DNA of 36,427 bases from a virus. The stretch lies in IMG/VR virus record IMGVR_UViG_3300009159_000011, positions 1 to 36,427 of that record. One strand, 5' to 3'. Below, piece after piece: positions 1-36,427 of the stretch. Position 1 is the first letter of the stretch; each line of letters starts with the position of its first letter. The notes beneath the pieces are model-generated. The model had not been told where the DNA came from, ran no database searches, and saw nothing but the letters and a program-made list of their open reading frames with translations. The position numbers and the translations under genes were made by a program.

Positions 1-116
1 GGCAAGATTGGTATAATGTGGCTACTACAAAAATAAGAAAAGCAGTTGGGCCGATTGCGGCTGAAAAAACGGCTGCAATATTGTCTAGGAATGTGGCTGG
101 TGCGATTGGTGATTGA
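1..116 (+). CDS. 3' fragment of tail-region gene (duplicate of contig end)
   Basis: Codons begin at base 3 and run to TGA at 114-116, encoding the last 37 residues (QDWYNVATTKIRKAVG... to GAIGD) of the 203-aa protein complete at 35809-36420. It is not an independent or broken gene. It is split only because the circle was opened here. Confidence 0.95.
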   Translation, partial: QDWYNVATTKIRKAVGPIAAEKTAAILSRNVAGAIGD

Positions 117-123
117 GTCCTGA
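1..123. repeat. Terminal direct repeat, left copy
   Basis: The first 123 bases are identical to bases 36305-36427. The copy contains the 3' end of the gene that is complete at 35809-36420 plus the left arm of a terminator hairpin. This is what an assembler leaves when a circular or circularly permuted molecule is closed. It therefore indicates a complete genome of 36,304 bp rather than a biological terminal repeat, although a short true terminal redundancy cannot be excluded from sequence alone. Confidence 0.95.
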
Positions 124-141
124 GTTTCAGGGCTTTTTTTT
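116..141 (+). terminator. Rho-independent terminator after the tail-tip operon
   Basis: The arms AGTCCTGA (116-123) and TCAGGGCT (127-134) form an 8-bp stem with one G-T wobble and a 3-nt loop, followed by a run of eight T (134-141). It directly follows the stop codon of the last tail gene. The GTCC box of the next promoter starts one base after the T-tract. Confidence 0.85.
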
Positions 142-176
142 GTCCTGTTTTGTGATGGTGCAGATATTTATTTTTG
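142..176 (+). promoter_or_regulatory. Putative late promoter P1: GTCC box plus TATTTTTG
   Basis: GTCC at 142-145 is followed, with the final G exactly 34 nt after the first G, by TATTTTTG (169-176), a perfect match to the Bacteroidota -7 consensus TAnnTTTG. The start codon of the 623-aa gene is 21 nt beyond. The same geometry recurs upstream of five other late genes. The -7 element is established for the phylum. The role of GTCC as an activator or sigma contact is inferred. Confidence 0.65.
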
Positions 177-196
177 AGCATAATTAAACTAAGAAA

Positions 197-2068
197 ATGA
201 AAAGATTTTTGATTGGTATATTGATATTGGTTGCGATGGTGGCCAATGGGCAGGTTGGTAAGGTATATCCGACTGATAGTACTGGGAATGTATATGTGCT
301 TTTTGTGAGGACTGATAGTATTGGGGTGGTGTATAAAGCTAAGTTGGGGGCGTTTGTGAGTGATGGTATTTTTGCGAATGATTATAGTGGTTTTGATTTG
401 AAATTGCATGGGTTTTTGAAGTTTGATGGGATTAAGGCAAACTTGAGCGATTTCTGGGCTGTGCAAAATACTGATAATAAAAAAGATAGTGTTGTAGTTT
501 TGCCTGCTACTAGTGGAACGGTGGAAATGTTTAAGCGGGCGGGCTTGTATGGTGGCCAGACTAGGTATTTTATTGAGCCGACGGATTGGGTACATGTAAA
601 TAAAATTCCTGAAAAAATAACTGATATGGCTGGATATGATTTTGCTCCTATAATGGCAAATAATTATGGAAATATTTGGCAGTATGGAGCATGGGAGCAG
701 GAGTATGTGAGTGTGAAGGGTGAGCGGGATATTTGGCGTGATGGGAATGCTACTTATTTTTTAAAGCCTAAAGGGTATTCTACTGATATGAATACGCAGC
801 TGATGGATTTTGATTTGAGATTTCCAGATTTTAAGTTGCCTGGTGGTAAATATGTGATTATGCAGCCTACGCCATTGAGGGATTTTGAAAAATATAATTA
901 CCTGAAGAAGGGAGTTAGTTTTGCGAAAAATTATAATGGTGATAAGGGTTATGTATTTGTGAGTGATGCTTGGTTGACTGACTTGGGTTGTCCTGGTGCT
1001 TATACTTCTACTCAGGCTGATTTTGATGCTTGGTGTGAGCGGGTTGATGGCGATGATTTGCTGAAAAGTTTTGTTGAAAAGGTGTATTTTCCGTGCAAGG
1101 ATTATGGATATGTGATGCTAAACTGGGAGCATGTAGGGACAAAATGGCATGTGAGAAAAGATAAGATTTTGCGATGCCTGGAGTGGTGGGCTACGCATGA
1201 GCATAAGGCTAAGATGGCTTTGTGGACTGTGAGCGGAATTGGAATGGGTAGGCCTATTTTTCAGGGTAGTGGTTTGGATTTTACGGACGCATTAAATTTT
1301 AATGGGAGCTTGGCTGAGTTTCAGGCTAAATATGGTATGTGGGTGAGTATTGATTTTGATTATGCTAGGTTTGTTGATTTTGGGCATATTGGTGGGTATC
1401 AGAATTATCCTGTTGAAGATGGGGTGATTCATCACTATTTGTTTGAATTGTTGCTTCATAGAAAATATAATAAGGAAAAGAAGATTTTGGCTACTGTTTG
1501 GTTTGATGTTGAGTTGATTAACAATTTTGATCTTGGGCGGGTACGGGTTGATTATAATGGTGGTAGTTATTTGGCACAGGTGAAACCGAAGGTTAGTCCG
1601 AGTGTGGCATTTAATTGGGGGGCTTGGACTGTGGCCGTGGGTGATGGGTTTGATTGTTGGAGTGATCCAAATTATTGGGATGATAAAAAAGAGTTTTGGG
1701 GATGGGGTGCTACGGATTTGAACGGTAATGATTTGCCAATTAAGCAAGGGGAACATTTGAGTAAATATCCATCTCAGCCAATGAAGAACATAGATTGGAT
1801 GATGAGCGGGGCTTGGGCTGTGAGCGAAAATTTGGATATTGTTGAGTGGAAAAGTGATTGGAATTTTGTGAAATTACCAACTAAAAGTTTTGCAGATAAA
1901 AAAGTTTTGATTGCTTATAAAGTGAAAAATAATGTGGCTTTGGTGCTTGCCTTGGATGGATTTGGGAAGATTGATGGTGAAACTGTGCATAGTTTTGAAA
2001 TAGGTGGTAAAAGCTATAATGTAAAAACTAAGGGTAGGTTTACGAGTGTGGTTAGGTTGAAATTATAA
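197..2068 (+). CDS. Large exported protein of unknown function, late region
   Basis: This 623-aa protein starts with a classical Sec signal peptide (residues 1-19, MKRFLIGILILVAMVANGQ, cleavage likely after NG or GQ). The remainder is rich in Trp, Tyr and Asp, without coiled coils or an obvious fibre repeat. Segments around residues 295-360 (YGYVMLNWEH..., then a long Trp-rich stretch) are compatible with a TIM-barrel glycosidase-like fold, but I see no signature that fixes a family. It is the first gene behind late promoter P1 and lies just after the tail-tip genes on the circle, so it could be a tail-associated receptor-binding or polysaccharide-processing protein, or a protein exported during infection. 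Its N-terminus resembles that of the fibre-like protein at 28615 (MKRFL...GQ). The function remains open. Confidence 0.8.
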   Translation: MKRFLIGILILVAMVANGQVGKVYPTDSTGNVYVLFVRTDSIGVVYKAKLGAFVSDGIFANDYSGFDLKLHGFLKFDGIKANLSDFWAVQNTDNKKDSVVVLPATSGTVEMFKRAGLYGGQTRYFIEPTDWVHVNKIPEKITDMAGYDFAPIMANNYGNIWQYGAWEQEYVSVKGERDIWRDGNATYFLKPKGYSTDMNTQLMDFDLRFPDFKLPGGKYVIMQPTPLRDFEKYNYLKKGVSFAKNYNGDKGYVFVSDAWLTDLGCPGAYTSTQADFDAWCERVDGDDLLKSFVEKVYFPCKDYGYVMLNWEHVGTKWHVRKDKILRCLEWWATHEHKAKMALWTVSGIGMGRPIFQGSGLDFTDALNFNGSLAEFQAKYGMWVSIDFDYARFVDFGHIGGYQNYPVEDGVIHHYLFELLLHRKYNKEKKILATVWFDVELINNFDLGRVRVDYNGGSYLAQVKPKVSPSVAFNWGAWTVAVGDGFDCWSDPNYWDDKKEFWGWGATDLNGNDLPIKQGEHLSKYPSQPMKNIDWMMSGAWAVSENLDIVEWKSDWNFVKLPTKSFADKKVLIAYKVKNNVALVLALDGFGKIDGETVHSFEIGGKSYNVKTKGRFTSVVRLKL

Positions 2069-2105
2069 AGGTATTTGTTTATGTGTTTTGATAAAAAACT
2101 AAAAT

Positions 2106-3314
2106 ATGAGCAAAGTATTTGCTATGTATCGGGAAAAGGTTATTGAGATTTTATTGAAAAATAAATATCTTAATGATACTCAGGTAGCTAAAAGGGTGAT
2201 TGATCAGGTGAGCGATTTGGGTGAAGAACATAGCCATTTTGTGACTTTACGAAAGCAAATTGGAAGAAATAGAAAGGCGATTTTGGATGAGCATGAGGGT
2301 GTTTATACTGCTTCTGAAAATATTGATGTGCCAAATAGTTCGATGAAGCATCTTTGGTTTAAGACTAAAGAAATTTCGGCATTTGTGAAGAATCCTAATT
2401 ATGTAGATATAGAGGAGCAGGCAATTAAGGATATTGATTTTAAGGCGTTTTATGTGGATGAATTTAAGCCTGTAATTGTTGAAAAGAAAAAAAAGAAAGT
2501 TGGTTTTTTTGATAGGCTGGTATATACGGATGCTCATGTGGGTATGAATGTGAATCCTGAAGGCAATTCTTTGTATGGTGGTAAGTGGGATGCTGAAGAG
2601 CTGTTTGAAAGATTGAAAATTATTATCAATCATGTGGTGAAGCATCAGAAGTCAAATGTTTTATACATTGATGATCTGGGTGATTTTATGGACGGCTGGG
2701 ATGGACAGACTGCTAGGAAAGGGCATGATTTGCCGCAGAATATGACGAATCAGGAAGCGTTTGATTGTGGGATAAGGTTTAAGATTCAGATGGTGGATGA
2801 GCTGATGAAGTATTATGATAAAATTTATGTACATAATATTTGTGTGGATAATCATTCGGCGGCGTTTGGCTATGTGGTAAATAGTGCGTTTAAGGAGATT
2901 GCAGAGATGAAATATCCTAATAATGTGGTTGTGGAAAATCAAAGAAAGTTTATTGGGCATTATTCGGTGGGGAAGTATACGTTTATACTGACGCATGGCA
3001 AAGATGATAAAAATTTAAAATTTGGTTTTAAGCCAAAGTTGGATGATGTGCATGAGAAGAAAATAAATGAGTATATAGATGTAAATTATTTGTTTAAGCA
3101 TGGAATTGTTATTGAATTTTCTAAGGGGGATAGTCATCAATATTTATTTGACAGCACCCCAAGTAAATTTAACTATTTTAACTATCCTGCTTTGAGTCCG
3201 AGCAGTGACTGGGTGCAAACTAATTTTTCACGAGGGAAATCTGGGTTTGTGTTTTTTAATTATAGCGAACAGGAAAAAGAAACTAAGGAATTTTTATTTG
3301 ATTGGAAAAAATGA
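2106..3314 (+). CDS. Calcineurin-like metallophosphoesterase with N-terminal HTH-like region
   Basis: This 402-aa protein carries the ordered metal-site motifs of the calcineurin-like phosphoesterase superfamily: DAH (D142, H144), GD (G192-D193), DNH (D248-N249-H250, in place of GNH), THG (H297) and GDSH (H344, in place of GHxH). The first ~60 residues (helical, NDTQVAKRVIDQV) look like a small HTH or replication-protein-like domain, followed by a lysine-rich linker at about 127-131. Family members are two-metal nucleases or phosphatases, so nuclease action on DNA is likely but not shown. It lies 37 nt after the exported protein and overlaps the next gene by 13 nt, so it is expressed late rather than with the replication genes. 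Confidence 0.75.
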   Translation: MSKVFAMYREKVIEILLKNKYLNDTQVAKRVIDQVSDLGEEHSHFVTLRKQIGRNRKAILDEHEGVYTASENIDVPNSSMKHLWFKTKEISAFVKNPNYVDIEEQAIKDIDFKAFYVDEFKPVIVEKKKKKVGFFDRLVYTDAHVGMNVNPEGNSLYGGKWDAEELFERLKIIINHVVKHQKSNVLYIDDLGDFMDGWDGQTARKGHDLPQNMTNQEAFDCGIRFKIQMVDELMKYYDKIYVHNICVDNHSAAFGYVVNSAFKEIAEMKYPNNVVVENQRKFIGHYSVGKYTFILTHGKDDKNLKFGFKPKLDDVHEKKINEYIDVNYLFKHGIVIEFSKGDSHQYLFDSTPSKFNYFNYPALSPSSDWVQTNFSRGKSGFVFFNYSEQEKETKEFLFDWKK

Positions 3315-3670
3315 CTAATGAGATTTTGATTATACACTTTATTTGTCAATTTATGCTGAACTATATGGATGAGCATAATGTGAAAAATTCTTGGATTTTT
3401 AAGCAGCGAACTAAACAGGCTGTAAAAACTTTTTATGAATGCTTGGAGCTTCAAATGGATGTGTATTTGCGGGGTGATGAAAAAAGGCAGTTGGGGGAGT
3501 TTAATAGTGAGATTTTACATAATACTAATCAGGGTGTGCTTGCGATTGGTGAATATTTTAATTTGATGTTTGCTTTGCCGCATTTGAGCAGTGAAAAATT
3601 GGAAGAGTTTCAGATTGAGTTTAATGATTTGCTGGATAAGTATGAGTTGAATAAGAAGGTGATAGAGTAG
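3302..3670 (+). CDS. Hypothetical helical protein
   Basis: A 122-aa, mostly helical, acidic protein with no recognisable family. Its start overlaps the 3' end of the metallophosphoesterase gene by 13 nt, which suggests translational coupling and a shared role. It has no signal peptide or membrane segment. It is the last gene before a strong terminator at 3692-3736 and so ends the late transcription unit that begins at P1. Confidence 0.7.
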   Translation: MEKMTNEILIIHFICQFMLNYMDEHNVKNSWIFKQRTKQAVKTFYECLELQMDVYLRGDEKRQLGEFNSEILHNTNQGVLAIGEYFNLMFALPHLSSEKLEEFQIEFNDLLDKYELNKKVIE

Positions 3671-3691
3671 GTATATATTCTTATAGATGAA

Positions 3692-3736
3692 AAGCTTGAG
3701 TTGTTCGGGATTTTCGAATGACTCAGGCTTTTTTTT
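3692..3736 (+). terminator. Strong rho-independent terminator
   Basis: A 16-bp stem (3692-3707 with 3715-3730, pairing throughout with three G-T wobbles), a 7-nt loop and a T-tract at 3729-3736. It separates the late unit upstream from the A-rich cassette downstream. Confidence 0.9.
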
Positions 3737-3767
3737 GTTGAAAAATATTTACACTATTATATAAATA

Positions 3768-3813
3768 TATTTGTCAAAACTCTTTGACAAATAAGATATT
3801 GTTCGTAAATTTG
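3768..3813 (+). promoter_or_regulatory. Host-type promoter overlapped by a perfect inverted-repeat operator
   Basis: TATTTGTCAAA (3768-3778) and TTTGACAAATA (3783-3793) form a perfect 11-bp inverted repeat with a 4-nt spacer. The right arm contains a -33 TTG (3784-3786), and 19 nt further on is TAAATTTG (3806-3813), a perfect TAnnTTTG -7 element. This is a consensus Bacteroidota sigma promoter whose -33 box lies inside an operator. The TTTGTCA half-site resembles the TTGTCAT arm sites near the integrase, but the arrangement is different. The binding protein is unknown; the HTH protein at 4253 is one candidate. Confidence 0.75.
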
Positions 3814-3891
3814 TTCATCAAAGAAGGAGAAACCCGAAAATCCTTTAAAAATAAAAAAGTAGGGGCAACAATTTCTAAATAAATAAACAAA

Positions 3892-4179
3892 ATGGAAACG
3901 TTATTTAATGACAACTCAAAAGCAAATTCTCAAATTCGTAAAGAAAACATTTCATTTTTGATTAGTAAAGGGTTTTGTTTTGCTGGTACTGAATCAAGAA
4001 GTGGTAAATTAGAGCTTTTTGAAAAGAAAACAAAAGTAACTCTATCGTTTGGAGAAAGATGTAATATTGCAGGGAAACCAGGGCATGGAAACAAATATTT
4101 TACACTTTCAAAAGACTTCAAATCTAAAATTGAAGCAATTGAGTTTTTTAATTCAATTAAGGATTCTTTAAGTAAATAG
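3892..4179 (+). CDS. Moron-like 95-aa protein of unknown function
   Basis: A small basic soluble protein (residues 36-80 contain KLELFEKKTKVTLSF and a Gly/His-rich GKPGHGNKYF loop) without a recognised domain. It follows a host-type promoter and operator by about 78 nt, through an A-rich leader ending in ATAAATAAACAAA, and is set off by terminators at 3692 and 4644. Codon use is A-rich and balanced, unlike the T/G-rich late genes on both sides, which suggests separate acquisition. A gene with its own host promoter inside a phage late region is typically expressed in the lysogen, for example for superinfection immunity or as half of a toxin-antitoxin pair. That role is inference only. Confidence 0.75.
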   Translation: METLFNDNSKANSQIRKENISFLISKGFCFAGTESRSGKLELFEKKTKVTLSFGERCNIAGKPGHGNKYFTLSKDFKSKIEAIEFFNSIKDSLSK

Positions 4180-4191
4180 CTAAAAGCAACA

Positions 4192-4229
4192 CGACCCACG
4201 ATGTCAGTCCTAAACTGCTTTGTGGGTCG
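4192..4229 (+). other. Hairpin between the two moron genes
   Basis: CGACCCAC (4192-4199) pairs perfectly with GTGGGTCG (4222-4229), and CAGT/ACTG (4205-4208/4214-4217) forms an inner stem. There is no T-tract, so this is more likely an attenuator, a processing site or an mRNA-stability element between the 95-aa gene and the HTH gene than a full terminator. Confidence 0.55.
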
Positions 4230-4252
4230 CTCTAAATAAATAGACTACAAAT

Positions 4253-4609
4253 ATGGACAGACATTCGCAGTTATCAAAAGAAGTTTGCGACTTTTTAAAA
4301 ACGCACGATTTAATATCTTTTCACGGTTTAGAGAAGAAATTGAATTTACCTCAAAGTACGATTGGCCAGGCATTAAATGGCAGTCGTGATATTCCTCAAA
4401 AACATTTGTTTGAGATTATTAGGGAGTTAATTCAATACGGCCTTAAAATTGATGGTTTTGATTGGGTATTGGATGATGAGCTGCACGTGCCAAATATTTA
4501 CGGCAGACGATTCATCGAGCTTGTCGATACTATTGAAGAAGGCAATAGTATTGTTTATCTTGTAAAAGAAGATAGAACTTTGGCGAGTGATATAATTGAT
4601 TTATTATAA
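4253..4609 (+). CDS. HTH DNA-binding protein of the moron cassette
   Basis: This 118-aa protein has a helix-turn-helix of the kind common in Bacteroidota prophages at residues 14-57 (GLEKKLNLPQSTIGQALNGS: the Leu-Pro-Gln-Ser-Thr turn followed by a recognition helix with Asn-Gly-Ser). A short acidic C-terminal half follows (VYLVKEDRTLASDIIDLL). It lies downstream of the 95-aa gene, separated by a hairpin, and is followed by a terminator and the tape-measure promoter. It may be the repressor of the inverted-repeat promoter at 3768, making the cassette self-regulated. This is an inference from position only. Confidence 0.7.
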   Translation: MDRHSQLSKEVCDFLKTHDLISFHGLEKKLNLPQSTIGQALNGSRDIPQKHLFEIIRELIQYGLKIDGFDWVLDDELHVPNIYGRRFIELVDTIEEGNSIVYLVKEDRTLASDIIDLL

Positions 4610-4643
4610 ATTTAATTTTTTAGTATTTAGCTTTTTTTGTTGG

Positions 4644-4671
4644 GCCTCATTCTGTAAAGGGTGGGGCTTTT
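4644..4671 (+). terminator. Terminator ending the moron cassette
   Basis: A 9-bp stem of GCCTCATTC (4644-4652) with GGGTGGGGC (4659-4667), including three wobbles, a TGTAAA loop and a short T-run. The next promoter's GTCC box begins at 4672, immediately after the T-run. Confidence 0.75.
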
Positions 4672-4706
4672 GTCCTATATGGGGGTTTTGGTTTTGCTGA
4701 GATTTG
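4672..4706 (+). promoter_or_regulatory. Putative late promoter P2 for the tape measure gene
   Basis: GTCC at 4672-4675, and GAGATTTG (4699-4706) ending exactly 34 nt after the first G, as at the other late sites. The -7 element matches TTTG fully but has GA in place of TA. The tape measure start is 22 nt further on. Confidence 0.55.
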
Positions 4707-4727
4707 GGAAATTAATCTTAGGAAATA

Positions 4728-7700
4728 ATGCAATTAACGGAAGAAGCAAGAATAAAACTTGTGATCGATGGGCAGGAGGCAGCGAATTATGTTGGGCAAT
4801 TGTCTGGTAAAATCGATGATTTGAAAAGTAAACAGGGGGAGCTTGGGAAGCGTACGAAGGAAAATGCAAGTGAGTATGATGCTTTGAAAAAGGAGATCAA
4901 TGGCTTGCAGAAGGAGTATGATGATTTGACGGGTAAGATGAATGTCAATGAGATGACTGTGAAACAGTTGGAGAAGTACCAGAGGGAATTGTTGAAGGCT
5001 ACGAAGGATTTGGTACCTGGTACTGAGGAGTATATTGCTTCGGCTGCAAGATTGAAGGAGGTGAACGGTAGATTGACGGAATTGAGAACAGATTTTGTTG
5101 CAGTGAAGGATACTGTTGGGGATAGTAAGAGTGTGTGGGAAAGTTTGAGGGGTAATATAATGGCGGCGTTTACGGTGGCGGCTGTGATAGAGTTTGGTAA
5201 GCAGGTGTTTAATGCGGGAATGGCTGTTTTTGAACTTACTGGCAAGTTTGAAAAGTATGAAACGGTATTGAAAAATACTTTGGGTAGTCAGACTCAGGCG
5301 AAGGCTGCCATGGAAATGATTAAGGATATTGCTGCCACTACTCCTATTAGTGTGGATGAAATGACTGAATCTTTTATAAAGATGGTGAATAGGGGGCTTA
5401 CTCCTTCAAAAATTGAGATTAAAAACTTGGCTGATTTGGCGGCTTCGCAAGGCAAGAGTTTTGATCAGTTGACGGAGGCGGTTTTGGATGCGATGATGGG
5501 AGAAGGTGAAAGATTGAAAGAGTTTGGCGTGAAAATGAAAAAGAATGGCGATGATGTGAGCTTGAGTTTTAAGGGGCAAACTGTTGAAGTTCAAAATAAT
5601 GAGGAAGCTATTTATAAGGCTATTGTGGCAATGGGTGGATATAATGGAGTGGCGGGTACTACTTCAGAAATCAATAAAACGCTTGAGGGTAGATCGAGTA
5701 ATTTGGGTGATGCGTTTGATAGTATTCAGTTAAAAATAGGTGAAAAGCTTATGCCTGTTTTTGTTGGTATTTTAGAACTATTTGCTAAAGGTGTTGATTG
5801 GTTGGGAAAATTGATTGATGCAAGTGGGCCTGTTGGTTCTGGATTTATGATTATTTGGGATGCTTTGGGGATGGTTTTTGAAATGGGTAAATCATTCTTT
5901 TTGTGGTTGTTGCCTGATTCTGTTGAAAATATGCTTACGTTACAAAATGTGATGCGTGTGTTTGGTACTGTATTGGGTGCTGTTGGAACTGCAATAAAAT
6001 TGGTTTTTTCTTCAGTTCAGTTGCTGATTGATGGTTTTTTGGTTTTGAAAGATGCGGGTAGTATTGCTGTAAATGTACTTAAAGGTGATTTCGCTGCTGC
6101 GGCAAAATCTTCTGAAGCTTTGGGTAATAGTTGGGAAACTTTGAAAGGTAATGCTAGTAAGAATTTTGGTGGCATAACTGAAAGCTTTAAAAATATATGG
6201 GCTGAAACTAAAGCGGCTACAAAAGAGGCTACTAGTGAAATTGATGTGTATGGCAATAAGAAAAAAGTTGTAAATAAAGAGCTAACTGATGATGAATTAA
6301 AAGAAATTGAAAAACGTAAAAATGCAGAAACTAAAGCCGCAGAAGCTAAAAAGACTGCTAATGAAAAGGCTTTGAACGAGATTGCTATTTTGCGAGGCAA
6401 GGCTACTAATGATGAAGTGGCACAGGCTCAGGCAAAGTATAATGCAGAAAAAAATAGAATTGAAAAGTTAAAAATTGACGAAAGAATAAAAGCTACATAT
6501 TTACAGGTTTTGCATGAAAAACTAGTTAGTGATTTATCTATTCTTGATGATAAATATACTAGATTGAAACTGAATAGTTTGGATCAAATTAGTGCAAAAG
6601 AGTTTACGACAGTTGATGCTTCGGCAAAAATGAACGAAAGCCTTTTTAATAGGGTAGTAAATTGGGAAGGAGAAAAAGAGAGAGCAAATACAAGAAGGCA
6701 ATTTCAGGAGCTTGCGGAAGAGCAAAAAAAGATGCAGGCGATTGAAATGCTGATGCAAGGCGATTTAGTTGGGTATGCAAATGCAATGGGTAAAAAGCTT
6801 AGTGAAACTACTAAATTTAAGTTGGCGGCGGTACAGACTTATGTAGAGTTTTTTCAGAAAGTTGCTACGTTTGTGAGTGATAATGTTGGTAAATTTGCGG
6901 ATGCGGCTAATGCTATTATTGATATTGTGAAGATGCGAGGGCAGACTGAATTGAATATTATTGAGAAAGGAAAGCAAGAAGAGACTAAGGCTGTTAGATC
7001 TGAATTGAAAAAACAGGAGGATGCGATTGTTGATTTGGATACGGCAATTGCTAAACTTGAAAAAGAGAAGTATTTTGAAAAAGATGAAAAAAGAAAGGCG
7101 GATTTGCAGAAGCAGATTGATAATTTGACTAAAGAAAGAGAGGCAATTGTTATTCAAAAAAATGCTACTGGTGCGGAATTATCAAAAATTGAAAAAGATT
7201 ATGATAATAAAACTAGAGATCTGAAGATTGCTGCTTGGGAAAGAGAAAAGAAGTTAAACATTGCTACGGCAATTATTAACGGTATTGTTGGTTTTGTAAA
7301 AGCTTTAGGTTCTTCTTTTCCTCCAGTTAACTTTGCGATGGCTGCCTTGGTGGGTGTGGCTACTGCTGCACAGGTTGCAAAAATACGAAGTGAGCCTATG
7401 CCGCAGTTTGCTGATGGTACGTTTCAGCCTATGTCAGATAGTGGATATTTTCAAAATTCTGGAGTATTGGGGGGGCTTAGGCATAATACTCCTGAGGGGG
7501 GAAATTGGGTGATTAATCCGAGAAATGGCAAACTACTTGCAAAGGTTGAAGAAGGGGAGTTTTTGGGTGTGTTTAGTCGGCAAATGACTAAGCGACATGG
7601 TAATTTGCTTAGACAACTTGCAAATAGTAGTATCAATAAAACAGGTAAGCCTATTTATGCTGAAGATGGATATTTGGGAACAGTTGACGGTGAAGGTGTA

Positions 7701-7955
7701 CCTGCAAATGCTCAGGCTGCAAGTGATAATGCGGTGCAAGCAGGAGAAGATTTAAAAAATATTAATGCAAATACGGCAGAAACTGTAAAGGCTGTGATGG
7801 ATGCTACTGGGGTGCTGGATAGACTTGGTGGAATATTATCGGACATTGCAGAAAGTAGTAGAAGGAATGCTGATAAGCCTCCAGTTAGTATAAGGCAGGT
7901 GATCAATGAAAGTAATAATTTGAATGAGGTGGTGAGTGCTAGTACTTTTGGATAA
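4728..7955 (+). CDS. Tail tape measure protein
   Basis: A protein of 1075 aa, the longest in the genome. The N-terminal ~135 residues are charged coiled coil. Residues ~200-275 carry a TP901-type tape-measure core (TTPISVDEMTESFIKMVNRG, then AASQGKSFDQLTEAVLDAMMGEGERLKEFG). Hydrophobic segments follow around 370-470, long heptad-rich coiled coils cover about 530-630 and 735-850, and an Ala/Val-rich hydrophobic stretch lies near 855-890. The protein sets tail length; at roughly 0.15 nm per residue it implies a tail near 160 nm, fitting a siphovirus. It has its own promoter (P2) and terminator and sits beside the lysogeny block, away from the other tail genes. Confidence 0.92.
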   Translation: MQLTEEARIKLVIDGQEAANYVGQLSGKIDDLKSKQGELGKRTKENASEYDALKKEINGLQKEYDDLTGKMNVNEMTVKQLEKYQRELLKATKDLVPGTEEYIASAARLKEVNGRLTELRTDFVAVKDTVGDSKSVWESLRGNIMAAFTVAAVIEFGKQVFNAGMAVFELTGKFEKYETVLKNTLGSQTQAKAAMEMIKDIAATTPISVDEMTESFIKMVNRGLTPSKIEIKNLADLAASQGKSFDQLTEAVLDAMMGEGERLKEFGVKMKKNGDDVSLSFKGQTVEVQNNEEAIYKAIVAMGGYNGVAGTTSEINKTLEGRSSNLGDAFDSIQLKIGEKLMPVFVGILELFAKGVDWLGKLIDASGPVGSGFMIIWDALGMVFEMGKSFFLWLLPDSVENMLTLQNVMRVFGTVLGAVGTAIKLVFSSVQLLIDGFLVLKDAGSIAVNVLKGDFAAAAKSSEALGNSWETLKGNASKNFGGITESFKNIWAETKAATKEATSEIDVYGNKKKVVNKELTDDELKEIEKRKNAETKAAEAKKTANEKALNEIAILRGKATNDEVAQAQAKYNAEKNRIEKLKIDERIKATYLQVLHEKLVSDLSILDDKYTRLKLNSLDQISAKEFTTVDASAKMNESLFNRVVNWEGEKERANTRRQFQELAEEQKKMQAIEMLMQGDLVGYANAMGKKLSETTKFKLAAVQTYVEFFQKVATFVSDNVGKFADAANAIIDIVKMRGQTELNIIEKGKQEETKAVRSELKKQEDAIVDLDTAIAKLEKEKYFEKDEKRKADLQKQIDNLTKEREAIVIQKNATGAELSKIEKDYDNKTRDLKIAAWEREKKLNIATAIINGIVGFVKALGSSFPPVNFAMAALVGVATAAQVAKIRSEPMPQFADGTFQPMSDSGYFQNSGVLGGLRHNTPEGGNWVINPRNGKLLAKVEEGEFLGVFSRQMTKRHGNLLRQLANSSINKTGKPIYAEDGYLGTVDGEGVPANAQAASDNAVQAGEDLKNINANTAETVKAVMDATGVLDRLGGILSDIAESSRRNADKPPVSIRQVINESNNLNEVVSASTFG

Positions 7956-7964
7956 TTAATAGAG

Positions 7965-7995
7965 AGGCTGATATAAATTATATCAGCCTTTTTTT
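7965..7995 (+). terminator. Terminator between the tape measure and the convergent integrase operon
   Basis: A perfect 12-bp stem of AGGCTGATATAA (7965-7976) with TTATATCAGCCT (7978-7989) around one central A, followed by seven T. Only the plus orientation has a T-tract, so it mainly terminates the tape measure transcript. The stop codon of the 38-aa minus-strand ORF lies within its right arm. Confidence 0.9.
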
Positions 7996-8099
7996 ATGAC
8001 AAAGTTTGCAATTATAATTGCAATGATTGAAATACGAAATAACCATTTAATCCATTCGGGCATGTTTTCAAAGATGTCATTTGCTTTTTTGTATCTCAT
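7983..8099 (-). CDS. 38-aa single-pass membrane peptide downstream of integrase
   Basis: A short ORF on the minus strand starting 2 nt after the integrase stop codon (TAAATATG). It encodes a charged head (MRYKKANDIFENMPEWIKWL), a hydrophobic segment (RISIIAIIIANFVI, about residues 22-35) and a KKG tail. The tight junction and the clear transmembrane pattern suggest a real gene co-transcribed with integrase. Its stop lies inside the terminator stem. It would be made in the lysogen or on integration. The function is unknown; small membrane peptides in this position may modify the host envelope. Confidence 0.5.
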   Translation of the reverse strand: MRYKKANDIFENMPEWIKWLFRISIIAIIIANFVIKKG

Positions 8100-8101
8100 A
8101 T

Positions 8102-9247
8102 TTATATTTCGGGGAAGCGGTTGATTTGTTCATAATCAATAAATAGTCCTAGGTCACGCAGGTACTTTTGAGTGGTGGCTAGGTCGGAGTGTCGGCAATG
8201 TTGGCGAATTAGCTCGATGTTTTGCGTTGCTTGAAATAGGGCGATAACTCCAGTGTGCTTCCAGGAGTAGAGATCATAATTTTGGCCTTGGAGGTTTAGT
8301 TTTTTTAGAACTTCTACGTGCTTATCATAAAAATAATGCTTGCCTACTAAGACTGTGCCTGGGCCGTTGTATGAGAATACATAGTGATTTTGTGGGTAGT
8401 TTCTGAGGTTTTGTTGGTTGATTATTTTTTGTAATGGTTCTGGAATCATGATGTGCTGTGAACGGTTGTTTTTTGCGATTTTGCCATCGATAAAAATAGT
8501 TTTTTCTTTAATGTCTGAAATGAGAAGGCGTCGAAGTTCTTCACCTGGGCGAATGGCTGCGTAATAAATAAATGAAATAAAAAGCCAAAGCTGTTCGTAA
8601 TTGTTTTCAAGGCAGTATTTTTTTATGTCGTTTACAAGGTTTTTTTGATAGGCCGCATGTTTTTTTGTTACGCAGTTTAATCGCTCGATGCCTTCAAAGG
8701 GATTTGTGTCAATTATTTTTCTTTTTATAAGAAAATTAAATATGCCTGAGATGGTGGCCTTTAGGTTGTTTCGTCGGCGGTTGGAAAATCCTTTTATTGA
8801 TAGATCATCAATGTATTTTGTAGCAATAGTTTCTGTAAACTTTGCTACTGTAATTTCTAGAAGATTATTTTCTTCCAGGTAGGCAGTAAAGTTTCTGATG
8901 TCTGAGGTGTATGATTGAAATGTGCGTAGTTTAGTTGTTTTTTCTTTGTATGCTATAAAGTTTGTAATTGCTTCGATAATTGTTGATTCAGGTGATAGAT
9001 CAGTATTTTTTTTCTTTGATATTTTTTGGATGGTGTGGCCAGCCAAAAGCATTTTGTTTACATGATCAGAAAATAATTTTGCATGTGCATATCTTTCTTT
9101 GGCTGTTTTTTGGGCCAGTACGTGACGTTTGCGGATGAGCTTATTTTGAGTTTCTGAAAAAATATAATATTCGACGTACCAGGGTTTTTTTAGATCTCCG
9201 TTTGAATTAGCTACTCGACAAAGTTTATATTCTGTTTCTATTTGCAT
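8102..9247 (-). CDS. int: Tyrosine site-specific integrase
   Basis: A phage-type tyrosine recombinase of 381 aa. There is an N-terminal arm-binding region, a SAM-like core-binding domain at about 88-195 and a catalytic domain at about 200-370. Catalytic positions visible are R233 (AAIRPGEEL), a beta-hairpin Lys (K256 or K259), the YSWKHTG block at 327-333 in place of the usual HxLRHT, H350/H353 (QHCRHSDL) and the nucleophile Y362 (TTQKYL). The Y-x-x-K substitution of box II is seen in Bacteroidota integrases. The gene follows the attP region at its 5' side, as in many temperate phages, and would catalyse integration at a tRNA-like core. Confidence 0.93.
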   Translation of the reverse strand: MQIETEYKLCRVANSNGDLKKPWYVEYYIFSETQNKLIRKRHVLAQKTAKERYAHAKLFSDHVNKMLLAGHTIQKISKKKNTDLSPESTIIEAITNFIAYKEKTTKLRTFQSYTSDIRNFTAYLEENNLLEITVAKFTETIATKYIDDLSIKGFSNRRRNNLKATISGIFNFLIKRKIIDTNPFEGIERLNCVTKKHAAYQKNLVNDIKKYCLENNYEQLWLFISFIYYAAIRPGEELRRLLISDIKEKTIFIDGKIAKNNRSQHIMIPEPLQKIINQQNLRNYPQNHYVFSYNGPGTVLVGKHYFYDKHVEVLKKLNLQGQNYDLYSWKHTGVIALFQATQNIELIRQHCRHSDLATTQKYLRDLGLFIDYEQINRFPEI

Positions 9248-9290
9248 AACTTTAATTTTTATCTAAATTTGATAATGTGAGATGTAGGGC

Positions 9291-9511
9291 TTGTCATATT
9301 ATTGTCATATTTTTTTTATGACAGGGTAGAAACAAAAATAACTCGCTGATTATCAGCGAGTTATTTAAACATGTGTTGCGGGAAGCGGGCTTGCACTTTC
9401 ATTTTTTATGCTTTTATAAGATTCTGATTATTAGTTGTTTATGTTTTTTTTATGATGTCATTTTGGTATAAATGATTGTCATAATATGGGGTTTTGTCAT
9501 TTTTTTGTCAT
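9291..9511. other. Candidate attP: TTGTCAT arm sites flanking a tRNA-like core
   Basis: Seven copies of (T)TGTCAT(A) lie here: 9291, 9302 and, inverted, 9317-9323 on one side; 9455, 9476, 9494 and 9505 on the other. Between them, minus-strand bases 9400-9371 include CAAGCCCGCTTCCCGCAACA, which reads like the T-arm 3' strand, acceptor strand and discriminator of a tRNA (CCCGC, TTCCCGC, A). Tyrosine integrases bind arm-type repeats flanking a core that matches the 3' end of a host tRNA, and the integrase gene is adjacent. The arrangement is seen directly; the att assignment is inference. Confidence 0.7.
9336..9366. repeat. 31-bp perfect palindrome inside attP region
   Basis: Two 15-bp arms (9336-9350, 9352-9366) around one T, with CTGATTATCAG at the centre. 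It lies 4 nt from the tRNA-like core. It could act as a terminator-like hairpin for the host tRNA after integration, or as a protein site. The central GATTATCAG also recurs in the origin-like array at 13.8-14.1 kb. Confidence 0.85.
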
Positions 9512-9516
9512 TTTTT

Positions 9517-9903
9517 TTATTCTTCAAATGTTTCAATTAAGGCCATGTTTTTATCATAATTGAAATACCTATCTTTTACTACCATGCCTCCAAAGCTATT
9601 TTTTGCACGGTATTTTATTTTTACTTGAATGTAGGTTTTTTCTTCTTTTGATTGCTTTGTAAAGTTTGATTTATGTTCGATTTCTTGATATGAATCAGGA
9701 TCTTTTAAATTTCCTTTGATAATCTTTTCTGAGAAAAAATACATTTTAAATAATAGTTCTTCTTTTGCTTTTGCTGTACTATCAGATTTTTCTTTTTGAA
9801 TATTTGCTTCAGATTTTGGTGATAGAATTGCAGCTACAATAGATATTATAAAAAATATTATTGCTGTAAAAAATAAATAGGCAATCCATTTTCGATTTTT
9901 CAT
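9517..9903 (-). CDS. Membrane-anchored protein in the lysogeny block
   Basis: A 128-aa protein with an N-terminal transmembrane anchor (residues ~8-27, IAYLFFTAIIFFIISIVAAI), a Lys/Glu/Ser linker to about 48 and a small C-terminal domain (KGNLKDPDSYQEIEH ... YRAKNSFGGMVVKDRYFNYD). The DPDS...AKNSFGG pattern occurs in small exported or membrane proteins of prophages and bacteria whose function is not established. It starts 23 nt after the repressor stop on the same strand and is likely co-expressed in the lysogen, which makes superinfection exclusion or another lysogenic-conversion role plausible. Confidence 0.75.
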   Translation of the reverse strand: MKNRKWIAYLFFTAIIFFIISIVAAILSPKSEANIQKEKSDSTAKAKEELLFKMYFFSEKIIKGNLKDPDSYQEIEHKSNFTKQSKEEKTYIQVKIKYRAKNSFGGMVVKDRYFNYDKNMALIETFEE

Positions 9904-9926
9904 TTTGAAGATATGTTTTTGGTTAA

Positions 9927-10565
9927 TTATAATTTTTGATCAACTATACGGATGGCCTTCCAGACTGCTTTTATTTCTGTGCTTTTTATGGAAATAAAAC
10001 CTGAGTTTTGATTATCTGAGTATAAAGTAAGGCGGCCTGTTGTTTGAAGTTCGTTTTCTTTTATGCGTTTTACACAGAATTTTGAATCAAATGCTACTGC
10101 GTATATGCCACTATTTATATAAACAATATCTCCCAGAGGGATTGACTCAACTAAAATTTTTGAGCCATGATTGATGGTTGGCTCCATGGAATTTCCTTCG
10201 ATTTCAATTACTATTTGATTTGATTTTGGGTGTTCGTTGTTTGCAAAATAAACTGGGAATTTTTCTTCTAAAATGAAATTTTCTGGATTTAGTTTTTCGA
10301 TAAATGATGCAGTTGCTTTCACAGTTAAGTAGGGGATATAGTGAATATTTGTAAAAGATTCTTTGATGTCTCCGTACTGAAGTTCTTGAGGTGTGATTTT
10401 AAAATGATGTGCCATTGCTTCAATGTACTTCTTTTCAGGGTGAGAAGTGCCATTTTCATAATTGCTAATAGCTGTATTTGTTAAGCCAATTATTTCTCCA
10501 AGTTTAGCCTGAGTTAATTTTTTTTCTAGTCTAAATCGCTTTATTCTTTCGTGTAATGTTTCCAT
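9927..10565 (-). CDS. CI-like repressor: XRE HTH plus S24 (LexA-type) peptidase domain
   Basis: A 212-aa protein. Residues 5-60 form an XRE helix-turn-helix (KKLTQAKLGEIIGLTNTAIS, NYENG). Residues ~95-205 form an S24 peptidase fold with the Ser-Lys dyad visible as S126 (IEGNSMEPTI) and K166 (FCVKRI). Such repressors hold the prophage silent and inactivate themselves by RecA-stimulated self-cleavage after DNA damage. Cleavage would fall in the 80-90 linker, where AS (86-87) is possible. It is divergent from the early gene at 10682, with an operator-rich 116-nt region between them. Confidence 0.92.
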   Translation of the reverse strand: METLHERIKRFRLEKKLTQAKLGEIIGLTNTAISNYENGTSHPEKKYIEAMAHHFKITPQELQYGDIKESFTNIHYIPYLTVKATASFIEKLNPENFILEEKFPVYFANNEHPKSNQIVIEIEGNSMEPTINHGSKILVESIPLGDIVYINSGIYAVAFDSKFCVKRIKENELQTTGRLTLYSDNQNSGFISIKSTEIKAVWKAIRIVDQKL

Positions 10566-10590
10566 CGGATTATTTTTTAAAAAAATTATT

Positions 10591-10652
10591 CAAGTTATTT
10601 GGAATATTCAAGTAATTTGAAGTTATTTGTACTAAGTAAAATTTACTTAGTA
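10591..10652. promoter_or_regulatory. Divergent operator region between repressor and early genes
   Basis: Three similar 11-mers lie in tandem: CAAGTTATTTG (10591), CAAGTAATTTG (10609) and GAAGTTATTTG (10619). The middle one is part of the dyad TTCAA-GTAAT-TTGAA. A 23-bp perfect palindrome follows, TACTAAGTAAA-A-TTTACTTAGTA (10630-10652). Two kinds of site in one switch region suggest two regulators, for example the repressor and a Cro-like early protein. No perfect TAnnTTTG element was identified. Confidence 0.8.
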
Positions 10653-10681
10653 ATAATTACCACGTAAAGGTATAAACAAGA

Positions 10682-10987
10682 ATGAAAAAAACTATTAGAA
10701 ACGCAAAAATCGATGCGAGTATTTTTACGCAGGAGTATTGGAGGGAGAGATTTAATGATCTTTTGCCAGAATTTCAAGGCAAGAGATTAATCTCATGTTT
10801 GATTGAAGTTGATGCAAAATTTGATTCGATAGCATGGTATGATCGAGTTGAAAATGTGAAAAAGGGTAAGGCAAGTTTGGCTATTACTCAGGCAGTTTGC
10901 GAAGCGATGTCGGATTATACTGACGGGAAAAGAAAGGCAATGAAAACTATGGACAAAATTATGAAACGACAAAATTTAGTGGCATGA
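10682..10987 (+). CDS. First early gene; possible Cro/CII-like regulator
   Basis: A basic 101-aa protein, first gene of the lytic-direction operon opposite the repressor. The central region (residues ~35-75, SIAWYDRVENVKKGKASLAI) has the helical spacing of a small HTH protein, but no textbook motif is visible. Position alone suggests a Cro- or CII-like early regulator. Its stop overlaps the next start by 4 nt (ATGA). Confidence 0.7.
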   Translation: MKKTIRNAKIDASIFTQEYWRERFNDLLPEFQGKRLISCLIEVDAKFDSIAWYDRVENVKKGKASLAITQAVCEAMSDYTDGKRKAMKTMDKIMKRQNLVA

Positions 10988-11133
10988 CTGCATATTTAAT
11001 TGCGATTTTGATAATTCTAGGAAGCTATTTACTTTCTGTAAGTGTTGGGATTTATCAACAAAAAAACAAAGACCTGCTTAGGCATTTTGAACCTTTTAAT
11101 CTTAAGAAATATGCAAATAGAAAAAAAAATTGA
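10984..11133 (+). CDS. 49-aa single-pass membrane protein
   Basis: A short ORF starting in an ATGA overlap with the previous gene. It encodes an N-terminal hydrophobic segment (TAYLIAILIILGSYLLSVSV, residues 2-21) and a basic cytoplasmic tail ending NRKKN. Translational coupling and the clear transmembrane pattern support it. It overlaps the next gene's likely start by 23 nt. The function is unknown. Confidence 0.6.
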   Translation: MTAYLIAILIILGSYLLSVSVGIYQQKNKDLLRHFEPFNLKKYANRKKN

Positions 11134-11326
11134 TTTAGCCTATGTAATTGAATCGATCCAAACAGGCACACTAAAAGAGGAAGAAGTTTATCCTGCAAAG
11201 CAATTAATTGATAATGAAATAATGCAATGCGAAAACGTACTTCAAGACGATGAAACTGAGCTTTATTCAAGAAGAGAGTATGCTCTTAAACTTAAGAATT
11301 TAAGAAAACATAAAAATAGACTATAA
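11111..11326 (+). CDS. Small early protein, unknown function
   Basis: A 71-aa acidic, helical protein (MQIEKKIDLAYVIESIQTGT...). A longer reading from 11042 is open but would cover the 49-aa membrane gene; the ATG at 11111, preceded by an A/T-rich leader, is the better start. The last residues are Lys/Arg-rich (LKLKNLRKHKNRL). It is followed after 2 nt by the next gene. No family recognised. Confidence 0.6.
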   Translation: MQIEKKIDLAYVIESIQTGTLKEEEVYPAKQLIDNEIMQCENVLQDDETELYSRREYALKLKNLRKHKNRL

Positions 11327-11328
11327 AA

Positions 11329-11754
11329 ATGGAAAATAACCTTCACTTATTTAGGCCTACTACTCCTGGGCAAATTTATGATCTGTTCTTTGCGGGCAGA
11401 ATTAAAGATTCTGATTTTGAATTTGCTTTGCCGATTATCAAAACCCAGATTGATCTTCTTAAACAACATTTGTCAGATTGTGAGCAGTGGCAAATTGAAA
11501 ATATAATTGTGGAGTTACAAAAATACGAAGCTTTATATTTTAGAATGAATGAAAGTATTAAGAATTCTGTGCAAGGCCAAAAGGCTGCTGAATGCTTGCA
11601 CCTTGCAGAAAAAAACTGGATGAATGCTGCTAGGTGTTCATCTCATGATGAGCAGTTGGTATATATAGAAAGATGTTTGGGCTATGCACGTACTGCTGGA
11701 CTTGAACCAATATCATTTATTTTAAATAAGGCTAAAGAATTAATTGCAGCATGA
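11329..11754 (+). CDS. Early protein, unknown, replication operon
   Basis: A 141-aa soluble, helix-rich protein. The region around residues 90-130 (AEKNWMNAARCSSHDEQLVYIERCLGYARTAGL) is likely a helical bundle. It overlaps the DnaB-N-like gene by 4 nt (ATGA) and so belongs to the replication operon. A role as a replication accessory or recombination protein is possible, but no motif identifies it. Confidence 0.7.
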   Translation: MENNLHLFRPTTPGQIYDLFFAGRIKDSDFEFALPIIKTQIDLLKQHLSDCEQWQIENIIVELQKYEALYFRMNESIKNSVQGQKAAECLHLAEKNWMNAARCSSHDEQLVYIERCLGYARTAGLEPISFILNKAKELIAA

Positions 11755-12386
11755 TAAACAGGGAATCTTATGAGCTTGCTGTGCTTCATGGCATGCTTAC
11801 ATATAATGACATGAGGGCAGTTGGATATTTGAAGCCATCGAATTTTATTTTTAAGACGGCTGATATAGAAAACTCTAAGATTTTTGAGGTGCTATGTAGC
11901 ACTTTAGATTTTCATGAAAGATTAAAGGCATTCAGGAAGCTGGGGCCGTGGTCGTTGATTTATTCTTGTATTTCGGTTGAAAGGGGCATAATGTATGATC
12001 ATTTAGGGGTGAATACTCCTAAATATTGCCTGCTGATTTTGGAGGAAGTTTTTGAAGCTTCTGTAAAAGAAAAATTACAACTGCTTTCTACTGATGCTTT
12101 GTATGCTCCGATTGTACAGAATGTTTTTGCAGAGATTGAATTAAGTGACATGGATTGTTTTGAAATGGCTGATAATGTTTTGGCATATTTTAGGAAAATC
12201 AATTTTGAACTTGGGGTGCTGAGTTTTGAAGAATTGATTGAAAATATTGATAAGCGAGTGAAGCAGATAAATAAAGAATGTGAGATTAATATGCTTACTA
12301 GTTTATTGGCTAGGCGTTGTGATTTTGCTGGTAAGAATGATTTGGTTGGATTAGTGGAAACTATAAAAATTGGAATGACAGGATGA
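11751..12386 (+). CDS. DnaB N-terminal-domain-like replication protein
   Basis: This 211-aa protein begins with a pattern resembling the N-terminal domain of DnaB-type helicases (ESYELAVLHGMLTYNDMRAVGYLKPSNFIF), with no ATPase domain attached. It overlaps the 463-aa DUF3987 gene by 4 nt. In Bacteroidota phages the two often stand together, so the pair may act as helicase scaffold plus ATPase, or as a helicase loader. The family assignment is from pattern recognition and is moderate. Confidence 0.55.
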   Translation: MINRESYELAVLHGMLTYNDMRAVGYLKPSNFIFKTADIENSKIFEVLCSTLDFHERLKAFRKLGPWSLIYSCISVERGIMYDHLGVNTPKYCLLILEEVFEASVKEKLQLLSTDALYAPIVQNVFAEIELSDMDCFEMADNVLAYFRKINFELGVLSFEELIENIDKRVKQINKECEINMLTSLLARRCDFAGKNDLVGLVETIKIGMTG

Positions 12387-13774
12387 GTTTTACGGATTTT
12401 TTAAAATTAAATAAAAACGAGGCTCCGACGATTACGAATGAAGCCTTGGAGTATGAGCGAAAAATTCGTGAAACTGTTGGGCTTTTTCCTTTGCATGTTT
12501 TTCATGATCGGATAAAGCCATATATAGATATTCTTGCGACAGATTATGATTTGCCGAGATCTTATATAGGAACTATGTTTTTAACTGGTTATAGTAGTGC
12601 AATTGGCACTGCTGCGGTGGCTTGTGAGGGACAGGATAATATGTCGTTTTTTCCGATTTGGTCGTGCCTTGTTGGTATTTCGTCGGCTGGTAAGTCGTTG
12701 GTGAATAATAAGGTGCTTGGGCCATTGTATGAAAAGCAGGCTGAGTATGATAAGCAGTGGGCGGAAGATGTGCAGGATATGGAGGCCAGTGCCAGGGTAA
12801 AAATGCAGATGAAGCAGCTGATTATTAGGGATGTGCATGTGCCGACAATTATGAGATATGTGATGCCTGATAATCCGAAAGGAATTATGAAGGATGCGGA
12901 TGAGATTTTGGAATGGATTAACGGGATGAATGCGACTAGTAAGAATGGTAAGGAGGGTACAGATGAGCAGTTTTATTTGAGTTCGTGGAATTGTCGGAAG
13001 TATTCGGCCATCCGTACGATGAAGGATAAGTATGTGATTGGGCGGCCTTTTATTAATGTTACTGGGGGTGTGCAGCCTAGTGTGGCTCCGAAATTATTTG
13101 CTAATAATAGGGATACTACGGGTTTTATTTTTCGGGTTTTGTTTGCTCCTCCTGAAAGGCATAGAATTGCGAGGCCTAATTTTAGGAAGGAACTGCCAAA
13201 GGAGTTGACGGATTTGCACAGAATTGTGATGCGGATGCTTGTGGAAAAGTTGCAGGTAGAAAGTGATGAGCAGGTGCCGTGGAAGTTTATGATTACGGAG
13301 AAGGCTAGTGCAATGAAAAGGAAGTGGGAGGATGAATTGGTGGCTAAGATAAATCAGATGCCTGATCTGTATGATGTTGAAGTGCATTCGGGTATTTATG
13401 GAAAGATACAGGAATATATAAACAGATTTGCGGGTATTTTGGCTGTGACTGATGTGGCTTATAATAATTATAGTAGGGGGCAATATTTTTTCTATACTGA
13501 AAAGCCTGGGGTGATTGATGAAGATATCATGGCGAGGGCTTTGGAGCTTTCAATGTATTATTATAAAAGTGCTGCTGAGACGCATAGGATAGTAAGCGTA
13601 GACTTGACTGTGCCGACGAAAGTGGTTGTTTTGGCTAATTTATTTCGCCAGGGTGCTAGTTTATCTAAAATGTCAGAGAGTTATTTTGGCGATAAGGATT
13701 TGAAGGTTAAAATGTCTAGGGAATTGAATAAACTGGTGAAGAAATACCCTAGGATATTTGGATCTAGAATATAG
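12383..13774 (+). CDS. DUF3987 primase/helicase-associated protein
   Basis: This 463-aa protein has the layout of the DUF3987 family of phage and plasmid replication proteins. A P-loop-like GISSAGKS lies at residues 98-105, an acidic DADEILEWI segment at 171-179, and conserved late motifs such as GGVQPSVAPKLFANNRDTTG and FRVLFAPPE at ~225-255. These proteins are thought to supply an ATPase or helicase activity in replication initiation. It ends the replication operon and is followed directly by the repeat-rich region at 13.8-14.1 kb, as expected if the protein acts at an adjacent origin. Confidence 0.85.
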   Translation: MSFTDFLKLNKNEAPTITNEALEYERKIRETVGLFPLHVFHDRIKPYIDILATDYDLPRSYIGTMFLTGYSSAIGTAAVACEGQDNMSFFPIWSCLVGISSAGKSLVNNKVLGPLYEKQAEYDKQWAEDVQDMEASARVKMQMKQLIIRDVHVPTIMRYVMPDNPKGIMKDADEILEWINGMNATSKNGKEGTDEQFYLSSWNCRKYSAIRTMKDKYVIGRPFINVTGGVQPSVAPKLFANNRDTTGFIFRVLFAPPERHRIARPNFRKELPKELTDLHRIVMRMLVEKLQVESDEQVPWKFMITEKASAMKRKWEDELVAKINQMPDLYDVEVHSGIYGKIQEYINRFAGILAVTDVAYNNYSRGQYFFYTEKPGVIDEDIMARALELSMYYYKSAAETHRIVSVDLTVPTKVVVLANLFRQGASLSKMSESYFGDKDLKVKMSRELNKLVKKYPRIFGSRI

Positions 13775-14191
13775 TTTTCAATGTGTATGTAAGATATGTT
13801 ACGGTTTTTTGTGTTACGGTTGATTATAAAGCACTGATTATCAAGTAGTTATAGAGTTTTAGGCCGTAACAAATCGTAACATTTGGGTATTTAACTAATT
13901 GATTATCAGGTAGTTAAGAATTGAAAACCGTAACACTTTTTGTTACGGTTGCCGTAACAAAAAGTGTTACGGTTTTGAAAAGTTAAGTTGCTTATTATCA
14001 GCGTTTTACGGAGTGCAATGTTACGATTTGTTACGGCTGTTTTTGGCTTAATATGTTGATTATCAGTGCTTTAGGTGGTATCGTAACAGAAAAAACCGTA
14101 ACATTTTTTATAAAATAGAAGCAAAAACGCAAACTGTTGATTATTAATGATTTAGATTGATTGGTGTAAAATTGGTATAGATATTATAGAT
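13775..14191. other. Gene-free 417-nt region, candidate replication origin
   Basis: No convincing ORF lies on either strand. The region is filled by two interleaved repeat families. The first is GTTACG(G/A), six copies on each strand: plus at 13798, 13813, 13942, 13966, 14020, 14030; minus at 13864, 13874, 13927, 13952, 14081, 14095. The second is four to five copies of (T/C)(T/G)ATTATCA(A/G/T). GTTACG copies come in pairs 10 or 14-15 nt apart, with one ATTATCA element between successive pairs. Arrays of iterons beside replication genes are typical of phage and plasmid origins. The origin role is inferred. Confidence 0.7.
13924..13976. repeat. 53-bp perfect palindrome in the origin-like array
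   Basis: Two 25-bp arms (13924-13948 and 13952-13976) are exact reverse complements around TTG. Each arm holds two GTTACGG units in opposite orientation. It marks the centre of the pair array and could extrude as a cruciform, be a nicking or initiator site, or be a multi-site operator. Confidence 0.95.
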
Positions 14192-14389
14192 ATGAGTATA
14201 AAACAGCAAATTGTATCGAAGTTGAATGTGCATGGGGTGGTTATATCGGGTAATGATTTAGAGAGTTATTTGTTTGAATATAAGAAAAAATATAAGGGCA
14301 GGTTTAAGGGTATTGATTTACTTTTTGATATGCTTGATTATGAAGAGTGCTTTACAGATTTTTTAATTTATATAAACCTAAAACAGTAG
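14192..14389 (+). CDS. Small protein after the origin region
   Basis: A 65-aa protein (MSIKQQIVSKLNVHGVVISG...), helical, with no recognised family. It is the first gene after the repeat region and is followed after 5 nt by the next gene, so it opens a cluster of small accessory genes with A-rich codon use. Confidence 0.6.
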   Translation: MSIKQQIVSKLNVHGVVISGNDLESYLFEYKKKYKGRFKGIDLLFDMLDYEECFTDFLIYINLKQ

Positions 14390-14394
14390 TAAAA

Positions 14395-14592
14395 ATGAAA
14401 ATGAAATTGACAGAAATTAATGAGCTTAAAAGTTTTAAAAGCAGAATGATTGAAGAAAAAACAAATTTACTTTTTAGCAATATTTCATCTGGAAAAACTG
14501 ATGTAACTGATATACAGGATATTCAATGTGATATTAAAGTTTTGAATGGACAATTAAAGATTTTGGATTTGGTAATGGGTTTGAAATCATGA
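14395..14592 (+). CDS. Small helical protein, unknown
   Basis: 65 aa (MKMKLTEINELKSFKSRMIEEK...). An upstream ATG at 14347 in the same frame would overlap the preceding gene by 43 nt, so the ATG at 14395 is preferred. The N-terminal half is a charged helix and may be a coiled coil. Its stop overlaps the next small ORF in an ATGA junction. Confidence 0.55.
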   Translation: MKMKLTEINELKSFKSRMIEEKTNLLFSNISSGKTDVTDIQDIQCDIKVLNGQLKILDLVMGLKS

Positions 14593-14666
14593 AAAAAAGT
14601 ATTGAAATCAACCATCATTTTGTTGGCATCAACAAGATGGTGGATTGGGTTTTGCAGGCTAAATAA
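14589..14666 (+). CDS. Possible 25-aa peptide gene
   Basis: ATGA-coupled to the previous gene, this reads MKKSIEINHHFVGINKMVDWVLQAK and ends 24 nt before the next start. The coupling and tight fit are the only support. It may be chance. Confidence 0.3.
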   Translation: MKKSIEINHHFVGINKMVDWVLQAK

Positions 14667-14690
14667 AATAATAATAATAAAAAAAATAAG

Positions 14691-14903
14691 ATGAAGAATG
14701 CACATTTAAAACAAATTAAGATTTTTAAATTATCAGATTATTTGCATGAATATGCGTTAGAAAAAGCTGTAAATAATTATGTTATTGGAATATTTAAAGA
14801 ACAAGGTAATTATCCAAACATTGAAACTAACTCAAAATTTATTTCAGTAATTACAGATTGTATTATAATGGATTTGGATTATAATGAAAAAAATATCAGT
14901 TGA
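14691..14903 (+). CDS. Small acidic protein, unknown
   Basis: 70 aa (MKNAHLKQIKIFKLSDYLHE...), helical, without signal, membrane segment or known motif. It overlaps the next gene by 20 nt, which suggests they are co-translated. A-rich codon use matches the neighbouring small genes rather than the late genes. Confidence 0.6.
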   Translation: MKNAHLKQIKIFKLSDYLHEYALEKAVNNYVIGIFKEQGNYPNIETNSKFISVITDCIIMDLDYNEKNIS

Positions 14904-15381
14904 AATATGTGGGCATCAATGCTCGAAGCTCAGGGGTTATGAATGTTCGGCTTGTAAGCCTGTGGATGATGCTCCAAAAAATAAACTAACCATCTCGTTG
15001 ATATTAACGACATGGTTTAAAAAAAATAAAACAATGACAGTTAAAGACCTAAAACACTACTTAAACTTTGCCGATGATGACGATGAAGTAGATATAGATG
15101 GTGTAAAAATAAACATATATCATAAAAATTACGACTCATATTCTTTCATAAGAATTAAAGAATCTGAACCTGAAAAGGAATTAACGCACGAAGAAAAAGT
15201 AAAATATTTGCAAATGGCGTTTGGAATTGCTTATGACTTTAAAAGCTTGGATTTTAAAACATTGTATATGATTGTATCGCTATCTGATTTGATAGACATA
15301 AAGAAAGGAGAATCTGATTTGCAATCAATTTGCAAAGTAATAAAAGAGGTTCAAAACAGATTTGAAAACAAAACAGCTTAA
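14884..15381 (+). CDS. Cys-rich N-terminal protein with phage accessory domain
   Basis: This 165-aa protein starts with a compact Cys cluster (C9, C13, C21, C24: ICGHQCSK...ECSACK) that could bind zinc. A segment follows (MTVKDLKHYLNFADDDDEVDIDG, residues ~51-73) of a type common in small phage proteins, and then a helical C-terminus. After its TAA the same frame stays open for another 22 codons with protein-like content (15382-15450), which suggests the stop is a recent change or that the neighbouring sequence is a remnant. Function unknown. Confidence 0.65.
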   Translation: MKKISVEICGHQCSKLRGYECSACKPVDDAPKNKLTISLILTTWFKKNKTMTVKDLKHYLNFADDDDEVDIDGVKINIYHKNYDSYSFIRIKESEPEKELTHEEKVKYLQMAFGIAYDFKSLDFKTLYMIVSLSDLIDIKKGESDLQSICKVIKEVQNRFENKTA

Positions 15382-15450
15382 AAATATTACTGGTTTGAAA
15401 GCTCATTTGGGCGTGAAGCACCAGGATATGAAATTAGAATGGAGTGGTAA
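15382..15450 (+). pseudogene. In-frame coding remnant after a stop codon
   Basis: Directly after the TAA of the 165-aa gene the same frame reads KYYWFESSFGREAPGYEIRM, then EW and TAA. The balanced composition (Trp, Phe, Gly-Arg, Pro-Gly) looks like the C-terminus of a folded protein rather than spacer DNA. It may be a truncated gene end, or a C-terminal extension reached by readthrough. Confidence 0.4.
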
Positions 15451-15476
15451 ATTTTGAAAATTAAATTTATTAAAAT

Positions 15477-15692
15477 ATGTCGCAAGTAAATCATCCATCT
15501 CACTATGGTGGTGAGAATAATGAATATGAAGCCATCAAGGTTATTGAGGCTTGGCAATTAGATTTTTGGCTTGGGAATGCGGCGAAGTATATATGTCGTG
15601 CTGGAAAGAAAGATGATATGGTTCAAGATTTGAAAAAAGCGAAGTGGTATATTGAACGAAAGATTTCTTTTTTAGAGAATGAAAAAAAATGA
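15477..15692 (+). CDS. DUF3310 protein
   Basis: A 71-aa protein matching the DUF3310 pattern throughout: VNHPSHYGG at residues 4-12, then IEAWQLDFWLGNAAKYICRAGKK and DLKKAKWYIERKI. DUF3310 proteins are widespread in phages, sometimes annotated as nucleotide-kinase-like, but their role is not firmly established. It is the last of the small early/middle genes before a terminator. Confidence 0.88.
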   Translation: MSQVNHPSHYGGENNEYEAIKVIEAWQLDFWLGNAAKYICRAGKKDDMVQDLKKAKWYIERKISFLENEKK

Positions 15693-15737
15693 TTTTAAAA
15701 CAAATATGTTGATTAGGGTTGAAGAATAAAGTTAAAT

Positions 15738-15765
15738 GCCATCGGCTTTGCTGGTGGCGTTTTTT
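15738..15765 (+). terminator. Terminator closing the early/middle region
   Basis: The stem GCCATC (15738-15743) with GGTGGC (15753-15758) has a 9-nt loop and is followed by six T. An open frame starting at 15736 runs through this hairpin, which argues against using that ATG as the start of the next gene. Confidence 0.7.
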
Positions 15766-15834
15766 GGCATTCTTCGAGTTTTAACCTGTAAAATGACAAT
15801 TACTTTTTTTATTTTTACAAAACCAGATTATATC

Positions 15835-16347
15835 ATGGAGCTTAATTATAAACAACTTGACAAAGATAAAAGGCCGTTTGTGTATATCCCTTTGGAGGAT
15901 ATGGTTATAAGGTATTTTTTAAAAGAGTTTGGAGATAAAAATTGTATTCATGGAAGAGCTGATGGGGTGTTTGGTGGGGTAGTTTCTTTGATGGCTGAGA
16001 AAAGGCCATATAGGCAAATGCCATTAAATAGGCGTTTGACAGGTCATAAATTAAAATTGATTCTGCCAGACAGTTACAGGCATGCCACTATTACGGAAAA
16101 TGCAGTGCTGTCGGTATCATGTCATTTTAATATGATATTTAGGATAAATTTTTTGGCGTTTGTAAATGGTGCTTATATGAATGGCAGTTCTGTAAATGCA
16201 GCAGTGAAAAAGTTTTTGGATGTGTATGGAATTGGGGTTGATGAATGGTCGGATGATACGGCTAGGAGATTTTATCGGTATCATGCTGAAAAAAGCAAAA
16301 ATAGTATTGATTTTAGTAAAAATAAATCAGGTGTTTTTGTCCAATGA
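15835..16347 (+). CDS. Possible DNA-binding regulator upstream of the late genes
   Basis: 170 aa from the ATG at 15835 (MELNYKQLDKDKRPFVYIPL). A longer frame from 15736 would run through a terminator and a leader and is rejected. The C-terminal third (AAVKKFLDVYGIGVDEWSDD then TARRFYRYH) looks like a helix-turn-helix packed on a basic helix. Its place between the early terminator and the first structural gene makes it a candidate activator of the GTCC-type late promoters. This is inference; no family was recognised with certainty. Confidence 0.6.
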   Translation: MELNYKQLDKDKRPFVYIPLEDMVIRYFLKEFGDKNCIHGRADGVFGGVVSLMAEKRPYRQMPLNRRLTGHKLKLILPDSYRHATITENAVLSVSCHFNMIFRINFLAFVNGAYMNGSSVNAAVKKFLDVYGIGVDEWSDDTARRFYRYHAEKSKNSIDFSKNKSGVFVQ

Positions 16348-16366
16348 ATTTGGTGTTTATGTCCAA
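16330..16366 (+). repeat. Direct repeat GGTGTTT(T/A)TGTCCAA
   Basis: Two 15-mers differing at one base (16330-16344, 16352-16366), 22 nt apart. The first codes for the end of the 170-aa protein; the second is intergenic and in another frame. Each contains T-rich-GTCC, like the late promoter boxes. From the second GTCC a TTTG (16393-16396) ends 35 nt on, one more than elsewhere, immediately before the next start codon. Confidence 0.6.
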
Positions 16367-16398
16367 GGTTATTTATATAGAATTTAAACTTTTTTGAT

Positions 16399-16998
16399 AT
16401 GGCTGGTAGTTTTGATGTTCCTTTTTCGGCGGCAAGTAATTTGCCTGAACTGAATCAAATTAAGATCCTGGATGTGCAGGATGTTGTTGATTTTTTTGAG
16501 CCTGATTTGTTTTTAAATGCGAATGATGATGGTGGGCATGTTTTTCCAAATAGATATATATCTGTTAAGTCGGGAAAGGGTTTGAGCCGATTATGGTTTT
16601 TACCTGGGCTTGGTACATATAAGGAAGAAATGGTGGAGAATGTGCATGGGGTTTCTTGGAAAACTACGGTGGGCATAAAACTTTCAGGAGATTCGGCGGT
16701 GGTTAGGAGAGTAATTGAAAAAATGAAGGGTCGGAGATTTTTGGTTTTTGTGATGGATAATAACTCACAAATAAGGCTAGTAGGTACTTTGGCAATGCCT
16801 GCAAAGTTTGGGGTTGAGTTTTCGGTTAATGGGTTTAAGAGTAGAAATTTATCTTTTGTTTGTGAAAGTAGAAATCAGCCTTATTTCTTAAATACTTGGG
16901 ATGAAAAGGAATTGTTTGGCCCTGATTTTAGTGATGAATTTAGCGATGACTTTTTTTCTGATGGGACTATTGCGATTTTGAGGCCAGTTATAAAGTAA
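16399..16998 (+). CDS. Probable tail component
   Basis: 199 aa, largely beta-strand in pattern. Residues ~75-165 (GVSWKTTVGIKLSGDSAVVR ... FLVFVMDNNSQIRLVGTLAM ... FSVNGFKSRNLSFVCESRNQ) follow the layout of small Bacteroidota phage tail proteins in which a strand, a reference value and a corrected tube-like fold alternate. The acidic C-terminus (GPDFSDEFSDDFF) is unusual. It stands alone between the regulator-like gene and a strong terminator. A tail-tube-like or tail-completion role is likely but not certain. Confidence 0.5.
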   Translation: MAGSFDVPFSAASNLPELNQIKILDVQDVVDFFEPDLFLNANDDGGHVFPNRYISVKSGKGLSRLWFLPGLGTYKEEMVENVHGVSWKTTVGIKLSGDSAVVRRVIEKMKGRRFLVFVMDNNSQIRLVGTLAMPAKFGVEFSVNGFKSRNLSFVCESRNQPYFLNTWDEKELFGPDFSDEFSDDFFSDGTIAILRPVIK

Positions 16999-17026
16999 TA
17001 TTATTTTTAAAAAAATCTTTGTTTAT

Positions 17027-17057
17027 AGGCGTTTTGGCAGCAAAACGCCTTTTTTTA
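17027..17057 (+). terminator. Strong terminator before the capsid operon
   Basis: A perfect 10-bp stem AGGCGTTTTG (17027-17036) / CAAAACGCCT (17041-17050) with a GCAG tetraloop, followed by a run of eight T interrupted only after 17056. The GTCC box of promoter P3 begins at 17059. Confidence 0.95.
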
Positions 17058-17058
17058 T

Positions 17059-17093
17059 GTCCTTTTTGTATGCTTATTAATTGACATTTTTTG
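17059..17093 (+). promoter_or_regulatory. Putative late promoter P3 for the capsid operon
   Basis: GTCC at 17059-17062 and TTTG ending at 17093, exactly 34 nt apart. The -7 element reads ATTTTTTG, so only the TTTG half matches TAnnTTTG. The protease start codon lies 25 nt beyond. Confidence 0.55.
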
Positions 17094-17117
17094 CATCGTG
17101 AATAAACTTTTTTAGGG

Positions 17118-17978
17118 ATGCAGGCAATTTTTAGCGAAAAATATTTAAGTATTGAGGGCGATTATTTATCAAATCTTTTGATCAATAATCGTTACAATAG
17201 TTTTGTTGGTGCTGATGTGAAATTGCCTGAAGTGCAGATGAAGAGTATTGAAAATGATTTGGATAGTATGGGTTTAAATTACTTTCTGAATATAAATACT
17301 GAAGCTGTGAAGGGTGGCTTGGTGGCTATTATACCAGTTGAAGGTACCATAAGCCGTAATATAGATTATAATGGTGTGGGTACTAATTGGCTAAAGACTC
17401 AGATTGCTTATGCTGCTGGGAATGCAAATGTGATTTCGATAGTGCTAAAGATCAGTTCACCAGGTGGGGCCGTGAATGGTGTTAGTGAGGTGGTTGCAGA
17501 AATGAATGCAAGTAAAAAACCAATTTTGAGTTATATCAGCTATTGCGGATGTTCGGGTGCTTATTTGATTGCAAGTCAGGGCCAGGAGGTTTGGATTGAT
17601 AGTGCAAAAACTACGGCTGTGGGTAGTGTGGGTGTGTATTCTGTTTTGATTTCTCAGTTTGAGATGATGCAGAATGCTGGGATTAAGGCTAAGATTTTGA
17701 GATTTCCTGAAAATAAAGCTTTGCTTCATCCGTATGAGGCTTTGGATGAGAATGATCCGATGATAAAGGCGGCGATTGATAAAGAGATGATGGTGGTTAA
17801 GATGATGCGTGAGGAGATGCTAAGCATGATTGTAAGTAAGCGGCCACAAGTGGCGGCGATTGATGGTGATGTGTATTATGGGCGTGAGGCGATAAGATTG
17901 GGCCTTGCTGATAAGGTGGGAAATTTTGATGCAGCAATTACGAGAGCTGCGTTTTTGGGTTTGCAGGCAAAAGTGTGA
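17118..17978 (+). CDS. S49-family capsid maturation protease
   Basis: A 286-aa protein with the S49 (SppA/ClpP-like) fold: VEGTISR at 74-80, ISSPGGAVNG at 112-121, the nucleophile S146 in CGCSGAYLIAS, and the GSVGVYSVL motif near 169-177. Phage members cleave scaffold and capsid precursor during head assembly. It is followed by the scaffold candidate and the major capsid gene, the usual order. The start at 17118 lies 25 nt after promoter P3. Confidence 0.92.
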   Translation: MQAIFSEKYLSIEGDYLSNLLINNRYNSFVGADVKLPEVQMKSIENDLDSMGLNYFLNINTEAVKGGLVAIIPVEGTISRNIDYNGVGTNWLKTQIAYAAGNANVISIVLKISSPGGAVNGVSEVVAEMNASKKPILSYISYCGCSGAYLIASQGQEVWIDSAKTTAVGSVGVYSVLISQFEMMQNAGIKAKILRFPENKALLHPYEALDENDPMIKAAIDKEMMVVKMMREEMLSMIVSKRPQVAAIDGDVYYGREAIRLGLADKVGNFDAAITRAAFLGLQAKV

Positions 17979-18001
17979 TTTTTTACTTTAATAATTAAAT
18001 A

Positions 18002-18427
18002 ATGGAATTTTCATTTAGAAAAATGGGTGCGGCGATTGCTAACTTCTTTACTGGGAATCCTGATTTGGAGGCTCATCAAAAGCAGTTTGTGGATGCGATG
18101 GCAGAAGATGTGCAGGATGTGAATACTCAGATGAGTGTTTTGCTTGGGCAGATTGATGTGTTGACTGGTGAAAAATCGGCTTTGCAGGCTGATTTAGATA
18201 GCCAGGTTGCACAGGTGGCAAGTTTGAAGGCTGATGCTGAAAAATATGCTGAAATTAAAGATGAGTTTGCACAGTTGAAGGCTTTTGAAGAAAATAGAAT
18301 GCAAGCTTTGGGGGTTGTGTCTGATGATGCGGGTCAAGGTAGCAAATCAAATGTAAATAATGCTAAGGCAGCAGAATATGAGCGTTTGAAGGCTGATTTT
18401 CCAAATTTAACAAAAGGTTTACTATAA
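18002..18427 (+). CDS. Scaffold-like coiled-coil protein
   Basis: 141 aa. Residues ~20-100 form a long heptad-rich coiled coil (DVNTQMSVLLGQIDVLTGEK, then SALQADLDSQVAQVASLKAD) and a short C-terminal tail follows. Size, coiled coil and position between the protease and the major capsid gene fit a capsid scaffold or a free delta-domain-like protein. No sequence family was recognised. Confidence 0.7.
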   Translation: MEFSFRKMGAAIANFFTGNPDLEAHQKQFVDAMAEDVQDVNTQMSVLLGQIDVLTGEKSALQADLDSQVAQVASLKADAEKYAEIKDEFAQLKAFEENRMQALGVVSDDAGQGSKSNVNNAKAAEYERLKADFPNLTKGLL

Positions 18428-18454
18428 TATTTTAACTTATAAAAATTTAATAAA

Positions 18455-19486
18455 ATGGCAATAGTTGATAACAGCCTTTTGGCTGCAAGTTTGAAAGAGA
18501 GAAAGATGGATTTTGAAAAAATCTTTTCTCTTAAAGTGCGTGATGGTTTTGCAGCTGCAAAAAGAACAATGACAACTATGGGTATTGATCAGAAAGTTTC
18601 TTTGAAAAGAGATTTTTTGACAAATCTTACTCAACCTGGTAGAACTGGTGCAATAAATAATAGTGCTGATTTTATTTCACACAAAGAAAGAATTCCTGAA
18701 TTGAAGCCTGCTAAGGTTGATATGATCTTGGATGAAGTTGCTTTATACAATTTGAGAACTTCGTTCTTTAATACTTTTGCTGCTGCTGATGAAAATAATA
18801 TTTATTCGATTGCTGGTCAAGAGTATATCATGAGCAAAGTAATTGGACAGATTGGAAAAGAGGTGATGGCTGCAGTTTACAAATCTGCTTTGGGTTATGC
18901 TGCTTCAGGTAATACAACTGCTTTTCAGGGTGGTTTGAACTTGTTTGATGGTTTAGGCGTGAAGTTTTTGACAGGATATGCTACAAGTGGCACTGGTTGG
19001 ATTGGTGATATTCCTGGTACAAATAAAGTAACTGCGGCGGCTTCTTTAACAGAAAGTAATGTGATCGCTGAGTTAAAGAAAATGTTTGAGTTGATTTATA
19101 GCACTGCTCACATGTATGATGTGGCGATTTCGGATGCAGCAGAAGATGAAAATGCTTTGATCATTCCTCCTGCGTATTTCTTAGCGATGGTGAATGCTTT
19201 GGATGCTTTGACTTATAAATCTAATCAACTTGTAGAGCAAGGGCCAGATGGTGTTTATCGTTTCAAGGCTTTGCCAAATGTAAAAATTAAGCAAGAGACT
19301 TTTATGAGTGGCGTAGATAATATGTTTTGGACTCCAAAAGCCAATTTGTTTTATCTTCACTCAATGGCAAGTAATGATATTACTTCGATAAAGTTTCAGG
19401 AGCAAGGCCGTGGAGTGCAGATTTTGATTGACTGGGAGCAGAATGTTGATTATGCTGATGGTCGTTTGATTGCTTTGTACAAATAA
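18455..19486 (+). CDS. Major capsid protein
   Basis: 343 aa, in the canonical position after protease and scaffold and of the usual HK97-fold size. N-terminal helices (residues 1-60) are followed by a mixed alpha/beta body and an ending with WEQNVDYADGRLIALYK, typical for the last strand of capsid proteins. Codon use here is richer in A and C than in flanking genes, consistent with a highly expressed gene. A hairpin at 19493-19513 follows its stop. The call rests on synteny and size more than on a motif. Confidence 0.82.
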   Translation: MAIVDNSLLAASLKERKMDFEKIFSLKVRDGFAAAKRTMTTMGIDQKVSLKRDFLTNLTQPGRTGAINNSADFISHKERIPELKPAKVDMILDEVALYNLRTSFFNTFAAADENNIYSIAGQEYIMSKVIGQIGKEVMAAVYKSALGYAASGNTTAFQGGLNLFDGLGVKFLTGYATSGTGWIGDIPGTNKVTAAASLTESNVIAELKKMFELIYSTAHMYDVAISDAAEDENALIIPPAYFLAMVNALDALTYKSNQLVEQGPDGVYRFKALPNVKIKQETFMSGVDNMFWTPKANLFYLHSMASNDITSIKFQEQGRGVQILIDWEQNVDYADGRLIALYK

Positions 19487-19492
19487 AATTAA

Positions 19493-19513
19493 GGCAGCTC
19501 AGAATGGGCTGCC
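19493..19513 (+). other. Hairpin after the major capsid gene
   Basis: An 8-bp stem GGCAGCTC / GGGCTGCC (one wobble) with an AGAAT loop, without a strong T-run. It may be a partial terminator or an mRNA 3'-end stabiliser that lets capsid mRNA accumulate over the downstream genes. Confidence 0.7.
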
Positions 19514-19541
19514 ATTTATAACTTTTTAAAATTATACAAAA

Positions 19542-20102
19542 ATGGCTGGAATGACAAAACCACTAAGACCTATTAAGCCTGGATTATCAAATCTTGGCGG
19601 TGGTATTAAATTGCTTTTATATACTTTGGATCAGTTTACGGCAGATGTAGAATGGCCTAAACGTGCGGATATTCTTACAGGAAAATCGGTTGTAGCTCCT
19701 ACGCTTATTACAACTGAAACAGCAGCAAGAGTAATTTTTGATATTAATAAGGGTGTTAAGATGAAATCTAATGGTAAAGGTCCAACGACTAACCAGGTGT
19801 ATGATCATTCTTTTGAGGGTGCGGTGGTTACGGGTTACACTGCTGAGCAAAATGAAGCTTTAGGCAATATTTACAATATGCCTTGTGTTGCTATTTTTGT
19901 TTTGGCGGATGGTACAAAAGTAGTTTTAGGATCTACTTTTAAGCCTTTGATGATCGAGTCTGATTATGATTCTGGTGCTATGAGTGCTGACATGAATGGT
20001 ACTACTTTGAAAGGGATGAGCATTCAGCCTCTGGATTTTAGACCAGTAATTTTAGGCTCAGCTGTGACGATCGCTGAAACTACAATTCCAGCTTACTCGT
20101 AA
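19542..20102 (+). CDS. Probable major tail tube protein
   Basis: A 186-aa beta-rich, Gly/Thr-rich protein without coiled coils. The C-terminal half (VAIFVLADGTKVVLGSTFKP, MSADMNGTTLKGMSIQP) resembles tail tube proteins of Bacteroidota phages. It directly follows the major capsid gene and shares its cleaner codon use, as expected for another abundant virion protein. It could instead be a head decoration protein. Confidence 0.5.
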   Translation: MAGMTKPLRPIKPGLSNLGGGIKLLLYTLDQFTADVEWPKRADILTGKSVVAPTLITTETAARVIFDINKGVKMKSNGKGPTTNQVYDHSFEGAVVTGYTAEQNEALGNIYNMPCVAIFVLADGTKVVLGSTFKPLMIESDYDSGAMSADMNGTTLKGMSIQPLDFRPVILGSAVTIAETTIPAYS

Positions 20103-20133
20103 GATTAATTTTGATTTCTAAATTAGGTTTTTT

Positions 20134-20328
20134 ATGAAAAATCCAAAAATAAAAAAACAATATTTAGGACTGGTAACGATTCCGATACTCAAATATGGCT
20201 TTGAGTATCGGGTTGATCTTAATGCCCAAACTACGGAAGAAGATATAAAACTTGTCTCAGAAAATGAGGTAGGTGTTACATTTTTGGAAGAAGGTGCAAT
20301 AAAAGAAAAGCCAGCTCCTGTAAACTAA
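20134..20328 (+). CDS. Small structural-operon protein
   Basis: 64 aa (MKNPKIKKQYLGLVTIPILK...), basic N-terminus and acidic C-terminus, no recognised family. It sits 31 nt after the tube-like gene and 7 nt before the next gene in the capsid operon. Confidence 0.6.
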   Translation: MKNPKIKKQYLGLVTIPILKYGFEYRVDLNAQTTEEDIKLVSENEVGVTFLEEGAIKEKPAPVN

Positions 20329-20335
20329 TATTATT

Positions 20336-20680
20336 ATGTCAAAAAAGAATAATGATCCAGTGATTGAAGATACTGAAATTGCTGATGATGTATATACTGA
20401 AGTGATTGAGACTGAAGAAGAATCTGAAATTATACAAGTGATTGTGGCAGTAAAAACTGTTAAAGATTCAGTACTTAAGGTATTGGGTGGTGATGCTGAA
20501 AAATTATTTATGCAGCTTGAAGCTGCTTTGGAGTTTAAGAAAAACCAAGATAATTTTTTGCATATAAATGCTGAAGAAGCAGCTGCAAAGCAGGCTGAAA
20601 AACGTGATTCTGAAATTTTAGCAATGCAGGAAGCAGCAGCAAAACAGCTTGAAGAATTGAATGCAAATGTGACTTTATAA
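20336..20680 (+). CDS. Acidic coiled-coil protein of the capsid operon
   Basis: A 114-aa, strongly acidic protein: the first ~35 residues are almost all Asp/Glu/Thr/Ile, followed by an Ala/Glu/Gln-rich coiled coil (residues ~70-112). It ends the operon before the terminator at 20705. Small acidic proteins here can be tail-assembly chaperones or scaffold parts, but no motif supports a choice. Confidence 0.6.
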   Translation: MSKKNNDPVIEDTEIADDVYTEVIETEEESEIIQVIVAVKTVKDSVLKVLGGDAEKLFMQLEAALEFKKNQDNFLHINAEEAAAKQAEKRDSEILAMQEAAAKQLEELNANVTL

Positions 20681-20704
20681 AAGTGAAATTTATTTCAAAT
20701 TAAA

Positions 20705-20736
20705 AAAATGCTCAGCTAATGTCTGGGCATTTTTTG
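20705..20736 (+). terminator. Terminator ending the capsid operon
   Basis: The arms AAAATGCTCAG (20705-20715) and CTGGGCATTTT (20723-20733) pair over 11 bp with one wobble. The loop is 7 nt, and the T-run extends to 20735. Confidence 0.9.
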
Positions 20737-20751
20737 TAAATTATAAACTAT

Positions 20752-20958
20752 ATGATAAATTTTACAAGTGGATGTAAAAGTTTGAGAGAATATTTAATTG
20801 AGAATAGTTTTAATGTTGATCAGTTGAATATATTATTAGAAAATTATATGAACAAAGAATGTCAAGATGGTGGCGTGATGGCTGAAAATTATCAGCTTTT
20901 TGTTTATAAAGAGATTATTTCAAATTTTAATGAGTTGATTACGGAAGATGGCAATTGA
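20752..20958 (+). CDS. Small protein, unknown
   Basis: 68 aa (MINFTSGCKSLREYLIENSF...), helical, no motif recognised. It overlaps the next gene by 11 nt. Together they form a two-gene unit between the capsid terminator and the terminase promoter. Confidence 0.6.
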   Translation: MINFTSGCKSLREYLIENSFNVDQLNILLENYMNKECQDGGVMAENYQLFVYKEIISNFNELITEDGN

Positions 20959-21565
20959 AATAAAAATAAATCAGCAAAGAACTAATGTGCAAATGCTTGA
21001 GACATTTTTTAAGTTAGGCAGGTGTTCGATTGATGATTTGAATTATGAGCGTGAAAAACTAAAAAAGTTGGAGCTGGAGTTTGATGTTGTGAAACAAGTA
21101 AAAGATGTACTGCCACAAAAGCAAATAAAAGCTCCAGTTGTAGTAAACACTAAAACTACTCCGATAAAACAACAGCTTTTGCAGGATATTAGAAAATTGA
21201 GAACTAACCAGGCTGAAATATCAAATCAGCTTGGTGATGTGCCAAAAAATAAAAATTGTCAGCATTTGACAAGTCAGTCCATTGCCTATACTTTTGAAAT
21301 TGAAAAGCTTTGGACAAAGTACAGGTATTTAGAAAAAAATGGAGTTTTACCTGAAGAAAATAATGAGATTGAGGAAGAGAAATCAGTTGAATTATTGAGG
21401 CTTGAAGCTGAGCGAAAAAAGTTTTCTGAAGAACGAAGTAAGCTAAAAAAGAAAATTTCTGAAGTTGGAAACACAGAAAAACTTCAAGAAAAATGGGTAG
21501 CTAGAAAATATGTAGTAGATGGAATTATACAAGATTTAGATGGAAAAATAAGATCTTTGAAATAA
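20948..21565 (+). CDS. Coiled-coil protein upstream of terminase
   Basis: 205 aa, highly charged, with long helices at ~15-60, 80-115 and 140-200 (VELLRLEAERKKFSEERSKL) and no membrane segment. It is coupled to the gene before it. It could be a scaffold-like or terminase-associated protein, but it has no recognised family. Confidence 0.6.
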   Translation: MAIEIKINQQRTNVQMLETFFKLGRCSIDDLNYEREKLKKLELEFDVVKQVKDVLPQKQIKAPVVVNTKTTPIKQQLLQDIRKLRTNQAEISNQLGDVPKNKNCQHLTSQSIAYTFEIEKLWTKYRYLEKNGVLPEENNEIEEEKSVELLRLEAERKKFSEERSKLKKKISEVGNTEKLQEKWVARKYVVDGIIQDLDGKIRSLK

Positions 21566-21566
21566 T

Positions 21567-21617
21567 GTCCTTGTTAAAAAATTATGTCAGATACAATTTT
21601 GTGTTTGACATTTTTTT
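21567..21617 (+). promoter_or_regulatory. Putative late promoter P4 overlapping a terminator hairpin
   Basis: GTCC at 21567-21570 and TTTTG ending at 21601, 34 nt on, repeat the late-promoter geometry. The -7 element reads CAATTTTG. The same DNA forms a hairpin (ATGTCA 21584-21589 with TGACAT 21606-21611) followed by seven T. Either the promoter starts inside the hairpin or only one of the two readings is functional. Confidence 0.4.
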
Positions 21618-21623
21618 ATTGAT

Positions 21624-22196
21624 ATGACTGATATAGTGGCGTTGACAAATACCGATTATGAAAAAAGGCGTGAGGGTAGGCTTGATAAATTTTTAGATTA
21701 TTTGAATCCAGATATTGAAAGAAAGTTGGGTAAGAAAGAGCAAATTTATTTCAATCTTATGCAAAAATCTTTCAATTGGCGTACTATGTTTTTTTCACCT
21801 GAACAGGTGAGAAGAATGTTAATGCAGGAACCAAAGGATGAAAATGGAGGAACGTATTCTTATTCTATGGCTTGTCAGCTGTATGCTGATATGGAATATA
21901 TTTTTGGTAAGGATATGAAGTCAGATAAGAATTTGATGAATAGAATTATATCTGAACATTTGTACAAAGCTTTACAATTAGCTTATCAGGATAAAAAAGC
22001 TTCTGATATTGAAAAGGCGGAAGTGATTCTAAAAATTACGGATAAAATAGCTAAAGTAAATAAGGTTTATGATAATGATGGATTCTTGAGTCCAGAAATG
22101 GTAATGCCTCAGATGCTAAATATATTAATAAAATCTACTGCCACAACAAATAACAATATAATACTTCCTCCAAAAGCTCCGACTGAAAATGAATAA
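21624..22196 (+). CDS. Terminase small subunit
   Basis: A 190-aa helical protein directly before, and overlapping by 8 nt, the large terminase gene. The middle part (KSFNWRTMFFSPEQVRRMLM, then AYQDKKASDIEKAEVILKIT) fits a DNA-binding plus oligomerisation layout typical of small terminases of Bacteroidota phages. The call rests mainly on synteny. Confidence 0.7.
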   Translation: MTDIVALTNTDYEKRREGRLDKFLDYLNPDIERKLGKKEQIYFNLMQKSFNWRTMFFSPEQVRRMLMQEPKDENGGTYSYSMACQLYADMEYIFGKDMKSDKNLMNRIISEHLYKALQLAYQDKKASDIEKAEVILKITDKIAKVNKVYDNDGFLSPEMVMPQMLNILIKSTATTNNNIILPPKAPTENE

Positions 22197-23787
22197 TAAA
22201 GCTTATGAATTTGATAGAAATCCTAAATCGGCGGCTTTGATTGATGCAGTTTTAAACAATGAGGCCGATTATAATAATAAGGATAATAGCAGTGATAGAC
22301 CTTTGGGTAAATACCAAACTGGTTTCTCAGTAACTTATCAGGCTAGTCGGGGTGCTGGTAAAACTTATACTTTGCTTGATATTGTGGCCATCTCGGCTTT
22401 TCAATTGCCTAGGGCATTGGCAGCAGTTGGTTCACGTACATTTAAACAGGTTCAAGAAATTATATTATCTCAATCTACAAAAGTATGGGAAAAGTGGAGA
22501 TTGACTGAGTATGATTCTAAAAATAATCGTTTTGGTAATTATGTAGTAAATAAGCGGCCTCCTGAGCATTTTGCAAAACCATATACTGCACCCAAAACTT
22601 ATGATAACACTGTAAGTTTTGCGAATGGTTATGCTGTGCAGGCGGTTAGTGCTGATCGTGAAGATACCCAAAGAGGTTTAAACTTAGATCAGTATTTTGG
22701 TGATGAGTCAGCATTTCAAAAAAGATCTTTTTTTTCAAAAACAATTTCTCCTGCCATCCGTGCAAATAAGTATTGTTTCCATGATCCTAGGCCGCATAGA
22801 AAAGGATATAATCATCCATTGCATTGGCTGAAAATGCAGTTTTCTTCAGCTCCATATTCACCTGAAGGACTATGGATATATGAGAATGAAGAGCGAATGA
22901 ATAACGAAATAAAACTAAAAGGCGGGTATAAAAATTATTTTTATCTGGAAGCTACGGCCTATGATAACCTAAAGTTTTTACCAGGTGATTTTATTTCTGA
23001 ACAAAAAGCAAACTTGACAGATTTTGAGTTTGATGTTGAGATAATGAATAAGCGGGTACGTAAAGCCCAGAATGCTTTTTATCCTTCTTTCTCTGAAGAA
23101 AAACATGTAAAAGATTATTATGCTTATAACTTTGACGATAAAGAATTCCGTACAGATATTAAACAGGAGGCTTATGATGTATGGAAACCTTTAGAAATGT
23201 CATGGGATTTCAATGGGTATTTTACTTGCTGTGTTGTTGCACAGGACTTCAGTAAAGAGTTTAGATTTATTAAAGAGTTTTGGGCTAAAGAATCTGATTC
23301 AACATTAATTGCAAAGGTTTGCGATGACTTTGTTAATCATTACAAAAATCATCTTAAGAAAGTTGTGTATTTGTATGGAGATTCAGGAGGAAACCAAAGA
23401 TCTCCAGGAGAAAACTTCTTCAATGATATTAAAATGCGTTTACGAATTGCAGGATTTATGATCATTGATTGTCTTGATAATACTTATCCATCATTTGCTT
23501 CACGTTATAAAGTTATCAATGGTTTGTTATCAGAAGAAAAACCATCGCTTCCAAAAATTAGATTCAACGCTGATGCATGCAAATCATTAATTGTTTCGAT
23601 CATGAACACACAAACACAAAAGGATTCATTCGAGAAGAACAAAGCAAACGAAGGAAACCTTCGAATCGCTCAGGAAACTGTTACACACTTGTCTGATGCT
23701 TTTGATTATATTTTGTACAAAAAGTTTTCTCAATTCGTCGAAACAAGTTCAGCTCGTGGCGGAATGATTCGATTGTCAAAAAGCTAA
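22189..23787 (+). CDS. terL: Terminase large subunit
   Basis: A 532-aa packaging motor. Walker A is SRGAGKT at 53-59, with Walker B near 166-173 ending in the catalytic D172-E173 (QYFGDES). The nuclease domain starts with D340 (MSWDFNG), with D398 (YLYGDSGGN) as a second acidic metal ligand. The last ~80 codons (from about 23540) lose the T/G bias of the rest of the late region and use more A and C, a sign of mosaic exchange inside the gene or at its end. Confidence 0.95.
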   Translation: MNNKAYEFDRNPKSAALIDAVLNNEADYNNKDNSSDRPLGKYQTGFSVTYQASRGAGKTYTLLDIVAISAFQLPRALAAVGSRTFKQVQEIILSQSTKVWEKWRLTEYDSKNNRFGNYVVNKRPPEHFAKPYTAPKTYDNTVSFANGYAVQAVSADREDTQRGLNLDQYFGDESAFQKRSFFSKTISPAIRANKYCFHDPRPHRKGYNHPLHWLKMQFSSAPYSPEGLWIYENEERMNNEIKLKGGYKNYFYLEATAYDNLKFLPGDFISEQKANLTDFEFDVEIMNKRVRKAQNAFYPSFSEEKHVKDYYAYNFDDKEFRTDIKQEAYDVWKPLEMSWDFNGYFTCCVVAQDFSKEFRFIKEFWAKESDSTLIAKVCDDFVNHYKNHLKKVVYLYGDSGGNQRSPGENFFNDIKMRLRIAGFMIIDCLDNTYPSFASRYKVINGLLSEEKPSLPKIRFNADACKSLIVSIMNTQTQKDSFEKNKANEGNLRIAQETVTHLSDAFDYILYKKFSQFVETSSARGGMIRLSKS

Positions 23788-23958
23788 AGCATGAATTCAT
23801 AAAACCAATATGGCAATTGCCAAAATGTCAAAGCGTGGGCGGTTAGATTTTACACTTTTTGAATAAATGTTTTAATTTCATTTTGTAACTAATTGATAAT
23901 TAGGTATTTATGTTGTTTTTTGGTAGGAATAGGCGTTTTAATAGGGTGTTTTTTTTGT
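23788..23958. other. Spacer between terminase and portal operons with a palindrome and an origin-like element
   Basis: It contains the 12-bp perfect palindrome TGGCAATTGCCA (23811-23822). At 23886-23910 there is a 25-mer (start TAACTAATTGATAATTAGG) that differs at only a few bases from one in the origin-like array (13892-13916, TAACTAATTGATTATCAGG). An 18-codon ORF at 23810 is too short to support. No convincing gene is present. Confidence 0.5.
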
Positions 23959-23993
23959 GTCCTATGGTGGGGGTTGGTGGTGTTTTATCTTTG
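23959..23993 (+). promoter_or_regulatory. Putative late promoter P5 for the portal operon
   Basis: GTCC at 23959-23962 after a run of eight T, then TATCTTTG (23986-23993), a perfect TAnnTTTG, ending exactly 34 nt after the first G. The next start codons are only 6 or 12 nt on, so the transcript would be leaderless or nearly so. Confidence 0.65.
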
Positions 23994-24004
23994 ATATTAT
24001 GAAT

Positions 24005-24325
24005 ATGGCTGGTTTTGGAATAAATATAAGCGATGTAATTGCTTTTTATAATGAGTCTGGGAAAAGTAGTGAGGGTGCTTTTTTTGAGATTGAATATAGA
24101 AAAGCAGATGGAGATTTTGGACATAAAAAAAAGGTGCGGCGTTATGCTGGAAAAAAGCATTTGACTGCTGTAAATGGCGAAAAAAGAGATTTTAGGAGTG
24201 TAGGAGATGTGGAGCGTGATGCGAGTAAATTGTTTTTGATTGAGGAAGGGGCTACGCATAATTTTGAAGTTTTTATTTGTTGCTTGGTAAGTTTTAACGG
24301 TAAAAGGATTGATCATAGATTTTAA
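24005..24325 (+). CDS. Small protein before portal, unknown
   Basis: 106 aa from ATG 24005 (MAGFGINISDVIAFYNESGK). ATG 23999 (MNMAG...) is an alternative, and the still longer frame from 23957 would run through promoter P5 and is rejected. The protein is basic and beta-rich (FFEIEYRKADGDFGHKKKVR). It is separated from the portal gene by 5 nt. No family recognised; a virion or head-assembly role is suggested only by position. Confidence 0.6.
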   Translation: MAGFGINISDVIAFYNESGKSSEGAFFEIEYRKADGDFGHKKKVRRYAGKKHLTAVNGEKRDFRSVGDVERDASKLFLIEEGATHNFEVFICCLVSFNGKRIDHRF

Positions 24326-24330
24326 TAAAA

Positions 24331-25662
24331 ATGAAAGATAAAAATATTTATTCTAGTGCTGGTGGGGTGATTGATGCCTATTTTAGAATGAGGTCTGAGG
24401 TGGTGAGCCGTGGGGATTTGATTGATGGTAATGGGCGTTTATCAAAATTGCTGGTTAGTGCTGGGCCTGATAGTTCTAAAAAAAGTTATGAGGTTTATCC
24501 TTGGGGTGGGAATAATAGATTGCCTAATGAGATGGTGGCATTGTTGCGATCGAGTTCTGATATGGGGAATTTGTTGAATACCAGGGCTGACTTTTTGTAT
24601 GGTGCTGGGATTGGGCTTTTTACTAAAAAAGTTGATGGTAATGATTTGGTTATGGAGCCTGTTTGGAAGGCTGAGTTTTTAGATTTCTTTTTGAGTAATG
24701 GGGTTGATGAGTTGGTTGATACTGCGATTTTGAATTTGGTGCAGCTTAATAATTCGTTTATTAATGTGAGCAATTATAGTGGTGGGAATATGGCGTTTAA
24801 GTGCATGGATGCTACTACTGTGAGAGCTGTTAAGGTATTGGAAAGCCGTGGAATAATTGATAAGTATGTGGTGAGTGGAAGGTGGGATGATGGTGGTAAT
24901 AAGTATGCTGATGTGGTGCCAAGATTTGATTATACAAAGCCTAATAATTTGCCTGAAGGGATGGTACATTTGAAACCGCAGCAGCCTGGACAGTTTTATT
25001 ATGCTTATGCTATTTGGTGGGCATTGAATGTTTGGATTGAGGTAAGTAATAAGATTGCTCCGTTTCATCGGGAGAGTTTGGAGACTGAGGGGAATTTGGG
25101 TAATATTATTCATATAGCTAAAAGGTATTTTGATGATATTTTGGCACAAAATCCTGTAAAAACGAATGGGGAGCCTTATACTTATGAGGAGCTGTATGAT
25201 GCGTTTTGTGAGAATATGGATACGTTTGCTTTTGGGAATGGTAAGCGTACGAATATAATTGATGTGTGTGCTTATGATAGTCAGAATGGGAAATTGGTGG
25301 AGTTGTTGAAGGTTGATCCTGTGAAGAGACAGATGACTGGGGCTGAATATAGCGATACGTATTTGAGTGCGGTGAAGGCTATGACGAATGGCGGGCAGGT
25401 GCTTGGTGGCTTGAGTAATGTGAGTGATGGTAAGATGAATAGTGGTGGTGGTACGGAGATCAGAATTAGTGCTGAATATCAGCAATTTTATAGGACTCCG
25501 AGGGAGCGACGGTTGATTTTGGAATTTATGAACAGGGCTGTGTTGCCTTATGCAAAAAAGAAACTTGGTTTGGCTGATGGTGTTCAATTTGAATTTAAGA
25601 ATATTTTGCTGCAAACGTTGGATCAGAATAAGAGTGGGGTTAGTCAGAAAAATGGTTTATAG
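24331..25662 (+). CDS. Portal protein
   Basis: 443 aa. The layout matches Bacteroidota phage portals: an N-terminal region with YPWGGNNRLPNEMVALLRSS at ~55-75, a NTRADFLYGAGIG segment at ~81-93, a long central stem region, and a C-terminal FMNRAVLPYAKKKLGL near 405-420. It forms the DNA-entry ring and binds the terminase encoded just upstream. It is highly T/G-rich and poor in C on the coding strand. Confidence 0.85.
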   Translation: MKDKNIYSSAGGVIDAYFRMRSEVVSRGDLIDGNGRLSKLLVSAGPDSSKKSYEVYPWGGNNRLPNEMVALLRSSSDMGNLLNTRADFLYGAGIGLFTKKVDGNDLVMEPVWKAEFLDFFLSNGVDELVDTAILNLVQLNNSFINVSNYSGGNMAFKCMDATTVRAVKVLESRGIIDKYVVSGRWDDGGNKYADVVPRFDYTKPNNLPEGMVHLKPQQPGQFYYAYAIWWALNVWIEVSNKIAPFHRESLETEGNLGNIIHIAKRYFDDILAQNPVKTNGEPYTYEELYDAFCENMDTFAFGNGKRTNIIDVCAYDSQNGKLVELLKVDPVKRQMTGAEYSDTYLSAVKAMTNGGQVLGGLSNVSDGKMNSGGGTEIRISAEYQQFYRTPRERRLILEFMNRAVLPYAKKKLGLADGVQFEFKNILLQTLDQNKSGVSQKNGL

Positions 25663-25695
25663 TTAGTTTTTTACTACGATTTAATCTTTTAGATA

Positions 25696-26688
25696 ATGGA
25701 TATATTAATTTCTAATTCGCAATTAGTAAGATGTTTGGGGACTGGGGCTATTAGTGCGAGTGATGACAGTAATAGGCTTTTGAGCTTTGCTCCGAGTGCT
25801 GAACTTTTGGTGAGAAAGGCTTTGGGTGCTGAAACTTTTGCGTATTTGAAGATTACAAATATTAGTCAGATTGCTGCGATGAGTACTGAAAAGAAAGCTT
25901 TGTTTGACTGGGTTGAGCGGTCGGTGGCTTTCTATACTTATTCGTTTTATTTGCCTTTTGCTTTGGGTACTGAGGGGGATAATGGTTTGCAGGAGGTTGA
26001 GAGTGATAAAACTAAGCCTGTGAGAATGGGTGTGCTAGATAAGAGGCTAAATGCTACTCCTGAATTGGCGGCTGAAGCCTTAGAAGAAGCTTTGAGATTG
26101 CTGTATGAGAAGGTTAGTATTTATACTTTTTGGGCTACTAGTGAGGCTTATGTGGTGGTGAAGAGTTTGTTTATACGTTTTGGGAGTGATCTTGGGAAGT
26201 TTTTGCCGCCGAGCTTGGGTACTTATTTATTTTTTGGGAGTATTAGACAGTTTTTGGCTGATGCTGAAAGGGATTTGGCTCAGCCATTGCTTGGGCTTGG
26301 GTTGTTTAATTCATTAAAAACAAAACAATTGGCTGGTACTTTGACGGTTTTAGAAACTGAGCTTTTGGGATATGTGTGCAGGTTTGTGGCTTGGGCTGCT
26401 TATTTGGAGGCTTTGGATTTTTTGGTAGTGGTGGTGACGAGTGGCGGTAAGATTAGGGTGGCAAGTGAGTTTGATGGGATTAATAATAGAAAGGCTCCTA
26501 CTATAAATGATATGGCAGATTTGAAGTTGAGTGTGGAGCGAAAGCGTGATGAATATAGGGGTGCTTTGCTTGGATTTTTGACTGATAATAAAACTGCTTT
26601 GCCTTTGTGGGCCAGTGGTGGCGGGCAGGTGCCTGGGAGTAGTCAGCCTAATTTTTTAAAGAAGTATAAGCGGGTAATGGCGATGTGA
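25696..26688 (+). CDS. DUF6712-like head-tail connector candidate
   Basis: A 330-aa helix-rich protein starting 33 nt after the portal stop. An N-terminal half (residues ~1-160, with FDWVERSVAFYTYSFYLPFA) and a second half share a similar all-helical pattern. I associate this layout with the DUF6712 family that follows portal or capsid genes in Bacteroidota phages. A head-completion or adaptor role fits its position. The family call is moderate. Confidence 0.5.
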   Translation: MDILISNSQLVRCLGTGAISASDDSNRLLSFAPSAELLVRKALGAETFAYLKITNISQIAAMSTEKKALFDWVERSVAFYTYSFYLPFALGTEGDNGLQEVESDKTKPVRMGVLDKRLNATPELAAEALEEALRLLYEKVSIYTFWATSEAYVVVKSLFIRFGSDLGKFLPPSLGTYLFFGSIRQFLADAERDLAQPLLGLGLFNSLKTKQLAGTLTVLETELLGYVCRFVAWAAYLEALDFLVVVVTSGGKIRVASEFDGINNRKAPTINDMADLKLSVERKRDEYRGALLGFLTDNKTALPLWASGGGQVPGSSQPNFLKKYKRVMAM

Positions 26689-26731
26689 TTTTTTAGTCTT
26701 AAGATACTAGATAGGAGATTTTATTGAAAAC

Positions 26732-26818
26732 TATGTAAAGTACTGTTTGACAAATATGTAAAGTTCTGTTTACATTATTTATAATAAATTTTACATAATT
26801 AATATTAATTCTTTACAT
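26732..26818. promoter_or_regulatory. ATGTAAA/TTTACAT operator array upstream of the lysis operon
   Basis: A 17-mer direct repeat TATGTAAAG(T)(A/T)CTGTTT occurs at 26732 and 26755, 23 nt apart. TTTACAT follows at 26769, 26790 and 26812, about 21-22 nt apart. The second ATGTAAA and first TTTACAT form a perfect dyad with a 6-nt spacer (26756-26775). Spacing of two helical turns throughout suggests cooperative binding on one face of the DNA. No GTCC box is present, so the lysis genes seem to be under a separate control. Confidence 0.7.
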
Positions 26819-26846
26819 GATGTTATTTTTTTTAATATAATATTTT

Positions 26847-27473
26847 ATGATCAGTGAGTTGGATTATTTGGAATGTGGTGAGTTTTTGGGTTGTGAAGCG
26901 GCGGTGGTTAAGGCGGTGAAGGAGGTGGAAGCTCCTATGGGGGGATTGGATGAGACAGGAAGGGTTGTGATGCTTTTTGAACCTCATATTTTTTGGAGAG
27001 AGTTGCGAAAACGTGGGTTTAGTGTGGATAAGTTGGAGTTATTGAGAAAGAATAATGCTAGGATTTTGAGTCCTGTTTGGAATGTGAAATTGTATGCACC
27101 TTTGAAACGAAAAGCTAATAAGGCTATTGACTGGGTGGCTACGATGGATGAGCGATATGAGATTTTGGAACAGGCTAAAAATATTGATGAAAATATAGCT
27201 TTGAAGAGTTGCAGCTGGGGAGCGTTTCAGATAATGGGGTTTAATTTTGATGCTGCTGGTTTTGATTCTGTTTTTGATATGGTTAGGGTTTTTGGTTTGG
27301 GTGAGAGATTTCAGCTGATGGGTTTTGCTGAATATGTAAAGGCTAATTATTTGGATGATGAGTTGAGAGCGAAAGATTGGGCGGGATTTGCAAGAGGGTA
27401 TAATGGGCCGCAGTATTATAAGAATAAATATGATTTGCTTTTGGAAAAGGCTTATTTGAAACATAAAATTTAA
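26847..27473 (+). CDS. Endolysin, N-acetylmuramidase (DUF3380-type)
   Basis: 208 aa. Features of the phage N-acetylmuramidase family are present in order: VEAPMGG with the likely catalytic E28, a GRVVMLFEPHIFWREL block at 38-53, SCSWGAFQIMGFNF at 129-142, and FARGYNGPQYYKNKYD near 182-197. It cleaves the glycan backbone of peptidoglycan at the end of infection. It has no signal peptide, so it needs a holin, and two candidates follow directly. Confidence 0.9.
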   Translation: MISELDYLECGEFLGCEAAVVKAVKEVEAPMGGLDETGRVVMLFEPHIFWRELRKRGFSVDKLELLRKNNARILSPVWNVKLYAPLKRKANKAIDWVATMDERYEILEQAKNIDENIALKSCSWGAFQIMGFNFDAAGFDSVFDMVRVFGLGERFQLMGFAEYVKANYLDDELRAKDWAGFARGYNGPQYYKNKYDLLLEKAYLKHKI

Positions 27474-27484
27474 CGATTTGGATA

Positions 27485-27688
27485 ATGGCAAGGTTTGAAC
27501 TGATGAGTGAAAGATTATTGATTATTGCTACGCCGTTGATGATTAGTATGAACGTGGGTGGGATATTGTCGGCTGTTAGTTCGATTGTGATTATTACGTA
27601 TTATTTGAGTAAGCTAAAGCGTGAGGTGGTTGATGTGGATCATGATGGTAGTTGGAAAAAATATATAAAATCGACATTTAGGCTATGA
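27485..27688 (+). CDS. Holin candidate 1, small membrane protein
   Basis: 67 aa with a hydrophobic region at about 10-45 (LLIIATPLMISMNVGGILSA, then VSSIVIITYYL) that could form one long or two short transmembrane helices, and a charged C-terminal tail. It starts 12 nt after the endolysin and overlaps the next membrane gene by 4 nt. Position, size and topology fit a holin. Confidence 0.6.
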   Translation: MARFELMSERLLIIATPLMISMNVGGILSAVSSIVIITYYLSKLKREVVDVDHDGSWKKYIKSTFRL

Positions 27689-27951
27689 AATTATTTTGGA
27701 TGAATTTGACTAAACAAAAATTTATGCACTGGGCGGCTGGTGCTATTGTGCTGTTTCATATAATAAATAGTGTAACGGTGAGTGTTTTTTTGAGTAGTAA
27801 TGTGAAGCTACTTTCGCCGATAATATATGAGCGGATGATGATGAATATGAATGCACAGAGTATTCAGATTATATCGATGGTGCTGTTGTATTTTTTTGGT
27901 AAAAATGGGAATGGGTCTGAAGTGGATAATCATAAAATAGAAAATATATGA
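27685..27951 (+). CDS. Holin candidate 2, two-TM membrane protein
   Basis: 88 aa with predicted membrane segments at ~14-36 (MHWAAGAIVLFHIINSVTVS) and ~57-73 (SIQIISMVLLYFFG) and a charged C-terminus. ATGA overlaps join it to the genes on both sides. Either it or the preceding gene is the pore former; the other may be an antiholin or partner. Confidence 0.6.
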   Translation: MKLFWMNLTKQKFMHWAAGAIVLFHIINSVTVSVFLSSNVKLLSPIIYERMMMNMNAQSIQIISMVLLYFFGKNGNGSEVDNHKIENI

Positions 27952-28289
27952 AATGGGTATGGTTGTGGCTGAGTTTGAGAATGAAGGCGATGTGGCTGTA
28001 TTTGCTGATTTTGCGAGAAGAATGGGGGCAAAAGTTGATTTTAGGTTTGGTGGTTTTGGGCTTGATTATATTGTCTCTTTTAATAAGAACTTGTGTAGAT
28101 GTGAAAAAAGAGGCTGTGCCAAAAAAGGTTTTGGAGGTAAAAGTAAAGCAGGTGGTTGTGAAAAAGGATTCTTTAAAGAATAAGCTAAAAGATATTAAAA
28201 ATGAAAAAAATAGGGCTATTAAGCATATTGATGAGTTTAGCGATGACGAGCTGTGCGACAGTTTGGAAAAAGCATTTGGTGGTAAATGA
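27948..28289 (+). CDS. i-spanin-like inner-membrane protein
   Basis: 113 aa. One transmembrane segment lies at ~29-46 (KLILGLVVLGLIILSLLIRT), then a Lys/Val-rich helix and an acidic-basic periplasmic helix ending DELCDSLEKAFGGK. Single N-terminal anchor plus periplasmic coiled coil is the Rz/i-spanin layout. The last 89 nt overlap the lipoprotein gene in another frame, as Rz and Rz1 genes often do. ATG codons at residues 12 and 15 are alternative starts. Confidence 0.6.
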   Translation: MKWVWLWLSLRMKAMWLYLLILREEWGQKLILGLVVLGLIILSLLIRTCVDVKKEAVPKKVLEVKVKQVVVKKDSLKNKLKDIKNEKNRAIKHIDEFSDDELCDSLEKAFGGK

Positions 28290-28557
28290 TGTTGCTGTGG
28301 TGGATACTGGGATTGTGGTGAGTAGGCGTGTGGCTGAAGGTTGTTTTGCTTGTGTGAAAGAATTGAAAGCGGCGAGAGATTCGATTGTGGTGCTGCGTGA
28401 AATTGCGGTGATTGATGATCAGGTAATTGGGTGGATTGAGGTAGATTTGAAAAAAGAAAAAGGCTTGAAGGTTTGGTGGAAGAGAACTAAGGGCGTGATG
28501 AGAGGCTTTGGTATTGGGGTGCTGGTTGGGATTGGTTTTGCTTTAATGAATAAGTGA
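28201..28557 (+). CDS. Spanin-like lipoprotein with C-terminal membrane segment
   Basis: A 118-aa protein with a lipoprotein signal (MKKIGLLSILMSLAMTSC, lipidated Cys 18), a charged middle region and a Gly-rich hydrophobic C-terminus (MRGFGIGVLVGIGFALMNK, ~100-118). Lipid anchor at one end and membrane segment at the other is the layout of a u-spanin. It overlaps the i-spanin-like gene by 89 nt. It could act as the o-spanin partner or as a complete u-spanin by itself. Confidence 0.6.
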   Translation: MKKIGLLSILMSLAMTSCATVWKKHLVVNDVAVVDTGIVVSRRVAEGCFACVKELKAARDSIVVLREIAVIDDQVIGWIEVDLKKEKGLKVWWKRTKGVMRGFGIGVLVGIGFALMNK

Positions 28558-28614
28558 GCGGAATTTTGAATGATAGAATGATAGAATGATTTTTTTACGA
28601 TTAAACTTTTTTTT

Positions 28615-29751
28615 ATGAAAAGATTTTTGGTTTTTTTGTTGGTAGTGGTTGGGCCTATGATTGGTTTTGGGCAAACTTTGAGGACTACGATAAATGGTGG
28701 GATATTGAGCCAGGGCAATAAAGGTATAACTGCCACTAAGCTAAATAATGTGCTGGTGACGGTGGCTGATAGTGTAAGCAGTAAGGCAAATAAAAATGGC
28801 GGAGTATTTAGCGGAAGTATTACGGCACCGAGCTTTGTAAGGGCTGGTGGTACTAGTTTGCAATTTTTAAAGGCAGATGGTAGTGTGGATGCTAGTGCGT
28901 TTGCTATACTTGGAAATAATAATGTTTTTACGGGTACTAATACTTTTTTGACTCCAGTTTTTGCTAATAGTGTATCAACTAGTGCTTTTTCTAGTATTAC
29001 GGGTGCTTGGAGTAATACTGGGAATTTGGGTGTTTTTTCGTTGAGATATAATACAAAATCTGGTGGTAGTACGGTTACTTGGAATCCTGTGAGGCTGGAT
29101 GCTAATGGATTTGTGGGTATTGGGATGGATCCGACTCAAGCATTTGAAGTTGCTGGAGCAGCAAAATTTAATTCGGCAATTACTGCTACTTCTTTGGCTG
29201 CATCGGGTGCGGTTTCGGCTGCTTCTTTGTCTGCTTCGGGTGCGATTACTTCTTCTACTTTGGCTGCATCGGGTGCGGTTTCGGCACTTTCTTATTCTTC
29301 GACTACTGGGGCTAGTTTTGCTACAAGTTCTGGAAACTCTGGTTTTGGAATTGCTTCACCTTCTTATAAACTTCATGTAGTTGGTGGTAATGTGTATGTT
29401 GGTGGTGTAGGAGCTGGTTTAAGGCTGGAAGATAGATCGTTATCATCAAGATCTTTTCAGTTTTATGTAGATGGTGGTGCTTTGGCTTTTTTTAATCATA
29501 ACAATAGCACTCAGCCTTTTACTATTACAGATGGTGGAAATATATTGATTGGAACAGTGACAAATTCGGGGTATAAATTAGATGTATCTGGTACGGCACA
29601 AGCTACGCAGTTTAAACTTTCGGCTTTGAATACTGCACCTGCTAGTGCTACGGCTACTGGGGTGGTGGGGGAAATTAGGATTGATGCTAGTTATATTTAT
29701 GTGTGTACGGCTACTAATGTTTGGAAAAGATCGGCTTTATCTACTTGGTGA
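28615..29751 (+). CDS. Tail-fibre-like protein with Sec signal peptide
   Basis: 378 aa. A clear signal peptide (MKRFLVFLLVVVGPMIGFGQ) precedes a fibre-like body rich in Ser/Ala/Gly/Thr. Near 182-220 it has a run of near-repeats (SLAASGAVSAASLSASGAIT, then SSTLAASGAVSA), seen in DNA as two identical copies of GGCTGCATCGGGTGCGGTTTCGGC-like units at about 29206 and 29263. Modules of the type VGIGMDPTQAFEVAGAA and GFGIASPSYKLHVVGG recall trimeric fibre or chaperone-tail proteins, though the chaperone Asp-Ser is not visible. The signal peptide on a fibre-like phage protein is notable. Confidence 0.75.
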   Translation: MKRFLVFLLVVVGPMIGFGQTLRTTINGGILSQGNKGITATKLNNVLVTVADSVSSKANKNGGVFSGSITAPSFVRAGGTSLQFLKADGSVDASAFAILGNNNVFTGTNTFLTPVFANSVSTSAFSSITGAWSNTGNLGVFSLRYNTKSGGSTVTWNPVRLDANGFVGIGMDPTQAFEVAGAAKFNSAITATSLAASGAVSAASLSASGAITSSTLAASGAVSALSYSSTTGASFATSSGNSGFGIASPSYKLHVVGGNVYVGGVGAGLRLEDRSLSSRSFQFYVDGGALAFFNHNNSTQPFTITDGGNILIGTVTNSGYKLDVSGTAQATQFKLSALNTAPASATATGVVGEIRIDASYIYVCTATNVWKRSALSTW

Positions 29752-29780
29752 TTTTATATTTTTAAATTTAATACAATACA

Positions 29781-30215
29781 ATGAAAACTGCGACTATAAT
29801 TTTTTCAATTCTTTTTTCAGCATTTATTGCTGATGCTCAAAGTTTTACTTTTAAGGTAAATAATTATACTTTTCAAGACGAAACACGTAAGTCGGTGACG
29901 ATTACTGGCATTCGTGCAAAGATGATTAATAATATTGATTGTAATCTTAGTGATAGTACTTTTTATCGTCAGTTTTATATTGATTTTAAGACTACAAATG
30001 TTGAAAGCTTTGGTGGTTTGAATACTGATACTGGAAAGATGGCGAGCGAATTATCGGCTAATATGAATATTCCTTTAGCTACTGCAAAAGCACTAATATT
30101 AGACATTTGCAAGAAACTTGAATTTGGTACGGTTGCTGAAAAATATGCAGCAGCTGGAGCTTTAGCGGGTGGATATGGTTATACGCTTAAGCCTTTGAGT
30201 GAGCAAAAGGAATGA
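29781..30215 (+). CDS. Exported protein, unknown function
   Basis: 144 aa with a Sec signal peptide (MKTATIIFSILFSAFIADAQ, cleavage after AQ) and a small mature domain (SFTFKVNNYTFQDETRKSVT...). It starts 30 nt after the fibre-like gene and overlaps the DUF1353 gene by 4 nt. The C-terminal Ala/Gly stretch (AAAGALAGGYGYTL) is mildly hydrophobic. It is possibly a partner of the fibre-like protein in the periplasm or on the cell surface. Confidence 0.65.
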   Translation: MKTATIIFSILFSAFIADAQSFTFKVNNYTFQDETRKSVTITGIRAKMINNIDCNLSDSTFYRQFYIDFKTTNVESFGGLNTDTGKMASELSANMNIPLATAKALILDICKKLEFGTVAEKYAAAGALAGGYGYTLKPLSEQKE

Positions 30216-30559
30216 CGATATATCCTGAGATATTGCTGAAGAAAGTGGAAAAACTTAATTGGCAAGTGATTGAAGATTGCTTGCTGATTGAGTATAATGT
30301 GCTGATTAGGAAGGGGTTTAAGACGGATTTGGTGAGTTCGACAAGGTTGTTTTGGTTTGTTGTGCCGCCGCATGGGAATGCTTGCAATGCTGCGATTGTG
30401 CATGATTATATCTGGAGAAAAAGTTTGTTTAGCAGAAATTATTGTGATAAGATTTTTTTGGAGCTTTTAAGGCTTTCGGATATACCAGGGTGGCAGAGTT
30501 ATTTAATGTGGATTGTTGTGAGGGCTTTTGGTTGGATGAAAAACAATAAAGAAAAATAG
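30212..30559 (+). CDS. DUF1353 protein
   Basis: A 115-aa protein matching DUF1353: VLIRKGFKTDLVSSTRLFWF at ~29-48, PPHGNACNAAIVHDYIW at ~51-67, then RNYCDKIFLELLRLSDIPGW and MWIVVRAFGW. The family is common among phages, near tail or lysis genes, and has no fixed function. It starts in an ATGA overlap with the exported protein gene. Confidence 0.88.
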   Translation: MTIYPEILLKKVEKLNWQVIEDCLLIEYNVLIRKGFKTDLVSSTRLFWFVVPPHGNACNAAIVHDYIWRKSLFSRNYCDKIFLELLRLSDIPGWQSYLMWIVVRAFGWMKNNKEK

Positions 30560-30561
30560 AT

Positions 30562-30708
30562 ATGAATGCTTTTGATAAATTGATAAATGGTGCTTTTGGG
30601 ATACTTCTAAAAGCAATTGGAATTATGCTTTCTAGTGTGATTGTGATTTGGCTATTTAAGTTTGCGATTGGATTAGTAAGAGATATTTTGGCATTGGTGG
30701 GGCTTTAA
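30562..30708 (+). CDS. 48-aa single-pass membrane protein
   Basis: A short ORF 2 nt after the DUF1353 stop, reading MNAFDKLINGAFGILLKAIG, then IMLSSVIVIWLFKFAIGLVR and a hydrophobic end. Amphipathic N-terminal helix plus one transmembrane segment. Packing in the operon supports it. Function unknown. Confidence 0.6.
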   Translation: MNAFDKLINGAFGILLKAIGIMLSSVIVIWLFKFAIGLVRDILALVGL

Positions 30709-30749
30709 TGGCCCTACCCTATGATTTTTTTTATGATTAGAAATGTACT

Positions 30750-31553
30750 ATGAAAGTTGTGATGCTGGGGGTGCGGAAGTTTCGAGTGCCTGAGGGTTTT
30801 GATGAGTGCAATGATGCTCAGAGAAATTTGCTGCTGGTATGTGGGCTTGTGCCTGAAGAACGTAGGGAGAGAAGTTTTTGGGAGTTGGTGATTAGATCGG
30901 GGCTTGGGTGTGATGTGAGATTTTGGGATAAATTGGTTTTGAGTCTTGATCAGTGGGCAATGCTGAAGGAGTGTATGAAGTGGATTTTTAGTGATCGGAT
31001 TAGAAAGAGGCCGTATGAGTATTTGGATGTGGGTGGGGTTAGGTATTGGGCTATGAAGGATGGCTTTGATGATACGGATGCGGTGGAGATTAGTGTGGCA
31101 GCAATGTATTTTATGAAACTTAATGATGAAAATGAGCCTGACTTTGGAATGGTGGAGATGTTGATGGGGGTTTTTTTGAGGCCTGAGCGTAGGGATTTGA
31201 AGGAGTTTAGGTTGAGTGATGAGTGGAATGGTGATGTACGAGAGGTTTATAATGAGCAAAGAGTGATAGAAAGGGCTGAGATTTTTAAGAAGCTGGAGTT
31301 TGGGGTGAAGGTGGCTTTTTTGCAATGGTTTGAGGCTGAGTTTACTTATTTTATTGAATGTTATAAGGATGTTTTTGGTAAGGGTAGTGATAATGATGCC
31401 AGGTATGATGATGGCCGTGGGTGGATGTTGCTGCTGAAGCATGTGGCTCAGAAAGGGTATTTTGGTGGTATAGCTGGGGTGCATAGGACTAATGCTCATG
31501 TGGTTTGGAGTTATTTGCTTGATGATGTGTTGGATTCGAAAATTAAGAATTAA
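30750..31553 (+). CDS. Structural-region protein, possible tail assembly factor
   Basis: 267 aa, Trp/Met/Arg-rich and helical, without signal or membrane segment. Short hydrophobic cores (SFWELVIRSGLG, WAMLKECMKWIF, KHVAQKGYFGGIAGVHRTNA) are present. It is followed by a 164-aa tail-terminator-like gene and precedes the tail-tip operon, a place where Bacteroidota phages often encode tail-assembly chaperones. No family is certain. Confidence 0.55.
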   Translation: MKVVMLGVRKFRVPEGFDECNDAQRNLLLVCGLVPEERRERSFWELVIRSGLGCDVRFWDKLVLSLDQWAMLKECMKWIFSDRIRKRPYEYLDVGGVRYWAMKDGFDDTDAVEISVAAMYFMKLNDENEPDFGMVEMLMGVFLRPERRDLKEFRLSDEWNGDVREVYNEQRVIERAEIFKKLEFGVKVAFLQWFEAEFTYFIECYKDVFGKGSDNDARYDDGRGWMLLLKHVAQKGYFGGIAGVHRTNAHVVWSYLLDDVLDSKIKN

Positions 31554-31565
31554 AAATATACTGTT

Positions 31566-32060
31566 ATGGTTGAGATTCGTGATGAAGTTGGGTTGGTGTT
31601 GTATTTGAAAGAAGTTGTGATGCCTACTATTGTGGAATTGAAAGAGGTGGTTTATTTAGATGCTGGAGATGATATTCATCAGCGGGTTGAAAGCTATTTT
31701 GCTAATAGTTATAAGGGTTTGGCCTTATTTGTTGGGGTGTATGATGGTGAGATAAGTAATAGAGCTGGTAGTGGAAGATATGTTATTAATGCTCAGTTGA
31801 CTATTTTGATGAAGCACAATAAGGTGAATGTGAGTGAGCTGCCTGGTGTGAGACGAGATGCTAGGGTTGTGCTGACGAAAGTGCTGGGAAAAATAAAGAA
31901 GGATTGTGATACGGCTATGATTGAAAATATTGGATATAGGTATGAGATTGAATTGGTGGGCAATAAGTTTCATGCGGTAAGCAATTTTGCGAATGTGAGT
32001 GCGTATGGGTATAGTGTTGATTTTGATTTGAATATTGGGGTTGATGCTTTATTGAATTAA
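31566..32060 (+). CDS. Tail terminator/neck-like protein candidate
   Basis: 164 aa of mixed alpha/beta pattern, similar in layout to small head-tail joining or tail terminator proteins: an N-terminal helix, then RVESYFANSYKGLALFVGVY, a beta hairpin (GSGRYVINAQLTILMKHNK) and a later helix and strands. It starts 13 nt after the preceding gene and is followed by a terminator. The assignment is from pattern and position only. Confidence 0.4.
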   Translation: MVEIRDEVGLVLYLKEVVMPTIVELKEVVYLDAGDDIHQRVESYFANSYKGLALFVGVYDGEISNRAGSGRYVINAQLTILMKHNKVNVSELPGVRRDARVVLTKVLGKIKKDCDTAMIENIGYRYEIELVGNKFHAVSNFANVSAYGYSVDFDLNIGVDALLN

Positions 32061-32111
32061 GATATTTTTTCGTTTTTAGTATTTTAGGTTTAGTTGATAA
32101 GAGAGGTGGAA

Positions 32112-32143
32112 AGGTGGTTGGTTTTGCTGACTGCCTTTTTTTT
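32112..32143 (+). terminator. Terminator before the tail-tip operon
   Basis: The stem AGGTGGTTGGT (32112-32122) with GCTGACTGCCT (32126-32136) has several G-T pairs, a TTT loop and eight T (32136-32143). GTCC of promoter P6 begins at 32144. Confidence 0.75.
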
Positions 32144-32178
32144 GTCCTATTGTGATGGGAATTGATTGTTTAGGTTTG
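32144..32178 (+). promoter_or_regulatory. Putative late promoter P6 for the tail-tip operon
   Basis: GTCC (32144-32147) directly after the terminator T-run, and TAGGTTTG (32171-32178), a perfect TAnnTTTG, ending exactly 34 nt after the first G. The tail protein start is 36 nt beyond. Confidence 0.65.
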
Positions 32179-32213
32179 GGTATTGAATTATAAAATTTTC
32201 TAAAGATATTATT

Positions 32214-34346
32214 ATGGATGCTGCGAATATTGTACATAAGGCGGTAAGGTTTGGGCAAAATCAATTGATTGTGTGTGTTGATGCTGCTGCTGAAAGTATT
32301 GTGAATAGAAGTGGGTTGGTATATTATGCTGAAGTATTGGTGCCTAAGGCTTATAGATCTGGTGAGTTTGTGCGGTTGGTGTTGCTGAGTGGTAGTGAAG
32401 TGCCTCCGAGGGATGAGTCTGGTTTGGTTATTTATGATGGGTGGAGTGTGGATATTGGTGAGTTTTTGGATGGAAAGTTGGAATGGAATATTGCTGGTTT
32501 TGATGCTTTTGATAATGTAAGTACTAGTTTGTTTGGAATTCAGGCTGAAGCTGTGATGCCGTATAGAGTCAGAACCTATATTGAAAATAATGGGGTGCTG
32601 GTGAGTGGTACTGATGTGACTGGGCCTGTGGAGTATGTGATTAAGGGGAGATTGAATGAAAATCAGTTTCCTGCTTGGGGGGATTTGTTTTTTACAAAAT
32701 ATTTGGATGCTAATATGAAGTTTTTGACTTGGCAGCCTGATGGTGGTATGGTGGATGTGGATATGCCTGTGGTGCTTAGCTTTTTGACAAATTTTGAAAG
32801 TAAGCCTACGAGTTTGAGGCTTTGGTGTACGGTTATAAGAAATGATAGTAGTACTGAAACTTGGAAAGTTGAAGAATATAGTGCTGTTGAGTTGTATAGT
32901 CTTTTGAGTGTGAGTGTTGGATATGGTGCCTTGGGGCTTGCTGGTAAGGAAGGGGTAAGCGGAATATTTAAGTACAAAATATGGCTTGGAAATGAGGCAG
33001 ATTTGCGGGTAAGTGAAGAGCGTAGTTTTGTGCTTGATAGGCGATATTTTGAGTATGTGAGGTATTTGGTGATGGTGAATAGTTTGGGTGGTATTGATGT
33101 GGTGAGATGTACGGGGGTGATGGATAGAAATTTGAAATTGATGGTGAAAACTGCTGAGCGGGCTTTGGTGGCTGGGTATTTGCCAAGCAGTGAGGAAGTT
33201 TTTGTGACAAGTATAACTGGAAGTAGAGAATTGACTATTGCTACTGGGTTTGGTTTGAGTGATAAGTGGATTGAGTATTTTGAGGAATTGGCTTGGAGTA
33301 GGTTGGTATATGTAGTAACACAGGAGGGACTTGTGCCGATTGTGAGTACTGGGGAAGTAATGGAGCTAAGAAAAGATGGTGAGTATTTGGGTGGTAGGGT
33401 GTTTGGTTTTGTGGAAAGTAAGGAGGCGATAGGGTATAGTGATATGCCTGTGGGGAGTTTTGCTGCTGAAAGATTGATGGCTTGGGTGCCTGAGCAGGGC
33501 TATTGCTTAGTGAATGAAAATGGTGTTAGGATAGGAAAGAAAGGATATGCAAAGTTAAAGCTGGTGTATGTGGATAATGGTGAGCGGGTGAAGGGTGTAG
33601 CTATGAAAGCTAATGTACCTGGTACGGTTGGGTATTATGCTGTGGAATCGAGCGGGGAATGTTTGGCTAGTACTACGCCGTATTTGAATACTGCTTTGAC
33701 GGTGATGGGTAGCTATAAAAAGAATGATTGTGGGCTTGGGTTTGCGGGTAGTTTGGCAAGTATTGTGATTGATGCTGGGGTGTATGGTAGTAGTTTGAGT
33801 TTGGCTGATGCTAATGCTAAAGCTAGTGCTGCGGCGGCTGCGATTGATACGCAGGCTTATGCTAATAGTGTTGGAACCTGTGTGGCAATGGTGGCTGGTG
33901 TGAGGGGTAAATATTTTAATTATGGGGATGATCCTGCTAGGGTGCCTACTTTAAGCACTTGGATGAATACGGCTACTGTTAATATTAATAGGATTGATGA
34001 AAATATTAATTTTGAAAATAACTGGGCTTTGGGAAGTTTGCCAGAAGATTTCTTTTGTGTGAGATGGACTGGGTATGTAGTTGGGCCTGTGTCTGGATTG
34101 GTGAGATATAGAGCTATTAGTGATGATGGTGTGAGACTTTGGGTAAATGATGTGCTGTTGATTGATGGTTGGTATGAGCATGGTAGTTTGGCTTTGGATG
34201 GTAGTATGGTGATGGAAGCTGGGCGGATTTATAATTTTAAGATGGAATATTTTGAATATGCTGGTGGTAATAGTGTGCAGCTGAGATGGTTGTATGGTGA
34301 TACTGATGTGGTTGTGCCTGCGGTGGCGTTTTTTACTGAGCCATAA
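32214..34346 (+). CDS. Tail/receptor-binding protein with DUF5977 and PA14 domains
   Basis: 710 aa. Residues 1-~490 are beta-rich and structural-protein-like. About 495-557 match DUF5977 (KKNDCGLGFAGSLASIVIDA ... DTQAYANSVGTC, with its conserved Cys). About 563-705 are a PA14 domain (GKYFNYGDD ... RYRAISDDGVRLWVNDVLLI ... FKMEYFEYAGGNSVQLRW), a fold that binds carbohydrate in many surface proteins. The protein therefore probably sits at the tail tip and recognises host glycans. It opens the tail-tip operon behind P6. Confidence 0.85.
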   Translation: MDAANIVHKAVRFGQNQLIVCVDAAAESIVNRSGLVYYAEVLVPKAYRSGEFVRLVLLSGSEVPPRDESGLVIYDGWSVDIGEFLDGKLEWNIAGFDAFDNVSTSLFGIQAEAVMPYRVRTYIENNGVLVSGTDVTGPVEYVIKGRLNENQFPAWGDLFFTKYLDANMKFLTWQPDGGMVDVDMPVVLSFLTNFESKPTSLRLWCTVIRNDSSTETWKVEEYSAVELYSLLSVSVGYGALGLAGKEGVSGIFKYKIWLGNEADLRVSEERSFVLDRRYFEYVRYLVMVNSLGGIDVVRCTGVMDRNLKLMVKTAERALVAGYLPSSEEVFVTSITGSRELTIATGFGLSDKWIEYFEELAWSRLVYVVTQEGLVPIVSTGEVMELRKDGEYLGGRVFGFVESKEAIGYSDMPVGSFAAERLMAWVPEQGYCLVNENGVRIGKKGYAKLKLVYVDNGERVKGVAMKANVPGTVGYYAVESSGECLASTTPYLNTALTVMGSYKKNDCGLGFAGSLASIVIDAGVYGSSLSLADANAKASAAAAAIDTQAYANSVGTCVAMVAGVRGKYFNYGDDPARVPTLSTWMNTATVNINRIDENINFENNWALGSLPEDFFCVRWTGYVVGPVSGLVRYRAISDDGVRLWVNDVLLIDGWYEHGSLALDGSMVMEAGRIYNFKMEYFEYAGGNSVQLRWLYGDTDVVVPAVAFFTEP

Positions 34347-34408
34347 TGATGATTTTATTAGATATTTTTTGTGTGGTTTTTTGACATTATTTAGATATTA
34401 AAAAATAT

Positions 34409-35821
34409 ATGGCTACTAAGTTTGATGTGTTGATTGAGGGAGAGCGGGTGGATTTGAAGGTTGGGGCTGGGTTTGATTTGGAATTGAAAAATCCTGTGCT
34501 GAGTTTTGATGCTCCTGCGGGGAGTTTTGCGGCTGGGATTAGTTTGAGTGATTCGGCGAGAAATAGGGCTTTGCTTGGGAATATTGGGCATCCGAAAGTT
34601 AGGGGGGCTAATAGGTTGTTTTACTGTGAGATTGTGGAAGGTGGGAATTTGGTGGATAAGGGATATGTGAAACTGAAAGATGGGCAGGGTGGATTTGATT
34701 TTGATTTTGTGAGTAATTTGAGAGAGTTTTTTGGACAATATCAGTCCAAATTGCTTTCTGAGATTGATTTTGGGGTGGTGAGTTTTCCTGCGAGCTGGAA
34801 TAGTGTGACAAGTTACACTTGGAATAGTGGCGGGTTTTGTTTGCCGACGATTATAAATCCTGATTTTTATGATAAGGATAAGCCTAGTACTTATACGGGT
34901 AAGGTGAATGATTATGTGGGGGCGGCATATACTGATTCGACAAAGGTGCCGATGTTTTTTTTGAAAGATATTTTGAAAAGAATTGGAGTGCTGAGTGGGG
35001 TGAGCTTTGTGGGGGATTTTTGGGATAGTGCGATGGCTGGGGCTTTAGTGGTTTATAATACAAAAAGTTTGGATGGGGAGACTGGGATTGTGATAAGAAA
35101 GCATTTGCCAGAATTGACGGTGGCTGAGTTGGTGCTAAGTTTGAGAAAGTTGTATGATTTGGCTTTGTATTTTGATGTGAAGCGGAAGGTTTTACGGATG
35201 GATTTTGTGAAAGATATATTTATGGGGCCAGTGAGTCTTGATTGGACTAGGTACATGAAAAAAATAAAATACGGCACTATGGCAAATACGGATGGGCTTG
35301 AAATGAAGTTTGCTGTGGATAGTGGTGATGGATTGAGTAAGGATGTGCTTTTTGATAATTATTTGACTGATGGGGCCACAAATGTGGATGGTGGTAGAAT
35401 AAAAGTTGATACGGCTTTTAGTAGTTTGGTTATGGTTGGTGGGGTGCTGACAACTAAGCAGGTGGGGGTGAGTAATGTGGGTAGTAATTTGGATAAAAAG
35501 TTTGGGGCCAGGTTGATCTATCATACTGGTGGGGCAACGGCCAGTAATGCTTTTGGTGGTGTGGTGATAAAATGGGCTGGAACTGATGGTTTGATCAAGA
35601 ATTTCTGGGCAGCAGATGAAAAGTTTAGGATAGGTGGATATTGGATTGATGAATTGGCTGCCTTGGGTGCTTATGAAGTGGCTAGGGTTGCGGCGATTTT
35701 TAGGGGTGAAAGTGATGAGCTGCCGATTGTGCATATTGATGGGGTGAATTGGATGCTGGATAGAGTGGCGGTGAAAAGTGAAAAATCTAAAATTGGGGTG
35801 GTGAAAGCATGGAGAATCTAG
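34409..35821 (+). CDS. Tail tip/baseplate-like protein
   Basis: 470 aa, beta-rich start (MATKFDVLIEGERVDLKVGA) followed by a segment LSDSARNRALLGNIGHPKVR typical of tail proteins of Bacteroidota phages that resemble distal-tail or hub components. A middle hydrophobic helix (FFLKDILKRIGVLSGVSFVG) and more beta pattern follow. The 3' end overlaps the next gene by 13 nt. Likely a baseplate or hub protein; the subtype is unclear. Confidence 0.6.
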   Translation: MATKFDVLIEGERVDLKVGAGFDLELKNPVLSFDAPAGSFAAGISLSDSARNRALLGNIGHPKVRGANRLFYCEIVEGGNLVDKGYVKLKDGQGGFDFDFVSNLREFFGQYQSKLLSEIDFGVVSFPASWNSVTSYTWNSGGFCLPTIINPDFYDKDKPSTYTGKVNDYVGAAYTDSTKVPMFFLKDILKRIGVLSGVSFVGDFWDSAMAGALVVYNTKSLDGETGIVIRKHLPELTVAELVLSLRKLYDLALYFDVKRKVLRMDFVKDIFMGPVSLDWTRYMKKIKYGTMANTDGLEMKFAVDSGDGLSKDVLFDNYLTDGATNVDGGRIKVDTAFSSLVMVGGVLTTKQVGVSNVGSNLDKKFGARLIYHTGGATASNAFGGVVIKWAGTDGLIKNFWAADEKFRIGGYWIDELAALGAYEVARVAAIFRGESDELPIVHIDGVNWMLDRVAVKSEKSKIGVVKAWRI

Positions 35822-36420
35822 TTTTAAGCAATAGGGAGTTTGAGGATTTGATGAAGGAGGTACTGCCGATTGTGGCGAGTATAATGCAGGAAGAGTATGA
35901 AAAGGCGATTGTGGCCAGTGGACGGGTTATGACTCAGGAGCTTTTGAATAGTTTTAATAGAGATTTGCAAAAAGAGATTAGCGATTTTGCTGGGTGGGTG
36001 CAGGCGAGCTTTAAGATGTACGGAAGGTTTTTGGACATGAAGTATGTGGAGTATAAGGGTGTTCAGCAGCCGAAAAATAAGGGTAAGAAATATAGTGACA
36101 TTGATTTTACGGAGGGATCGATGCCTGATATTGTGAAGGGGTTTTTGAGATTTATTAAAGAAAGAAAGTTGATCAATAGTGCTGTTGTGCCTGGGTATAA
36201 TGATGGAAGTAAGCGGATGCCTTCGACTGGAAGAGCGGAAATGCGGTTGGCTTGGGCAATGGTGGCTGGTAGGATGAGAAAGGGTAAGCTAAGAGTGAGA
36301 AAGGGGCAAGATTGGTATAATGTGGCTACTACAAAAATAAGAAAAGCAGTTGGGCCGATTGCGGCTGAAAAAACGGCTGCAATATTGTCTAGGAATGTGG
36401 CTGGTGCGATTGGTGATTGA
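35809..36420 (+). CDS. Tail-region protein of unknown function
   Basis: 203 aa, basic, helical N-terminal half (NREFEDLMKEVLPIVASIMQ) and Lys/Arg-rich C-terminal half (GRMRKGKLRVRKGQDWYNVA). It overlaps the preceding tail gene by 13 nt and is the last gene of the tail-tip operon. Its final 123 nt of surrounding sequence recur at the window start. It may be a minor tail or tail-completion protein. Confidence 0.7.
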   Translation: MENLVLSNREFEDLMKEVLPIVASIMQEEYEKAIVASGRVMTQELLNSFNRDLQKEISDFAGWVQASFKMYGRFLDMKYVEYKGVQQPKNKGKKYSDIDFTEGSMPDIVKGFLRFIKERKLINSAVVPGYNDGSKRMPSTGRAEMRLAWAMVAGRMRKGKLRVRKGQDWYNVATTKIRKAVGPIAAEKTAAILSRNVAGAIGD

Positions 36421-36427
36421 GTCCTGA
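36305..36427. repeat. Terminal direct repeat, right copy
   Basis: Exact duplicate of bases 1-123. The contig ends exactly at the end of the left arm of the terminator hairpin, which is complete at 116-134 in the other copy. Joining the ends restores the last tail gene, its terminator and the promoter at 142-176 as one continuous late region. Confidence 0.95.

Follow-up and report, generated by a model that had tools for sequence, protein, structure and literature searches.

A dyad-symmetric array of short words behind a DUF3987 helicase gene as the probable replication origin of a temperate phage, with words swapped on a fixed frame among relatives

The array of twelve short words located behind the DUF3987 gene in IMG/VR virus record IMGVR_UViG_3300009159_000011 (positions 1–36,427; this whole stretch of 36,427 bases is referred to here as the window) is very probably the replication origin of this phage, as judged from its sequence and that of its relatives. 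The explanation that best covers the observations as a whole, and that we regard as probable, combines this origin with a DUF3987 protein acting as initiator-helicase, bending of the DNA by an IHF-type protein, and the departure of divergent forks. Coordinates of the individual features are given in Table 1.

A count over the window identified exactly 12 copies of GTTACG at 13798–14102, six on the plus and six on the minus strand, as a previous sequence-only reading had reported; only two copies, at 8667 and 19827, are present in the remaining 36.1 kb. Each of the 12 array copies reads TGTTACG followed by G or A (TGTTACG[G/A], 13797–14103), and an unbiased scan of all 6-mers ranked this as the densest mixed-orientation 6-mer array of the window (12 copies; the next unrelated word reached 6). 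Start-to-start spacings are 15 in the outer pairs, 10 in the middle pairs, and 12/12/12 among the four core sites; pair spacings of 10 or 14–15 nt, as initially proposed, thus stand for the middle pairs, are set at 15 for the outer pairs, and do not hold for the core. The layout had also been described as nearly symmetrical about a 53-bp palindrome; the symmetry is in fact exact, with a dyad at base 13950, as the first base of each word and the last base of its partner sum to 27900 in all six mirror pairs. In a scan of every possible centre, an imperfect palindrome of 321 bp was found to be self-complementary about 13950 at 112 of 160 positions, with a next best value of 69 among the other centres in the window (mean 40.6, SD 6.6). 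The array sits in the longest ORF-free stretch of the window (13775–14191; 417 bp), directly behind the DUF3987 gene, which bears out the earlier placement after the replication genes in a large gene-free stretch.

Table 1. Positions in the window of the proposed origin, its words and putative bending elements, and the adjoining genes
Feature	Position	Strand	Remarks
Small helical protein resembling a diverged DnaB N-terminal domain, possible primase adaptor	11751..12386	+	PF00772 in four relatives' counterparts
DUF3987 gene, proposed initiator-helicase	12383..13774	+	PF13148 E=4e-27; PHROG 'DNA helicase'; MCM-like AAA+ fold predicted
Codons of DUF3987 C-terminal helix-turn-helix, proposed word reader	13613..13762	+	three-helix block in model
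Whole dyad array, proposed replication origin	13790..14110	.	imperfect palindrome centred 13950; layout recurs in relatives
Word 1, TGTTACGG, outer left	13797..13803	+	mirrors word 12; counterpart in all relatives at about −150, or −139 in compact class
Word 2, outer left extra copy	13812..13818	+	window lineage only; missing from L327, L324, L329, L332, L331
Putative left outer bending element	13827..13851	.	palindromic TGATTATCA; IHF-type matches on + (TATCAAGTAGTTA) and −, overlapping
Word 3, left inner pair	13865..13871	−	
Word 4, left inner pair	13875..13881	−	
Putative left inner bending element	13892..13916	.	TATCAGGTAGTTA on +, AATCAATTAGTTA on −
53-bp core palindrome, words 5–8 (− + − +)	13924..13976	.	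words at 13929, 13941, 13953, 13965
Putative right inner bending element	13996..14008	+	TATCAGCGTTTTA; match of at least 8/9 in 11/12 loci
Word 9, right inner pair	14019..14025	+	
Word 10, right inner pair	14029..14035	+	
Putative right outer bending element	14049..14073	.	AATCAACATATTA on −, TATCAGTGCTTTA on +
Word 11, outer right extra copy	14082..14088	−	window lineage only
Word 12, outer right	14097..14103	−	mirrors word 1

The ATTATCA elements already noted between the word pairs mirror about the dyad as well (13835/14057 and 13900/13992). Because ATTATCA by itself is common, with 29 copies in the window, it is informative only by its placement and by the longer IHF-type consensus; the elements extend to TATCA[A/G]NNNNTTA, a form that fits the binding consensus of the DNA-bending host protein IHF, WATCARNNNNTTR. 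This consensus was matched 9/9 at several sites of the window. The right inner position presented an IHF-type match of at least 8/9 in 11 of the 12 loci, as compared to 0.38 expected from each locus's own density, while the three other positions presented matches in most loci but not all (e.g., in 9/12 for the left outer position, again at 8/9 or better). These conserved sites suggest that an IHF-type host protein is likely to bend the DNA between the word clusters. The two-motif origin design put forward by the sequence-only reading is supported in an amended form, with a first motif that varies by lineage and a second that fits the IHF consensus. A palindrome (TAACTCGCTGATTATCAGCGAGTTA) sharing the TGATTATCA core was also found at 9339–9366, upstream of the integrase gene; it may represent an attachment-site or terminator element.

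The origin peak in GC skew for which a check had been proposed was not seen; skew is positive throughout the window without a switch at the array and thus gives no origin signal. Along the whole record, skew is strongly positive (0.14 to 0.59 per 2 kb); it is also positive in two close relatives (about 0.3), and five distant DUF3987 phages have values near zero. A search at the array for an AT-rich unwinding element gave nothing consistent, the stability profile dipping only weakly at about −120 and +120.

The origin idea had been tied to the presence of the same kind of array beside DUF3987 genes in related phages, and an array with a common layout was found near DUF3987 in every such relative identified (36–98% identity, seven lineages), built from other words in most of these lineages. 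Two close IMG/VR contigs, in which DUF3987 is 98% and 95% identical, keep 12/12 words; only the base after TGTTACG alternates between G and A, while the remaining region drifts more. A motif-only scan of viral contigs (CGTAACA...TGTTACG...CGTAACA) yielded 38 stretches, as compared to 4 with one permuted word. One contig (L315, the same contig as L327) was reached from this DNA motif alone before any protein search had reached it; it carries a DUF3987 gene (44% amino acid identity) immediately upstream of its array, in which 10 GTTACG sites lie no more than 3 bp from the window's offsets. A scan with aligned DUF3987 proteins identified eleven further viral records with 37–45% identity; these include the L327 contig again and two near-identical records (L324 and L325), and the DUF3987 relatives among viral contigs comprise two close ones, ten at 36–45% identity, and one duplicate record. 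Six words occupy the one architecture, namely TGTTACG, TGGAACG (L326, L328, L333, L330, and L323), TTGTCGG (L324/L325), TGTTACTT (L329), TGTCCCGA (L332), and TTCAACA (L331). Since the repeated word varies by lineage, a search of relatives for GTTACG only would wrongly refute the origin idea.

Site centres lie at approximately −150 (+), −83 (−), −72 (−), −18 (−), −5 (+), +5 (−), +18 (+), +72 (+), +83 (+), and +150 (−) from the dyad. The core offsets of about ±18 and ±5 are found in all lineages, with some core sites degenerate in L330 and L323, and 9–10 of the 10 reference positions are matched (6–7 in L330 and L323). Random draws, 3000 per locus, matched about 0.7 positions on average and never more than 5; as the reference layout was taken from the tested loci themselves, the match score measures agreement and is not an independent prediction. 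The nearest to a blind prediction in our analysis is the array of G019/L331, which was missed by the GTTACG search and was found as a TTCAACA array by an unbiased whole-contig 6-mer scan. Two opposite-strand ORFs separate this array from DUF3987, its centre lying 930 bp downstream of the gene, and its offsets are −149, −82, −72, −18, −5, +5, +18, +72, +82, and +150. In the whole contigs of five relatives, the densest mixed-orientation 6-mer array in the unbiased scan was the one near DUF3987; array centres are found 430–930 bp downstream of this gene in L328, L333, L330, L323, and L331. A compact class, formed by the TGGAACG clade, has its inner pairs, outer sites, and bending sites about 11 bp nearer the core on both sides (139 vs. 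150, 71 vs. 83, 61 vs. 72, and 41 vs. 52). The layout is thus the common one with roughly one helical turn taken out on each side, a change that a helix-face-sensitive structure would be expected to tolerate.

A nucleotide search of phage records with the array region gave no match, and a literature search for the array word returned nothing related among the matches listed. A protein search of phage records identified two fecal records (L127 and L128) in which DUF3987 shows 22–23% identity and in which neither a GTTACG array nor any other clear array was found. L315:2455-2940 encodes a 161-aa protein consisting largely of Gly-Tyr-Gly-Asn/Asp repeats.

DUF3987 has been predicted to be a helicase since it takes the place of known helicases in primase fusions (PMC5862659). 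The window protein carries a Walker A motif, and its AlphaFold2 model (pLDDT 74, pTM 0.74) aligned with MCM at a VIA-align Z of 14.8 (rmsd 4.1 over 269 residues), all 50 of the matches listed being MCM or CMG. The best Foldseek E was only 7e-3, and we therefore call the protein MCM-like, not MCM. No MCM sequence profile was found in DUF3987, for which Pfam gives DUF3987 only, and a sequence-profile search found no relative in the PDB, solved MCMs included. The window helicase did not match DUF927 or D5/Primase_C, DUF3987 being its sole Pfam match; it would work like SaPI Rep, although its Pfam family is a different one. The protein encoded just upstream gave no Pfam match in the window copy, which is too diverged, and its best structure matches, although weak, were to DnaB; PF00772 matches its counterparts in L326, L328, L331, and L332 (E 1e-11 to 6e-7).

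In the model, the last 60 residues of DUF3987 form a three-helix HTH (helices 412–422, 427–435, and 441–454; block pLDDT mostly 82–92), and the DUF3987 protein is the likely reader of the words. Co-evolution with a changing DNA-binding domain would be expected to produce just such an exchange of words on an unchanged frame. HTH identity is 62–75% within the TGGAACG clade, while L327 and L329, whose words differ at the end, show 44% identity in the HTH and 68% in the ATPase. Co-variation of HTH and word is not clean, however, as the window and L327 share their word at an HTH identity of 29%, and of only 17% in the HTH core. Stand-alone proteins ending in a DUF3987-type HTH (E 3e-15 to 3e-10) are encoded near the array at L328:1123-1326, L330:4374-4799, and L323:3611-4060 and are possible regulators of the origin.

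DUF3987 genes are followed by arrays outside these phages as well. Among 11 DUF3987 loci examined in genomes from the phylum of Marinilabilia (Bacteroidota; L355 was left out of the count), at least six (L344, L347, L349, L350, L351, and L352) presented mixed-orientation word arrays 36–128 bp after the DUF3987 stop codon. These arrays use four further words in 7–9 copies, while shuffles gave at most 4–6, and their spacings are unlike the phage frame; no clear array was found at the distant DUF3987 genes of L345, L346, L348, L353, and L354. The common factor is DUF3987, which points to this protein as the reader. TGTTACG itself appears to be favoured beyond DUF3987 phages: arrays of this word are present in unrelated phage contigs (L030:999-1263, L060:2807-3014, L032:9354-9481, L070:7435-7652, L092:7598-7752, and L049:6822-6912), where they adjoin other replication ATPases (DUF5906/D5, AAA_25, VapE, helicase) in differing layouts. 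Their position beside other helicase families suggests that a different reader of TGTTACG is possible, and since the DUF3987 HTH profile had no convincing match in these loci, their arrays are probably read by something else. In L129, L151, L163, L177, and others (Candidatus Stahlbacteria/WOR-3 genomes), TGTTACG clusters occur on many contigs per genome, resembling a genome-wide repeat.

It is unlikely that the array instead serves in partition or copy control, as a centromere or incompatibility site to which a phage DNA-binding protein would bind. Known partition sites also have clustered short words with IHF-type sites, and the stand-alone HTH paralogs of L328, L330, and L323 could bind such a site; however, in the part of the window's genes considered, none next to the array was identified as ParA/ParB-like, and the constant companion of the arrays, including those in Bacteroidota genomes, is the helicase gene. 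An operator array, through which a phage regulator would control transcription of the flanking genes, is very unlikely: the array is intergenic and positions 9927–10565 encode a CI-like repressor with an HTH and an S24 peptidase, but TGTTACG was found neither close to this gene nor near its divergent promoter region, and no promoter-like excess was found at the array. In addition, the layout is unchanged in L331 despite its distance from DUF3987 and the ORFs in between, and neither an exact 300-bp dyad nor a second length class, shorter by about one turn, would be needed for an operator.

We reject the reading of the array as a folded single strand (i.e., a giant hairpin, cruciform, RNA structure, or terminator) in place of protein sites on duplex DNA, which is highly improbable even though the array as single-stranded DNA folds at −85.8 kcal/mol (z = −17) and the core is terminator-like on the minus strand. 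Complementarity outside the words is only 32–45% in other lineages, as compared to 59% in the window and a background of about 26%, and in L326/L333 the words are kept although a slip of 1 bp in register disrupts their pairing; an Rfam search with the array also gave no match. A packaging (pac/cos) or integration site can be all but dismissed, since the array, although att and cos sites also have array-like protein sites with IHF, sits with the helicase genes, lies some 4.5 kb from the integrase gene (8102–9247), and has no identified terminase gene as a neighbour.

The origin reading is in line with several known replication systems. Lambda ori and iteron plasmid origins combine repeated initiator sites with an IHF bend (R6K and pSC101 use IHF), a combination shared by the array; however, lambda ori, R6K, and pSC101 have mainly direct repeats and a one-sided AT-rich element and load host DnaB, while the phage array has a full dyad, no clear AT-rich element, and a helicase of its own. 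P4 alpha is a phage initiator-helicase that includes a primase and reads short words in both orientations, with crr consisting of direct repeats of about 120 bp; the P4 ori and crr system thus resembles ours in its initiator-helicase and bidirectional short words, but its word and array differ. In SV40 and papillomaviruses, two helicase rings assemble on a palindromic core of initiator sites, papillomaviruses adding a DNA-bending partner; as these are animal viruses with SF3 helicases and N-terminal DNA-binding domains, the likeness is one of design only. The arrangement also resembles SaPI Rep/ori and the SCCmec Cch/Cch2 self-loading initiator helicases of Staphylococcus, which likewise have an AAA+ helicase gene with a short-word array just downstream. 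SaPI Rep uses its C-terminal domain to read iterons that directly follow its gene, apparently as two hexamers (PMC7581432), and the DUF3987 helicase likewise has a predicted C-terminal DNA-binding HTH; Cch (DUF927) is described as MCM-like (PMC7581432 and works cited in PMC5862659). In contrast to SaPI and SCCmec, the present system has a helicase of a different family, DUF3987, is found in a temperate phage instead of an island, and presents an exact 300-bp dyad of 10–12 sites with IHF-type sites separating the clusters, words that are exchanged on a fixed frame, and a DnaB-N-like partner protein. The array would be a variant of the self-loading-helicase origin, new by its strict dyad, its IHF-type sites, and its word swapping on a fixed frame.

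Under the proposed mechanism, the DUF3987 protein would be initiator and helicase in one and would bind the words through its C-terminal HTH, while a host protein of the IHF/HU type would bend the DNA between clusters and thereby bring the outer sites and the inner pairs back onto the core. The palindromic core (− + − +) would then nucleate two DUF3987 rings facing opposite ways, which would open the DNA and depart as two divergent forks, with the DnaB-N-like protein encoded just upstream linking the rings to host primase. The dyad and the IHF-type sites together suggest a folded, two-sided complex that launches two forks; a head-to-head double ring of DUF3987 on the core is put forward tentatively. 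Equally tentative is the full picture of a modular origin, in which a fixed, helically phased, IHF-folded dyad frame would take up different words as the C-terminal HTH of its MCM-like initiator-helicase is exchanged along with them, the helicase loading as two rings head to head.

DUF3987 is a predicted helicase family without a described activity in the accessible literature, and the array supplies it with a likely target and an assayable origin. With six natural words on a single frame, exchanges of HTH domains and of words allow direct tests of protein-DNA specificity and of the rules of spacing, and could yield mutually orthogonal replicons. Origin searches with a fixed sequence will miss relatives in which the word has changed. 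If two rings do load head to head, a phage of bacteria would load them much as eukaryotic and animal-virus origins do, and would offer a small model in which to study the MCM double-hexamer problem. The array thus offers a natural test bench for the way in which a replication enzyme locates its start site.
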